Origin: an uncultured Pelagibacteraceae bacterium
GTDB lineage: Bacteria; Pseudomonadota; Alphaproteobacteria; Pelagibacterales; Pelagibacteraceae
NCBI GenBank assembly: GCA_902587735.1
Contig: CACIML010000007.1
Coordinates: 1 to 39,568, forward strand
DNA length: 39,568 nucleotides
Direction: 5' to 3'
The notes under the pieces were generated by a model, which saw only the letters and a list, made by a program, of their open reading frames with translations, was not told where the DNA came from and did no database searches. A program made the translations under genes and the position numbers. Shown here in pieces: positions 1 to 39,568 of the stretch (the stretch's first letter is position 1; every line of letters begins with the position of its first letter).

Positions 1-294
1 AAAATGATTTTAGATAGACTGGGGGACAATCCAATTTATGTAACTTTTGATTTAGACTGCTTAGATGCAACGGTTGCACCTGGTACTGCAAACTTAGAAC
101 CTGCATTTAGAGGATTTAATATAGATGAAGCAAGAAAACTTATTCAATGTTTAAAGGGTAAAAATGTAATTGGTGGTGATGTTGCTTGCTTAATGCCAAC
201 TAAAGATAGTCCAAATCAAATTACTTCAATGGTTGCTGCATCTATAATGTTTGAAATTATTTGTTTAATCAGTACAAATCTAAACAAAAAATAA
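1..294 (+). CDS. Ureohydrolase (agmatinase/arginase family), 3' part only
   Basis: This is the C-terminal part of a Mn-dependent ureohydrolase, a family that hydrolyses a guanidino group to urea plus an amine. The reading frame is open to the first base, so the gene begins outside the window and the ATG at base 4 is internal. The visible metal-site motif is FDLDCLDATVAPGT, matching the family pattern [ST]xDxDxxDPxxAPGT. The C-terminal core with ..GGDVACLMP... and ITSMVAASIMFEII follows. The usual GTxxPEPGG is GTANLEPAFRG here, so substrate specificity may differ from classical agmatinase. A glycine amidinotransferase lies 13 kb away, so guanidino metabolism appears twice in the window. The family is sure; the substrate is unknown. 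Confidence 0.85.
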   Translation, partial: KMILDRLGDNPIYVTFDLDCLDATVAPGTANLEPAFRGFNIDEARKLIQCLKGKNVIGGDVACLMPTKDSPNQITSMVAASIMFEIICLISTNLNKK

Positions 295-385
295 TTAGTA
301 TCGCAATTTATGCATATCAGTGTCACAAAAATGTAAATATTTTTTTTTATTTTATGTGATAAATTGCAAAAAAACTTCACTTTAA

Positions 386-982
386 ATGATTAAAAAAAAA
401 TTAAGACTTAAAGCCAGAATTAGAAAAAGTAAAAAATATATTAATACAAAATTAAGACTTAAAGCCAGAATCAGAAAAAGTAAAAAAGATATTAATAGAA
501 ATGTAGATAATTTTTTTGAATGGATTAAAGGTGCTGAAATTGTAAATCTTAAGAGTTGTAATACAGACGAAGATCCAATAAGGCCAGAACTAGATAATGA
601 ATTTAGAACTAGTTTTGGAAGAAAAATATATGGAGTAAAATACAAAGGAGAAATACATGCTGTTATGTGTTTTGCTTTTACAAATGAAATTCCAAAAGAC
701 GTAAAAGAATTAGATTTACTTAGCAAAGACGCTTTTTTACAAAGCGCAACTAGAGATCAAAAAGTTGGTAAAATTGCAATCGCATATACTGTTTGGTCAA
801 AAAAAAAGGGGGGTGGTAAATTAATTGTTAAAGAAGTTTATAAAAAGATAAAAAAATCTAATCATCTTAATAGACTAGTTACTCTTTCTCCTTTAACAGA
901 AATGGCAAAAAAATTTCATTTAAGAAATAAAGCAAAACTTTTTAGAGTAAATGAAACAACACAAAACTTTGAATATTTTTAA
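386..982 (+). CDS. GNAT-like hypothetical protein with duplicated basic N-terminus
   Basis: I do not recognise this 198-residue protein with certainty. The C-terminal half (IAIAYTVWSK, then TLSPLTEMAKKFHLRNKA) has the flavour of a GNAT acetyltransferase, where a helix with ..A..F....GA follows the acyl-CoA region, but no clear Q/RxxGxG/A motif is visible. The N-terminus consists of two nearly identical 17-residue units (KLRLKARIRKSKKYINT and KLRLKARIRKSKKDINR) encoded by a 51-nt tandem DNA repeat. It is strongly basic and may bind nucleic acid or be a recent expansion. ATG 386 is the only early start and has no clear Shine-Dalgarno sequence. The 3' end overlaps the convergent GMC gene by 4 nt. 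A phage-derived origin is possible but unproven. Confidence 0.6.
   Translation: MIKKKLRLKARIRKSKKYINTKLRLKARIRKSKKDINRNVDNFFEWIKGAEIVNLKSCNTDEDPIRPELDNEFRTSFGRKIYGVKYKGEIHAVMCFAFTNEIPKDVKELDLLSKDAFLQSATRDQKVGKIAIAYTVWSKKKGGGKLIVKEVYKKIKKSNHLNRLVTLSPLTEMAKKFHLRNKAKLFRVNETTQNFEYF
399..500 (+). repeat. 51-nt in-frame tandem duplication inside the 386-982 gene
   Basis: The segment beginning ttaagacttaaagccagaat at 401 recurs at 452 with only a few differences. The period is 51 nt, or 17 codons, so it duplicates a Lys/Arg-rich peptide without breaking the frame. The high similarity suggests a recent slippage or unequal-crossing event. Confidence 0.8.
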
Positions 983-2559
983 CTTAAAATTGCGTCTGCG
1001 CCTTTTTCAGCGATCATTAGTGTTGGAGCGTTTAAATTAGCACTAGGTATTTCTGGCATAACAGATGCATCAATAACTCTTAAGTTTTGAATTCCTTTTA
1101 CTTTTAAGTTTTCATCAACAACTGCCATATCGTCTACACCCATTTTACAAGTACCACATGGGTGATAAGCTGTTTCAGCTTTAGATCTGATATATTCATT
1201 TAATTCATCATCTGATTGTGCTTCTGTTCCAGGACCAACTTCTTTTCCCGAATGCTTTGCCAAGGAAGGTTGTGCTAAAATCTTTCTTGCAACATGAATA
1301 CATTCTCTAGTTTGTTTCAAATCATCCTCATCTTCCAGATAATTAAATAAAATTTTAGGATAATCATATGGGTTTGATGAATTAAGAGTTATTAATCCTC
1401 TACTTTTTGGATGATTAGGGCTAGCGTGTAATTGATAGCCATGTGAGCTTGGATTAACTAACCCATGGTCAATAACAAACGATGGAAAAAAATGAAATTG
1501 AATATTTGCTATTTCACGTGCAGGAGAGGATTTTGCAAAACCTCCAGCTTCTAAATATGATTGTGAGCAAGGACCAGATTTAGATAAAAACCATTGTATT
1601 CCAGCTAAAACTTTTGGAATTAATTTAGTATAAGTATAAAGAGTATCAGAAGTTTTGCATTCTTGCATAATGTATGTCTCTAAATGATCCTGAAGATTTT
1701 TTCCAACACCATTTAAATCATTAACAACATTAATTCCTTTTTCTTTTAAATGGTTTGCGTCACCAATTCCAGAAAGCATTAGCAATTGTGGTGAATTAAT
1801 TGCACCACCACTTAATATTATTTCTTTATTTGCATAAATTTTTTCAACTTTATTTTTAATTTTTACTTCTATACCTATAGCTTTTTTTCCTTCAAAAATA
1901 ATTTTTTCTACAAATGAATTTGAAAAAATATTTAAATTTTTTCTACTTTTTACTGGGTTTAGGTAATATTTAGCTACACTTGCCCTTTCTCCTTTATGAA
2001 TAGTAGTATCAAACATTCCAAATCCTTCTTGATATTCTCCATTCATATCAGGATTAATTTTATGACCAGCTTCAGAAGCGGCTCCCAAAAAAGCACCAAA
2101 TAAAGGATTATCATTTTTTGATTGGTCAACTGGAAGCAAACCTAAAGAACCTCTGTATTGATTATTTCCTTCTGACCATGTTTCAATTTTTTTAAAATAA
2201 GGAAGAATTTTATTGTAAGACCAGGATTTTAGTCCAAAATTTTCCCAACGTTCGTAATCATTTTTATTACCTCTTACAAAAACCATTCCATTATGAGCAG
2301 AACAACCTCCGATCATTTTTCCCCTAGGACAAAACAATCTTCTGTTGTTTAAATGTGGTTCTGGTTCTGAATAATATTTCCAATTATATTTTGGATCATG
2401 CATAGTGTAGAGAAGAGCAAGTGGCATTTTAACTTTCCAAATATCACTTGATCCTCCTGCTTCAAAAATTGCAACTTTATGATTACTATTTTCAGATAAT
2501 CTATTTGCAAGAACACATCCCGCTGATCCCGCGCCAACTATTAAATAATCATAACTCAT
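979..2559 (-). CDS. GMC-family FAD-dependent alcohol/choline dehydrogenase-like oxidoreductase
   Basis: This is a 526-residue flavoprotein of the glucose-methanol-choline family, which oxidises an alcohol to an aldehyde. The N-terminal Rossmann motif DYLIVGAGSAGCVLANRL binds FAD. GKMIGGCSAHNGMVFVRG and LSGGAINSPQLLMLSGIG are the GMC signatures 1 and 2. Near the C-terminus, AYHPCGTCKMG supplies the catalytic His (about H466) and IPSANLNAPTLM the partner Asn (about N510). The length is normal for BetA-like enzymes. Its ATG overlaps the stop of the upstream HD-domain gene as ATGA (2556-2559), so the two are probably translationally coupled. It ends the TauD-HD-GMC operon. Choline is one possible substrate, but the context suggests an alcohol linked to the two oxygenases. 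Family certain, substrate inferred. Confidence 0.93.
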   Translation of the reverse strand: MSYDYLIVGAGSAGCVLANRLSENSNHKVAIFEAGGSSDIWKVKMPLALLYTMHDPKYNWKYYSEPEPHLNNRRLFCPRGKMIGGCSAHNGMVFVRGNKNDYERWENFGLKSWSYNKILPYFKKIETWSEGNNQYRGSLGLLPVDQSKNDNPLFGAFLGAASEAGHKINPDMNGEYQEGFGMFDTTIHKGERASVAKYYLNPVKSRKNLNIFSNSFVEKIIFEGKKAIGIEVKIKNKVEKIYANKEIILSGGAINSPQLLMLSGIGDANHLKEKGINVVNDLNGVGKNLQDHLETYIMQECKTSDTLYTYTKLIPKVLAGIQWFLSKSGPCSQSYLEAGGFAKSSPAREIANIQFHFFPSFVIDHGLVNPSSHGYQLHASPNHPKSRGLITLNSSNPYDYPKILFNYLEDEDDLKQTRECIHVARKILAQPSLAKHSGKEVGPGTEAQSDDELNEYIRSKAETAYHPCGTCKMGVDDMAVVDENLKVKGIQNLRVIDASVMPEIPSANLNAPTLMIAEKGADAILS

Positions 2560-3092
2560 ATAAGGAATGCTTTTAATAGATTTTTATAATCTGTGATATT
2601 TTTAATTTTGACACCTACTTTTTTTGCTAATTCATCAAACTTTCTAAGCTTAATAGACTCTTTAAAGAACTCTTCTTTTTCGAATAATTTAGCCTCTTTA
2701 TTATTAAGCAGTCCCCCTTGAAGTTTTAGGCTTGTAATTGATGCTTCAGATAAACGATTGTAATATTTTTTATTTCTTGCAAGGTATCTTTTTGCCAAAA
2801 CATGGTTTTTTATTGGTTCAACTACTTCTTTTTTAAAAAATCTTTTTAAATATTCATAGCCAATGTCTTCATGCTTACCGTCCTTACTTTTTTTAACTAA
2901 CTCATCTGGATCTTCTATAATAAAATGACCATAATCGTGTAACAAACAAGCACAAATGAGATTTTTTTTGCTCTTTGATTTTTCTGCCATCATTGCAGAT
3001 TGAATCATATGTTCCGAAATTGTTACCTTTTCACCAATATATAAAGATTTGTTATTTATAAAATTAGAAATAATTTTATCAATTATATTCAT
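2556..3092 (-). CDS. HD-domain mixed-valent diiron oxygenase, PhnZ/TmpB-like
   Basis: This 178-residue HD-superfamily protein resembles PhnZ and TmpB, diiron oxygenases that cleave the C-P bond of 1-hydroxyphosphonates to a carboxylate plus phosphate. Placed against PhnZ numbering recalled from the literature (Y24, E27, H34, H58, D59, H80, H104, D161), this protein has Y18, E21, H28, H52, D53, H74, H97 and D153. The offset is constant at 6 for the first six and then 7 and 8. Motifs are YIGEKVTISEH, LLHDYGH, KHEDIG, NHVLAKRYL and KLRKFDELAK. The Tyr and Glu that gate the iron separate oxygenases from ordinary HD phosphohydrolases, so this is probably an oxygenase. It follows the TauD gene by 5 nt and overlaps the GMC gene by 4 nt. 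The substrate is inferred, not seen. Confidence 0.85.
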   Translation of the reverse strand: MNIIDKIISNFINNKSLYIGEKVTISEHMIQSAMMAEKSKSKKNLICACLLHDYGHFIIEDPDELVKKSKDGKHEDIGYEYLKRFFKKEVVEPIKNHVLAKRYLARNKKYYNRLSEASITSLKLQGGLLNNKEAKLFEKEEFFKESIKLRKFDELAKKVGVKIKNITDYKNLLKAFLI

Positions 3093-3097
3093 TAAGA

Positions 3098-3931
3098 TTA
3101 ATGTGGCTGATCACCTTCAATTGCAATTCTATCCATTATTCTTTCATGGCCTAATCCTCTTTTAGGATAAAAATCAGCTATAGCAAAATGAATTACACTT
3201 CTATTATCCCATATACATACTGTATTTTCTGTCCAAGTAAATCTACAAGTTAATTCAAGCCTAGCTTGATGCTCAAAAATTTTTTTTAGAATTTCATCAC
3301 TTTCTTCTTTATCTAAACCAACAATTCTTTGTGTATAAGTCCAATTTACAAATAATATTTTTTTTCCAGTTTCTGGGTGAGTTCGAACAATTGGATGTTC
3401 ATTAGAATATTCATCATAGTTTTTTTTCCCATTGCCTTCCATTTTTTTATAACTATCTATGAAAAATTCTGCTCCCAATGAACTATGAACAGCTTTTTTA
3501 TCTTTTATCTTTTTTTTAATTTTTTCATCTAAAGTTTCCCAAGCAAGCTCCATATTTGAAAAACATGTGTCACCTCCAACTGGTGGAATCTTTATTGATT
3601 TTATTATTACTGCTTTTGTTGGTTTAACATTGTAGCTAACATCGCTATGCCAGTTTTCACCCCACTGATTTTTTTCATCTTCAGCTTTAATAATTCTTAC
3701 AATTTCTGGAAATTTATCTAATCCTTTTACATAAGCGTGAGTTTCTAGAGGGCCAAATTTTTCAGCCAAAGCTACATGTTGTTCCTCTGTAATTTTTTGA
3801 TCTCTAAAAAAAATTACTTTATGTTCAAGCAATAAATCGTTAATTTTATTAAAGTTTTTATCAGATGTGTCTTTAAGGTCTATGCCTTTAATTTCAGCCC
3901 CAAGTGCTCCAGATAAAAGTTTTACTTCCAT
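3098..3931 (-). CDS. TauD/TfdA-family Fe(II)/2-oxoglutarate dioxygenase
   Basis: This 277-residue protein has the length and fold markers of TauD. The N-terminal GALGAEIKGIDL is typical. The iron facial triad is H95 and D97 (NWHSDVSY) plus H248 (VIHFAIADF). The 2-oxoglutarate-binding arginines appear in HERIMDR, at the R-x3-R spacing found in E. coli TauD. Such enzymes hydroxylate a carbon next to sulfonate, phosphonate or carboxylate groups. It is first in the minus-strand operon with the PhnZ/TmpB-like HD oxygenase and the GMC oxidoreductase. In the TmpA/TmpB route a 2OG enzyme makes the 1-hydroxyphosphonate that the HD enzyme cleaves, and that is the favoured role here. Taurine or another sulfonate remains possible. 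The ATG at 3931 faces the divergent SMR gene across about 50 nt. Confidence 0.92.
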   Translation of the reverse strand: MEVKLLSGALGAEIKGIDLKDTSDKNFNKINDLLLEHKVIFFRDQKITEEQHVALAEKFGPLETHAYVKGLDKFPEIVRIIKAEDEKNQWGENWHSDVSYNVKPTKAVIIKSIKIPPVGGDTCFSNMELAWETLDEKIKKKIKDKKAVHSSLGAEFFIDSYKKMEGNGKKNYDEYSNEHPIVRTHPETGKKILFVNWTYTQRIVGLDKEESDEILKKIFEHQARLELTCRFTWTENTVCIWDNRSVIHFAIADFYPKRGLGHERIMDRIAIEGDQPH

Positions 3932-3983
3932 GGCAATAATTTATATCTAGAAATTAAATTTGTCACTATATATAAGAGTATAT

Positions 3984-4325
3984 ATGAATCTTACATACGC
4001 ATATACTTTTTTATTTTTGGCAATTGTTTTTGAGGTATTAGCCACAAGTTTTTTAAAGGACACTTATGGTTTTACTCGGCTTTATCCTTCATTAATAGTT
4101 GTGACTGCTTTGTGTATTTGTCTTTTTCTTATGTCACATGTAATGAAGTTTATTCCAGTAGGAATAGTTTATGCAACTTGGGCAGGCTTAGGCATTGTTG
4201 CTATAACAATTATTGCAGTTATAAAATATAAACAAATTCCTAATATACCAACTATTATAGGACTCTCTTTCATAGTCATTGGCGTAATTATTGTTCACTT
4301 AATGAATGATATGAAAGTTGACTAA
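3984..4325 (+). CDS. Small multidrug resistance (SMR) transporter, EmrE-like
   Basis: This four-helix inner-membrane proton antiporter of about 113 residues exports quaternary ammonium or similar cations in its family. The membrane-buried Glu (E17 here, E14 in EmrE) lies in IVFEVLATSFLK. The EmrE hallmarks GFTRLYPS, IPVGIVYATWAGLGIV (with Tyr and Trp of the binding pocket) and the helix-4 dimer-interface segment IIGLSFIVIGVIIV are present. These place it nearer the Qac/EmrE than the guanidinium (Gdx/SugE) subtype. The ORF track begins at a TTG at 3960; ATG 3984, preceded by AAGAG, gives the normal EmrE length and is preferred. It diverges from the dioxygenase operon, so a role in handling a quaternary amine of that pathway is possible. 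It ends 5 nt before the convergent formate dehydrogenase gene. Confidence 0.88.
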   Translation: MNLTYAYTFLFLAIVFEVLATSFLKDTYGFTRLYPSLIVVTALCICLFLMSHVMKFIPVGIVYATWAGLGIVAITIIAVIKYKQIPNIPTIIGLSFIVIGVIIVHLMNDMKVD

Positions 4326-4330
4326 TTAGT

Positions 4331-7099
4331 TTAAACGACTTGGGCTTGATCTTTTTCTGCTACAACTTCTGTTTTAAATTTGTTTGAAATTTTTTGCACT
4401 TCTACTGAAGAAACTTTATATTCAGCACACATAGTTTCTTCATCTTTGCCATGTCCAGTAACCATATTAACCATGTGTTCCGGAAAGTGGAATGTAGTAA
4501 ACACAATGCCTTCTTTTACTCTATCTGTTACTTCAACCTTTAAAGAAACTTCTCCTCTTCCAGAATAAAGTCTTGCAACATCACCTGTGTTGAGTTCTCT
4601 ATATTTTGCATCTTTTGGATGAATTTCCAGAATGTCTTCATCTACAATTGCAAGATTGTTAGTTCTTCTTGTCATAGTTGCTGCATTGTAGTGTTGCAAA
4701 ACTCTACTTGTAGTTAAGATTAGTGGAAAATCTTTTTTGTTTTTTTCAATTTCACTACTTTCTTTCCAGTCAAAATACTTAATTCTACCTTTTCCTAATT
4801 TAAATTCTTTCTCATGTAAAATTTTTGTATCTGTTCCATCTTCTTTTACTGGCCATTGTAATCCTAATTTTCCAAGTCTTTCTCGAGTTATACCTTTGAA
4901 AAAAGGAACCACATCTGCAATTTCAGCCAACACTTCGTCAGCATCATATGATTTTTGATTATAGCCAAGTTTTTGCATCATTTCTGTAACTATAAGACCA
5001 TCTGGTTTTGTTCCTGGAAGAGGTTCGGCAGCTTTATTAACTCTTTGAACTCTTCTTTCTGTATTTGTGAAAGTTCCATCTTTTTCCAAGAAAGTTGTTC
5101 CAGGTAGAACAACATCGGCATGTTTTGCAGTTTCACTCATAAATATTTCTTGAACTACTAATAAGTCTAACGCATTCATCGCTTTAGCAACATGAGCACT
5201 ATTAGGGTCTGTTTGGACGACATCTTCACCAATAATCCACAATGCTTTTACTTCTCTATTTATTGCTGCATCAAAAATTTGTGGAATTTTTAATCCAGCT
5301 TTAGTTGGATGAACGACGCCGTATTTTTCAGTATAAAAGTCTTGAATTTTTTTATCAGCAACTGGAAAATATCCAGCACCTTGATGCGGTTGACAACCCA
5401 TATCTGCTGCGCCTTGAACATTGTTTTGACCTCTTAAAGGATTAACTCCAACACCTCGTCTTCCAATATTTCCTGTTATCATTGCAAGGTCAGCAATTAA
5501 CATTACTGTTTTTGATCCTTGTTCCTGTTCAGTAACTCCTAGACCATGAAACTCCATTGAATTTTTTGCAGTTGCATAAGCAATAGCAGCTTCTTTTACT
5601 TGCTGTTTGTCAACTCCTGCAACTTTAGCTAATTGATCAACATCTAGTTTTTCAATTTTTTTAATGAAATCTTCGAAACCTTCTGTTCTGCTTAAAATAA
5701 AATCTTCTTTATACAATTTAGATTTCACAATGAAATATAGCATCATATTTAGAACAGCTACATTTGTTCCAGGTCTTAATCTAATATGATAATCTGCTAA
5801 CTTTGCTACTTCAGTTGTAATTGGATCCAATACAATCAGCTTTTTACCTTTCATTACTTGTTGTTTAATTTTTGCTCCTGTTACAGGGTGGGCGTTGGTT
5901 GGATTTGCTCCAATAACCAAGAAAAGATCTGCATGATATATATCTTCTGTTGAATTAGTTGCTGCCCCTGTTCCAAATGTTTGTTGCATACCCCAAGCTG
6001 TTGGTGAATGACAAATTCTCGCACAACAATCAATATTATTTGTTCCAATTGTTGCTCTAATCATTTTTTGAAAAACATAGTTTTCTTCATTAGTACATCT
6101 CGCAGAAGAAATACCTGCAACTGCATCAGGTCCATTTTCTTTTGTAATTTTTTCTATCTTATTTTTTATATAACCATACGCTTCATCCCATGATGCTTTT
6201 TCAAATTTTCCATTTCTTTTAATTAATGGAGATCTTAATCTGTCTTTATGATCATAAAAACCAAATGCGTATCTACCTTTTAAACATGTATGTCCCGCAT
6301 TAACCTCGGTCTCTTTAGGAGTATCAATCGAAACTACTTTACCATTTTTTACTGAAGCTTCTAAATTGCAACCAACACCACAATACGAACATGTTGTTCT
6401 AACTTTTTTATCGTAGTTAGCTGATTTTGATGCAAACACATCTGAAATGGCATCTGTTGGACAAGTGTGAGCACATGCACCGCAAGATACACATGAAGAA
6501 TCTCCAAACAACATGTCGTTATCAGTTGTAATTTTTGATTCAAATCCTCTACCGCTCATAGTCAATACAAATGAACCTTGGATTTCATCACAAGCTCTAA
6601 CACAACGTCCACAATTTATACAATTATCTAAGTTCATTCTCATGTAAGCATGAGACGTATCTTTAGGAATTCCTTTGTGTTGTTTTGGATTATTATATCG
6701 ATGTTCAGATATCCCTAAATCATTAGCAACATCTTGAAGCTCACAATTTTTGTCAACCTCACATGTACTACAATTCATTGGGTGGTCAGTTAAAACTAAC
6801 TCTACAATATTTTTTCTAAGTGAGTGTAAATCTTCATTATTAGTAAAAATATGTTGATTTTCAGTTACAGGAGTATGACACGAAGCAACTACTCTTGTTG
6901 GACCATCTTTTTTTAAGGAAACTTCAACAGAACAAACTCTACACGCACCATAAGGGTCTAGATTAGGGTCGTCACATAAAGTTGGAATTTTTTTTTCTCC
7001 AACGTAACTTCTTACAAATTTTAATATTGATGTATGATTAGAGCCAATTTCATACGGCTTCCCATCTATATATGCAATTTTTCTTTTTTCAGAGCTCAT
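4331..7099 (-). CDS. fdhA: Formate dehydrogenase catalytic (alpha) subunit, Mo-bis-MGD, NuoG-like N-terminus
   Basis: This 922-residue subunit oxidises formate to CO2 in the cytoplasm and passes electrons through Fe-S clusters to an NAD-reducing module. Domain order is as follows. A 2Fe-2S ferredoxin (about 1-80; CDDP..YGACRVCSVEV, CHTP) is followed by a NuoG-type His/Cys cluster (DHPMNCSTCEVDKNCELQ). Two 4Fe-4S sites come next (CINCGRCVRAC, CVSCGACAHTCP). The molybdopterin domain opens with CSYCGVGCNL. The Mo ligand is Cys363 in ARICHSPTAWGM, a Cys rather than selenocysteine, with the catalytic His next to it. The C-terminal dinucleotide-binding domain includes LTTSRVLQHYNAATMTRRT. The start shares one base with the stop of the preceding beta-subunit gene (TAATG), implying coupling. 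It is the last gene of the fdh operon. Confidence 0.96.
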   Translation of the reverse strand: MSSEKRKIAYIDGKPYEIGSNHTSILKFVRSYVGEKKIPTLCDDPNLDPYGACRVCSVEVSLKKDGPTRVVASCHTPVTENQHIFTNNEDLHSLRKNIVELVLTDHPMNCSTCEVDKNCELQDVANDLGISEHRYNNPKQHKGIPKDTSHAYMRMNLDNCINCGRCVRACDEIQGSFVLTMSGRGFESKITTDNDMLFGDSSCVSCGACAHTCPTDAISDVFASKSANYDKKVRTTCSYCGVGCNLEASVKNGKVVSIDTPKETEVNAGHTCLKGRYAFGFYDHKDRLRSPLIKRNGKFEKASWDEAYGYIKNKIEKITKENGPDAVAGISSARCTNEENYVFQKMIRATIGTNNIDCCARICHSPTAWGMQQTFGTGAATNSTEDIYHADLFLVIGANPTNAHPVTGAKIKQQVMKGKKLIVLDPITTEVAKLADYHIRLRPGTNVAVLNMMLYFIVKSKLYKEDFILSRTEGFEDFIKKIEKLDVDQLAKVAGVDKQQVKEAAIAYATAKNSMEFHGLGVTEQEQGSKTVMLIADLAMITGNIGRRGVGVNPLRGQNNVQGAADMGCQPHQGAGYFPVADKKIQDFYTEKYGVVHPTKAGLKIPQIFDAAINREVKALWIIGEDVVQTDPNSAHVAKAMNALDLLVVQEIFMSETAKHADVVLPGTTFLEKDGTFTNTERRVQRVNKAAEPLPGTKPDGLIVTEMMQKLGYNQKSYDADEVLAEIADVVPFFKGITRERLGKLGLQWPVKEDGTDTKILHEKEFKLGKGRIKYFDWKESSEIEKNKKDFPLILTTSRVLQHYNAATMTRRTNNLAIVDEDILEIHPKDAKYRELNTGDVARLYSGRGEVSLKVEVTDRVKEGIVFTTFHFPEHMVNMVTGHGKDEETMCAEYKVSSVEVQKISNKFKTEVVAEKDQAQVV

Positions 7100-8757
7100 T
7101 AGTTTTCCTGAACTATATCACCTTTCATTTCATCACTAAAATACTTTAAAATATTCATTATTGGAACAGGTATTGCGCCACATAGAGCGCATAAAGACCC
7201 TTTTTTCATTGTAATAAGTAATTCATTAAGCAGTTTTAGAGGAATTTTTTTGGATTTATTTATTGCTTGGTCAAACATTTCTTTTCCTCTATACGAGCCG
7301 AGTCTTCCTGGAAAACATTTTCCACATGATTCTTCTGCTGAAAATTCAAACAAATGATGAATATACTCAACCATACTAAAATCTTTTGGAATACTTACTA
7401 TACTCGCGTGACCTAACATAAATCCAGCAGCAGTAAATTCTTGGAAATCCAAATTTAACTTTTCCACTTCTTTAATAGGAACAACACCACCTAGTGGACC
7501 ACCAATTTGTAATGCCTTTATAGGTTCTTTAAATCCTCCACCAATTTTATTTATAATTTTTTTCATAGGTGTACACATGTCAACTTCATAAACACCTGGA
7601 TTATTAAAAAAACTGTCACAACATACTAATTTAGTTCCTGCAGATTTTTTATTACCTATAGAAGAAAATTTTTCAGATCCATTTATAAGTATGCCTGTAG
7701 CTGCTGCAAGAGTTTCAACATTATTTACTACTGTTGGTTTTTTATATAAACCTTCAGTTACAGGAAACGGAGGTCTCACATCTACCTCTGCTCTTCTTCC
7801 TTCGATTGAAGCGATTAAAGCTGTTTCTTCTCCACAAATGTATGCACCTTGACCAATACAAATATTTAAATCAAATGAGAAATTTGTTCCTAAAATATTT
7901 TCACCCAAAAGTTTTGAAGATTTTAATGCGTTTATAGAACCATTTATAGCTTCAATTGATTTTGGATACTCTCCTCTAATATATAAAACACCCTCATTAC
8001 TTCCAATTACAAAACCACAAATAATCATCCCAAATAAAACTTTTAAAGGCTGGTCTTCTAACAAATATCTATCAGAAAAAGCTCCAGAGTCTCCCTCATC
8101 AGCATTGCAAATTACATATTTTTTTTTTGATTTTTCTTTACTACAAAAATCCCACTTTAATCCAGTAGGAAATCCAGCTCCACCTCTACCAGAAAGATTA
8201 GAATCTAAAAGTGATTTAATTATTTCTTTTTTGTCTAGATTAATGGATTTTTGTAATAAACTTTTGAATTGGTCTAAATTTAATAGATTGTCATCCATTA
8301 AGAAGCTTGTTGAAGCAAAACTTTTTGAAAAAAACTTTTCTTGTTTAATTTCTTCGCCTTTAATTATTTGGTCAATACTATTAATATCGTTTCCAGCATA
8401 ATTTTCTCCATTATAGTGAAAAGCATGATTTTCATAACAATGTCCCAAGCAAAACATTTCACCAACTTTATCATCACCTAGCTTTTCTTTTAATTTTTTT
8501 TTTAATGATCCTTGAGTGCCAGCGCACATGCAAGCACTACCATTACAAACAAAAGCTTTTTTTTCTCTATGTGATGGTCTTAGAAATTCATAGAAACTTT
8601 CTGCTCCATGGATTGTTGAAACACCCATATTGTATTCACTGGCAATCTCTTTAATACCTTCGTCATTAGCGGAGTTTAGTGATCTGTCAGAAATTTTTTG
8701 AAACAAGTTATTTTTTAATCCAATTCTTCCAGATAAGTTACTAATATTTTTTGACAC
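7099..8757 (-). CDS. Formate dehydrogenase diaphorase subunit, NuoE-NuoF type fusion (FdsG-FdsB)
   Basis: This 552-residue NAD-reducing subunit fuses two modules that are separate genes (fdsG, fdsB) in many bacteria. The N-terminal third is NuoE-like, a thioredoxin-fold 2Fe-2S domain with CNGSACMC and CLGHCYEN supplying the cluster cysteines. The remainder is NuoF-like: LSGRGGAGFPTGLKW (FMN/NADH site), NADEGDSGAFSDRYLLED, GQGAYICGEETAL, and the 4Fe-4S ligands ESCGKCFPGR and CALCG. It accepts electrons from the formate dehydrogenase alpha subunit and reduces NAD+. The first codon is GTG, preceded by AAGGG about 6 nt upstream. The stop overlaps the alpha-subunit ATG, and fdhD lies 20 nt upstream. 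Assignment is secure; the name varies between naming systems. Confidence 0.95.
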   Translation of the reverse strand: MSKNISNLSGRIGLKNNLFQKISDRSLNSANDEGIKEIASEYNMGVSTIHGAESFYEFLRPSHREKKAFVCNGSACMCAGTQGSLKKKLKEKLGDDKVGEMFCLGHCYENHAFHYNGENYAGNDINSIDQIIKGEEIKQEKFFSKSFASTSFLMDDNLLNLDQFKSLLQKSINLDKKEIIKSLLDSNLSGRGGAGFPTGLKWDFCSKEKSKKKYVICNADEGDSGAFSDRYLLEDQPLKVLFGMIICGFVIGSNEGVLYIRGEYPKSIEAINGSINALKSSKLLGENILGTNFSFDLNICIGQGAYICGEETALIASIEGRRAEVDVRPPFPVTEGLYKKPTVVNNVETLAAATGILINGSEKFSSIGNKKSAGTKLVCCDSFFNNPGVYEVDMCTPMKKIINKIGGGFKEPIKALQIGGPLGGVVPIKEVEKLNLDFQEFTAAGFMLGHASIVSIPKDFSMVEYIHHLFEFSAEESCGKCFPGRLGSYRGKEMFDQAINKSKKIPLKLLNELLITMKKGSLCALCGAIPVPIMNILKYFSDEMKGDIVQEN

Positions 8758-8777
8758 AATTTACCCTTTTTAAATTT

Positions 8778-9620
8778 TTAGCTTTTTATTATAATTCTTA
8801 CTTTATTACTATAAATATTAAAACTGTCTTGCTTAACAAAACCTACTAACGTCATATCAAATTTATTAGCTAAATCTATAGCGAGACTTGTTGGCGCACC
8901 CACACCAACTAAAATTCCTATATTTGACATTAATGCTTTTTGCACCAATTCAAAATTTAATCTACCTGAGCATGTTAAGAACTGAGTAGAAGGATTTAGT
9001 AATTTTTTTTGAAGAACATATCCAATCAATTTATCTAATGCGTTGTGTCTTCCAACATCTTCCTTTATTGCAACTACATTCCCTTTATCTGAAAATAATC
9101 CACTAGCATGAATTCCACCTGTTTTGGAAAATTCCGACTGGTTTTCGCGAAGTGTAGTAGGGGACTTCATTATTATTTCATGAGATATTTTAGGAAAGGA
9201 TTTCATAATTTTATCTTTTTTAATAACCTCTAAAGAGTCTAAGGAAGTTTTACCACAAACTCCACAAGAAGAATTTGTTAAAAAGTTTCTTTTAATTTTG
9301 TCTATATCAACATTTTCTGAATTATTAATTGTAGCAATAATTTTGTTTTTTAAATTATATTGACCAACATTTTCTCCAACGCTTTCAATTTTGTCTATAT
9401 ATTCAATTTTTTCTATAATGCGTTCATTAAAAAGAAATCCTCTGACTAAATCTACATCATTACCAGGTGTTCTCATTGTAATAGAAATAGTATTTTCAGT
9501 CCAAATTTCTTTATTTTTAAATTTAATTGTAATTTCAAGAGGTTCTTCAATAGAGATTAAGTCATCAATCTCTTTCGTATCATTTGGTCTGTATTTTAAA
9601 ACCTTATACTTAGAATTCAT
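8778..9620 (-). CDS. fdhD: FdhD sulfurtransferase for formate dehydrogenase maturation
   Basis: FdhD transfers sulfur from a cysteine desulfurase to the Mo-bis-MGD cofactor before its insertion into formate dehydrogenase. This 280-residue protein has the two redox/persulfide cysteines as C119-x2-C122 (NSSCGVCGK), close to the C121/C124 pair of the E. coli protein. The family segments EEPLEITIKFKN, MRTPGNDVDLVRGFLFNE, GGIHASGLF, VAIKEDVGRHNALDKLIG and LTCSGRLNFELVQKALM are all present. It sits between the NifU-like gene and the NAD-reducing subunit in one minus-strand operon, which supports a role in making this formate dehydrogenase active. It is a full-length, ordinary family member. Confidence 0.96.
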   Translation of the reverse strand: MNSKYKVLKYRPNDTKEIDDLISIEEPLEITIKFKNKEIWTENTISITMRTPGNDVDLVRGFLFNERIIEKIEYIDKIESVGENVGQYNLKNKIIATINNSENVDIDKIKRNFLTNSSCGVCGKTSLDSLEVIKKDKIMKSFPKISHEIIMKSPTTLRENQSEFSKTGGIHASGLFSDKGNVVAIKEDVGRHNALDKLIGYVLQKKLLNPSTQFLTCSGRLNFELVQKALMSNIGILVGVGAPTSLAIDLANKFDMTLVGFVKQDSFNIYSNKVRIIIKS

Positions 9621-9653
9621 AAAAATATTTTATTTTAATGGATACTTTTATCA

Positions 9654-10055
9654 TTATTTAAACTTTAAAGCTTTCGATATCGTTTTAAATGGTAAAAGCA
9701 AACATTCCTTTCTAGATATATTTTTTTTATTAAGGATTTTTTTAAAATCTTCCCATTCTTTATTAATTTTAATTTCTACATTTCCGAATAAACTTTCAAC
9801 AGAACCAAAAAAACTTTTAATCTGATCTATTTTTTTATTTTTAATTTTTTTTGAAAGTAAACTTACTGATGCTTGGCAATATACACATGATTTGCATTGA
9901 TATCCTATGTCCTCAATTAGATCATTTTTTACTAACAGTTTAATCTCCATTTCATCACCACATAGGGGGTTTTTATTTTTTGATGAATGGGTATGATTTT
10001 TAACCATTTTATGATTTTCAGTATTTGCTGCAATTTCTAAAATTTTTAAATCCAT
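9654..10055 (-). CDS. NifU/IscU/SufU-like iron-sulfur scaffold protein in the fdh operon
   Basis: This 133-residue protein resembles the NifU N-terminal/IscU fold on which Fe-S clusters are built. Conserved features are NPLCGDEMEIKLLV (C32, D34), the second cysteine region YQCKSCVYCQASVSLLSK (C54, C57, C60) and a third-position cysteine in SRKECLLLPF. The second region has a CxxCxxC arrangement with more cysteines than the usual single Cys of IscU. The N-terminus carries a His-rich stretch (NHKMVKNHTHSS). It is the first gene of the formate dehydrogenase operon, whose subunits need several clusters, so a dedicated assembly role is the obvious inference. No isc or suf genes are in the window. 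Fold likely; exact role uncertain. Confidence 0.8.
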   Translation of the reverse strand: MDLKILEIAANTENHKMVKNHTHSSKNKNPLCGDEMEIKLLVKNDLIEDIGYQCKSCVYCQASVSLLSKKIKNKKIDQIKSFFGSVESLFGNVEIKINKEWEDFKKILNKKNISRKECLLLPFKTISKALKFK

Positions 10056-10098
10056 TATAATTCTTTAATTAAAAGATTAATGTTTTATATTTTGTTTT

Positions 10099-10722
10099 AT
10101 GGATGATAACAATATTTTAGCTGTTGTGCTAGCTGGAGGCAAATCCAAGAGGTTTGGAGAAGACAAAAACCTGGCAAAACTTGGTAGCATAACTTTGTTA
10201 GAGCATGTGCTAAAAAAAGTTACTCAAAAATTCAAAAAAACAATAATTATTTCAAATCAAAATTTAAACATTAAAAAACTAAACTCAATCAACATAGTTC
10301 CAGATTGTATCCAAGGAAATCTTGGACCGCTAGTTGGTGTGTTGACTGCAATGAAATGGATCAAAAAAAATAATAAAAAATATCAATGGATCGCAACTTT
10401 TCCATGTGATACTCCTTTTTTTGATACATCAATTGTTGATGAATATAAAAGCAAAATAAATCTAAATGAAAGTTCATTATATTTTGTCAAATCAAATGGA
10501 AAAAGACATAATATATTTGGGCTATGGTCTATTAAATTAATAGATACATTAGAAAAAGATTTAGTAGTTAACAACTATAGAAAAGTAGAAGAATGGGCAG
10601 ATAAAATTGGCGTTAAAATAATCAATGTTAAAAATGATAAATTTGATAGTTTTTTTAATATAAATACAAAATCTGATCTAGAAGAAGCTTATAAATTATT
10701 TAAAGAATATAAAAATGATTAG
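10099..10722 (+). CDS. mobA: Molybdenum cofactor guanylyltransferase MobA
   Basis: MobA joins GTP to molybdopterin to form the guanine dinucleotide cofactor needed by the adjacent formate dehydrogenase. The 207-residue protein begins with the nucleotidyltransferase signature VVLAGGKSKRFGEDKNLAKLG (residues about 9-29). It contains GNLGPLVGVLTAMKW and WIATFPCDTPFF, the Mg/GTP-site Asp region. The length is normal. It diverges from the fdh operon across about 43 nt and overlaps moeA by 8 nt, so the two cofactor genes form an operon. Confidence 0.95.
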   Translation: MDDNNILAVVLAGGKSKRFGEDKNLAKLGSITLLEHVLKKVTQKFKKTIIISNQNLNIKKLNSINIVPDCIQGNLGPLVGVLTAMKWIKKNNKKYQWIATFPCDTPFFDTSIVDEYKSKINLNESSLYFVKSNGKRHNIFGLWSIKLIDTLEKDLVVNNYRKVEEWADKIGVKIINVKNDKFDSFFNINTKSDLEEAYKLFKEYKND

Positions 10723-11971
10723 TTATAAAGTAGCAAAAAAAATTTTATTAAAATCTAATATTAAAATTAAAAGAGAGACAATCGATTCTCTAAAATCATT
10801 AAATAGAGTTTGCGCTAAAGATATTTATTCAACAGTAAATTATCCTGCAGGAAACAACACAGCATTTGATGGATATGCAGTTAATTCAAAAGATACAGTT
10901 TATTTAAACAAGAAAAACTTAAAAAAATTTAAAATTTTAAAAACAATAGCTGCAGGAGATAATCCAAAAATAAAAAATGTAAAAAAGTTTCAAACTGTTG
11001 AAGTAATGACTGGAGCAATAATAAATAAACCTTTTGATACAGTAATTCCAATAGAACAAATTAAATTCTATCCAAACTTTAAAAATAAGAAATATATTTT
11101 AGTAAATAAAAGGATTAGAAAAAATGAGTACATTAGATATTTAGGTTCTGATTATAAAAAAAATGAATTAGTTGTTAAAAAAGGAACTTTAATACAATCT
11201 TCTCATATTTTAGCCCTTAAAAGTCTTGGTATAAAAAAAATTGTTGTTAAAGCAAAACCAAACATTTTGTTTTTTTCAACAGGAAATGAAATTTCAGATA
11301 AGCAAAAAATTGCTAATTGGCAAGTAAGAAATTCAAATAGTCATTATATTAAATCATTAAAAAATAACTTTTTATTTAATTTTATAGATGGGGGCATTTT
11401 AAGAGATCATGATGAAAACATTTTTAAAAAATTAATAAATAAAAATATTAAATCTAAAATAGATATAATAATTACATCTGGAGCGGTATCGGCTGGAAAA
11501 TTTGATTTTGTTCCGCAAGTAATAAAAAAATTTAAATTAACTAATTTTTTTAAAGATGTTGCTATTAGACCAGGAAAACCAATTTTATTTGCAAAATTTA
11601 AAAATAAAGAAAAAGTTTTTTTTGGCCTTCCGGGCAATCCAATTTCTTCAGCAGCATGTTTTAGATTTTTTGTATATCCTTTTCTTTCAAACATACTTGA
11701 TATAAATGAAGAAAAACCATTTAAAGCTAGATTAAAAAATAAATTTGTTAAGAAAAAAAATTTCACTAGATTTTTAAAAGGTAAACTTACTTCAACTAAT
11801 AATGGAAATTTGCAAATTGAAATTTTGCAAGGCCAAGAGTCTTTTAGAATAAAATCATTTGTTAAATCAAATGTATGGGGAGTTTTTAAAGCTGGCCAAT
11901 CAGTATTTAAAAAAAAACAACTAATTGAATGTCATTCCTCGATTACATCTAACAAAAATATATTTTATTAG
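10715..11971 (+). CDS. moeA: Molybdopterin molybdenumtransferase MoeA
   Basis: MoeA inserts molybdate into adenylated molybdopterin. The 418-residue protein shows the family segments GNNTAFDGYAVNSKD (MoeA N-terminal motif, usually SAMDGYA), VEVMTGAIINKPFDTVIPIEQ, ILFFSTGNEI, IIITSGAVSAGKFDFV and FFGLPGNPISSAACF. The MDGYA motif reads FDGYA here. Translation is coupled to mobA by an 8-nt overlap. Upstream Moco synthesis genes (moaA and others) are not in the window and must lie elsewhere. The gene is very AT-rich and lysine-rich, like its neighbours. Confidence 0.95.
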   Translation: MISYKVAKKILLKSNIKIKRETIDSLKSLNRVCAKDIYSTVNYPAGNNTAFDGYAVNSKDTVYLNKKNLKKFKILKTIAAGDNPKIKNVKKFQTVEVMTGAIINKPFDTVIPIEQIKFYPNFKNKKYILVNKRIRKNEYIRYLGSDYKKNELVVKKGTLIQSSHILALKSLGIKKIVVKAKPNILFFSTGNEISDKQKIANWQVRNSNSHYIKSLKNNFLFNFIDGGILRDHDENIFKKLINKNIKSKIDIIITSGAVSAGKFDFVPQVIKKFKLTNFFKDVAIRPGKPILFAKFKNKEKVFFGLPGNPISSAACFRFFVYPFLSNILDINEEKPFKARLKNKFVKKKNFTRFLKGKLTSTNNGNLQIEILQGQESFRIKSFVKSNVWGVFKAGQSVFKKKQLIECHSSITSNKNIFY

Positions 11972-12018
11972 ACATAATTTTTATTGTAGTAGTTATGAAT
12001 AAGCATTAAATATTTCAA

Positions 12019-12924
12019 ATGTTAGAATTAAAAAATCATAAAATTGCTATCCCCGTAGTATTGTTTGCCGGAGTGTTATGGTCATTTGGTCCCTTAGTAG
12101 TTCGTTATATGCATCAACCCAATCTGGTACCTTGGCAATATTTACTAACTAGAGGAATAACAATTTTTTGCATAATAAATATTTATTTATATTTGGAAGA
12201 AGGAAAAAAATTTTACAAAAACTATTTAAAAATAGGCTTTTCAGGTATTATTGGTGGTGTTGGACTTGGTGTTGCAATGATTACTTTTATTTGGTCAATT
12301 ACAAATACTAGTGCGGCAATAACATTACTCTGTTTAGCGGCTATGCCATTTATTACAGCTTTATTAGGTTTTTTATTTTTAAAAGAAAAAATTTCAATCA
12401 ATGTTTGGATTTCAATTATAATTGCAGCAATTGGTATTGCCATTATAGCTTCAGGTAAAACTGGCCAAGAATCTATATTTGGTCTAATATTTGGTTTAAT
12501 TTCTGCAACTGGTTTTTCAGTATTCTCAGTTTCATTGAGATGGAGAAAAGAAACACCAAAATTTACAACAGTTTCTGTTGCAGGTTTATTTTGTGCAACA
12601 GTGTCATTATTAGTTATTATAATTAATGATGGTAATTTTGTATCTTCGAGTCATAACCAAGGATTATTCGCTATTCATGGAACTTTAGTTTGTTTAGGTT
12701 TAATTTTATATTCAGTGGGATCTAAGGCTTTACCAGCTGCAGAATTAACTTTGCTTTCTTTAACAGAAATTATAGGTGGAATTTTTTGGGTTTGGTTACC
12801 AATATTAGGAATTAATGAAGTTCCAACAAATAGTACAATTATCGGTGGTTTTTTAATTTTTATTTCGATTATTTATTATAGCTTAACAATTAAAACTAAC
12901 AGAAGATATATAGCCCTCAACTAA
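12019..12924 (+). CDS. EamA/DMT-superfamily transporter (copy A)
   Basis: This 301-residue integral membrane protein has about ten hydrophobic helices arranged as two EamA halves, the drug/metabolite transporter fold. LFAGVLWSFGPLVVRYM opens the first half, LLCLAAMPFITALLGFLFLKEKISINVWISIIIAAIGIAII ends it, and LTLLSLTEIIGGIFWVWLPILGINEVPTNSTIIGG ends the second. The substrate cannot be read from sequence. The glycine amidinotransferase ATG follows 8 nt after the stop, so the two are co-transcribed and the transporter may move a guanidino or amino compound; that is an inference from context. Distinct from the other EamA gene at 22184. Confidence 0.88.
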   Translation: MLELKNHKIAIPVVLFAGVLWSFGPLVVRYMHQPNLVPWQYLLTRGITIFCIINIYLYLEEGKKFYKNYLKIGFSGIIGGVGLGVAMITFIWSITNTSAAITLLCLAAMPFITALLGFLFLKEKISINVWISIIIAAIGIAIIASGKTGQESIFGLIFGLISATGFSVFSVSLRWRKETPKFTTVSVAGLFCATVSLLVIIINDGNFVSSSHNQGLFAIHGTLVCLGLILYSVGSKALPAAELTLLSLTEIIGGIFWVWLPILGINEVPTNSTIIGGFLIFISIIYYSLTIKTNRRYIALN

Positions 12925-12932
12925 TTAAAATT

Positions 12933-14048
12933 ATGAATGAGAAAAAGACTATTGTTAATTCTTGGAATGAGTGGGATCCATTAAAACATGTAATTGTTGG
13001 AAGAGCAGATGGTTGTTGTATACCTCCACCTGAACCTGCTCTAGATGCAAAAGTACCAGAAGACTCTGACATGAAAGGTCAATATGGTCCTCGTACAAAA
13101 GATACAGTAGATAAAGCAAATCAATTACTAGATGATTTTGTTAATCTTCTTGAAAAAAGAGGGATTAGAGTTGATAGACCAGTTCCATTAAAATTTAATC
13201 AAGAAATTTCAACACCAGACTGGAAAGCTGAAAGTATGTTTGGTTGTATGCCAGCACGTGATGTGATTTTAACCGTAGGTAATGAAATGTTAGAAGCCAC
13301 AATGAGTTACAGATGTAGATGGTTTGAATATTTAAATTATAGACCACTTATTAAAAAATATTATGAACAAGATCCAAATATGAAACATGAGTCAGCACCC
13401 AAACCTAGATTAACAGATCTTGATTATAGAAAAGATTATTTGTCTGATAAAATTGGAATTCAAAAACGTTTAGAATGGACAGAAAAAAAATTTTTTGTAA
13501 CAACTGAAGAAGAGCCTCTTTTTGATGCAGCGGATGTTTTAAGATTTGGAAAGGATTTAATAGTTCAGCATGGTTTCACTACAAATTTAAAAGGTATTGA
13601 TTGGTTAAGTCGACATTATAAAGATCATAGAGTTCATGGCGTTAACTTTCCTGGAGATCCATATCCAATACACATTGATGCAACTTTTACTCCAATAAAA
13701 CCAGGTTTAATTATTAACAATCCTCAAAGAAAACTTCCTAAAGAACAAAGAAAACTTTTTGAAGATAATGATTGGAAAATAATTGATTCAGCACAACCTG
13801 CCCATAACTCACCACCTCCATTATGTTATTCGTCAGTTTGGTTGTCTATGAATGTATTAGTTTTAGATCCAAAAACGGTTTGTGTAGAAAAAAGTGAAGT
13901 TTACCAGGCCGAGCAATTAGATAAACTTGGAATGGAAGTGATACCAGTTGATTTAAGAGACGCTTATGCTTTTGGAGGAGGTCTTCACTGTTGTACTGCA
14001 GATGTTTACAGAGAAGGGAAGTTGGAAGATTATTTTCCAAAACAATAG
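12933..14048 (+). CDS. Glycine amidinotransferase (AGAT family)
   Basis: The enzyme transfers the amidino group of arginine to an acceptor, classically glycine, giving guanidinoacetate and ornithine. The 371-residue protein starts VNSWNEWDPLKHVIVGRADG, the family opening. The catalytic triad lines up with human AGAT (D254, H303, C407): D198 in LFDAADVLRFGKD, H247 in PIHIDATFTPI and C353 in GGGLHCCTADVYREG. No mitochondrial-type leader is present. It is co-directional with and close to an EamA transporter, and a strong terminator begins at its stop codon. Alternative amine acceptors are known in the family, so glycine is the default but not proven. Confidence 0.94.
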   Translation: MNEKKTIVNSWNEWDPLKHVIVGRADGCCIPPPEPALDAKVPEDSDMKGQYGPRTKDTVDKANQLLDDFVNLLEKRGIRVDRPVPLKFNQEISTPDWKAESMFGCMPARDVILTVGNEMLEATMSYRCRWFEYLNYRPLIKKYYEQDPNMKHESAPKPRLTDLDYRKDYLSDKIGIQKRLEWTEKKFFVTTEEEPLFDAADVLRFGKDLIVQHGFTTNLKGIDWLSRHYKDHRVHGVNFPGDPYPIHIDATFTPIKPGLIINNPQRKLPKEQRKLFEDNDWKIIDSAQPAHNSPPPLCYSSVWLSMNVLVLDPKTVCVEKSEVYQAEQLDKLGMEVIPVDLRDAYAFGGGLHCCTADVYREGKLEDYFPKQ

Positions 14049-14078
14049 CTAAAAAATAATTAGCTAGGATTTTTTTTT
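14046..14078 (+). terminator. Intrinsic terminator after glycine amidinotransferase
   Basis: TAGCTAA and TTAGCTA form a perfect 7-bp stem with a 7-nt A-rich loop, followed by GGA and nine T residues on the plus strand. The stem starts in the amidinotransferase stop codon and also contains the stop of the convergent small gene at 14060. It is AT-rich but well formed for this genome. Confidence 0.6.
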
Positions 14079-14287
14079 AAAAATTCAATATATTTTACTA
14101 CTTCATTAAATTTACTATCGTCAATATCTTTGTAGCTCATTTGAAATTTGTCTTTAACACATATTGCTACATGAGCATATGGGTTTCGTCCCTTAGGATG
14201 ATTTGGGTGATCAGGTAATTGTCCCCCGAGATAATCACCAGCTTCCTGAATAATTTTCCACAGTTTACTTGCGTTTTCTTTATTCAT
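14060..14287 (-). CDS. Small conserved-looking hypothetical protein (about 75 aa)
   Basis: I do not recognise this soluble protein of about 75 residues. It begins MNKENASKLWKIIQEAGDYLGG and has a central PDHPNHPKGRNPYAHVAICVKDKF segment. The ORF track starts at a TTG (14296); ATG 14287 is preferred. Support for a real gene comes from balanced composition and from a 56-nt near-identical copy of its first codons at 14881-14936, in which the ATG has become TTG. That copy shows the region has been duplicated or rearranged. The stop lies inside the terminator of the convergent amidinotransferase gene. Confidence 0.55.
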   Translation of the reverse strand: MNKENASKLWKIIQEAGDYLGGQLPDHPNHPKGRNPYAHVAICVKDKFQMSYKDIDDSKFNEVVKYIEFLKKNPS

Positions 14288-14301
14288 ACTACTCAAAACC
14301 T

Positions 14302-14340
14302 TGTTTTATCTCAATCTGGTCTAGTCTGCGGTCTAGTTTA
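14302..14340 (+). repeat. Imperfect direct repeat, left copy, flanking the small membrane-protein gene
   Basis: tttatctcaatctggtctag and the following bases resemble tttatctcgaaatggtctag at 14725, continuing as two CTAG-containing half-sites (GGTCTAGT.....CTAGTTT). About three quarters of the positions agree by eye. With the copy at 14723 it brackets the gene at 14368-14685, as expected if that gene were inserted or duplicated between short direct repeats. Confidence 0.4.
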
Positions 14341-14367
14341 TCCTATAAAATCCTATTCTTTTTTTCT

Positions 14368-14685
14368 TTATCTTTTGAAAAATAAAAACACAAGATACAA
14401 AATAGGAGCTATCCATAATCCAATGAAATCCATAAGATTATAATCTAAATCTTGTTTTCGTTTTTTTTTATTTGATTCTGTTAAAACACCGAAAAAGAAA
14501 AACAATGTCCAAATTATGCCAATTCCATATACAACATAAATTGGAATAATTGAATCTGTAACCGATACAGTTATCGAAGTTAAAATAGTGATTATAAGAC
14601 CCAAAACCAATGTTTCAGCTGCGGTTGCATATGCTATGTCGCAATACATAAAAATAAAAAACACATATAGAATTATTTTTTTCAT
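14368..14685 (-). CDS. Small membrane protein with signal-like N-terminus, unknown function
   Basis: This protein of about 105 residues is not recognised. MKKIILYVFFIFMYCDIAYA looks like a cleavable signal peptide or first membrane helix. It is followed by two hydrophobic helices (TLVLGLIITILTSITVSV and IIPIYVVYGIGIIWTLFFFFGV), a charged loop ESNKKKRKQDLDYN, and a final helix FIGLWIAPILYLVFLFF. ATG 14685 is preferred over the TTG at 14691 used by the ORF track. It is isolated, flanked by imperfect direct repeats and adjacent to a gene fragment, so it may be a mobile or recently acquired accessory gene. Confidence 0.5.
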   Translation of the reverse strand: MKKIILYVFFIFMYCDIAYATAAETLVLGLIITILTSITVSVTDSIIPIYVVYGIGIIWTLFFFFGVLTESNKKKRKQDLDYNLMDFIGLWIAPILYLVFLFFKR

Positions 14686-14722
14686 AATCAAATGCTATCA
14701 AAATACTCTAGAATTGACCATT

Positions 14723-14760
14723 TGATTTATCTCGAAATGGTCTAGTTTGAGTACTAGTTT
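14723..14760 (+). repeat. Imperfect direct repeat, right copy
   Basis: tttatctcgaaatggtctag followed by tttgagtactagttt resembles the left copy at 14302-14340 on the other side of the small membrane-protein gene. Both have a spaced pair of CTAG motifs. The match is imperfect and no recombinase is in the window. Confidence 0.4.
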
Positions 14761-14825
14761 GTTAGATGTTTTTAGTGAATCTTTATGTGATTAATTTTTT
14801 ATGAATTTTAAATAGTCCGCATAAC

Positions 14826-14865
14826 TAGTGTGATGTAGTGTGATGTAGTGTGAGGTAGTGTGTTA
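14826..14865 (+). repeat. 10-nt tandem repeat, four units
   Basis: TAGTGTGATG occurs twice exactly, then as TAGTGTGAGG and TAGTGTGTTA. Units are contiguous, with no spacers, so this is a microsatellite-like array and not a CRISPR. Confidence 0.85.
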
Positions 14866-14871
14866 GTCTAA

Positions 14872-14936
14872 CCCCGTAAATAATCACCAGCTTCCTGAAT
14901 AATTTTCCAGAGTTTACTTGCGTTTTCTTTGTTCAA
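14872..14936 (-). pseudogene. Truncated duplicate of the 5' end of the gene at 14060-14287
   Basis: Reading leftward from 14936, the sequence encodes NKENASKLWKIIQEAGDYL, identical to the start of the protein encoded at 14060, then diverges. About 56 nt match with two or three differences, offset 649 bp. The start codon position reads TTG and the remaining codons are absent, so this is a remnant and not a gene. It ends next to the hydrolase stop codon at 14939. Confidence 0.75.
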
Positions 14937-14938
14937 AT

Positions 14939-15961
14939 TTATTTAAGTAAATTTTTTTTAAAAAATTTTAGGAATGGGCCCTTGAATTGTTCCCAACTCG
15001 GTGCACCACCTTTCCTTGTTCCGCCTATGTGATAACCTTCATAAGTAATACATGAATCATCGAACTTGGCATCCTTGTTCGGCATTCCGTCATCTTCTGT
15101 GTAGTATTCAGGACAGTTATGCCAGACCTCTTGGCCCGCTTCAAATTCAGCTGAATAATTAGCTTCAAACCCATGACCCCATCCTGATTTAGTAGATACT
15201 TTTATATCTGCCCCATTTGCTTTCATTTTTTCTCCATATTCTTCACATATGTGTGCATGTGAAGCTTCATCAATTTTACCATTGACCATTAAGATTTTGG
15301 TTTCTGGTATCGGCTGAGGATTTCTAAAAAATCCTGACTGACGACATTCTGTAGATCTAGGTAGTGAAGCAGCATAATATAAATCTTTACTGATAAGTGC
15401 ATCTCTTATTCTTGTTTCAGCGATTGCAAGTGAATTCATTGCACCTCTTGACCAACCAGTAATTCCAACTTTTTTTATATTAACCCTTGGATCTTTTGAC
15501 AAATATTCAAGCGTCATAAACGCATCAATATAAAAAGAATAAGTTGATACTTGTGATTGATCTTCATCTGCACGTATTACACTTCTTCCATTAAAATTAT
15601 CAACGAACATTACTGCAATTTTTTTTTTCAGCAATAGTTTTGCCATTTGTCTATTAAATTTAAACCATTCATTGCTAAATAGAAAAGCTCCACCACTTGC
15701 ATGATTGAATACTAAAACAGGGAATGGTCCTTCACCTTTCTTAGGAAATACCATCAATGCATCTATATTGACTGGTGATTTTTTGTACGACCCATCTTTT
15801 AAACTCATAAATTCATTTGGAAAAGGTTTCGAATTATATGAAGGGATTCTTACCATCTTACCCTCTTTAAAATATGGCCATAATGAATGTAATCCTGATG
15901 TTCCAGCAAATAAAGTGCTAGTTAGTAAAAAGTAAATTAGGATTATTAATATTTTTTTCAT
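14939..15961 (-). CDS. Secreted alpha/beta hydrolase (dienelactone hydrolase-like)
   Basis: This 340-residue protein starts with a signal peptide (MKKILIILIYFLLTSTLFAG) and continues as an alpha/beta-hydrolase. VLVFNHASGGAF is the oxyanion-strand region, and GITGWSRGAMNS carries the nucleophile elbow (Ser171 in G-x-S-x-G). VNGKIDEASHAH holds the likely acid, and GWGHGFEAN the His. There is a Cys-containing C-terminal insertion (WHNCPEYYTED...DDSCITYEGYH) that could form a disulfide in the periplasm. It is the last gene of the minus-strand operon of exported proteins. Substrate unknown; an ester or amide of an organic solute is a reasonable guess. Confidence 0.85.
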   Translation of the reverse strand: MKKILIILIYFLLTSTLFAGTSGLHSLWPYFKEGKMVRIPSYNSKPFPNEFMSLKDGSYKKSPVNIDALMVFPKKGEGPFPVLVFNHASGGAFLFSNEWFKFNRQMAKLLLKKKIAVMFVDNFNGRSVIRADEDQSQVSTYSFYIDAFMTLEYLSKDPRVNIKKVGITGWSRGAMNSLAIAETRIRDALISKDLYYAASLPRSTECRQSGFFRNPQPIPETKILMVNGKIDEASHAHICEEYGEKMKANGADIKVSTKSGWGHGFEANYSAEFEAGQEVWHNCPEYYTEDDGMPNKDAKFDDSCITYEGYHIGGTRKGGAPSWEQFKGPFLKFFKKNLLK

Positions 15962-15965
15962 ATTT

Positions 15966-16031
15966 TCAGGCCAGCATCAAGATAAGTATGAATATAATCA
16001 CACCAATTATAGGAACAAAAAAATGTTGCAT
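15966..16031 (-). CDS. Possible 21-residue membrane peptide
   Basis: An ATG at 16031 opens MQHFFVPIIGVIIFILILMLA, ending in TGA. It is a single hydrophobic helix with no charged residue. The stop lies 4 nt before the hydrolase ATG, which would give tight coupling. A weak AAGA precedes the start. It may be a real single-helix peptide or chance in AT-rich DNA; the clean hydrophobic pattern and spacing argue mildly for a gene. Confidence 0.3.
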   Translation of the reverse strand: MQHFFVPIIGVIIFILILMLA

Positions 16032-16042
16032 ATTCTTATTCT

Positions 16043-16073
16043 GCCACGATTCCTAAAAGTTTTTCATTTTTTA
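16043..16073 (-). pseudogene. Broken repeat of the tiny ORF start downstream of PhoX-like copy 1
   Basis: After the stop of copy 1 the minus strand reads ATGAAAAACTTTTAGGAATC, against ATGAAAAAATTTTTAGGAATC after copy 2. One T is missing, giving a stop at codon 5. This shows that the duplicated segment ran past the PhoX-like stop codon into the next gene. Confidence 0.6.
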
Positions 16074-17282
16074 TTATACAAGTTTATCAAAAGGACCTGT
16101 AACTTCATAGGTAATTCCATTAAAGTTATTTTTGCCTCTCTGCGAGCTAAAATACAATCTAGTTCCAGAAGGATCAAAAGCTGGTCCGGTAACTTCTGAT
16201 TTTCCATGTCCTTTAATTCTTACAATTGGAAATGCTTTATTTGTTTTATTTGAAATTCCACAAATTTCCATATTACCCCTATCTTCTGCCGCCATAACCA
16301 AACCAGTATTCGAGACTGTAACATTATCGGGGTCTCTTAATGCTCCTCCGCCTCCATATAAAATTTTACAAGTCTCGTTTGCAATATCATATGTCCAAAT
16401 TTGATGGTTTCCTGTAGTTGCAAAATGAACTTTACCGTCATGATACCAGGCACCTTCGCCATGTGAAAACCTCTTATATTTTATTTCTTTGTTTGGTTTT
16501 CTTTTCATTAGTTGATGGCCTTTTTTAAATAAAGGATCAATAACGTCATTCCATTTAACTTTATCATCATTTTCAATTTCCATAACTTGAAATTTGCCTT
16601 TAACCTTAGCAAGTTCACCAAAAGCATTGATCTTTTTTTCAGGAACAAATCTATAGAAACCACTACTACTTGTATCTTCTGTTTGATAAATAGTTGAAGT
16701 TTTTGGATCTACAGCAGCTGCTTCATGGGTAAACATTCCTAAGGATTGGATTTTTTCCGCAGTTTTTTTTCCATAAGGATCACACTCAAAAGTAAAACCT
16801 TTCCACCATTCTTCACATGTAAGCCAAGTATTCCAGGGAGTTCGACCTCCTGCGCAGTTAGTAGTTGTACCTAAATCTGAATCTTTCCAGCCAGAACAAA
16901 TAGAATAAGAGTCCACAATTTCAGCTTTACTATTAAATCTTATTGCTCCTACTCCTCCACTATCACGTTCGGAATTTGATACATAAATCCAACCACCATC
17001 TTCTGTTGAAAAAGTAGCACCACCATCTGGGTTAAAGTGCCATTTGTAACTAGATCCACTAAACGGTTTTTCGCCAGATTTTGCAACAATCCTTGATGTA
17101 AAACCTTCTATTAACATAAGTCCGTTATGGTCTTTTTTTAATAATTTATATGATAAACCTGAAGTTGCTGCAGCCACGGAAGTATTAATTGCCCAAACAG
17201 GAAGATTAGCTCCGGCAATAAAAACACCAGCCGACCCTATTGATTTTAAAAATTTTCTTTTTCCTTTATTTTTCGAATACAT
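16074..17282 (-). CDS. PhoX/DUF839-like exported protein, copy 1
   Basis: This protein of about 402 residues resembles the PhoX (DUF839, PF05787) beta-propeller phosphatases but is much shorter than classical PhoX. Family segments in order: GGATFSTEDGGWIYVSNSE, NCAGGRTPWNTWLTCEE, FTHEAAAVDPKTSTIYQTED, GFYRFVPE, GEGAWYHDGKVHFATTGNHQIW, PDNVTVSNTGLVMAAED and GPAFDPSGTRLYFSSQRG. The N-terminus KGKRKFLKSIGSAGVFIAGANLPVWA resembles a Tat signal with KR in place of RR. ATG 17282 is preferred over the ORF-track start at 17333, because it aligns with copy 2 and the upstream part overlaps a different small ORF. It is a close paralogue of the next gene. Enzymatic activity is inferred from the family only. 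Confidence 0.85.
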   Translation of the reverse strand: MYSKNKGKRKFLKSIGSAGVFIAGANLPVWAINTSVAAATSGLSYKLLKKDHNGLMLIEGFTSRIVAKSGEKPFSGSSYKWHFNPDGGATFSTEDGGWIYVSNSERDSGGVGAIRFNSKAEIVDSYSICSGWKDSDLGTTTNCAGGRTPWNTWLTCEEWWKGFTFECDPYGKKTAEKIQSLGMFTHEAAAVDPKTSTIYQTEDTSSSGFYRFVPEKKINAFGELAKVKGKFQVMEIENDDKVKWNDVIDPLFKKGHQLMKRKPNKEIKYKRFSHGEGAWYHDGKVHFATTGNHQIWTYDIANETCKILYGGGGALRDPDNVTVSNTGLVMAAEDRGNMEICGISNKTNKAFPIVRIKGHGKSEVTGPAFDPSGTRLYFSSQRGKNNFNGITYEVTGPFDKLV

Positions 17283-17379
17283 ATAAACATTTTTTATCAG
17301 TTCCAGGTTCTCTTTCGGCAGCAATCCCAACATTGGACCACAACAAAAAGAAGAATAAGATTCCTAAAAATTTTTTCAT
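17266..17379 (-). CDS. Tiny ORF with signal peptide (37 aa) between the PhoX-like paralogues
   Basis: This ORF is too short for the track. ATG 17379 starts 6 nt after the stop of PhoX-like copy 2 and encodes MKKFLGILFFFLLWSNVGIA followed by AEREPGTDKKCLYVFEK. The first 20 residues form a textbook signal peptide with an Ala-x-Ala-like end, leaving a mature peptide of about 17 residues with one Cys. It overlaps the start of copy 1 by 17 nt in another frame, which would suit translational coupling. Alternatively it is the 5' remnant of a longer secreted protein disrupted when the PhoX-like gene was duplicated, because its first bases recur in broken form after copy 1. Confidence 0.4.
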   Translation of the reverse strand: MKKFLGILFFFLLWSNVGIAAEREPGTDKKCLYVFEK

Positions 17380-17385
17380 TTTTAT

Positions 17386-18558
17386 TTATACTAATTTATC
17401 AAAAGGACCTGTAACTTCATAGGTGATACCAGTAAAGCCATTTTTGCCTCTTTGTGAACTAAAATATAATCTAGTTCCAGAAGGATCAAAAGCTGGTCCA
17501 GTAATTTCTGATTTTTTATGTCCTACAACTTTTACAATTGGAAATGCTTTATTTTTTTTATTCGAAATTCCACAAATTTCCATATTATCTCCATCTTCAG
17601 CAGCCATTACCAAGCCAGTATTTGAGACGGTAACATTATCAGGATATTTTAATTTACCTTTGCCTTTGTATAAAACTTCACAAGTCTCATTTGCAATATC
17701 ATATGTCCAAATTTGATGAGTGTCTGTAGTTGCAAAATGAACTTTACCATCATGATACCAGGCACCTTCGCCTCTTTTAAATTTTTTATATTTTATTTTT
17801 TTGTTTGGTTCCCTTTTCATAAGATCCTTAAATCCTGATGCTGCAGGATCATTAACATCATTCCATTTAACTTTACCACCACTTTTAATTTCCATAACTT
17901 GAAACTTACCTTTGGTCTTAGCAAGTTCGCCTATAGCATTGATTTTTTTTTCAGGAACAAATCTATAGAAGCCACTTCTCTCTGTGTCTTCTGTTTGATA
18001 AATAGTTGATGTTATTGGATCTACAGCAGCTGCTTCATGGGTGAACGATCCTAATGAGCCAATTAGTTCCGCAGGTTTTTTTCCATATGGATCACACTCC
18101 CAGGTATAACCATTTCCGAACTCTTCACACGTAAGCCAAGTATTCCAGGGTGTTCGACCTCCTGCGCAGTTAGTGCTTGTGCCACGACAAATAGAATAAG
18201 AGTCCACAATTTCGGCTTTACTATTAAATCTTATTGCTCCTACTCCTCCCATTTCAGACTCGGAATTTGATACATAAATCCAACCACCATCTTCTGTAGA
18301 AAAAGTAGCGCCACCATCTGGATTTGGATGCCATCTGTAACTCAACGTTTTTTTCATACTTGTTGCTATAACTCTCGATGTAAAACCTTTCATTAACTTG
18401 AGTCCGTTATTATCTGGTTTGAGTAATTTATATGATAAACCTGAAGTCGCTGCAGTTGCAGAAGTATTAATTGCCCAAACAGGAAGATTAGCTCCAGCAA
18501 GAAAAACACCAGCCGAACCTATTGATTTTAAAAATTTTCTTTTCGATTTATTTTTCAT
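17386..18558 (-). CDS. PhoX/DUF839-like exported protein, copy 2
   Basis: This 390-residue protein is the paralogue of the gene at 16074, with the same motif order (GGATFSTEDGGWIYVSNSE, NCAGGRTPWNTWLTCEE, FTHEAAAVDPITSTIYQTED, GEGAWYHDGKVHF, GPAFDPSGTRLYFSSQRG). By eye the two proteins agree at roughly three quarters or more of positions, differing mostly in the loop after SYSIC and in the CEEWWKGFTFE/CEEFGNGYTWE segment. The N-terminus SKRKFLKSIGSAGVFLAGANLPVWA is Tat-like with KR. Its ATG follows the amine-oxidase stop with no gap (TAAATG), so the genes are in one operon. In the family, PhoX is a secreted Ca/Fe phosphatase; whether the metal site is intact in this short form is not established. 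Confidence 0.86.
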   Translation of the reverse strand: MKNKSKRKFLKSIGSAGVFLAGANLPVWAINTSATAATSGLSYKLLKPDNNGLKLMKGFTSRVIATSMKKTLSYRWHPNPDGGATFSTEDGGWIYVSNSESEMGGVGAIRFNSKAEIVDSYSICRGTSTNCAGGRTPWNTWLTCEEFGNGYTWECDPYGKKPAELIGSLGSFTHEAAAVDPITSTIYQTEDTERSGFYRFVPEKKINAIGELAKTKGKFQVMEIKSGGKVKWNDVNDPAASGFKDLMKREPNKKIKYKKFKRGEGAWYHDGKVHFATTDTHQIWTYDIANETCEVLYKGKGKLKYPDNVTVSNTGLVMAAEDGDNMEICGISNKKNKAFPIVKVVGHKKSEITGPAFDPSGTRLYFSSQRGKNGFTGITYEVTGPFDKLV

Positions 18559-19893
18559 TTAAACTTTTTTTGCAACTTTTTTTCCAACTCTTTCACCGCT
18601 CCAATTTGCTCCATAAACTGTGGCATGAGCATCGGCGCAAGCTTCTCCTGCGAAAAATATTTTACCGACAGGTTTCCTTAAAGATTTTCTTAGATGAGCT
18701 TTACCAGGTATAGCTCCTGAATATGAACCTACTGTAAAAGGATTTTTTTTCCATGCTGTTGCATGTGCTTTGATTACATTATCACCAACTTTTGAACCAT
18801 AACTTTTTTTAAGAATGTTAAGAGCCCAATCTATTTGTGCTTTACTTCCTTCAGCTTCTAATTCTTCAGCAAATTTTCCTACTGTATCAAGATAACAAAG
18901 CCCACTTCCAGTAATATTAAACAGACCAGAAGCACCTTTTGGTGAAGCTGCACCATTACTTTGAATTTTATGGTAAAAGTAGAAATCAGGATATTTTATT
19001 CCTAATTGAAAAAGAAACTTTTTATCAAAGAGAAATGTAATATGATTGTAAGTGCCCATAGTAATCCCAGCAAATGCATCGTATTTATAATTTGGAAGGT
19101 CAGGGGTAAACTTAATTTTTCGAGCATTCAAAACTCCTGTTGAAACTGTAACGATGCAAGCTTTTGCGGAAATTATTCCATCATTTGTTACAACTTTAAC
19201 TCCTTTTTTGTCCCATATTATTTCTTTAGCGGTTGTTTTAAGTTTAACTGGTACCTCTTTTCTATAATCAGCAACCAGTGCACCGTAACCCTGCTTACAA
19301 AATTCTTTTCCACCAGGTCCTTTCCAATAGTAATCGTCTTTACATGAATAATCTTCTAAATCTCTTCCTGGGCTTGTTGAAAAAACGTGATGAGCAGTGT
19401 CAAACCAGCTTTTAGTTTTTAACTTTTTACTAACTTGACTCCATCCAGAAACATCTTTTTTTTGATTATATAAATTATCTTTTATTTTTCCATATATGTC
19501 CCAAAGATCTCCAGAATCTTGGTTTATACCGTCAAAGACATGTGTGTTTGAGTATCTATTTGGATATATTTTAAATTTTTCTTTATTCTTTCTTGCATAT
19601 TTTGAGAAAGGACTGTCATCAGAACCTTCAACCCAGTGACCTCCTAGATCATAAGGAACTCCAAAAATAGAAGTATTAGTATGACATCTTCCACCAGTAC
19701 GGCTCATCGCTTCAATACAAACAACGGATTTCCCTTTTTTCATTAGTTCAGCAGATGCTGCCAAACCCGCTGTACCTGCGCCAATTACAACAACATCAGG
19801 ATTAGACTGTGAAAAAGAAATTGTTGGTAAGGTTGCTAGCGCTAATCCTGATAGAGAAGTTTTTAAAAACTGTCTTCTTCCTATTATTTTCAT
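18559..19893 (-). CDS. Exported flavin amine oxidase
   Basis: This FAD-dependent amine oxidase of about 444 residues has a Tat signal, MKIIGRRQFLKTSLSGLALATLPTISFS, with an intact twin-arginine motif. The mature part begins with the Rossmann motif DVVVIGAGTAGLAASAELMKKGKSV, followed by EAMSRTGGRCHT and DLGGHWVEG (substrate-side FAD loop). It ends with KIFFAGEACADAHATVYGANWSGE, the family's C-terminal FAD signature. Such enzymes oxidise primary or secondary amines to aldehydes, releasing ammonia and peroxide. The ORF track uses a TTG five codons upstream; ATG 19893 fits a normal Tat n-region. It is the first gene of the operon of exported proteins. The amine substrate is unknown. Confidence 0.9.
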   Translation of the reverse strand: MKIIGRRQFLKTSLSGLALATLPTISFSQSNPDVVVIGAGTAGLAASAELMKKGKSVVCIEAMSRTGGRCHTNTSIFGVPYDLGGHWVEGSDDSPFSKYARKNKEKFKIYPNRYSNTHVFDGINQDSGDLWDIYGKIKDNLYNQKKDVSGWSQVSKKLKTKSWFDTAHHVFSTSPGRDLEDYSCKDDYYWKGPGGKEFCKQGYGALVADYRKEVPVKLKTTAKEIIWDKKGVKVVTNDGIISAKACIVTVSTGVLNARKIKFTPDLPNYKYDAFAGITMGTYNHITFLFDKKFLFQLGIKYPDFYFYHKIQSNGAASPKGASGLFNITGSGLCYLDTVGKFAEELEAEGSKAQIDWALNILKKSYGSKVGDNVIKAHATAWKKNPFTVGSYSGAIPGKAHLRKSLRKPVGKIFFAGEACADAHATVYGANWSGERVGKKVAKKV

Positions 19894-19994
19894 TAATAAA
19901 CTTAACAAATCAAGCTATTGTTCACTAGAATTTAATTTAGCAAGTTGAATAGTCGCCAATAGGTTGAAAACCAATATAGACACTAATAACAATC

Positions 19995-20042
19995 ATTGCC
20001 TTGTACTTAAGATTAAATATTGCCTTGTACTTAAGATTAAAT
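19995..20042 (+). repeat. 24-nt tandem repeat, two copies, upstream of the helical-protein gene
   Basis: ATTGCCTTGTACTTAAGATT plus AAAT is present twice in direct succession (19995 and 20019), essentially identical. It lies between the divergent amine-oxidase and charged-helix genes. It could double a regulator site or a -35 element; each unit contains TTGTAC. Confidence 0.8.
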
Positions 20043-20054
20043 TTTGTTTAAAAT
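20025..20054 (+). promoter_or_regulatory. Possible sigma70-type promoter for the gene at 20075
   Basis: TTGTAC (20025-20030) and TAAAAT (20049-20054) are separated by 18 nt and would start transcription near 20061, 14 nt before the ATG. The -35 falls in the second copy of the 24-nt repeat. In AT-rich DNA such matches are easily found by chance. Confidence 0.35.
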
Positions 20055-20074
20055 ATTATTTTTAAAAAAAAACG

Positions 20075-20803
20075 ATGACAAAAAAAAAAAAGAAAATAAA
20101 AAAAAAGAAAACTTCTGAACCACTTAGTTTAGAAAAATTACCTTATACACTTAGTAAGTTTTACAAAAATTATAAAAAGCAAAAAGAAATTGATGATTTA
20201 AGAAAAATTAAATTTCAAGAAAGAGAAGAATATAAAAATATTGTTCAAGAAAAAAAAAAACTATCAGCAAGAACAGATAAAATCGAAAAAGAAGAAGAAA
20301 GAATAAGATTAAAAGAGGAAGAACTAAAACAAAAAGAAAATGAGATAAAATTAAAAGAAGAAGAGCAAAGAAAAAAAGATGAGTACTTAAGATTAAAAGA
20401 TTCAGACTTAAGACGTAAAGATCTTGATCAAAACCGAAGAGACAAACAATTACAAATAAAGGCAGAAGAACAAAAACGAAAAGATGTAGATTTATCAGTC
20501 AGAGAAGAAGAGCAAAAACGAAAAGATCAAAAGGAAAATAGGAAAAAATACAAAGAGATGAAAATTAAAGCTATCCATGAAGCAGAGTTAAAAAATCAAG
20601 AAGAAATTAGAATAAAGGAGTGGGAAAGAAAATTTGAAGAAGATAGACGATTAGAAGAAAAACGTGAAGATTTAAAAGCTGAAAGAATAGCAAGAAAACA
20701 GCAAGAAAGATCAGTTTTATTAGAGGATAAAGAAAACCTACCAGAAGAAGAATTAGTTTCTAGATTAGAGAACTTTGAAACAAAACATTCGAAAAAAAAT
20801 TAA
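20075..20803 (+). CDS. Highly charged, coiled-coil or single-alpha-helix protein, unknown function
   Basis: I do not recognise this 242-residue protein. It starts with a polylysine stretch (MTKKKKKIKKKKTSEP). A short normal segment (LSLEKLPYTLSKFYKNYKK) follows. Residues about 50-215 are almost entirely Glu, Lys, Arg, Gln, Asp and Leu, with recurring phrases such as RLKEEELKQKE and EEQKRKD, as in long coiled coils or stable single alpha helices. There is no membrane segment or catalytic motif. The last 20 residues (LPEEELVSRLENFETKHSKKN) are less repetitive. Its stop overlaps the convergent MFS gene by 4 nt. A structural or nucleic-acid-associated role is possible but not shown. Confidence 0.7.
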   Translation: MTKKKKKIKKKKTSEPLSLEKLPYTLSKFYKNYKKQKEIDDLRKIKFQEREEYKNIVQEKKKLSARTDKIEKEEERIRLKEEELKQKENEIKLKEEEQRKKDEYLRLKDSDLRRKDLDQNRRDKQLQIKAEEQKRKDVDLSVREEEQKRKDQKENRKKYKEMKIKAIHEAELKNQEEIRIKEWERKFEEDRRLEEKREDLKAERIARKQQERSVLLEDKENLPEEELVSRLENFETKHSKKN

Positions 20804-22131
20804 GCTTTATTATTTGAAAGATCTACACCTGTATCTGGATCAAGTTCTATTCCTGCGGGTGTAATGTTTCTTGGAAGAGGAGTAAAAGTGTTGTCTGGGT
20901 TTTCAGCAACTTTTCTTACTGCCATTCTATATATTCCAAATAAAGCAATTAAAGCATGAAAAAAAAGTAAATAGACAAAATAACCATTGGGACCAAGATT
21001 ATCCATTACAATAGAACAAGCTAACGGACCCCCCATTGCCCCTAATCCAAAAACTAACTGCAAACCTCCTCCTGCAGCAACAAATTTTTCTTTTGGAACA
21101 AAGTCATTGGTATGAGCAAGATTTAACGCAAAAACACAAAGAGCTATACCAGAATAAATTGTTATAATAATAAAGAAATTTAACTTACTTGTTCCAGCGT
21201 AAGTTATCAAACTAAAATCTTTAAATACATTTATGTCTAAAAGCATATGGAGAGCATTTAAATTAAAAAGTTTTTCACTTGATATAAAAATTAATGAAAA
21301 ACAAAAAACAGCACTAAATAAATTACATAAAATAATTATAATTCTTCTATTATATTTATCTGAAAGATATCCTATTGGAGCTTGAAAAAAAGCTCCTGCA
21401 ATGGTTGTTAAAAAAAGTAATATTGAAATTTCAAAGAGAGAAAAATTTATTTTTGTTGCGTATACAGCAAACATTGCAAATAAAGCAGAATAAATTGCAC
21501 CTGTACAAAATGAACTGACCGTACCTAAAGGCGAGATTTTATAAAGTTCTATTAAATTTAAAGTACCAATTTTTTTAAATTTTGGAGCAGGACGCTTCGT
21601 AAGCAAGATTGGAACTAAAGCTATTGATAATAAAATAGAAACTAAAATAAAAGGTTTAAAACTTGTTGGGTCATCAAAATTTAATAGAAGAGCTCCAGAT
21701 CCTAAAGCTAGATAATTTATAATCATATATATAGAAAGTAATTTTCCTCTGGTTCTATTGTTAGCTCTATCATTAAGCCAGCTTTCAGCCACAACATAAC
21801 AACTTACTAAACTTAATCCTGTTAAGAACCTTCCCAAGGTCCAAACAATAGGATTTACATATGCTGCAATAATTAAAATACTTAATGATGCTGTTGATGC
21901 AAAAGCGGCAAAGACTCTAATATGACCCACTCTTGAAACCATATTAGGAGTTAAATTAGAACCAACAAAATATCCTACAAAATATCCTGACATAATTATT
22001 CCTGTTGATAAAGAACTGAAGTTTTCTATTACAGATCTTACGCCCATTAGATTGCCTTGAAGTCCGTTAGCTAAAAGAATTATTCCTATTCCGGTAAATA
22101 AAGCCCAAGTATTTTTTACTATTTTGACCAT
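20800..22131 (-). CDS. Major facilitator superfamily transporter (YcaD-like)
   Basis: This 443-residue protein has about twelve membrane helices. Helix 4-5 carries GRFLTGLSLVSCYVVAESWLNDRANNRTRGKLLSIYMIINY, the segment typical of the YcaD/UMF-type MFS branch. The second half contains APIGYLSDKYNRR, the MFS A-like motif. The C-terminal tail (TPLPRNITPAGIELDPDTG) is soluble and unusually long. The substrate is not evident. The gene is convergent with the charged-helix gene and is followed upstream by an EamA transporter on the same strand after about 50 nt. Confidence 0.9.
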   Translation of the reverse strand: MVKIVKNTWALFTGIGIILLANGLQGNLMGVRSVIENFSSLSTGIIMSGYFVGYFVGSNLTPNMVSRVGHIRVFAAFASTASLSILIIAAYVNPIVWTLGRFLTGLSLVSCYVVAESWLNDRANNRTRGKLLSIYMIINYLALGSGALLLNFDDPTSFKPFILVSILLSIALVPILLTKRPAPKFKKIGTLNLIELYKISPLGTVSSFCTGAIYSALFAMFAVYATKINFSLFEISILLFLTTIAGAFFQAPIGYLSDKYNRRIIIILCNLFSAVFCFSLIFISSEKLFNLNALHMLLDINVFKDFSLITYAGTSKLNFFIIITIYSGIALCVFALNLAHTNDFVPKEKFVAAGGGLQLVFGLGAMGGPLACSIVMDNLGPNGYFVYLLFFHALIALFGIYRMAVRKVAENPDNTFTPLPRNITPAGIELDPDTGVDLSNNKA

Positions 22132-22183
22132 TTTTTTGAGTGAGTATGCCTTTTGTATAAAAAAGCAAGTAGTTAATTATTTA

Positions 22184-23041
22184 TTATGTTTTTTTTAAGG
22201 CTAAGAAAGAATGAATTCCAATTGTTAATATGATCACTGAGCCACCTAATATAGCTTCCAAACTAGGTTGCTCTTTAATAACTAACCATACCCAAATCGG
22301 ACCTAGTATAGTTTCTAGCAGGAAAAAAAGATTAACCTCAGCAGCTGTAATAAATCTTGGAGCTATCGTTACTAAAACGAAAGGTATAGCTACGCACATA
22401 ATACACATCAGGGGAATAAAAATTATGTCATTTCCAACTAACTCAAAGTTTTTTACAAAGAAAAAGGCAAATATAGCAACACATAGCTTGCCAATTACTG
22501 CTGATGGAACAAGATCTCTATTTTTGGCATATCTTGCTAAAATAGCGTTACAAGCAAGACCAAATGCTGTCACTAGCCCGAAAAAATCCCCATAAAAGTT
22601 ACCTAAATTAAGCGAGTCATAGAAAATATAAACACAAGCTAGAAAAGTTATTATTATTGCAGTCCAGGTTTTTTTGTCAGGGGCTTCTTTTAAAAATATA
22701 GCTCCCAATATAGCAGAAATCATTGGAGCTAGAGCAATCATTACCAAAGTATTGGCTACGTTAGTATTTTGAATAGATATTATAAAAGTAATATTACATG
22801 CTGAGAAACTGAAAATGTAAAATATTCCTGGATAACCTATTCCAAATAGAACTTTAAGAAAATTTTTATTATAAAAAATTAATGTACCAATTAAAACAAA
22901 CACAAAAGGTATTGCTCCTCTATAGAACAACATTCCCCAGGTTTCTATACTGGATAATCTAATTAATAGAGAGTCTGGAGTAATAAGGAATACAGCTATA
23001 AATGCTAGAAGGGAGCCTTTTTGTTGATTTGTAAGGTTCAT
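22184..23041 (-). CDS. EamA/DMT-superfamily transporter (copy B)
   Basis: This 285-residue protein has ten hydrophobic helices as two EamA repeats. SLLAFIAVFLITPDSLLIRLSS starts the first, MIALAPMISAILGAIFLKEAPDKKTWTAIIITFLACVYIF ends it, and EVNLFFLLETILGPIWVWLVIKEQPSLEAILGGSVIILTIG ends the second. It is not a close copy of the EamA gene at 12019. It diverges from the SAM-regulated bhmT leader, so its promoter lies in the same intergenic region. A methylated amine or amino acid substrate would fit the neighbourhood but is only a guess. Confidence 0.88.
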   Translation of the reverse strand: MNLTNQQKGSLLAFIAVFLITPDSLLIRLSSIETWGMLFYRGAIPFVFVLIGTLIFYNKNFLKVLFGIGYPGIFYIFSFSACNITFIISIQNTNVANTLVMIALAPMISAILGAIFLKEAPDKKTWTAIIITFLACVYIFYDSLNLGNFYGDFFGLVTAFGLACNAILARYAKNRDLVPSAVIGKLCVAIFAFFFVKNFELVGNDIIFIPLMCIMCVAIPFVLVTIAPRFITAAEVNLFFLLETILGPIWVWLVIKEQPSLEAILGGSVIILTIGIHSFLALKKT

Positions 23042-23074
23042 TTAAAAATTGTTATAAATTTATATATATATTTT

Positions 23075-23104
23075 TTATCATTGTTTTATTAATTTACTTA
23101 TAAT
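23075..23104 (+). promoter_or_regulatory. Promoter of the bhmT riboswitch leader
   Basis: A perfect -10 box TATAAT (23099-23104) is preceded at 18 nt by TTATCA (23075-23080), a weak -35. Transcription would begin near 23111, just before the SAM-II aptamer, as required for a riboswitch. Confidence 0.6.
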
Positions 23105-23113
23105 ATCTTTATA

Positions 23114-23168
23114 CCAGCGCCGATTTAAGTCGAATTGCGGGGCGCTATATAAAATCCTGCTAAATAGA
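23114..23168 (+). promoter_or_regulatory. SAM-II riboswitch aptamer
   Basis: AGCGCC (23116-23121) pairs perfectly with GGCGCT (23141-23146) to form P1. The loop reads GATTTAAGTCGAATTGC and the 3' tail TATAAAATCCTGCTAAATAG. These match the SAM-II pattern GAUUUAA...AUUGC / P1 / ..AUAAA....GCUAAA. The loop ATTGC can pair with GCTAAA to make the H-type pseudoknot that encloses S-adenosylmethionine. It lies 190 nt upstream of bhmT, a gene whose product makes methionine, as expected for SAM feedback. Confidence 0.9.
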
Positions 23169-23210
23169 TGTTTCTATATGAACCACCTTTTTAGCAGGTG
23201 GTTTTTTTTT
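23156..23210 (+). terminator. SAM-II-controlled terminator with overlapping antiterminator
   Basis: AACCACCT (23181-23188) and AGGTGGTT (23196-23203) form an 8-bp stem with loop TTTTAGC, followed directly by T residues to 23210. The aptamer tail CCTGCTAAA (23156-23164) is perfectly complementary over 9 nt to TTTAGCAGG (23190-23198), which includes the loop and part of the 3' stem. Pairing of the free tail would therefore block the terminator. SAM binding holds the tail in the pseudoknot and lets the terminator form, so the switch is OFF with SAM. Confidence 0.85.
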
Positions 23211-23232
23211 GAATCATTTCTCAATTAATAAA

Positions 23233-23287
23233 CCGGGTATTTGAACCATATTGTGCACCCAGCATAAGCTAAAGCACTAAAAAGGAG
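23233..23287 (+). promoter_or_regulatory. SAM-V riboswitch aptamer (second in tandem)
   Basis: GGGT (23235-23238) pairs with ACCC (23257-23260). The loop is ATTTGAACCATATTGTGC and the tail AGCATAAGCTAAAGCACTAAAAAGGAG. GTGC (23253-23256) pairs with GCAC (23274-23277) to make a pseudoknot of the same layout as SAM-II, but longer and with the tail CTAAAAAGGAG, as I recall for SAM-V of marine bacteria. A tandem SAM-II/SAM-V order is known, from memory, before metY in Pelagibacter. The GGAG at its end is over 70 nt from the bhmT start with no start codon close behind, so it cannot be the bhmT Shine-Dalgarno itself. Confidence 0.78.
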
Positions 23288-23361
23288 AAAAGGGCTCAAT
23301 TTATTTCCCATTCAGTTAATTTAATGGGCTTCTTTTCTCCATTAGTTTGGAGAAAAAAATG
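23284..23361 (+). promoter_or_regulatory. Three-strand RBS relay between SAM-V and the bhmT start
   Basis: GGAGAAAAG (23284-23292, joined to the SAM-V tail) and GGAGAAAA (23349-23356, containing the bhmT Shine-Dalgarno) are both complementary to CTTTTCTCC (23332-23340). Pairing of the first with the middle strand gives 9 bp, or 11 with G-U pairs. It encloses a small hairpin CCCATT/AATGGG (23307-23312/23323-23328) and leaves the RBS free. Pairing of the middle strand with the second copy (8 bp, 8-nt loop) hides the RBS. SAM-V folding should compete for the first copy. The mechanism is inferred from complementarity. Confidence 0.6.
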
Positions 23362-24417
23362 AAAAAAAGAAGTTTAAAAGAAAGATTAGACAAAGGCCCT
23401 GTTATATGTGCAGAAGGTTTTCTTTTTGAAATAGAAAAGAGAGGCTACATGTCTTCTGGAGAGTTTGTTCCAATGGTTTCATTAGAAAATCCTGAAGCTC
23501 TATTAAATTTACATAGAGACTTTCAGCACGCAGGCTCAGATATTGTTCAGGCATTTACTTATAACGGACACAGAGAAAAAATGCGTGTTATTGGCAAAGA
23601 GGAGTTGCTAGAACCTCTTAATAGAGCAGCATTACAAATTGCCAAAGATGTTGCCGTTAGTCCAATGGGTAAAGAAGAAAATTTAATGGCTGGAAATATT
23701 TCAAATTCAAATATTTGGAATCAAAATGATAAAAAATCCCAATTAGAAGTAGAAAAAATGTTTCGGGAAATGGTAGCTTGGGCAGTTGATGAAGGTGCAG
23801 ACATTTTAATTGGTGAAACTTTTTATTATGCAGAAGAAGCGTACACTGCTTTAAAAGTAATGAAAGAAACCGGACTTCCATCTGTGATTACGATTGCTCC
23901 ATATGGTGAAAATATTATGAGAGATAGAATTTCTATTCTTGATACTTGTAAAGAGTTAGAACAAATAGGAGGAGATGTAGTAGGGATGAATTGTCATAGA
24001 GGACCTAATACAATGATGCCTTATCTAAAAGAGATTAGAAAAGAGTTAAAGTGTCATGTAGCTGGACTACCCATCACTTATAGAACAACCGATGATCATC
24101 CAACTTTTTTTAATTTACCTGATAATAATGGATGTTCTTGTCCTTCACCTCATGAAACAACTTTTCCTACAGCCCTAGATCCAATGCAATGTAGCAGATA
24201 TGAAATTGGACAATTTGCAAAAGAAGCTTATGATTTAGGAATAAATTACCTAGGTGTTTGTTGTGGAGCAACCCCTATGCTAATTAGAGAAGTTGCTGAA
24301 TCAGTGGGATTAAAAGTTCCTGCTAGCAAATATAGAGAAAATATGGAAAATCATTATATGTTTGGAAAAAATAAACGAATTCCAAAACATATAAAAGACT
24401 ATAGAAATAAAGCATAA
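23359..24417 (+). CDS. bhmT: Betaine-homocysteine S-methyltransferase (BHMT)
   Basis: The enzyme transfers a methyl group from glycine betaine to homocysteine, giving methionine and dimethylglycine. The roughly 352-residue protein has the homocysteine-methyltransferase barrel: GPVICAEGFLFEIEKRGY, SDIVQAFTYNGHREKM, DILIGETFYYAEE. The zinc ligands are C212 (GMNCHRGP) and C301/C302 (GVCCGATP), matching C217, C299 and C300 of human BHMT. The ORF track starts at a TTG at 23347; ATG 23359, 6 nt after TTTGGAG...AAA, is the better start and agrees with the leader structure. Expression is controlled by the SAM-II and SAM-V elements upstream. A rhodanese gene follows 28 nt downstream on the same strand. 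Confidence 0.95.
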   Translation: MKKRSLKERLDKGPVICAEGFLFEIEKRGYMSSGEFVPMVSLENPEALLNLHRDFQHAGSDIVQAFTYNGHREKMRVIGKEELLEPLNRAALQIAKDVAVSPMGKEENLMAGNISNSNIWNQNDKKSQLEVEKMFREMVAWAVDEGADILIGETFYYAEEAYTALKVMKETGLPSVITIAPYGENIMRDRISILDTCKELEQIGGDVVGMNCHRGPNTMMPYLKEIRKELKCHVAGLPITYRTTDDHPTFFNLPDNNGCSCPSPHETTFPTALDPMQCSRYEIGQFAKEAYDLGINYLGVCCGATPMLIREVAESVGLKVPASKYRENMENHYMFGKNKRIPKHIKDYRNKA

Positions 24418-24445
24418 TTGTCTTATAATTTGTTATTCATAAATT

Positions 24446-24823
24446 ATGATTAAACAAATGCTAAGCAAAGAGGTAAAGGATTATGTAAAAGATAATCCTA
24501 AATCAGTGTTACTTGATGTGAGAACAGAAGAAGAATGGCTTTCTGATGGAAAGCCAGATGGTGAAAAAATTTTATTAAAAACCCATTTTTTAACAATTCA
24601 ATTTGCTGACAAAACTTTTAATGAAAATTTTATTGAAGATTTTAAAAAGCTAAATATTGAAAAAGACTATGAAATATTAACAATGTGCATGGGGGGTGTT
24701 AGATCTCAATCGACCGCAGAACTTTTAACAAAAGAAGGTTACAATTGTGTAAATATTTCAGATGGATTTTTAGGCAACTCTGAAAATCTTGGTTGGAAAA
24801 AATCAGGTTTACCTAGCAAATAA
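24446..24823 (+). CDS. Single-domain rhodanese-like sulfurtransferase
   Basis: This 125-residue rhodanese-fold protein has the substrate-loop cysteine C81 in TMCMGGVRSQSTAELL, matching CxxGxRS. SVLLDVRTEEEW is the N-terminal rhodanese motif, and GYNCVNISDGFLG the C-terminal part. Such proteins carry persulfide sulfur in the cytoplasm. It lies 28 nt after bhmT and is probably co-transcribed, so the SAM switches may control it too. A link to homocysteine or sulfur-amino-acid handling is plausible. It converges on an HD-domain gene with 13 nt between the stops. Confidence 0.9.
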   Translation: MIKQMLSKEVKDYVKDNPKSVLLDVRTEEEWLSDGKPDGEKILLKTHFLTIQFADKTFNENFIEDFKKLNIEKDYEILTMCMGGVRSQSTAELLTKEGYNCVNISDGFLGNSENLGWKKSGLPSK

Positions 24824-24836
24824 AAAGTAAGCAATT

Positions 24837-25391
24837 TTATTGCGAATAAGGTTTTCTAGAAAATATTTTTTTAACCATTGGCTCAAAATCTTTTAAAGGT
24901 AATGATTTAAAATTTGGATCAAAAGATTTTTGGTCCCAATTTTCACAGAAATCTACAGTATCTTTATAGTATTTGTGTCCTTTATATTTGTCTCTTTGAT
25001 TTCTATTACCACCTAAGTGGTGTGCATAGTAGTACATTTGAAACTCACCATGTTTTTCGACAATCCAATGAGTTTTTTCACTTACGTATGGCTTAAGAAC
25101 CGCAGCAGCATATTCTGAATGATTTAGGGGAGCTAGCTCGTCACCAACATCATGCAGTAGGGTAGCAACAACCATTTCATCGTTAGCTTTGTCATTTAAA
25201 GCTCGAGTTGCTGATTGTAATGAATGTTCAAGTCTAGTTATTTGGTAACCTTCTAGAGTATTAGTTAGTCCACCCATAAATTTGATTAATCGATCAGCAG
25301 TACCTTCAATATATTTTTTTTCATGTTTTTCTAACAATAGATAGTCTTCTTTTGTACCATCTTTCATTTGTACGAATTTTGTTGTCTCCAT
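24837..25391 (-). CDS. HD-domain protein, oxygenase/phosphohydrolase superfamily, unknown substrate
   Basis: This 184-residue HD protein has H56 (TRLEHSLQ), H80-D81 (LLHDVGD), a second histidine cluster (NHSE, EKHGEFQ) and a late acidic motif NWDQKSFDP. The metal-ligand frame is therefore like that of diiron HD enzymes such as PhnZ and MIOX. It lacks the Tyr-x2-Glu gating pair: the position of the PhnZ Glu is Tyr49 here. It thus differs from the HD gene at 2556, despite the same His-to-HD spacing of 24. It begins 4 nt after the purF stop and is probably the last gene of the cvpA-purF unit. Oxygenase and phosphohydrolase activity are both open. Confidence 0.75.
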   Translation of the reverse strand: METTKFVQMKDGTKEDYLLLEKHEKKYIEGTADRLIKFMGGLTNTLEGYQITRLEHSLQSATRALNDKANDEMVVATLLHDVGDELAPLNHSEYAAAVLKPYVSEKTHWIVEKHGEFQMYYYAHHLGGNRNQRDKYKGHKYYKDTVDFCENWDQKSFDPNFKSLPLKDFEPMVKKIFSRKPYSQ

Positions 25392-25395
25392 AAAT

Positions 25396-26877
25396 TTAAT
25401 TGTTAGAAGCTGTACTTAATAAAGATAATTGAGTTATTTTATCATCACCCAGATTGTCAATTGGTTTTACTGGGTATTCTCCTGTGAAATAGTGATCTGT
25501 AAGTTGGGGATAGGTATTATTTCTTTTATCAAAACCCATTGCTCTATACATTCCATCGATCGATAAAAATTTTAAAGACTTTGCATTTATGTACTCACAA
25601 ATTTCATCATTTGTTTTATTTGCAGCTAAGAGTTCCTTTTTAGTAGGTGTATCTACACCATAAAAATCAGGAAATTTTATTTCAGGAGAAGCAATTCTAA
25701 CATGAACCTCTTTAGCTCCAGCATCATAAAGCATTTTCACTATTTTGTGTGAAGTGGTTCCTCTAACAAGTGAATCATCAACTAAAATAATTTTTTTATT
25801 TTTAATTGATGATTTATTAGCATTTAACTTTAATTTAACTCCTAAACTTCTTATTTTTTGTGCTGGCTCTATAAAGGTTCTTCCAACATAATGGTTTCGT
25901 ATTATTCCAAGTTCAAATTTTTTACCTATATGTTGGCTATATCCAATTGCAGCAGCATTTCCAGAATCTGGGACAGGGACCACTAGGTCTGCTTCCACAT
26001 TTGTTTCTTTGGCAAGCTCAATACCAAAATTTTTTCTATATTCATAAGCACATTTTCCATTAAGAATACTGTCTGGCCTTGAAAAGTAAATATATTCAAA
26101 AACACAAGGTCTGGTTTTTTTAATTGGGAAAGGTTTAATACTTTTTAATTCATCATTTTCTATATAAACAACTTCACCATTTTTTACATCTCTAACAAAT
26201 TTTGCTCCTATAATATCTAATGCACAAGTTTCTGATGCAAAAACATAGGAATTTTTTAACTTTCCAATTACCAAAGGTCTTATTCCAAAAGGGTCTCTTA
26301 CTCCGAATAAAGTGTTTTGTGCAAGCATAATTAATGCGTATCCTCCTTGAATTTGAAATAATGCATCAATTATTTTGTCAATTGTTGTGTTTCTTTTTGA
26401 TTTTGCTACTAATTGAACAATTGTTTCTGTGTCAGACGTTGTATGAAAAATTGCACCATCTTCAACCAGTTTCGTTCTTAGAGTAATCGCGTTTGTTAAA
26501 TTTCCATTATGAGCAACCCCAATACCGCCTGCATTAGTATCAGCAAAAAAAGGTTGTACATTTCTTATAGTCGCTCCACCAGTGGTGCTATATCGATTAT
26601 GACCTATGGCATAATTACCAGGTAAATTTTTTAATATTTTTTCTTTATTAAAGTTGTCACCAACTAATCCAAATCTTTTTTCTGAATGATATTTTTTACC
26701 ATCAAAAGAAACAATACCACAACCTTCTTGGCCTCTGTGTTGTAAAGCATGCAGTCCCAAGGCTACAAGAGTAGATGCATCAGTACTATTACTAATTCCA
26801 AAAACACCACATTCTTCTTTTATTTTTGGATTATAATTCTTCAATCTTTTCTTTAGATTCTTTATATTTTTTTTCAT
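25396..26877 (-). CDS. purF: Amidophosphoribosyltransferase PurF
   Basis: PurF makes 5-phosphoribosylamine from PRPP and glutamine, the first step of purine synthesis. The 493-residue protein has the class II glutaminase Cys in EECGVFGI after a 22-residue N-terminal leader that should be removed. HALQHRGQEG, GHNRYSTTG and HNGNL follow. The PRPP site is IILVDDSLVRGTTS. At the position where the Bacillus-type enzyme has an Fe-S cysteine the sequence is FPDFYGVD, so the cluster ligand set looks incomplete and an Fe-S-free type is likely. Its start lies inside cvpA, a 47-nt overlap in another frame, the usual cvpA-purF arrangement in tight form. Confidence 0.96.
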   Translation of the reverse strand: MKKNIKNLKKRLKNYNPKIKEECGVFGISNSTDASTLVALGLHALQHRGQEGCGIVSFDGKKYHSEKRFGLVGDNFNKEKILKNLPGNYAIGHNRYSTTGGATIRNVQPFFADTNAGGIGVAHNGNLTNAITLRTKLVEDGAIFHTTSDTETIVQLVAKSKRNTTIDKIIDALFQIQGGYALIMLAQNTLFGVRDPFGIRPLVIGKLKNSYVFASETCALDIIGAKFVRDVKNGEVVYIENDELKSIKPFPIKKTRPCVFEYIYFSRPDSILNGKCAYEYRKNFGIELAKETNVEADLVVPVPDSGNAAAIGYSQHIGKKFELGIIRNHYVGRTFIEPAQKIRSLGVKLKLNANKSSIKNKKIILVDDSLVRGTTSHKIVKMLYDAGAKEVHVRIASPEIKFPDFYGVDTPTKKELLAANKTNDEICEYINAKSLKFLSIDGMYRAMGFDKRNNTYPQLTDHYFTGEYPVKPIDNLGDDKITQLSLLSTASNN

Positions 26878-27373
26878 TAGGGAATTCTTTAATTAGATAA
26901 CTACTACCTTTTTTAACATATGGAAAGGTCAATGATTTTTTAATACTTAATGGCCAATTATTATGATTATAGAATATATTTACAGTTGCAAATATACATA
27001 CGCAAATAACATATCCTCTTATAAATCCAAAAAAGAATCCAAATACAGTATCAACTTTTCCAAGACCAGAATATTTTACTGCCTTACTTATTCCTTTATT
27101 AATCATCAATATCACAAAAATGACTAAGACAAAAATTGAAATACCCAAAACAACATCTAAAACATATTCATTATCAATTAAGTCTTTCACGTAAGGCTTT
27201 GCTCTAGGAAAAATAACAAGTGTAACAACGTAGCCTAGCAACCATTTAAAAGCTGCAAGTAAACTTAATACAAAACCTTTTCTAGAACATTTAATTAACG
27301 AAAGAACTGTAAAAAAAATATAAATTAAGTCAAAACTCGAAACTTCATTATAAAAGTTTTTTAATATTTCCAT
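26831..27373 (-). CDS. cvpA: CvpA-family membrane protein
   Basis: This 180-residue inner-membrane protein has about four hydrophobic segments (FDLIYIFFTVLSLI, LLAAFKWLLGYVVTLVIF, VVLGISIFVLVIFVILM, FFGFIRGYVICVCIFATVNI). It carries the CvpA patterns SRKGFVLSLL and GLGKVDTVFGFFFGFIRG. The family takes its name from colicin V production and has been linked to envelope processes. It starts 2 nt after the RND-exporter stop and overlaps purF by 47 nt. Function in this organism is not known. Confidence 0.88.
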   Translation of the reverse strand: MEILKNFYNEVSSFDLIYIFFTVLSLIKCSRKGFVLSLLAAFKWLLGYVVTLVIFPRAKPYVKDLIDNEYVLDVVLGISIFVLVIFVILMINKGISKAVKYSGLGKVDTVFGFFFGFIRGYVICVCIFATVNIFYNHNNWPLSIKKSLTFPYVKKGSSYLIKEFPNEKKYKESKEKIEEL

Positions 27374-27375
27374 AA

Positions 27376-29766
27376 TTAGCTAAACTTATTGCTAAAAGGC
27401 TTAGTTATTAATATTAGCGAGGGTAAAAGAGTTAAAACAGAAATCATTGCTAATAACATAGCTATACCAGTAAAAACTCCAAAATAAATAGTTGGAATAA
27501 AATTAGAAAAAACTAAAATTGAAAAACCGAAAACAATAGTTATAGAAGTATTAAGTATTGCTATTCCGACTGTTGAGTGACACAATTTTAGCGTATCTTC
27601 ATAGTTGTTTGTTTTGTTAAATTCTTCTTTAAATCTGTAAATATAGTGAATACTGTTATCAACGGCTATACCAATCGTAATTGCCGCAATAGTTATTGTC
27701 ATCATGTCTAAGGGTATGCCAAGCAGTCCTATTATTCCTAAAATAAAAAATGCTGCAATAAAGTTTGGAACTACACCAATTAAAGATAATTTAATATTTT
27801 TAAATAATATTAAAAACATTAAAAAAATTCCTATCATAACAAAGCCCAATGTCAGTATTTGAGATTTAAATAAACTTTGTAAGAGATTATTAAATAATAT
27901 TAGAACACCCGCTAATTTAAATTCTTCATTTTTAAATCCAAGTTTATTTTTTAAATCATATTCAATTTTATTTATTAAATCGTTTCTTCTTAAATTTTTT
28001 TCTGAATCTTTAATTCTCAAACTTATTCTCGCTTCATTATCTTCAATAGAAATATAAGGGTCTACGATTTCTTTTTTTATATTGTCAGGAATTTTGGTAT
28101 AAAGAACACCCATTTCTAAACTTCCAAGTGGTTCATTGTTGTTTAATTGAGTTGCAACTTGAATAATTGATGAAAAAGATAAAACTTTACCAATAAAAGG
28201 TAATTCTTCTAGGTAATTATGGACTTTTTCAATTTTGTCAATTTTATCTTTTGTAAACCAGTATTTTCTATCATCTTGCTCTTCTTCATCTTCCCAATCA
28301 TCAAAGTCTTCATCATCATTTGTTTCATTTTTTTGTTTAGTTGGAAATTTTAAAATTATTTCGAGCGGGGTAGTGCCTCCTAATTTTTCATCTATAAGCT
28401 TCATGCCTTTATAGATTTCAGTTTTTTTATTAAAATAATTAATAAAACTATTTTCTACTTCTAGTCGACTAATACCTAGTATACTTAAAATAATAACTAG
28501 GCCAGTTACTGAAAAAATTGTTGTTTTATTTTTTATTGAAACTTTTCCAAAAAACTCAGTTATTTTAGAATTACTTTGTTCTTTGATAGTTGTTTTTTCT
28601 GAAGATAAAAAATTTAATATTGTTGGCAATAAAGTAAAAGTGATTATAAATGATGTGATTAAACCTAAAGACATCATCCATCCGAAATCAATAATTGGTT
28701 TAATTTCACTAAAAATTAATGAAAGAAAAGCGCAAATTGTAGTTAAGACAGTGTAAATTATAGGCCAAAACATTTTAGAAGTTGTCATTAAAATTATTTC
28801 AGAGTTTTTTAAATCAGGATTGTTTTTTTTTAATTGTAAAAAACGTGTACTCATATGAATATTCATTGCCATTGTTAAAATTAACATTAGAGCAATAAAG
28901 TTTGAGGATATTACTGTAACTTTCCAGCCTAACAGACCAAGCAGGCCTGTCATAATTAAAACAGAAAAGAAGCAGCTACTTATTGGAACTATGATCCATA
29001 CTATTTTTCTAAAAACAAACCAAAGCGTTGCAATAATAAATAATAAAACTCCAATACCAAAAACAATAATGTCACTTTTAATAAATGACATCATGTCATC
29101 AGCTATCATAGGTATTCCGCCAAGATGAATTTTTCCTACTTCATTGTAGCCTTTAATTATTTCTCTGATTTCAAGAATATTTTCATGATTTTTTTTCTTT
29201 AAAATGTCTTTGTAATTTTCAATCTCTTTTTTATTTTTTAATTGTTTTAATTTTTTATCTTTTTTAAGATTAACAATAATTCCAGTAGTTTTTCCATCTT
29301 CACTTATTACAAAATTTCTAAAAACTGGACTATTTAAAATTTCATTAAAACCTCTTTCCTTATCAATTCCTTCACTTTTTAATGTACTAAAATTTTTGAG
29401 TCTTTCAGTTAATGTATCATCTGTACTATGTAATAATGGAATATCTAATAGAGTTATAACGCTATGAACCCAGTCTAAACTTTGAATTTTATACTTTAAA
29501 CTTAGAAGATTGTTCATTGAACTTTCAGAAACCATGGTTTCTTTAGGAGTATAAGTTAAAACTAAAAATTCTTTTGCACCGTATCTTTCAGTAACTTCTC
29601 GCAGATATTTTAAATCTGGATCACCTTCAATTAAAAGGGTATCAGATGAAGCATCTAGTTTAAAATTTTTAGAAAAATTTCCAAATCCTAATAACGCAAT
29701 AATTAAAATTATAAATATTGTTTTGGGTTTTTTAAGAACATTATTTTGATATAAATGTGAAAACAT
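27376..29766 (-). CDS. RND/MMPL-superfamily exporter
   Basis: This 796-residue integral inner-membrane protein has two halves, each with one helix, a large periplasmic loop and five helices, as in the RND/MMPL predicted exporters. The N-terminal helix KPKTIFIILIIALLGFGNF precedes LDASSDTLLIEGDPDLKYLREVTERYGA, a common start of this branch. The helix-4 region IGIAVDNSIHYIYRFKEE in the second half carries the transport Asp. The second periplasmic loop contains an unusual acidic insert (NDDEDFDDWEDEEEQDDRKYW). Related proteins move lipids or hydrophobic compounds, but the cargo cannot be read here. It sits between dnaB and cvpA in a co-directional run. Confidence 0.88.
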   Translation of the reverse strand: MFSHLYQNNVLKKPKTIFIILIIALLGFGNFSKNFKLDASSDTLLIEGDPDLKYLREVTERYGAKEFLVLTYTPKETMVSESSMNNLLSLKYKIQSLDWVHSVITLLDIPLLHSTDDTLTERLKNFSTLKSEGIDKERGFNEILNSPVFRNFVISEDGKTTGIIVNLKKDKKLKQLKNKKEIENYKDILKKKNHENILEIREIIKGYNEVGKIHLGGIPMIADDMMSFIKSDIIVFGIGVLLFIIATLWFVFRKIVWIIVPISSCFFSVLIMTGLLGLLGWKVTVISSNFIALMLILTMAMNIHMSTRFLQLKKNNPDLKNSEIILMTTSKMFWPIIYTVLTTICAFLSLIFSEIKPIIDFGWMMSLGLITSFIITFTLLPTILNFLSSEKTTIKEQSNSKITEFFGKVSIKNKTTIFSVTGLVIILSILGISRLEVENSFINYFNKKTEIYKGMKLIDEKLGGTTPLEIILKFPTKQKNETNDDEDFDDWEDEEEQDDRKYWFTKDKIDKIEKVHNYLEELPFIGKVLSFSSIIQVATQLNNNEPLGSLEMGVLYTKIPDNIKKEIVDPYISIEDNEARISLRIKDSEKNLRRNDLINKIEYDLKNKLGFKNEEFKLAGVLILFNNLLQSLFKSQILTLGFVMIGIFLMFLILFKNIKLSLIGVVPNFIAAFFILGIIGLLGIPLDMMTITIAAITIGIAVDNSIHYIYRFKEEFNKTNNYEDTLKLCHSTVGIAILNTSITIVFGFSILVFSNFIPTIYFGVFTGIAMLLAMISVLTLLPSLILITKPFSNKFS

Positions 29767-29789
29767 TTAGTACCATTATATATTTTATA

Positions 29790-31208
29790 TTAGCTATTTT
29801 GAGTATCTTTAAATTTGGTAAACATTGGCTCAAATTCTAGCATTACGTTTCCTGTCGGCCCATGTCTTTGTTTTCCAATAATTATTTCAGCTAAATTTGC
29901 CACTTCGTTCATTTTTGCCTGCCATTCAGCATGCTCAACAGTGTTGGGTCTTGGTTGTTGCCTTTCATAATAATAAGCTTCTCTATAAACAAACATTACA
30001 ACATCGGCATCTTGTTCTATTGAACCTGATTCTCTCAGATCTGATAGCTGAGGTTTATGGTTATCTCTTTGTTCAACTTGTCTAGATAATTGTGAGAGAG
30101 CAACCACAGGAACGGATAACTCTTTTGCTATTGCTTTAAGACCTTGGGTAATTTGTGAAATTTCTTGGACTCTTCCATCTTTATTAAAAGTTGTTCCTCT
30201 CATTAATTGTATATAATCAACAACAATCATATCTAATCCAAATAATCTTTTTATTCTTCTAGCTCTGTTGCTCATAGCTGCAATACTAATTGCTGGAGTT
30301 TCATCAATAAACAAAGGTAATTCAGAAATATTTTTTGAGGTTTCAATAAATTTGTCAAATTGTTCTTCAGAAATTCTTCCTCGTCTTATGTCATTTGATT
30401 TTATTCTAGATTGTTCTGCTAAAATTCTTGTTGATAGTTGCTCAGATGACATTTCTAAAGAAAAAAATGCAATAGATGATTTTTTGCCTTCTTGTTGTAT
30501 TTTTTGTGCGGCATTAAAAGCAATATTAGTGGCTAAAGCTGTTTTACCCATAGAAGGGCGGCCAGCAATAATTATTAAATCTGATTTATGAAGACCACCA
30601 AGTCTATCATCTAAATCTCTTAAACCTGTTGGAACTCCTACTATTCCTTCGTCATTTTTGAAAGCATTCGAGGCCATTTCAATTGTATACTTCATAGCGT
30701 CATCAAATTTTACCAATGAAGAATTAAAGGAACCTTTTTCTGCCAAGTCAAATAATAATCTTTCAGAATTTTCTATAATATTTTGCCCACTAACATTGAG
30801 ATCATTTAGCTTAGCTGAGTCAATTGTCGTTTCGGATATTTTAATTAATTCTCTTCTAATAAACATGTCGTAAATAATTTTAGAGTATTCAATTGCTTGT
30901 CTTGATGAGGTTGAAAACTTTGTAACTTTGACCAAATATTCTGGAATGTTTAAATCATCTTTTTCATTCTCAAAATGATTTTTTAAGGTAATTGGATTAG
31001 CGAGCATTCCTTTATAAATAAGATTTTCAATTGCAGAAAAAATTTTCTGGTGCATAGGATCATAAAAATTAATATTTGAAATAATTATATTAATATCGTC
31101 AAATATTTCATTTGAAACCAGTATTGTGCCTAGTACTGCCTGTTCGGCCTCTATATTATTGGGTAATTCTTTAAATACATCTTTAACTACACTTAAATTA
31201 TTATTCAT
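29790..31208 (-). CDS. dnaB: Replicative DNA helicase DnaB
   Basis: DnaB is the hexameric helicase that unwinds DNA at the replication fork. The 472-residue protein has the N-terminal DnaB domain (LPNNIEAEQAVLGTILV) and the RecA-like domain with Walker A IIIAGRPSMGKTALATN (K222). Walker B is LDMIVVDYIQLM, followed by ALSQLSRQVEQRDNHKPQLSDLRESGSIEQDADVVMF. No intein is present. It follows rplI after about 70 nt, in the common rpsF-rpsR-rplI-dnaB order. Confidence 0.97.
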   Translation of the reverse strand: MNNNLSVVKDVFKELPNNIEAEQAVLGTILVSNEIFDDINIIISNINFYDPMHQKIFSAIENLIYKGMLANPITLKNHFENEKDDLNIPEYLVKVTKFSTSSRQAIEYSKIIYDMFIRRELIKISETTIDSAKLNDLNVSGQNIIENSERLLFDLAEKGSFNSSLVKFDDAMKYTIEMASNAFKNDEGIVGVPTGLRDLDDRLGGLHKSDLIIIAGRPSMGKTALATNIAFNAAQKIQQEGKKSSIAFFSLEMSSEQLSTRILAEQSRIKSNDIRRGRISEEQFDKFIETSKNISELPLFIDETPAISIAAMSNRARRIKRLFGLDMIVVDYIQLMRGTTFNKDGRVQEISQITQGLKAIAKELSVPVVALSQLSRQVEQRDNHKPQLSDLRESGSIEQDADVVMFVYREAYYYERQQPRPNTVEHAEWQAKMNEVANLAEIIIGKQRHGPTGNVMLEFEPMFTKFKDTQNS

Positions 31209-31280
31209 AACTAAGTGTTATATGAAAAAAACTTAAATCAAATAACAAAAAAACACTGGGGAAAAAATTGTATAATTTGA

Positions 31281-31739
31281 TTAATGAACAGATTCAGCTG
31301 CAACTACATTTATAGATATTTCAGCTTGTATTTCTGAATGTAAATTTATTTTAACTTTAAATGTTCCAAGTGCTTTAATTTCATTCGATAGTTGAATCAA
31401 TGAGGGATTTATATCTATTTTTATATTTTCTAAAATTATTTTTGAAATTTCGGTTGGTTTTACAGAACCATACAACTCATCATTTTCAGTACTTAATTTT
31501 TTAACCAAAAATATTTTTTTATTAATTTTTTCAAAAATCTGTTTTGCTTCTTTTTTCTTTTCTAAATCTTTTTTTCCTAGAGCAGATTTAATTTTTTCAA
31601 CTTCTTTTATATTTTCTTTTGATGCATAAAGAGCTTTTTTTTTAGCAATTAAATAATTTCTAGCAAAACCTCTTTTAACATCAATAACTTCTCCTATTGA
31701 TCCAATTTTTCTTAGATTTTCTAGTAAAATTACTTTCAT
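31281..31739 (-). CDS. rplI: 50S ribosomal protein L9
   Basis: L9 binds 23S rRNA domain V. The 152-residue protein opens with MKVILLENLRKIGSIGEVIDVKRGFARNYLIAKKKA, the L9 signature, followed by the connecting helix rich in Lys and Glu and a C-terminal domain. Its ATG abuts the rpsR stop directly. The last residues (VVAAESVH) are slightly longer than usual. Confidence 0.97.
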   Translation of the reverse strand: MKVILLENLRKIGSIGEVIDVKRGFARNYLIAKKKALYASKENIKEVEKIKSALGKKDLEKKKEAKQIFEKINKKIFLVKKLSTENDELYGSVKPTEISKIILENIKIDINPSLIQLSNEIKALGTFKVKINLHSEIQAEISINVVAAESVH

Positions 31740-32015
31740 TTAAATTAATGCCAAATTTCTTGCTCTCTTGATTGAAAGCGAAAGTTCTCTTTGTTTTTTT
31801 TGACAAACATTAGTAATTCTTGAAGGTAATATTTTTCCATTTTCAGATGTATATTTTTTTAATAATTTTACATTTTTATAGTCAATAGTTGGTGCTCCTT
31901 TAACTGAAAGTGGACAAGATTTTTTAAATTTATATTTATTACTTTGAAATATACTTAGTTTTGAAAAATTACTTTGTTTATTTTTTTTATTTTGTATTCT
32001 TTTCTTTTTTATCAT
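31740..32015 (-). CDS. rpsR: 30S ribosomal protein S18
   Basis: S18 pairs with S6 on the platform of the small subunit. The 91-residue protein contains [47 protein letters not shown], the S18 core. The N-terminus is extended by a Lys/Asn-rich stretch ([19 protein letters not shown]). It lies 12 nt after rpsF. Confidence 0.97.
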
Positions 32016-32027
32016 AATTAATTATTG

Positions 32028-32372
32028 TTATTTTCTTTCTTCATTTTTTCCCTCTCGTTTTGCAAAATAATTTGCCTCTAAATCAAAATTCTTAACTTTT
32101 ACAGTCATGTACCTTAAAAGATTTTGATCTAAACTTTCATTTTTTTCTAATTCTTTGATAATATTTCCACCACCTTTGATTTTGAAATGTATGTAGTTGG
32201 CTTTTTTGTTTTTTTTTATTATGTAGGATAAGTTTAGTAGTCCCCAATTTTCAGTTTGTACTACACTTCCATCGTTACTTTCTACGATTTTTGAATATTT
32301 TTCAGTTAATTTCTTAATTTGTGCATTACCAACATCCTGTCTTATTACAATTGTATGTTCGTATAAATTCAT
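32028..32372 (-). CDS. rpsF: 30S ribosomal protein S6
   Basis: The 114-residue protein begins MNLYEHTIVIRQDVGNAQIKKLTEKY, with WGLLNLSYIIKKNKKANYIHFKIKG in the middle and LRYMTVKV near the end, all typical of S6. It is the first gene of the rpsF-rpsR-rplI-dnaB run and diverges from fabD across 87 nt. Confidence 0.97.
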   Translation of the reverse strand: MNLYEHTIVIRQDVGNAQIKKLTEKYSKIVESNDGSVVQTENWGLLNLSYIIKKNKKANYIHFKIKGGGNIIKELEKNESLDQNLLRYMTVKVKNFDLEANYFAKREGKNEERK

Positions 32373-32376
32373 ATTT

Positions 32377-32394
32377 GATTTTTTATAAAAAATC
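32377..32394. promoter_or_regulatory. Perfect 18-nt palindrome in the rpsF leader
   Basis: GATTTTTTATAAAAAATC is its own reverse complement and sits 4 nt before the rpsF start codon. It may form a weak hairpin near the rpsF ribosome binding site or act as a repressor site. I could not see the CCG-bulge signature of the S6:S18 leader RNA. Confidence 0.4.
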
Positions 32395-32404
32395 AGGATA
32401 TACT

Positions 32405-32433
32405 ATTATAATTCTTTAATTACAACACTTAAA
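32405..32433 (-). promoter_or_regulatory. Possible promoter of the rpsF operon
   Basis: On the minus strand a perfect TATAAT (plus coordinates 32405-32410) has a weak -35 TTTAAG 17 nt upstream. Transcription would begin near 32398, giving a leader of about 26 nt that contains the palindrome. Confidence 0.4.
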
Positions 32434-32459
32434 AGCATAATAAAATTTTAAATATTTAA

Positions 32460-33392
32460 ATGTTTTCGCTAATTTTTCCAGGTCAAGGTTCCCAAACAGT
32501 AGGCATGGGTAAAGAACTTCATGTAAAATTTGATATGGTAAAAAAAATTTTTAATGAAGCAGACAATATATTAAATTTTTCAATATCAAGTCTAATTTTA
32601 GAAGGTCCAAAGGAAAAATTAAATTTAACAGAAAATACACAGCCTGCAATTTTTTTAGTCGGGTATTCGATATTTCAATTATTAAAAAAAGAATTCAATT
32701 TAGATTTAAACAAAGCTAGTTTTTTTGCAGGACATTCTTTAGGAGAATATACTGCATTAGCCACAGCTGATGTATTAAGTTTTTCTGATACGTTAAAAAT
32801 TTTAAAAATTAGAGGAAATGCTATGCAGAGTGCCGTTCCAAAAGGTGAAGGTGGAATGTTAGCTATATTGGGTTCAGATTTAACAATAATAGAGAAAATT
32901 ATTCAAGAAAACAAAAACAGATATGAATGCTTTATTGCAAATGATAACTCTGAAGGACAGGTAGTAGTCAGTGGAAAGATTAACGATATAGATAAATTTT
33001 CCTTAGATTTAAAATCAAATAATATTAAAAATATTAAATTGCCAGTTAGTGCTCCTTTTCATTGCAATTTAATGAAAAAAGCTACAGAAATAATGAGTAA
33101 AGAAATTGAAAATTTAGAATTTAAAAATCCAAAAAATGTTTTAATTTCAAATGTCACTGGCAAAGAAATTACAGATGCAGAATTAATAAAACAATTGTTA
33201 GTTAAACAAATTGAGAGCACAGTTCGCTGGAGAGAAAGCGTTTTATTAATGATAGCAAAAGGTACTGATAAATTTATTGAAATAGGACCAGGTAAAGTTT
33301 TGTCCGGATTAATTAAAAGAATTGATAAAAATGTAAAAGTTAGTGCAATAAACACAGAAGAAGATATAAAGTTAATAAATATAAATGATTAA
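32460..33392 (+). CDS. fabD: Malonyl-CoA:ACP transacylase FabD
   Basis: FabD loads malonyl groups onto acyl carrier protein. The 310-residue protein has FPGQGSQTVGMG at the N-terminus, the nucleophile Ser93 in FAGHSLGEYTAL, and the His-containing APFHCNLM segment. GPGKVLSGLIKRI ends the fold. It starts the fabD-fabG-acpP cluster and overlaps fabG by 8 nt. Confidence 0.97.
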   Translation: MFSLIFPGQGSQTVGMGKELHVKFDMVKKIFNEADNILNFSISSLILEGPKEKLNLTENTQPAIFLVGYSIFQLLKKEFNLDLNKASFFAGHSLGEYTALATADVLSFSDTLKILKIRGNAMQSAVPKGEGGMLAILGSDLTIIEKIIQENKNRYECFIANDNSEGQVVVSGKINDIDKFSLDLKSNNIKNIKLPVSAPFHCNLMKKATEIMSKEIENLEFKNPKNVLISNVTGKEITDAELIKQLLVKQIESTVRWRESVLLMIAKGTDKFIEIGPGKVLSGLIKRIDKNVKVSAINTEEDIKLININD

Positions 33393-34122
33393 TTTAGAAA
33401 ATAAAAAGGTAATTGTAACTGGCGCAACAGGAGGAATAGGAAGTTCAGTTGTAGAAAAATTTATTGAAGCAAAAGCTAATGTTTTAGCAACTGGTAGAAA
33501 TGTTGGTAAATTAAATGAATTAAAAAATAAATTTAAAAATTTAAAAACTCTTAGCTTTGATACATCTAAACATGAAGATATTGAAAAATTTATAGATAAC
33601 TCATCCAATGAATTAGGTGGCAATGTTGATATTTTAATTAATAATGCAGGCATCAATCAAGACAACTTGTCTATAAGAATGGATATTGAAGAGTGGAAAA
33701 AAGTTATTGATATAAATTTGACTTCAACTTTTTTATTATCAAAATTTGCAATAAAAAAAATGCTTAAAAATAAATATGGAAAAATAGTAAACATTACATC
33801 AGTAATAGGGCATACTGGAAATGTGGGCCAGTCTAACTACGCAGCATCAAAAGCAGCAATTATTTCAATGTCAAAAAGTTTAGCTTTAGAATATGCAAAA
33901 AAAAATATTACAGTTAACTGTATATCCCCAGGCTATATAACAACAAATATGACAGACCAAATTAATGAAAAATGGAAGGAAATTATTAAATCAAAAATTC
34001 CCATGGATAAGTTCGGTTTGCCTAAAGATGTTGCAAATACAGTAATATTTTTATCATCAGAGTTGGCAAACTATATTACAGGGCAAACAGTACATGTTAA
34101 TGGTGGCATGTATATGGGTTGA
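33385..34122 (+). CDS. fabG: 3-oxoacyl-ACP reductase FabG
   Basis: FabG is the NADPH-dependent reductase of fatty-acid elongation. The 245-residue short-chain dehydrogenase has VTGATGGIGSSVVEKF (cofactor loop), NNAGINQDN, the catalytic Ser in NITSVIGHTGN and Tyr/Lys in SNYAASKAA, and SPGYITTNMT. The C-terminus GQTVHVNGGMYMG is standard. It overlaps fabD and precedes acpP by 49 nt. Confidence 0.97.
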   Translation: MINLENKKVIVTGATGGIGSSVVEKFIEAKANVLATGRNVGKLNELKNKFKNLKTLSFDTSKHEDIEKFIDNSSNELGGNVDILINNAGINQDNLSIRMDIEEWKKVIDINLTSTFLLSKFAIKKMLKNKYGKIVNITSVIGHTGNVGQSNYAASKAAIISMSKSLALEYAKKNITVNCISPGYITTNMTDQINEKWKEIIKSKIPMDKFGLPKDVANTVIFLSSELANYITGQTVHVNGGMYMG

Positions 34123-34171
34123 CAAAACTACTTTTTAATCTATTAACAAAATATAACGAAAAGGAATAATT

Positions 34172-34411
34172 ATGTCACAAGACGTTTCAAGCAAAGTGAA
34201 AAAAATTGTTGCGGATCACTTAGGTGTTGATGAAGCTAAAGTAACAGATGAATCTAGTTTTATTGATGATCTTGGTGCTGATAGTTTAGATACAGTTGAA
34301 CTGGTTATGGCTTTTGAAGAAGAATTCGGTTCAGAAATTTCTGACAGTGAAGCAGAAAAAATTTTAACTGTAGGTGACGCAATTAAATTTATAGAGAGCA
34401 AAAGTAATTAG
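34172..34411 (+). CDS. acpP: Acyl carrier protein
   Basis: This 79-residue acidic carrier has the phosphopantetheine-attachment Ser38 in [20 protein letters not shown]. It has a strong Shine-Dalgarno (AAAAGGAATAATT before the ATG), clearer than those of its neighbours, in keeping with high expression. It follows fabG and precedes gmk by 10 nt. Confidence 0.98.
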
Positions 34412-34421
34412 TTAATATTAA

Positions 34422-35054
34422 ATGTCCTTAAATAAAGATGGGATAATGTTAATATTATCTTCACCATCTGGAGCAGGAAAAACAACGCTCGTAAAGCTGC
34501 TATCAAAGAATAAAGATTTTCATATTTCAATTTCTCACACAACAAGAAAACCAAGAGTAAATGAAATTCAAGATGAAGATTATCATTTTATTAGTAATGA
34601 TGAATTTAAAGGTTTAATAAAAAAAAATGAATTCCTAGAATATGCAGAGGTGTTTAACCATTTTTATGGAACCACAAAAACACCTGTAATAAATAACCTT
34701 AAAAATGGAAAAAATGTTATTTTTGATATTGATTGGCAAGGGACAGAGCAAATTAAAGCTAAAAAATTACAATATAGATTAATAACTTTTTTTGTTTTAC
34801 CGCCAAGCAAAGAAGTATTGTTTAATAGACTATCAAATAGAGACATGAAAGATAAATTAATAGCAGAAGAAAGAATGAAACAATTTGACAAAGACATACT
34901 GCATTGGAAAAATTATGATTATGTTGTTATTAATGACAATTTACAAGGTTGTTATAATCAAATTAGTAATTTAATTGAATCCGAAATTAGTAAATCCACC
35001 AATCAATACAGTAAAGAATTAATTCAAAAACATGTTGAAAAATTAACATCTTAA
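34422..35054 (+). CDS. gmk: Guanylate kinase
   Basis: The enzyme phosphorylates GMP to GDP. The 210-residue protein has the P-loop [18 protein letters not shown], the GMP-binding [33 protein letters not shown], and [14 protein letters not shown]. It is the last gene of the fab-acpP run and overlaps the convergent rsmA gene by 12 nt. Confidence 0.97.
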
Positions 35055-35834
35055 ATTTTCATATTCTTTAGTAATTTTGTAGTATGTATCAAGCGAAAGA
35101 TTTTGTGGTCTTAAATTTAAGTTAATATTAAGCTTTTTAGCAATTTGTTTTGGATTTTTAAATATTTGACTTAAAGGTTTTTTAATCATTTTTCTTCTTT
35201 GGTTAAAAAAAATTCGAGTAATCATTTCAAGATTTTTAGAGTTTTTTATTTTATAAAATTTATTTTTTGGTGAAAAAATTAACAAAGTACTTTCAACCTT
35301 TGGTTTTGGAAAAAAACTATTTCGACTAATATCCATAACCTTTTCAATATCCAGTTTCCAATTAGATAAAATTGATAATCTTCCATAACTAGATGTATTA
35401 ATTTTAGAAATAATCCGATCTGCTACCTCTTTTTGAAACATTAAAATAAGCTTACTAAACCAGAAGCTTTTATTTGTAGATATTATCCATTTTGATAAAA
35501 TTTTAGTAGAAATATTATAAGGCAGATTGCCAAAAACAATTAGTTTTTGTTTAGAAATTAAATTTTCAGAAATTTTTAATACATCTTCGTTAATAATATT
35601 TATTTTGTCCTTAAATTTTTCATTGAGAAAAAATGATAATTTACTATCTTTTTCAACCACAAAGATTTTTTTAGGATTTTTTTCAACAAGATAATGAGTA
35701 AGATTCCCTGTTCCTGGTCCTATTTCTAAAATTTCCTTATTTTTATATATAGAAATGATATTAACAATTTTTTGTAATATATTTTTATCAATTAAAAAAT
35801 TTTGACCTAAACTTTTTTTGGGTTTAGTTAACAC
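35043..35834 (-). CDS. rsmA: 16S rRNA dimethyladenosine transferase RsmA/KsgA
   Basis: RsmA dimethylates two adjacent adenines near the 3' end of 16S rRNA. The protein has [19 protein letters not shown], the SAM site [15 protein letters not shown], and the catalytic motif [10 protein letters not shown]. There is no ATG; the ORF track starts at TTG 35849, but GTG 35834 ([13 protein letters not shown]) overlaps pdxA by only 11 nt and is preferred. Either gives a full-length enzyme of 263-268 residues. It follows pdxA in the lptD-surA-pdxA-rsmA operon. Confidence 0.96.
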
Positions 35835-36810
35835 GGATTTTGTCAGCAAAATTTATAGCTTCTTGAAAACTTGAAGGATCAGATTTTTTTTGTCCTAACA
35901 TTTGATTATTTGTACCATGATCTGGAGAAATTCTAATAAATGGTAATCCTAATGTAATGTTTATTGCATTAAATTCATAAAGAGTTTTAATTGGTGTTAA
36001 TACTTGATCATGGTACATGCCAATAATTACATCAAATTTTTTTACGTTTTTTTTAATAAACAATGTATCCGCAGCGAAAGGACCTAAAATCTTAATTTTT
36101 TTTTTTGATAAAAATTTAATTGCAGGATTAATTATTTCTTTTTCTTCATTTTTGTCTTTTAGGGACTCACAATGAGGATTTAAACCAGTAACGGCAATAT
36201 TTGGCACTTTGTTTAAGAATTTTTTGTAAAATTTATTTATAGTAATTACTTGTTTAATTATTTTTTTTCTTGTTATTTTTTTAAAAATATTTTTTAACGG
36301 TAAATGAGTGGTAATAGGGCTTACCGCAAGGTTTTTATTATATATAAGCATAACTTCTTTTCCTGAATGTTTTGTTTTAGACGAAATATATTCAGTAATA
36401 CCAGGAAATTTTTTTTTCAAAAAATGTTTTTTTGAGATTGGTCCATTTATTAGCGCTCGTCCTTTTTTTTCATTCATAAGCTTTATTCCTAAATTAAAAC
36501 ATTGAGCAATATAATTGTTTGACTTTGTTGAAATTTTATCAAATGTTTTATTGTGATTAAAATTTATATTTATGAGATTAATATTTTTATTACTAAGCTT
36601 ACTTAAATTAGTAAATTTGTTGTTAAACAACTTTATTTTAAAAGAATATTTTAATTTATGCATTTGTTTTAAGACCAAGTCATAAGAGGCAATAATTAAA
36701 ATAGGAGATTTGCAATTTTTAATTTTTTTATTTTTTAAAGTTTTAAAAAAAATTTCTAAAAAAATACTATAAGGCTCTCCTGACACAATTATTATTGGTT
36801 TAATTTTCAT
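35824..36810 (-). CDS. pdxA: 4-hydroxythreonine-4-phosphate dehydrogenase PdxA
   Basis: PdxA oxidises 4-phosphohydroxy-L-threonine in pyridoxal phosphate synthesis. The 328-residue protein starts IKPIIIVSGEPYSIFLEIF, somewhat altered from the usual TPGDPAGIGPE, and contains LINGPISKKHF, GITEYISSKTKHSGKEVMLI, GLNPHCES, GMYHDQVLTPIKTL and SPDHGTN. The Gly-rich start motif is less conserved than in most homologues. It overlaps the surA reading frame by 11 nt and rsmA at its 3' end. Confidence 0.94.
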   Translation of the reverse strand: MKIKPIIIVSGEPYSIFLEIFFKTLKNKKIKNCKSPILIIASYDLVLKQMHKLKYSFKIKLFNNKFTNLSKLSNKNINLININFNHNKTFDKISTKSNNYIAQCFNLGIKLMNEKKGRALINGPISKKHFLKKKFPGITEYISSKTKHSGKEVMLIYNKNLAVSPITTHLPLKNIFKKITRKKIIKQVITINKFYKKFLNKVPNIAVTGLNPHCESLKDKNEEKEIINPAIKFLSKKKIKILGPFAADTLFIKKNVKKFDVIIGMYHDQVLTPIKTLYEFNAINITLGLPFIRISPDHGTNNQMLGQKKSDPSSFQEAINFADKIRVN

Positions 36811-37746
36811 ATATTTCAGCGCTATTTTTTATTTTTTTATAATATATTGATGAGAATTGTCTTAGCTGCCTATTTTTTTCAGACTGAATCATTTTTTTTA
36901 ACTCTTGATTTAAATCTATTTCTAATTCACTTATTTTTTTGTCATCTATTTTTATTATCATTACTCCGCCAGGAATGTTAATTGGAGTTGTAAATTCACC
37001 GACATTTATTTTTGATAATTCATTATAAATTTTTTTTGAAATTTGATTTTTTGGAATCCATCCTAACAACCCTCCAAATTTTGCTGTATCTGAAACACTG
37101 TATATGTTTGCTGTGTTTTTAAATCCTATTTCTTTTATACTTTCTAATATTTTTTTATTTTTTCTTTCTAGTTTTTCTTTATTTTCAGCACTAAAAAGTA
37201 TTTCTGATAATAAAAATACTTCTTGTTTATTTAATGTAGATTTTTCTTCATTTAATTTTTTTTTAGTTTTTCTATATCAATATTAACTTGACCTTTATAT
37301 TTTTGAAATATTAAAGAGTTCCAAGTAGCCTCAATTTCAAATTTTTTTTTAACATCAATAATTGTAAGCTCGTAATTTGATAAATAGTTCATAAATTCAA
37401 TTTTATTTTTTAAACCTAATTTTTCAAAGTTTTTAACTATAATTTCATCTAAGTAACTTGCATTTTGATCTAATTCAAAATATTTAAGAATTTCAATAGT
37501 TTTTATTTTTTCTCTAATTATTGATTCTTTTGCTACTTTTGTTTTTTGTTCCTTTGTTAATTTTTTTAAGTTTGGATTAAGTGCTTCTAAATATTTAAGC
37601 TCTATTTTTAAATCATGGTTTGTAATTATTTCATTATTGATTTTTGCAATTATTAATGCATCATTCATTGAAAATGATGGAGTTAGAATTATTTTTAAAA
37701 CAAATAAAGTTAATAATATTAATTTTAATAATTTCAATGTGTTCAT
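36800..37746 (-). pseudogene. surA: SurA-like periplasmic chaperone/PPIase, frameshifted at an A9 run
   Basis: SurA escorts outer-membrane proteins through the periplasm. Two ORFs of the track are parts of one gene. 37252-37746 encodes a signal-like helix (LLKLILLTLFVLKIILTPSFS) and the SurA N-domain (IIAKINNEIITNHDLKIELKYLEAL...). 36800-37069 encodes the parvulin part (LLGWIPKNQISKKIYNELSKINVGEFTTPI). In the minus-strand sequence CTA followed by eight more A residues (A9, plus coordinates 37256-37264), one extra A continues the frame as KLKKKLNEEKSTLNKQEVFLLSEILFSAENK... through to FGGLLGWIP. The gene is intact otherwise. It may be a sequencing or assembly error, a true mutation, or slippage-decoded. 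It overlaps lptD as ATGA. Confidence 0.85.
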
Positions 37747-39568
37747 TGTTTAGTATTTGGTGAAGAAATTTTGCTAAATGGAACTATTGTTAGTGAGAAA
37801 AATAATTCTTCACTAGGCTCTATGTCTCTATCTGAATAATAATCTTTATTATATTCAACGGCAGCAACAAGGCAGTCATTTTTATATTCATATATTAAAT
37901 TGTAGAACTCAGTTAAATTTGTTTTTTTATTTTTTCTTGTTTTAAATTCTAATTTATTGTTTTCATCTAATTTATATCCAATTTCATTTGCAAGATAACT
38001 ATCAGAACCTAGTTCGTTATTTTCTTCCAAAAATTCAAACGAAGTGACAAAATTGTTAATAGTAATTGTTGATTTTACAAAATTATAATTAGATGTATTT
38101 AAATTATTATCTAATGAAAAATTATAATTTAAATCAACGTACTTGTTTGGACTTATTGTTAACTCTCCAACAATATCTGAAGATTTATTTCCTAATTTTG
38201 AGCTTGTGGGTAATCTTGAGTCGTTAACATCCTTAAAATTTGTTGCTAGATTTAATGATAAAAGTTCATCATCATTTTTTTTCTTTAATAAGTATTCACT
38301 TCCAATAGTGAATGATTGACCTCCTTCAACTGTGTCGTTTCCTGAAACTCTATTTAGAGAAAATATATTATTATAATCTATTCTTCTGTCTAAATCAGTT
38401 AGTTTACTAGATGTATTTGGACTAATTCTAAATGATGCTTTTGGAGTAAAATAACTATTAGTATTTTTTCCAACTTTTTTTAATGGAAGTGAGGAGTTAA
38501 ATGAAAAAATAGCAAAGTTTTCTGAACTTAATTTATCTTTATAATTTGGTGATTTTTCTCCTTTGGTATTAACATTTTTTAATAAAAATTTTAAGTTATT
38601 TGTGATCCCATTTTTTAAAAAGAAAGGAATTGAATCATATTTAAAATTATTAACTAAAACAGACTCATATATATTTGTATCATAATTTTTTTGAGATCCT
38701 GAAGTGGTAAATTTCAAATCTCCTTTTAGATCTGTTTCAGTATTTATTAATTTTGAAATTGAAAAATCTGGATAAATATACTGATATCTATCACTTCTAT
38801 CCTTACTAAGATCTTCAAACACTTCAAACCTTGTTTCTATGCTAAAGTCTTCTTTGCTTGCGTTAAAATCAAGAAACGAGTTAAGAAGTGAATAGCTATT
38901 ATTTATTGAAGAGGTAATATTATTATTTTTTAGATAAGTATCATTAGATGTTTGTTCAATGTTTAACTCTATATCACTGTTTTCAAAAAAATTTGATTCC
39001 AAATTCATTGTTGTATTTGAAAATAAATGACTTTTAGTAGCATTTCCAATTTTAGCTAAACTAAAATCTGTGATGTGGTTTGAATTTTTGTTAACTTGTC
39101 TATATTCGTTTTGCAACATCAAGTCATTGTTAAAATAAATATTAGGTTTGAATGTAAAATCTTTATTGTCTGAAATTACATGATAATAAGGTATTTGAAA
39201 GGAAACTCCTGAAGAAGAAGAATTTCCCATTTGTGGGACTAAAAAGCCAGATTTTCTTTTTACAGTAGGATCAGGATGAAAGAACTTTGGAAAATAAAAA
39301 ATAGGCTTATCATAAATTTGTAGCCATGCATTTTTATAATTTATAATTTGATTTTTTTTATCGTGCTTAATTTCAGCTGATTTAATTGTCCATGGAGGGC
39401 ATTTTTTTTTATTTTTTTTACAAGTTGTAAAAATTCCACCTTTAATAATTGTCTCTTCTTTATTTGACAATGCATAATTTCCTTTGAGTCTTGGTTCGTT
39501 TTCACTATTTCCAAAAACATCGTTTCTAAAATTAATTTCAATATCTTTACCAATTACTTCTTTTTTTT
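37743..39568 (-). CDS. lptD: LPS-assembly protein LptD, 5' part cut by the window edge
   Basis: LptD is the outer-membrane barrel that inserts lipopolysaccharide. The ORF track starts at an internal TTG (39470), but the frame is open to the window end (..EVIGKDIEINFRND..NEPRLKGNYALSNKEETIIKGGIFTTC), so the true start lies outside. Visible parts are the end of the OstA jelly roll and the conserved FTTCKKNKKKCPPWTIKSAEIKHDKKNQIINYKNAWLQIYDKPIFYFPKFFHPDP. A long series of beta strands to the C-terminus follows. It is coupled to surA by an ATGA overlap. Confidence 0.93.
   Translation of the reverse strand, partial: KKEVIGKDIEINFRNDVFGNSENEPRLKGNYALSNKEETIIKGGIFTTCKKNKKKCPPWTIKSAEIKHDKKNQIINYKNAWLQIYDKPIFYFPKFFHPDPTVKRKSGFLVPQMGNSSSSGVSFQIPYYHVISDNKDFTFKPNIYFNNDLMLQNEYRQVNKNSNHITDFSLAKIGNATKSHLFSNTTMNLESNFFENSDIELNIEQTSNDTYLKNNNITSSINNSYSLLNSFLDFNASKEDFSIETRFEVFEDLSKDRSDRYQYIYPDFSISKLINTETDLKGDLKFTTSGSQKNYDTNIYESVLVNNFKYDSIPFFLKNGITNNLKFLLKNVNTKGEKSPNYKDKLSSENFAIFSFNSSLPLKKVGKNTNSYFTPKASFRISPNTSSKLTDLDRRIDYNNIFSLNRVSGNDTVEGGQSFTIGSEYLLKKKNDDELLSLNLATNFKDVNDSRLPTSSKLGNKSSDIVGELTISPNKYVDLNYNFSLDNNLNTSNYNFVKSTITINNFVTSFEFLEENNELGSDSYLANEIGYKLDENNKLEFKTRKNKKTNLTEFYNLIYEYKNDCLVAAVEYNKDYYSDRDIEPSEELFFSLTIVPFSKISSPNTKQ

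Follow-up and report, generated by a model that had tools for sequence, protein, structure and literature searches.

Direct occlusion has its textbook example in the SAM-II and SAM-V riboswitches, and a review of riboswitch mechanisms files both under that heading (PMC10907184). In the SAM-V riboswitches before metY and mmuM (RF01826; PMC2704228, PMC6061858), the gene's own Shine-Dalgarno sequence lies at the 3' end of the aptamer, 8–12 nt from the start codon, and is covered directly. The published SAM-V model (PMC6061858) has SAM binding form a helix, P2a, between nucleotides 14–15 and the start of the Shine-Dalgarno sequence. The same paper reports selective binding of SAM by the bhmT aptamer of Candidatus Pelagibacter ubique HTCC1062, shown by ITC, and loss of binding in calorimetry once three 3'-terminal nucleotides are removed; from the 52-nt length given there, the deletion would remove one or both of the Gs that enter P2a.

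Two other described systems act differently. Sequester/antisequester translational riboswitches (the type in Fig. 1B of PMC10907184) use mutually exclusive helices around a ribosome-binding site (RBS), and the SAM-II riboswitch of Sinorhizobium meliloti metA, whose aptamer belongs to the same superfamily, acts at a distance, its own Shine-Dalgarno sequence being required for a metA start codon 74 nt downstream (PMC9373788). A tandem of SAM-II and SAM-V before bhmT is also on record (PMC11508383; PMC9481103), with SAM-V described as controlling the RBS directly. The literature that we searched, which does not extend to the first description of SAM-V (Poiata et al. 2009, RNA 15:2046), contained no strand-exchange platform on SAM-II or SAM-V.

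The DNA analyzed here (the window) is a 39,568-nt stretch from an uncultured Pelagibacteraceae bacterium (GCA_902587735.1, contig CACIML010000007.1), and all of the features described are on its forward strand. It contains a gene of the betaine/homocysteine S-methyltransferase family (bhmT, 23359–24417; an open reading frame with an internal ATG, PF02574 E-value 1.4e-33, with high identity to the bhmT genes of related genomes) that serves methionine synthesis, behind a 300-nt leader. A second bhmT-type gene, 49% identical, is present elsewhere in the same genome (G000:C9:8343-9353). The leader is orthologous to the published tandem, with the same gene, order and aptamers. The transcriptional and translational control of one gene that an earlier note on this DNA proposed for the tandem had thus already been published, and only the long-range strand relay between the SAM-V aptamer and the RBS, unlike the direct control described for the published tandem, appears to be new.

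The upstream half of the leader carries a divergent SAM-II (SAM_alpha-like) aptamer at 23107–23184. It scores 22.5 bits against RF00521 (E-value 0.0083) and does not reach the gathering cutoff of 36; for its HTCC1062 orthologue, a study with probing data gives the identity as SAM-II (PMC11508383). The SAM-II core strand CTAAA is present and coupled to an intrinsic terminator (23182–23210; ACCACCT...AGGTGGT followed by a T tract). The 3' core strand, CCTGCTAAA (23156–23164), is complementary to the 3' half of this terminator, being the perfect complement of TTTAGCAGG at 23190–23198, and constitutes the antiterminator arm. The predicted energies are −15.2 kcal/mol for the antiterminator duplex and −7.6 kcal/mol for the terminator, and nearly all of the relatives keep both.

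SAM-V is the sole RNA family to exceed its gathering score when the whole window is searched with cmscan. The aptamer spans 23226–23290 and matches RF01826 at model positions 1–66 of 66 (76.3 bits against a cutoff of 41; E-value 5.8e-11). Both helices of its H-type pseudoknot are present, P1 and P2 being formed by GUGC (23253–23256) with GCAC (23274–23277) and GGGU (23235–23238) with ACCC (23257–23260), with a compensated change relative to the GGC/GCC of the consensus. The CC at 23246–23247 is the expected P2a partner of GG 23284–23285, P2a being defined as in PMC6061858. By analogy with the selective binding known from the HTCC1062 orthologue, the aptamer is predicted to bind SAM.

Three strands follow one another from the 3' end of this aptamer to the start of bhmT. 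Strand A (GGAGAAAAG, 23284–23292), a putative antisequester, begins with a GG that also belongs to the 3' end of SAM-V. Strand B (CTTTTCTCC, 23332–23340), the putative sequester, can pair with A, in a helix that reaches 5' to about 23325, or with C, and is thus common to both helices. Strand C (GGAGAAAA, 23349–23356) is the Shine-Dalgarno sequence of bhmT; its GGAG, 6 nt before the ATG at 23359, is the only one at normal spacing. The distance from the aptamer GGAG to the bhmT ATG is 75 nt. The window has no start codon at usable spacing after this GGAG; the next ATG is 40 nt on and is not preceded by a Shine-Dalgarno sequence. A 12-codon frame, MGFFSPLVWRKK (23324–23362), ends in a TGA that overlaps the bhmT ATG by 4 nt; this frame lacks a Shine-Dalgarno sequence and is not conserved. 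No U tract follows B, and the idea that A:B serves as an intrinsic terminator was therefore dropped.

The strands described in the earlier note, and their capacity to pair in two exclusive ways, are thus found as stated, and so is its argument that direct RBS capture is unworkable at this locus: the GGAG captured by the aptamer is not the Shine-Dalgarno sequence of the regulated gene. What is found instead is the layout of a sequester/antisequester switch—two mutually exclusive helices with a shared strand, one of them over the RBS—and it is found in 41 distinct leaders. The arrangement resembles the SAM-V riboswitches of metY and mmuM in aptamer, ligand, position of the purine-rich 3' end and OFF logic, but the aptamer GGAG would here be a relay strand, with the real Shine-Dalgarno sequence about 70 nt away. 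It differs from S. meliloti metA in having a second Shine-Dalgarno sequence and an intervening strand.

We propose that the leader is a two-stage switch turned off by SAM. The first stage would be SAM-II with its antiterminator and terminator, which is of a known kind. In the second, the 3' GG(AG) of SAM-V would double as the 5' end of the antisequester. Without SAM, A would pair with B in a long hairpin, leaving C free for the synthesis of BhmT; in the presence of SAM, the first two Gs of A would be held in the P2a helix, the CUCC end of B would be left unpaired, and it would invade the GGAG of C and close the RBS, which lies about 70 nt beyond the aptamer. Since the 3' end of SAM-V is needed for SAM binding and its GG is shared with A, A:B pairing and SAM binding should exclude each other, although the SAM-bound aptamer may leave A:B partly possible because P2a has only 2 bp. 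We consider this two-stage switch with a SAM-V strand relay the best explanation of the leader, and a probable one. bhmT is among the most strongly induced genes in sulfur-limited HTCC1062, which represents SAR11, an abundant group of marine bacteria, and both its mRNA and its protein rise under this limitation (PMC5069961), as fits an OFF switch.

Leaders of relatives were collected by a genus-wide protein search, by scanning about 85,000 species genomes with a sequence pattern, and by a SAM-V search of 397 family genomes. They yielded 53 distinct bhmT leaders with SAM-V, in which the spacing from the aptamer GGAG to the ATG is bimodal: 67–80 nt in 41 leaders with the relay layout and 10–11 nt in 12 with a direct layout, counts that are skewed towards the relay because the scan pattern was designed to match it. 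The relay layout is present in HTCC1062, represented by genome G026, whose SAM-V coordinates match those published (PMC2704228) and whose bhmT leader has 73 nt between GGAG and ATG. All of the readable metY and mmuM SAM-V leaders, a set that excludes about a dozen retrieved loci left unparsed, use direct capture, with the metY start 8–12 nt from the GG. Neither these readable leaders nor a pattern scan of 399 genomes revealed the relay before any gene other than bhmT. Of 118 family genomes, a stricter three-strand pattern that includes the SAM-V tail matched that of the window alone, but HTCC1062 and other genomes known to carry the relay escape this pattern, and it does not delimit the range. 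As direct SAM-V capture serves bhmT in close relatives, the two layouts presumably do the same job.

Both hairpins can fold in all 41 relay leaders, with energies of −16 to −27 kcal/mol for A:B and −6 to −16 kcal/mol for B:C. Alignment of whole relay leaders with MAFFT and RNAalifold recovered only a 5-bp B:C-like helix as consensus; leaders with a shorter strand (GGAGAAG) were shifted by two columns, and anchored, ungapped blocks (26 distinct rows) were therefore used for covariation. A and B form standard pairs in 97.9% of cells, a value that none of 500 shuffles attains, and both partners change at five of nine pairs, which one of 500 shuffles reaches and which beats all slid registers; the covariation extends to the sequence of the distal stem. 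C and B form standard pairs in 93.8% of cells, a value matched by 27 of 500 shuffles and above all slid registers, with a both-sides change at a single pair. At position 7, 27 leaders have A-U-A across strands A, B and C, and eight have G-C-G. The eight resemble each other, are probably one leader lineage and precede two different bhmT clades, so the triple change may have arisen once and then spread by recombination. Pairing is better between native partners than after partners are exchanged between leaders (A:B, p=9e-8; C:B, p=5e-5), these values being optimistic because the leaders are related. The covariation of all three strands that the earlier note named as a check is accordingly seen for A:B and less so for B:C, whose weaker support comes more from conservation and energetics than from independent covariation.

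Within the apical loop of A:B, a conserved CCCTC/CCTCT motif is seen in 28 of the 41 leaders (L055, L057, L064 and others; shuffles have a mean of 3 and a maximum of 9), where the window has CCCATT at about 23307–23313. An early hairpin between the second half of A and this loop was considered, and partner swapping gave no support for it (p=0.29).

The exchange was modeled with ViennaRNA by holding the first two Gs of A unpaired and reading the probability that the GGAG of C is open; the folding energies refer to nested structures and leave out the pseudoknot, tertiary contacts, the ribosome, and kinetics or co-transcriptional order. The predicted minimum-energy fold of the window is A:B with C open (−19.2 kcal/mol) when unconstrained and B:C (−18.3 kcal/mol) when the GG is blocked. 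Across the leaders, blocking the GG lowers the median probability of an open RBS from 0.21 to 0.001, the median drop being about 650-fold (log10 2.81), and blocking two loop bases as a control has a median effect of nil. The predicted change exceeds 10-fold in 38 of the 41 leaders, the three exceptions being L050, L065 and L106, and the drop exceeds 100-fold in 85% of real leaders compared with 2.8% of dinucleotide shuffles. The ensemble cost of keeping the GG out is 1.3 kcal/mol, for the window and as the median, so that a modest binding energy could tip the switch. The direction set out in the earlier note, in which SAM takes A and the freed B masks C, matches these predictions and fits the calorimetry of the bhmT aptamer (PMC6061858), and from the folding models we infer that SAM binding would drive the exchange in the cell.

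GGAG-type short strands are common before start codons, and it might be asked whether A, B and C are chance purine and pyrimidine repeats in an AT-rich leader. Against this stand their conservation in 41 of 41 leaders, the covariation, and the gap between real and shuffled leaders in predicted switching; furthermore, when GGAGA-TCTCC-GGAGA was sought at relay spacing outside bhmT leaders in the 399 genomes, all of the same genus, the matches mostly looked like repeated coding sequences, as judged from the repetition of the matched sequences only. We regard a chance origin as extremely improbable.

A different reading takes A:B as a hairpin that is formed constitutively, holds C in the open state and does not respond to SAM-V, leaving regulation to SAM-II alone. 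The length of the A:B helix beside a P2a of just 2 bp agrees with this, as does the existence of a bhmT leader with an apparent SAM-II alone and no SAM-V (L052, in genome G078). A strand that merely holds B, however, has no need to overlap the 3' end of SAM-V in every case, the B:C helix is purposeless unless the state flips, for which the predicted cost is small, and SAM-V stays intact, with the CC of P2a kept in 40 of the 41 relay leaders. This reading is accordingly an unlikely one. The mechanism with the best support is that of the earlier note, in which the proposed relay would give a known aptamer a new expression platform; the case for it is strong in sequence and energetics.

Alternatively, ribosomes could enter or stand by at the aptamer GGAG itself, or this GGAG could be the Shine-Dalgarno sequence of a short upstream open reading frame, with bhmT translated by sliding or coupling. 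S. meliloti metA, for which such a mechanism has been proposed, provides a precedent in its distant start codon, and 11 of the 41 leaders, including that of HTCC1062, have an ATG 10–14 nt past the GGAG, opening a short frame that mostly runs into or past the bhmT start. The other 30, with the window among them, have no such ATG, and an upstream frame was rejected as the general mechanism on this ground; moreover, a well-spaced Shine-Dalgarno sequence, C, precedes bhmT in all of the leaders, and the aptamer GGAG is predicted to be paired to B, and hence not free, in the ON state. We think it improbable that entry at the aptamer accounts for bhmT translation, and favor the relay. The short frames themselves (L021, L056, L057, L058 and L116, which are HTCC1062-like, and L043, L049, L053, L054, L086 and L093) keep a constant register relative to bhmT and overlap its start in the HTCC1062-like leaders; they are possibly an additional upstream frame controlled by SAM-V.

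The 2024 probing study of the HTCC1062 leader used a 177-base RNA. Deduced from its numbering, for which the anchors on the HTCC1062 sequence (poly-U 82–90; U10, U11, A20, U21, U22, U46, A47 and A49) all agree, the RNA ends with the G of ...GGAGAAAAGAGGCCTATG as base 177. This end falls 55 nt short of the bhmT ATG, and strands B and C are therefore absent from the probed RNA. The ATG in ...GGAGAAAAGAGGCCTATG is out of frame with bhmT and opens a 23-codon frame.

On a tree of the BhmT proteins the distribution of relay and direct leaders needs at least nine changes, of which two are forced by well-supported branches, and L038 (relay) and L094 (direct) precede genes that are neighbours on the tree. 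The SAM-V loop reads TTAACC in most direct leaders and TTGAACC in relay leaders. These sequence patterns suggest that whole leader cassettes have been exchanged rather than rebuilt each time. We lean towards the view that, among the leaders of this one gene, a direct-occlusion aptamer was turned into a long-range strand-exchange trigger—the captured Shine-Dalgarno sequence becoming the antisequester and a new one arising downstream—and that bhmT genes with nearly the same sequence exchange one layout for the other. If this is true, natural populations offer a view of an expression platform as it changes; one gene, one ligand and one aptamer class with two output mechanisms form a natural paired comparison, in which the evolution of riboswitch expression platforms becomes testable.

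Several species also keep SAM-II/SAM-V tandems without bhmT (L025/L089, L066, L071, L092 and L098), in which the A:B hairpin is intact, strand C is absent, and a convergent HAD-like open reading frame comes next. These are either recent losses of bhmT or SAM-responsive RNAs with another role.
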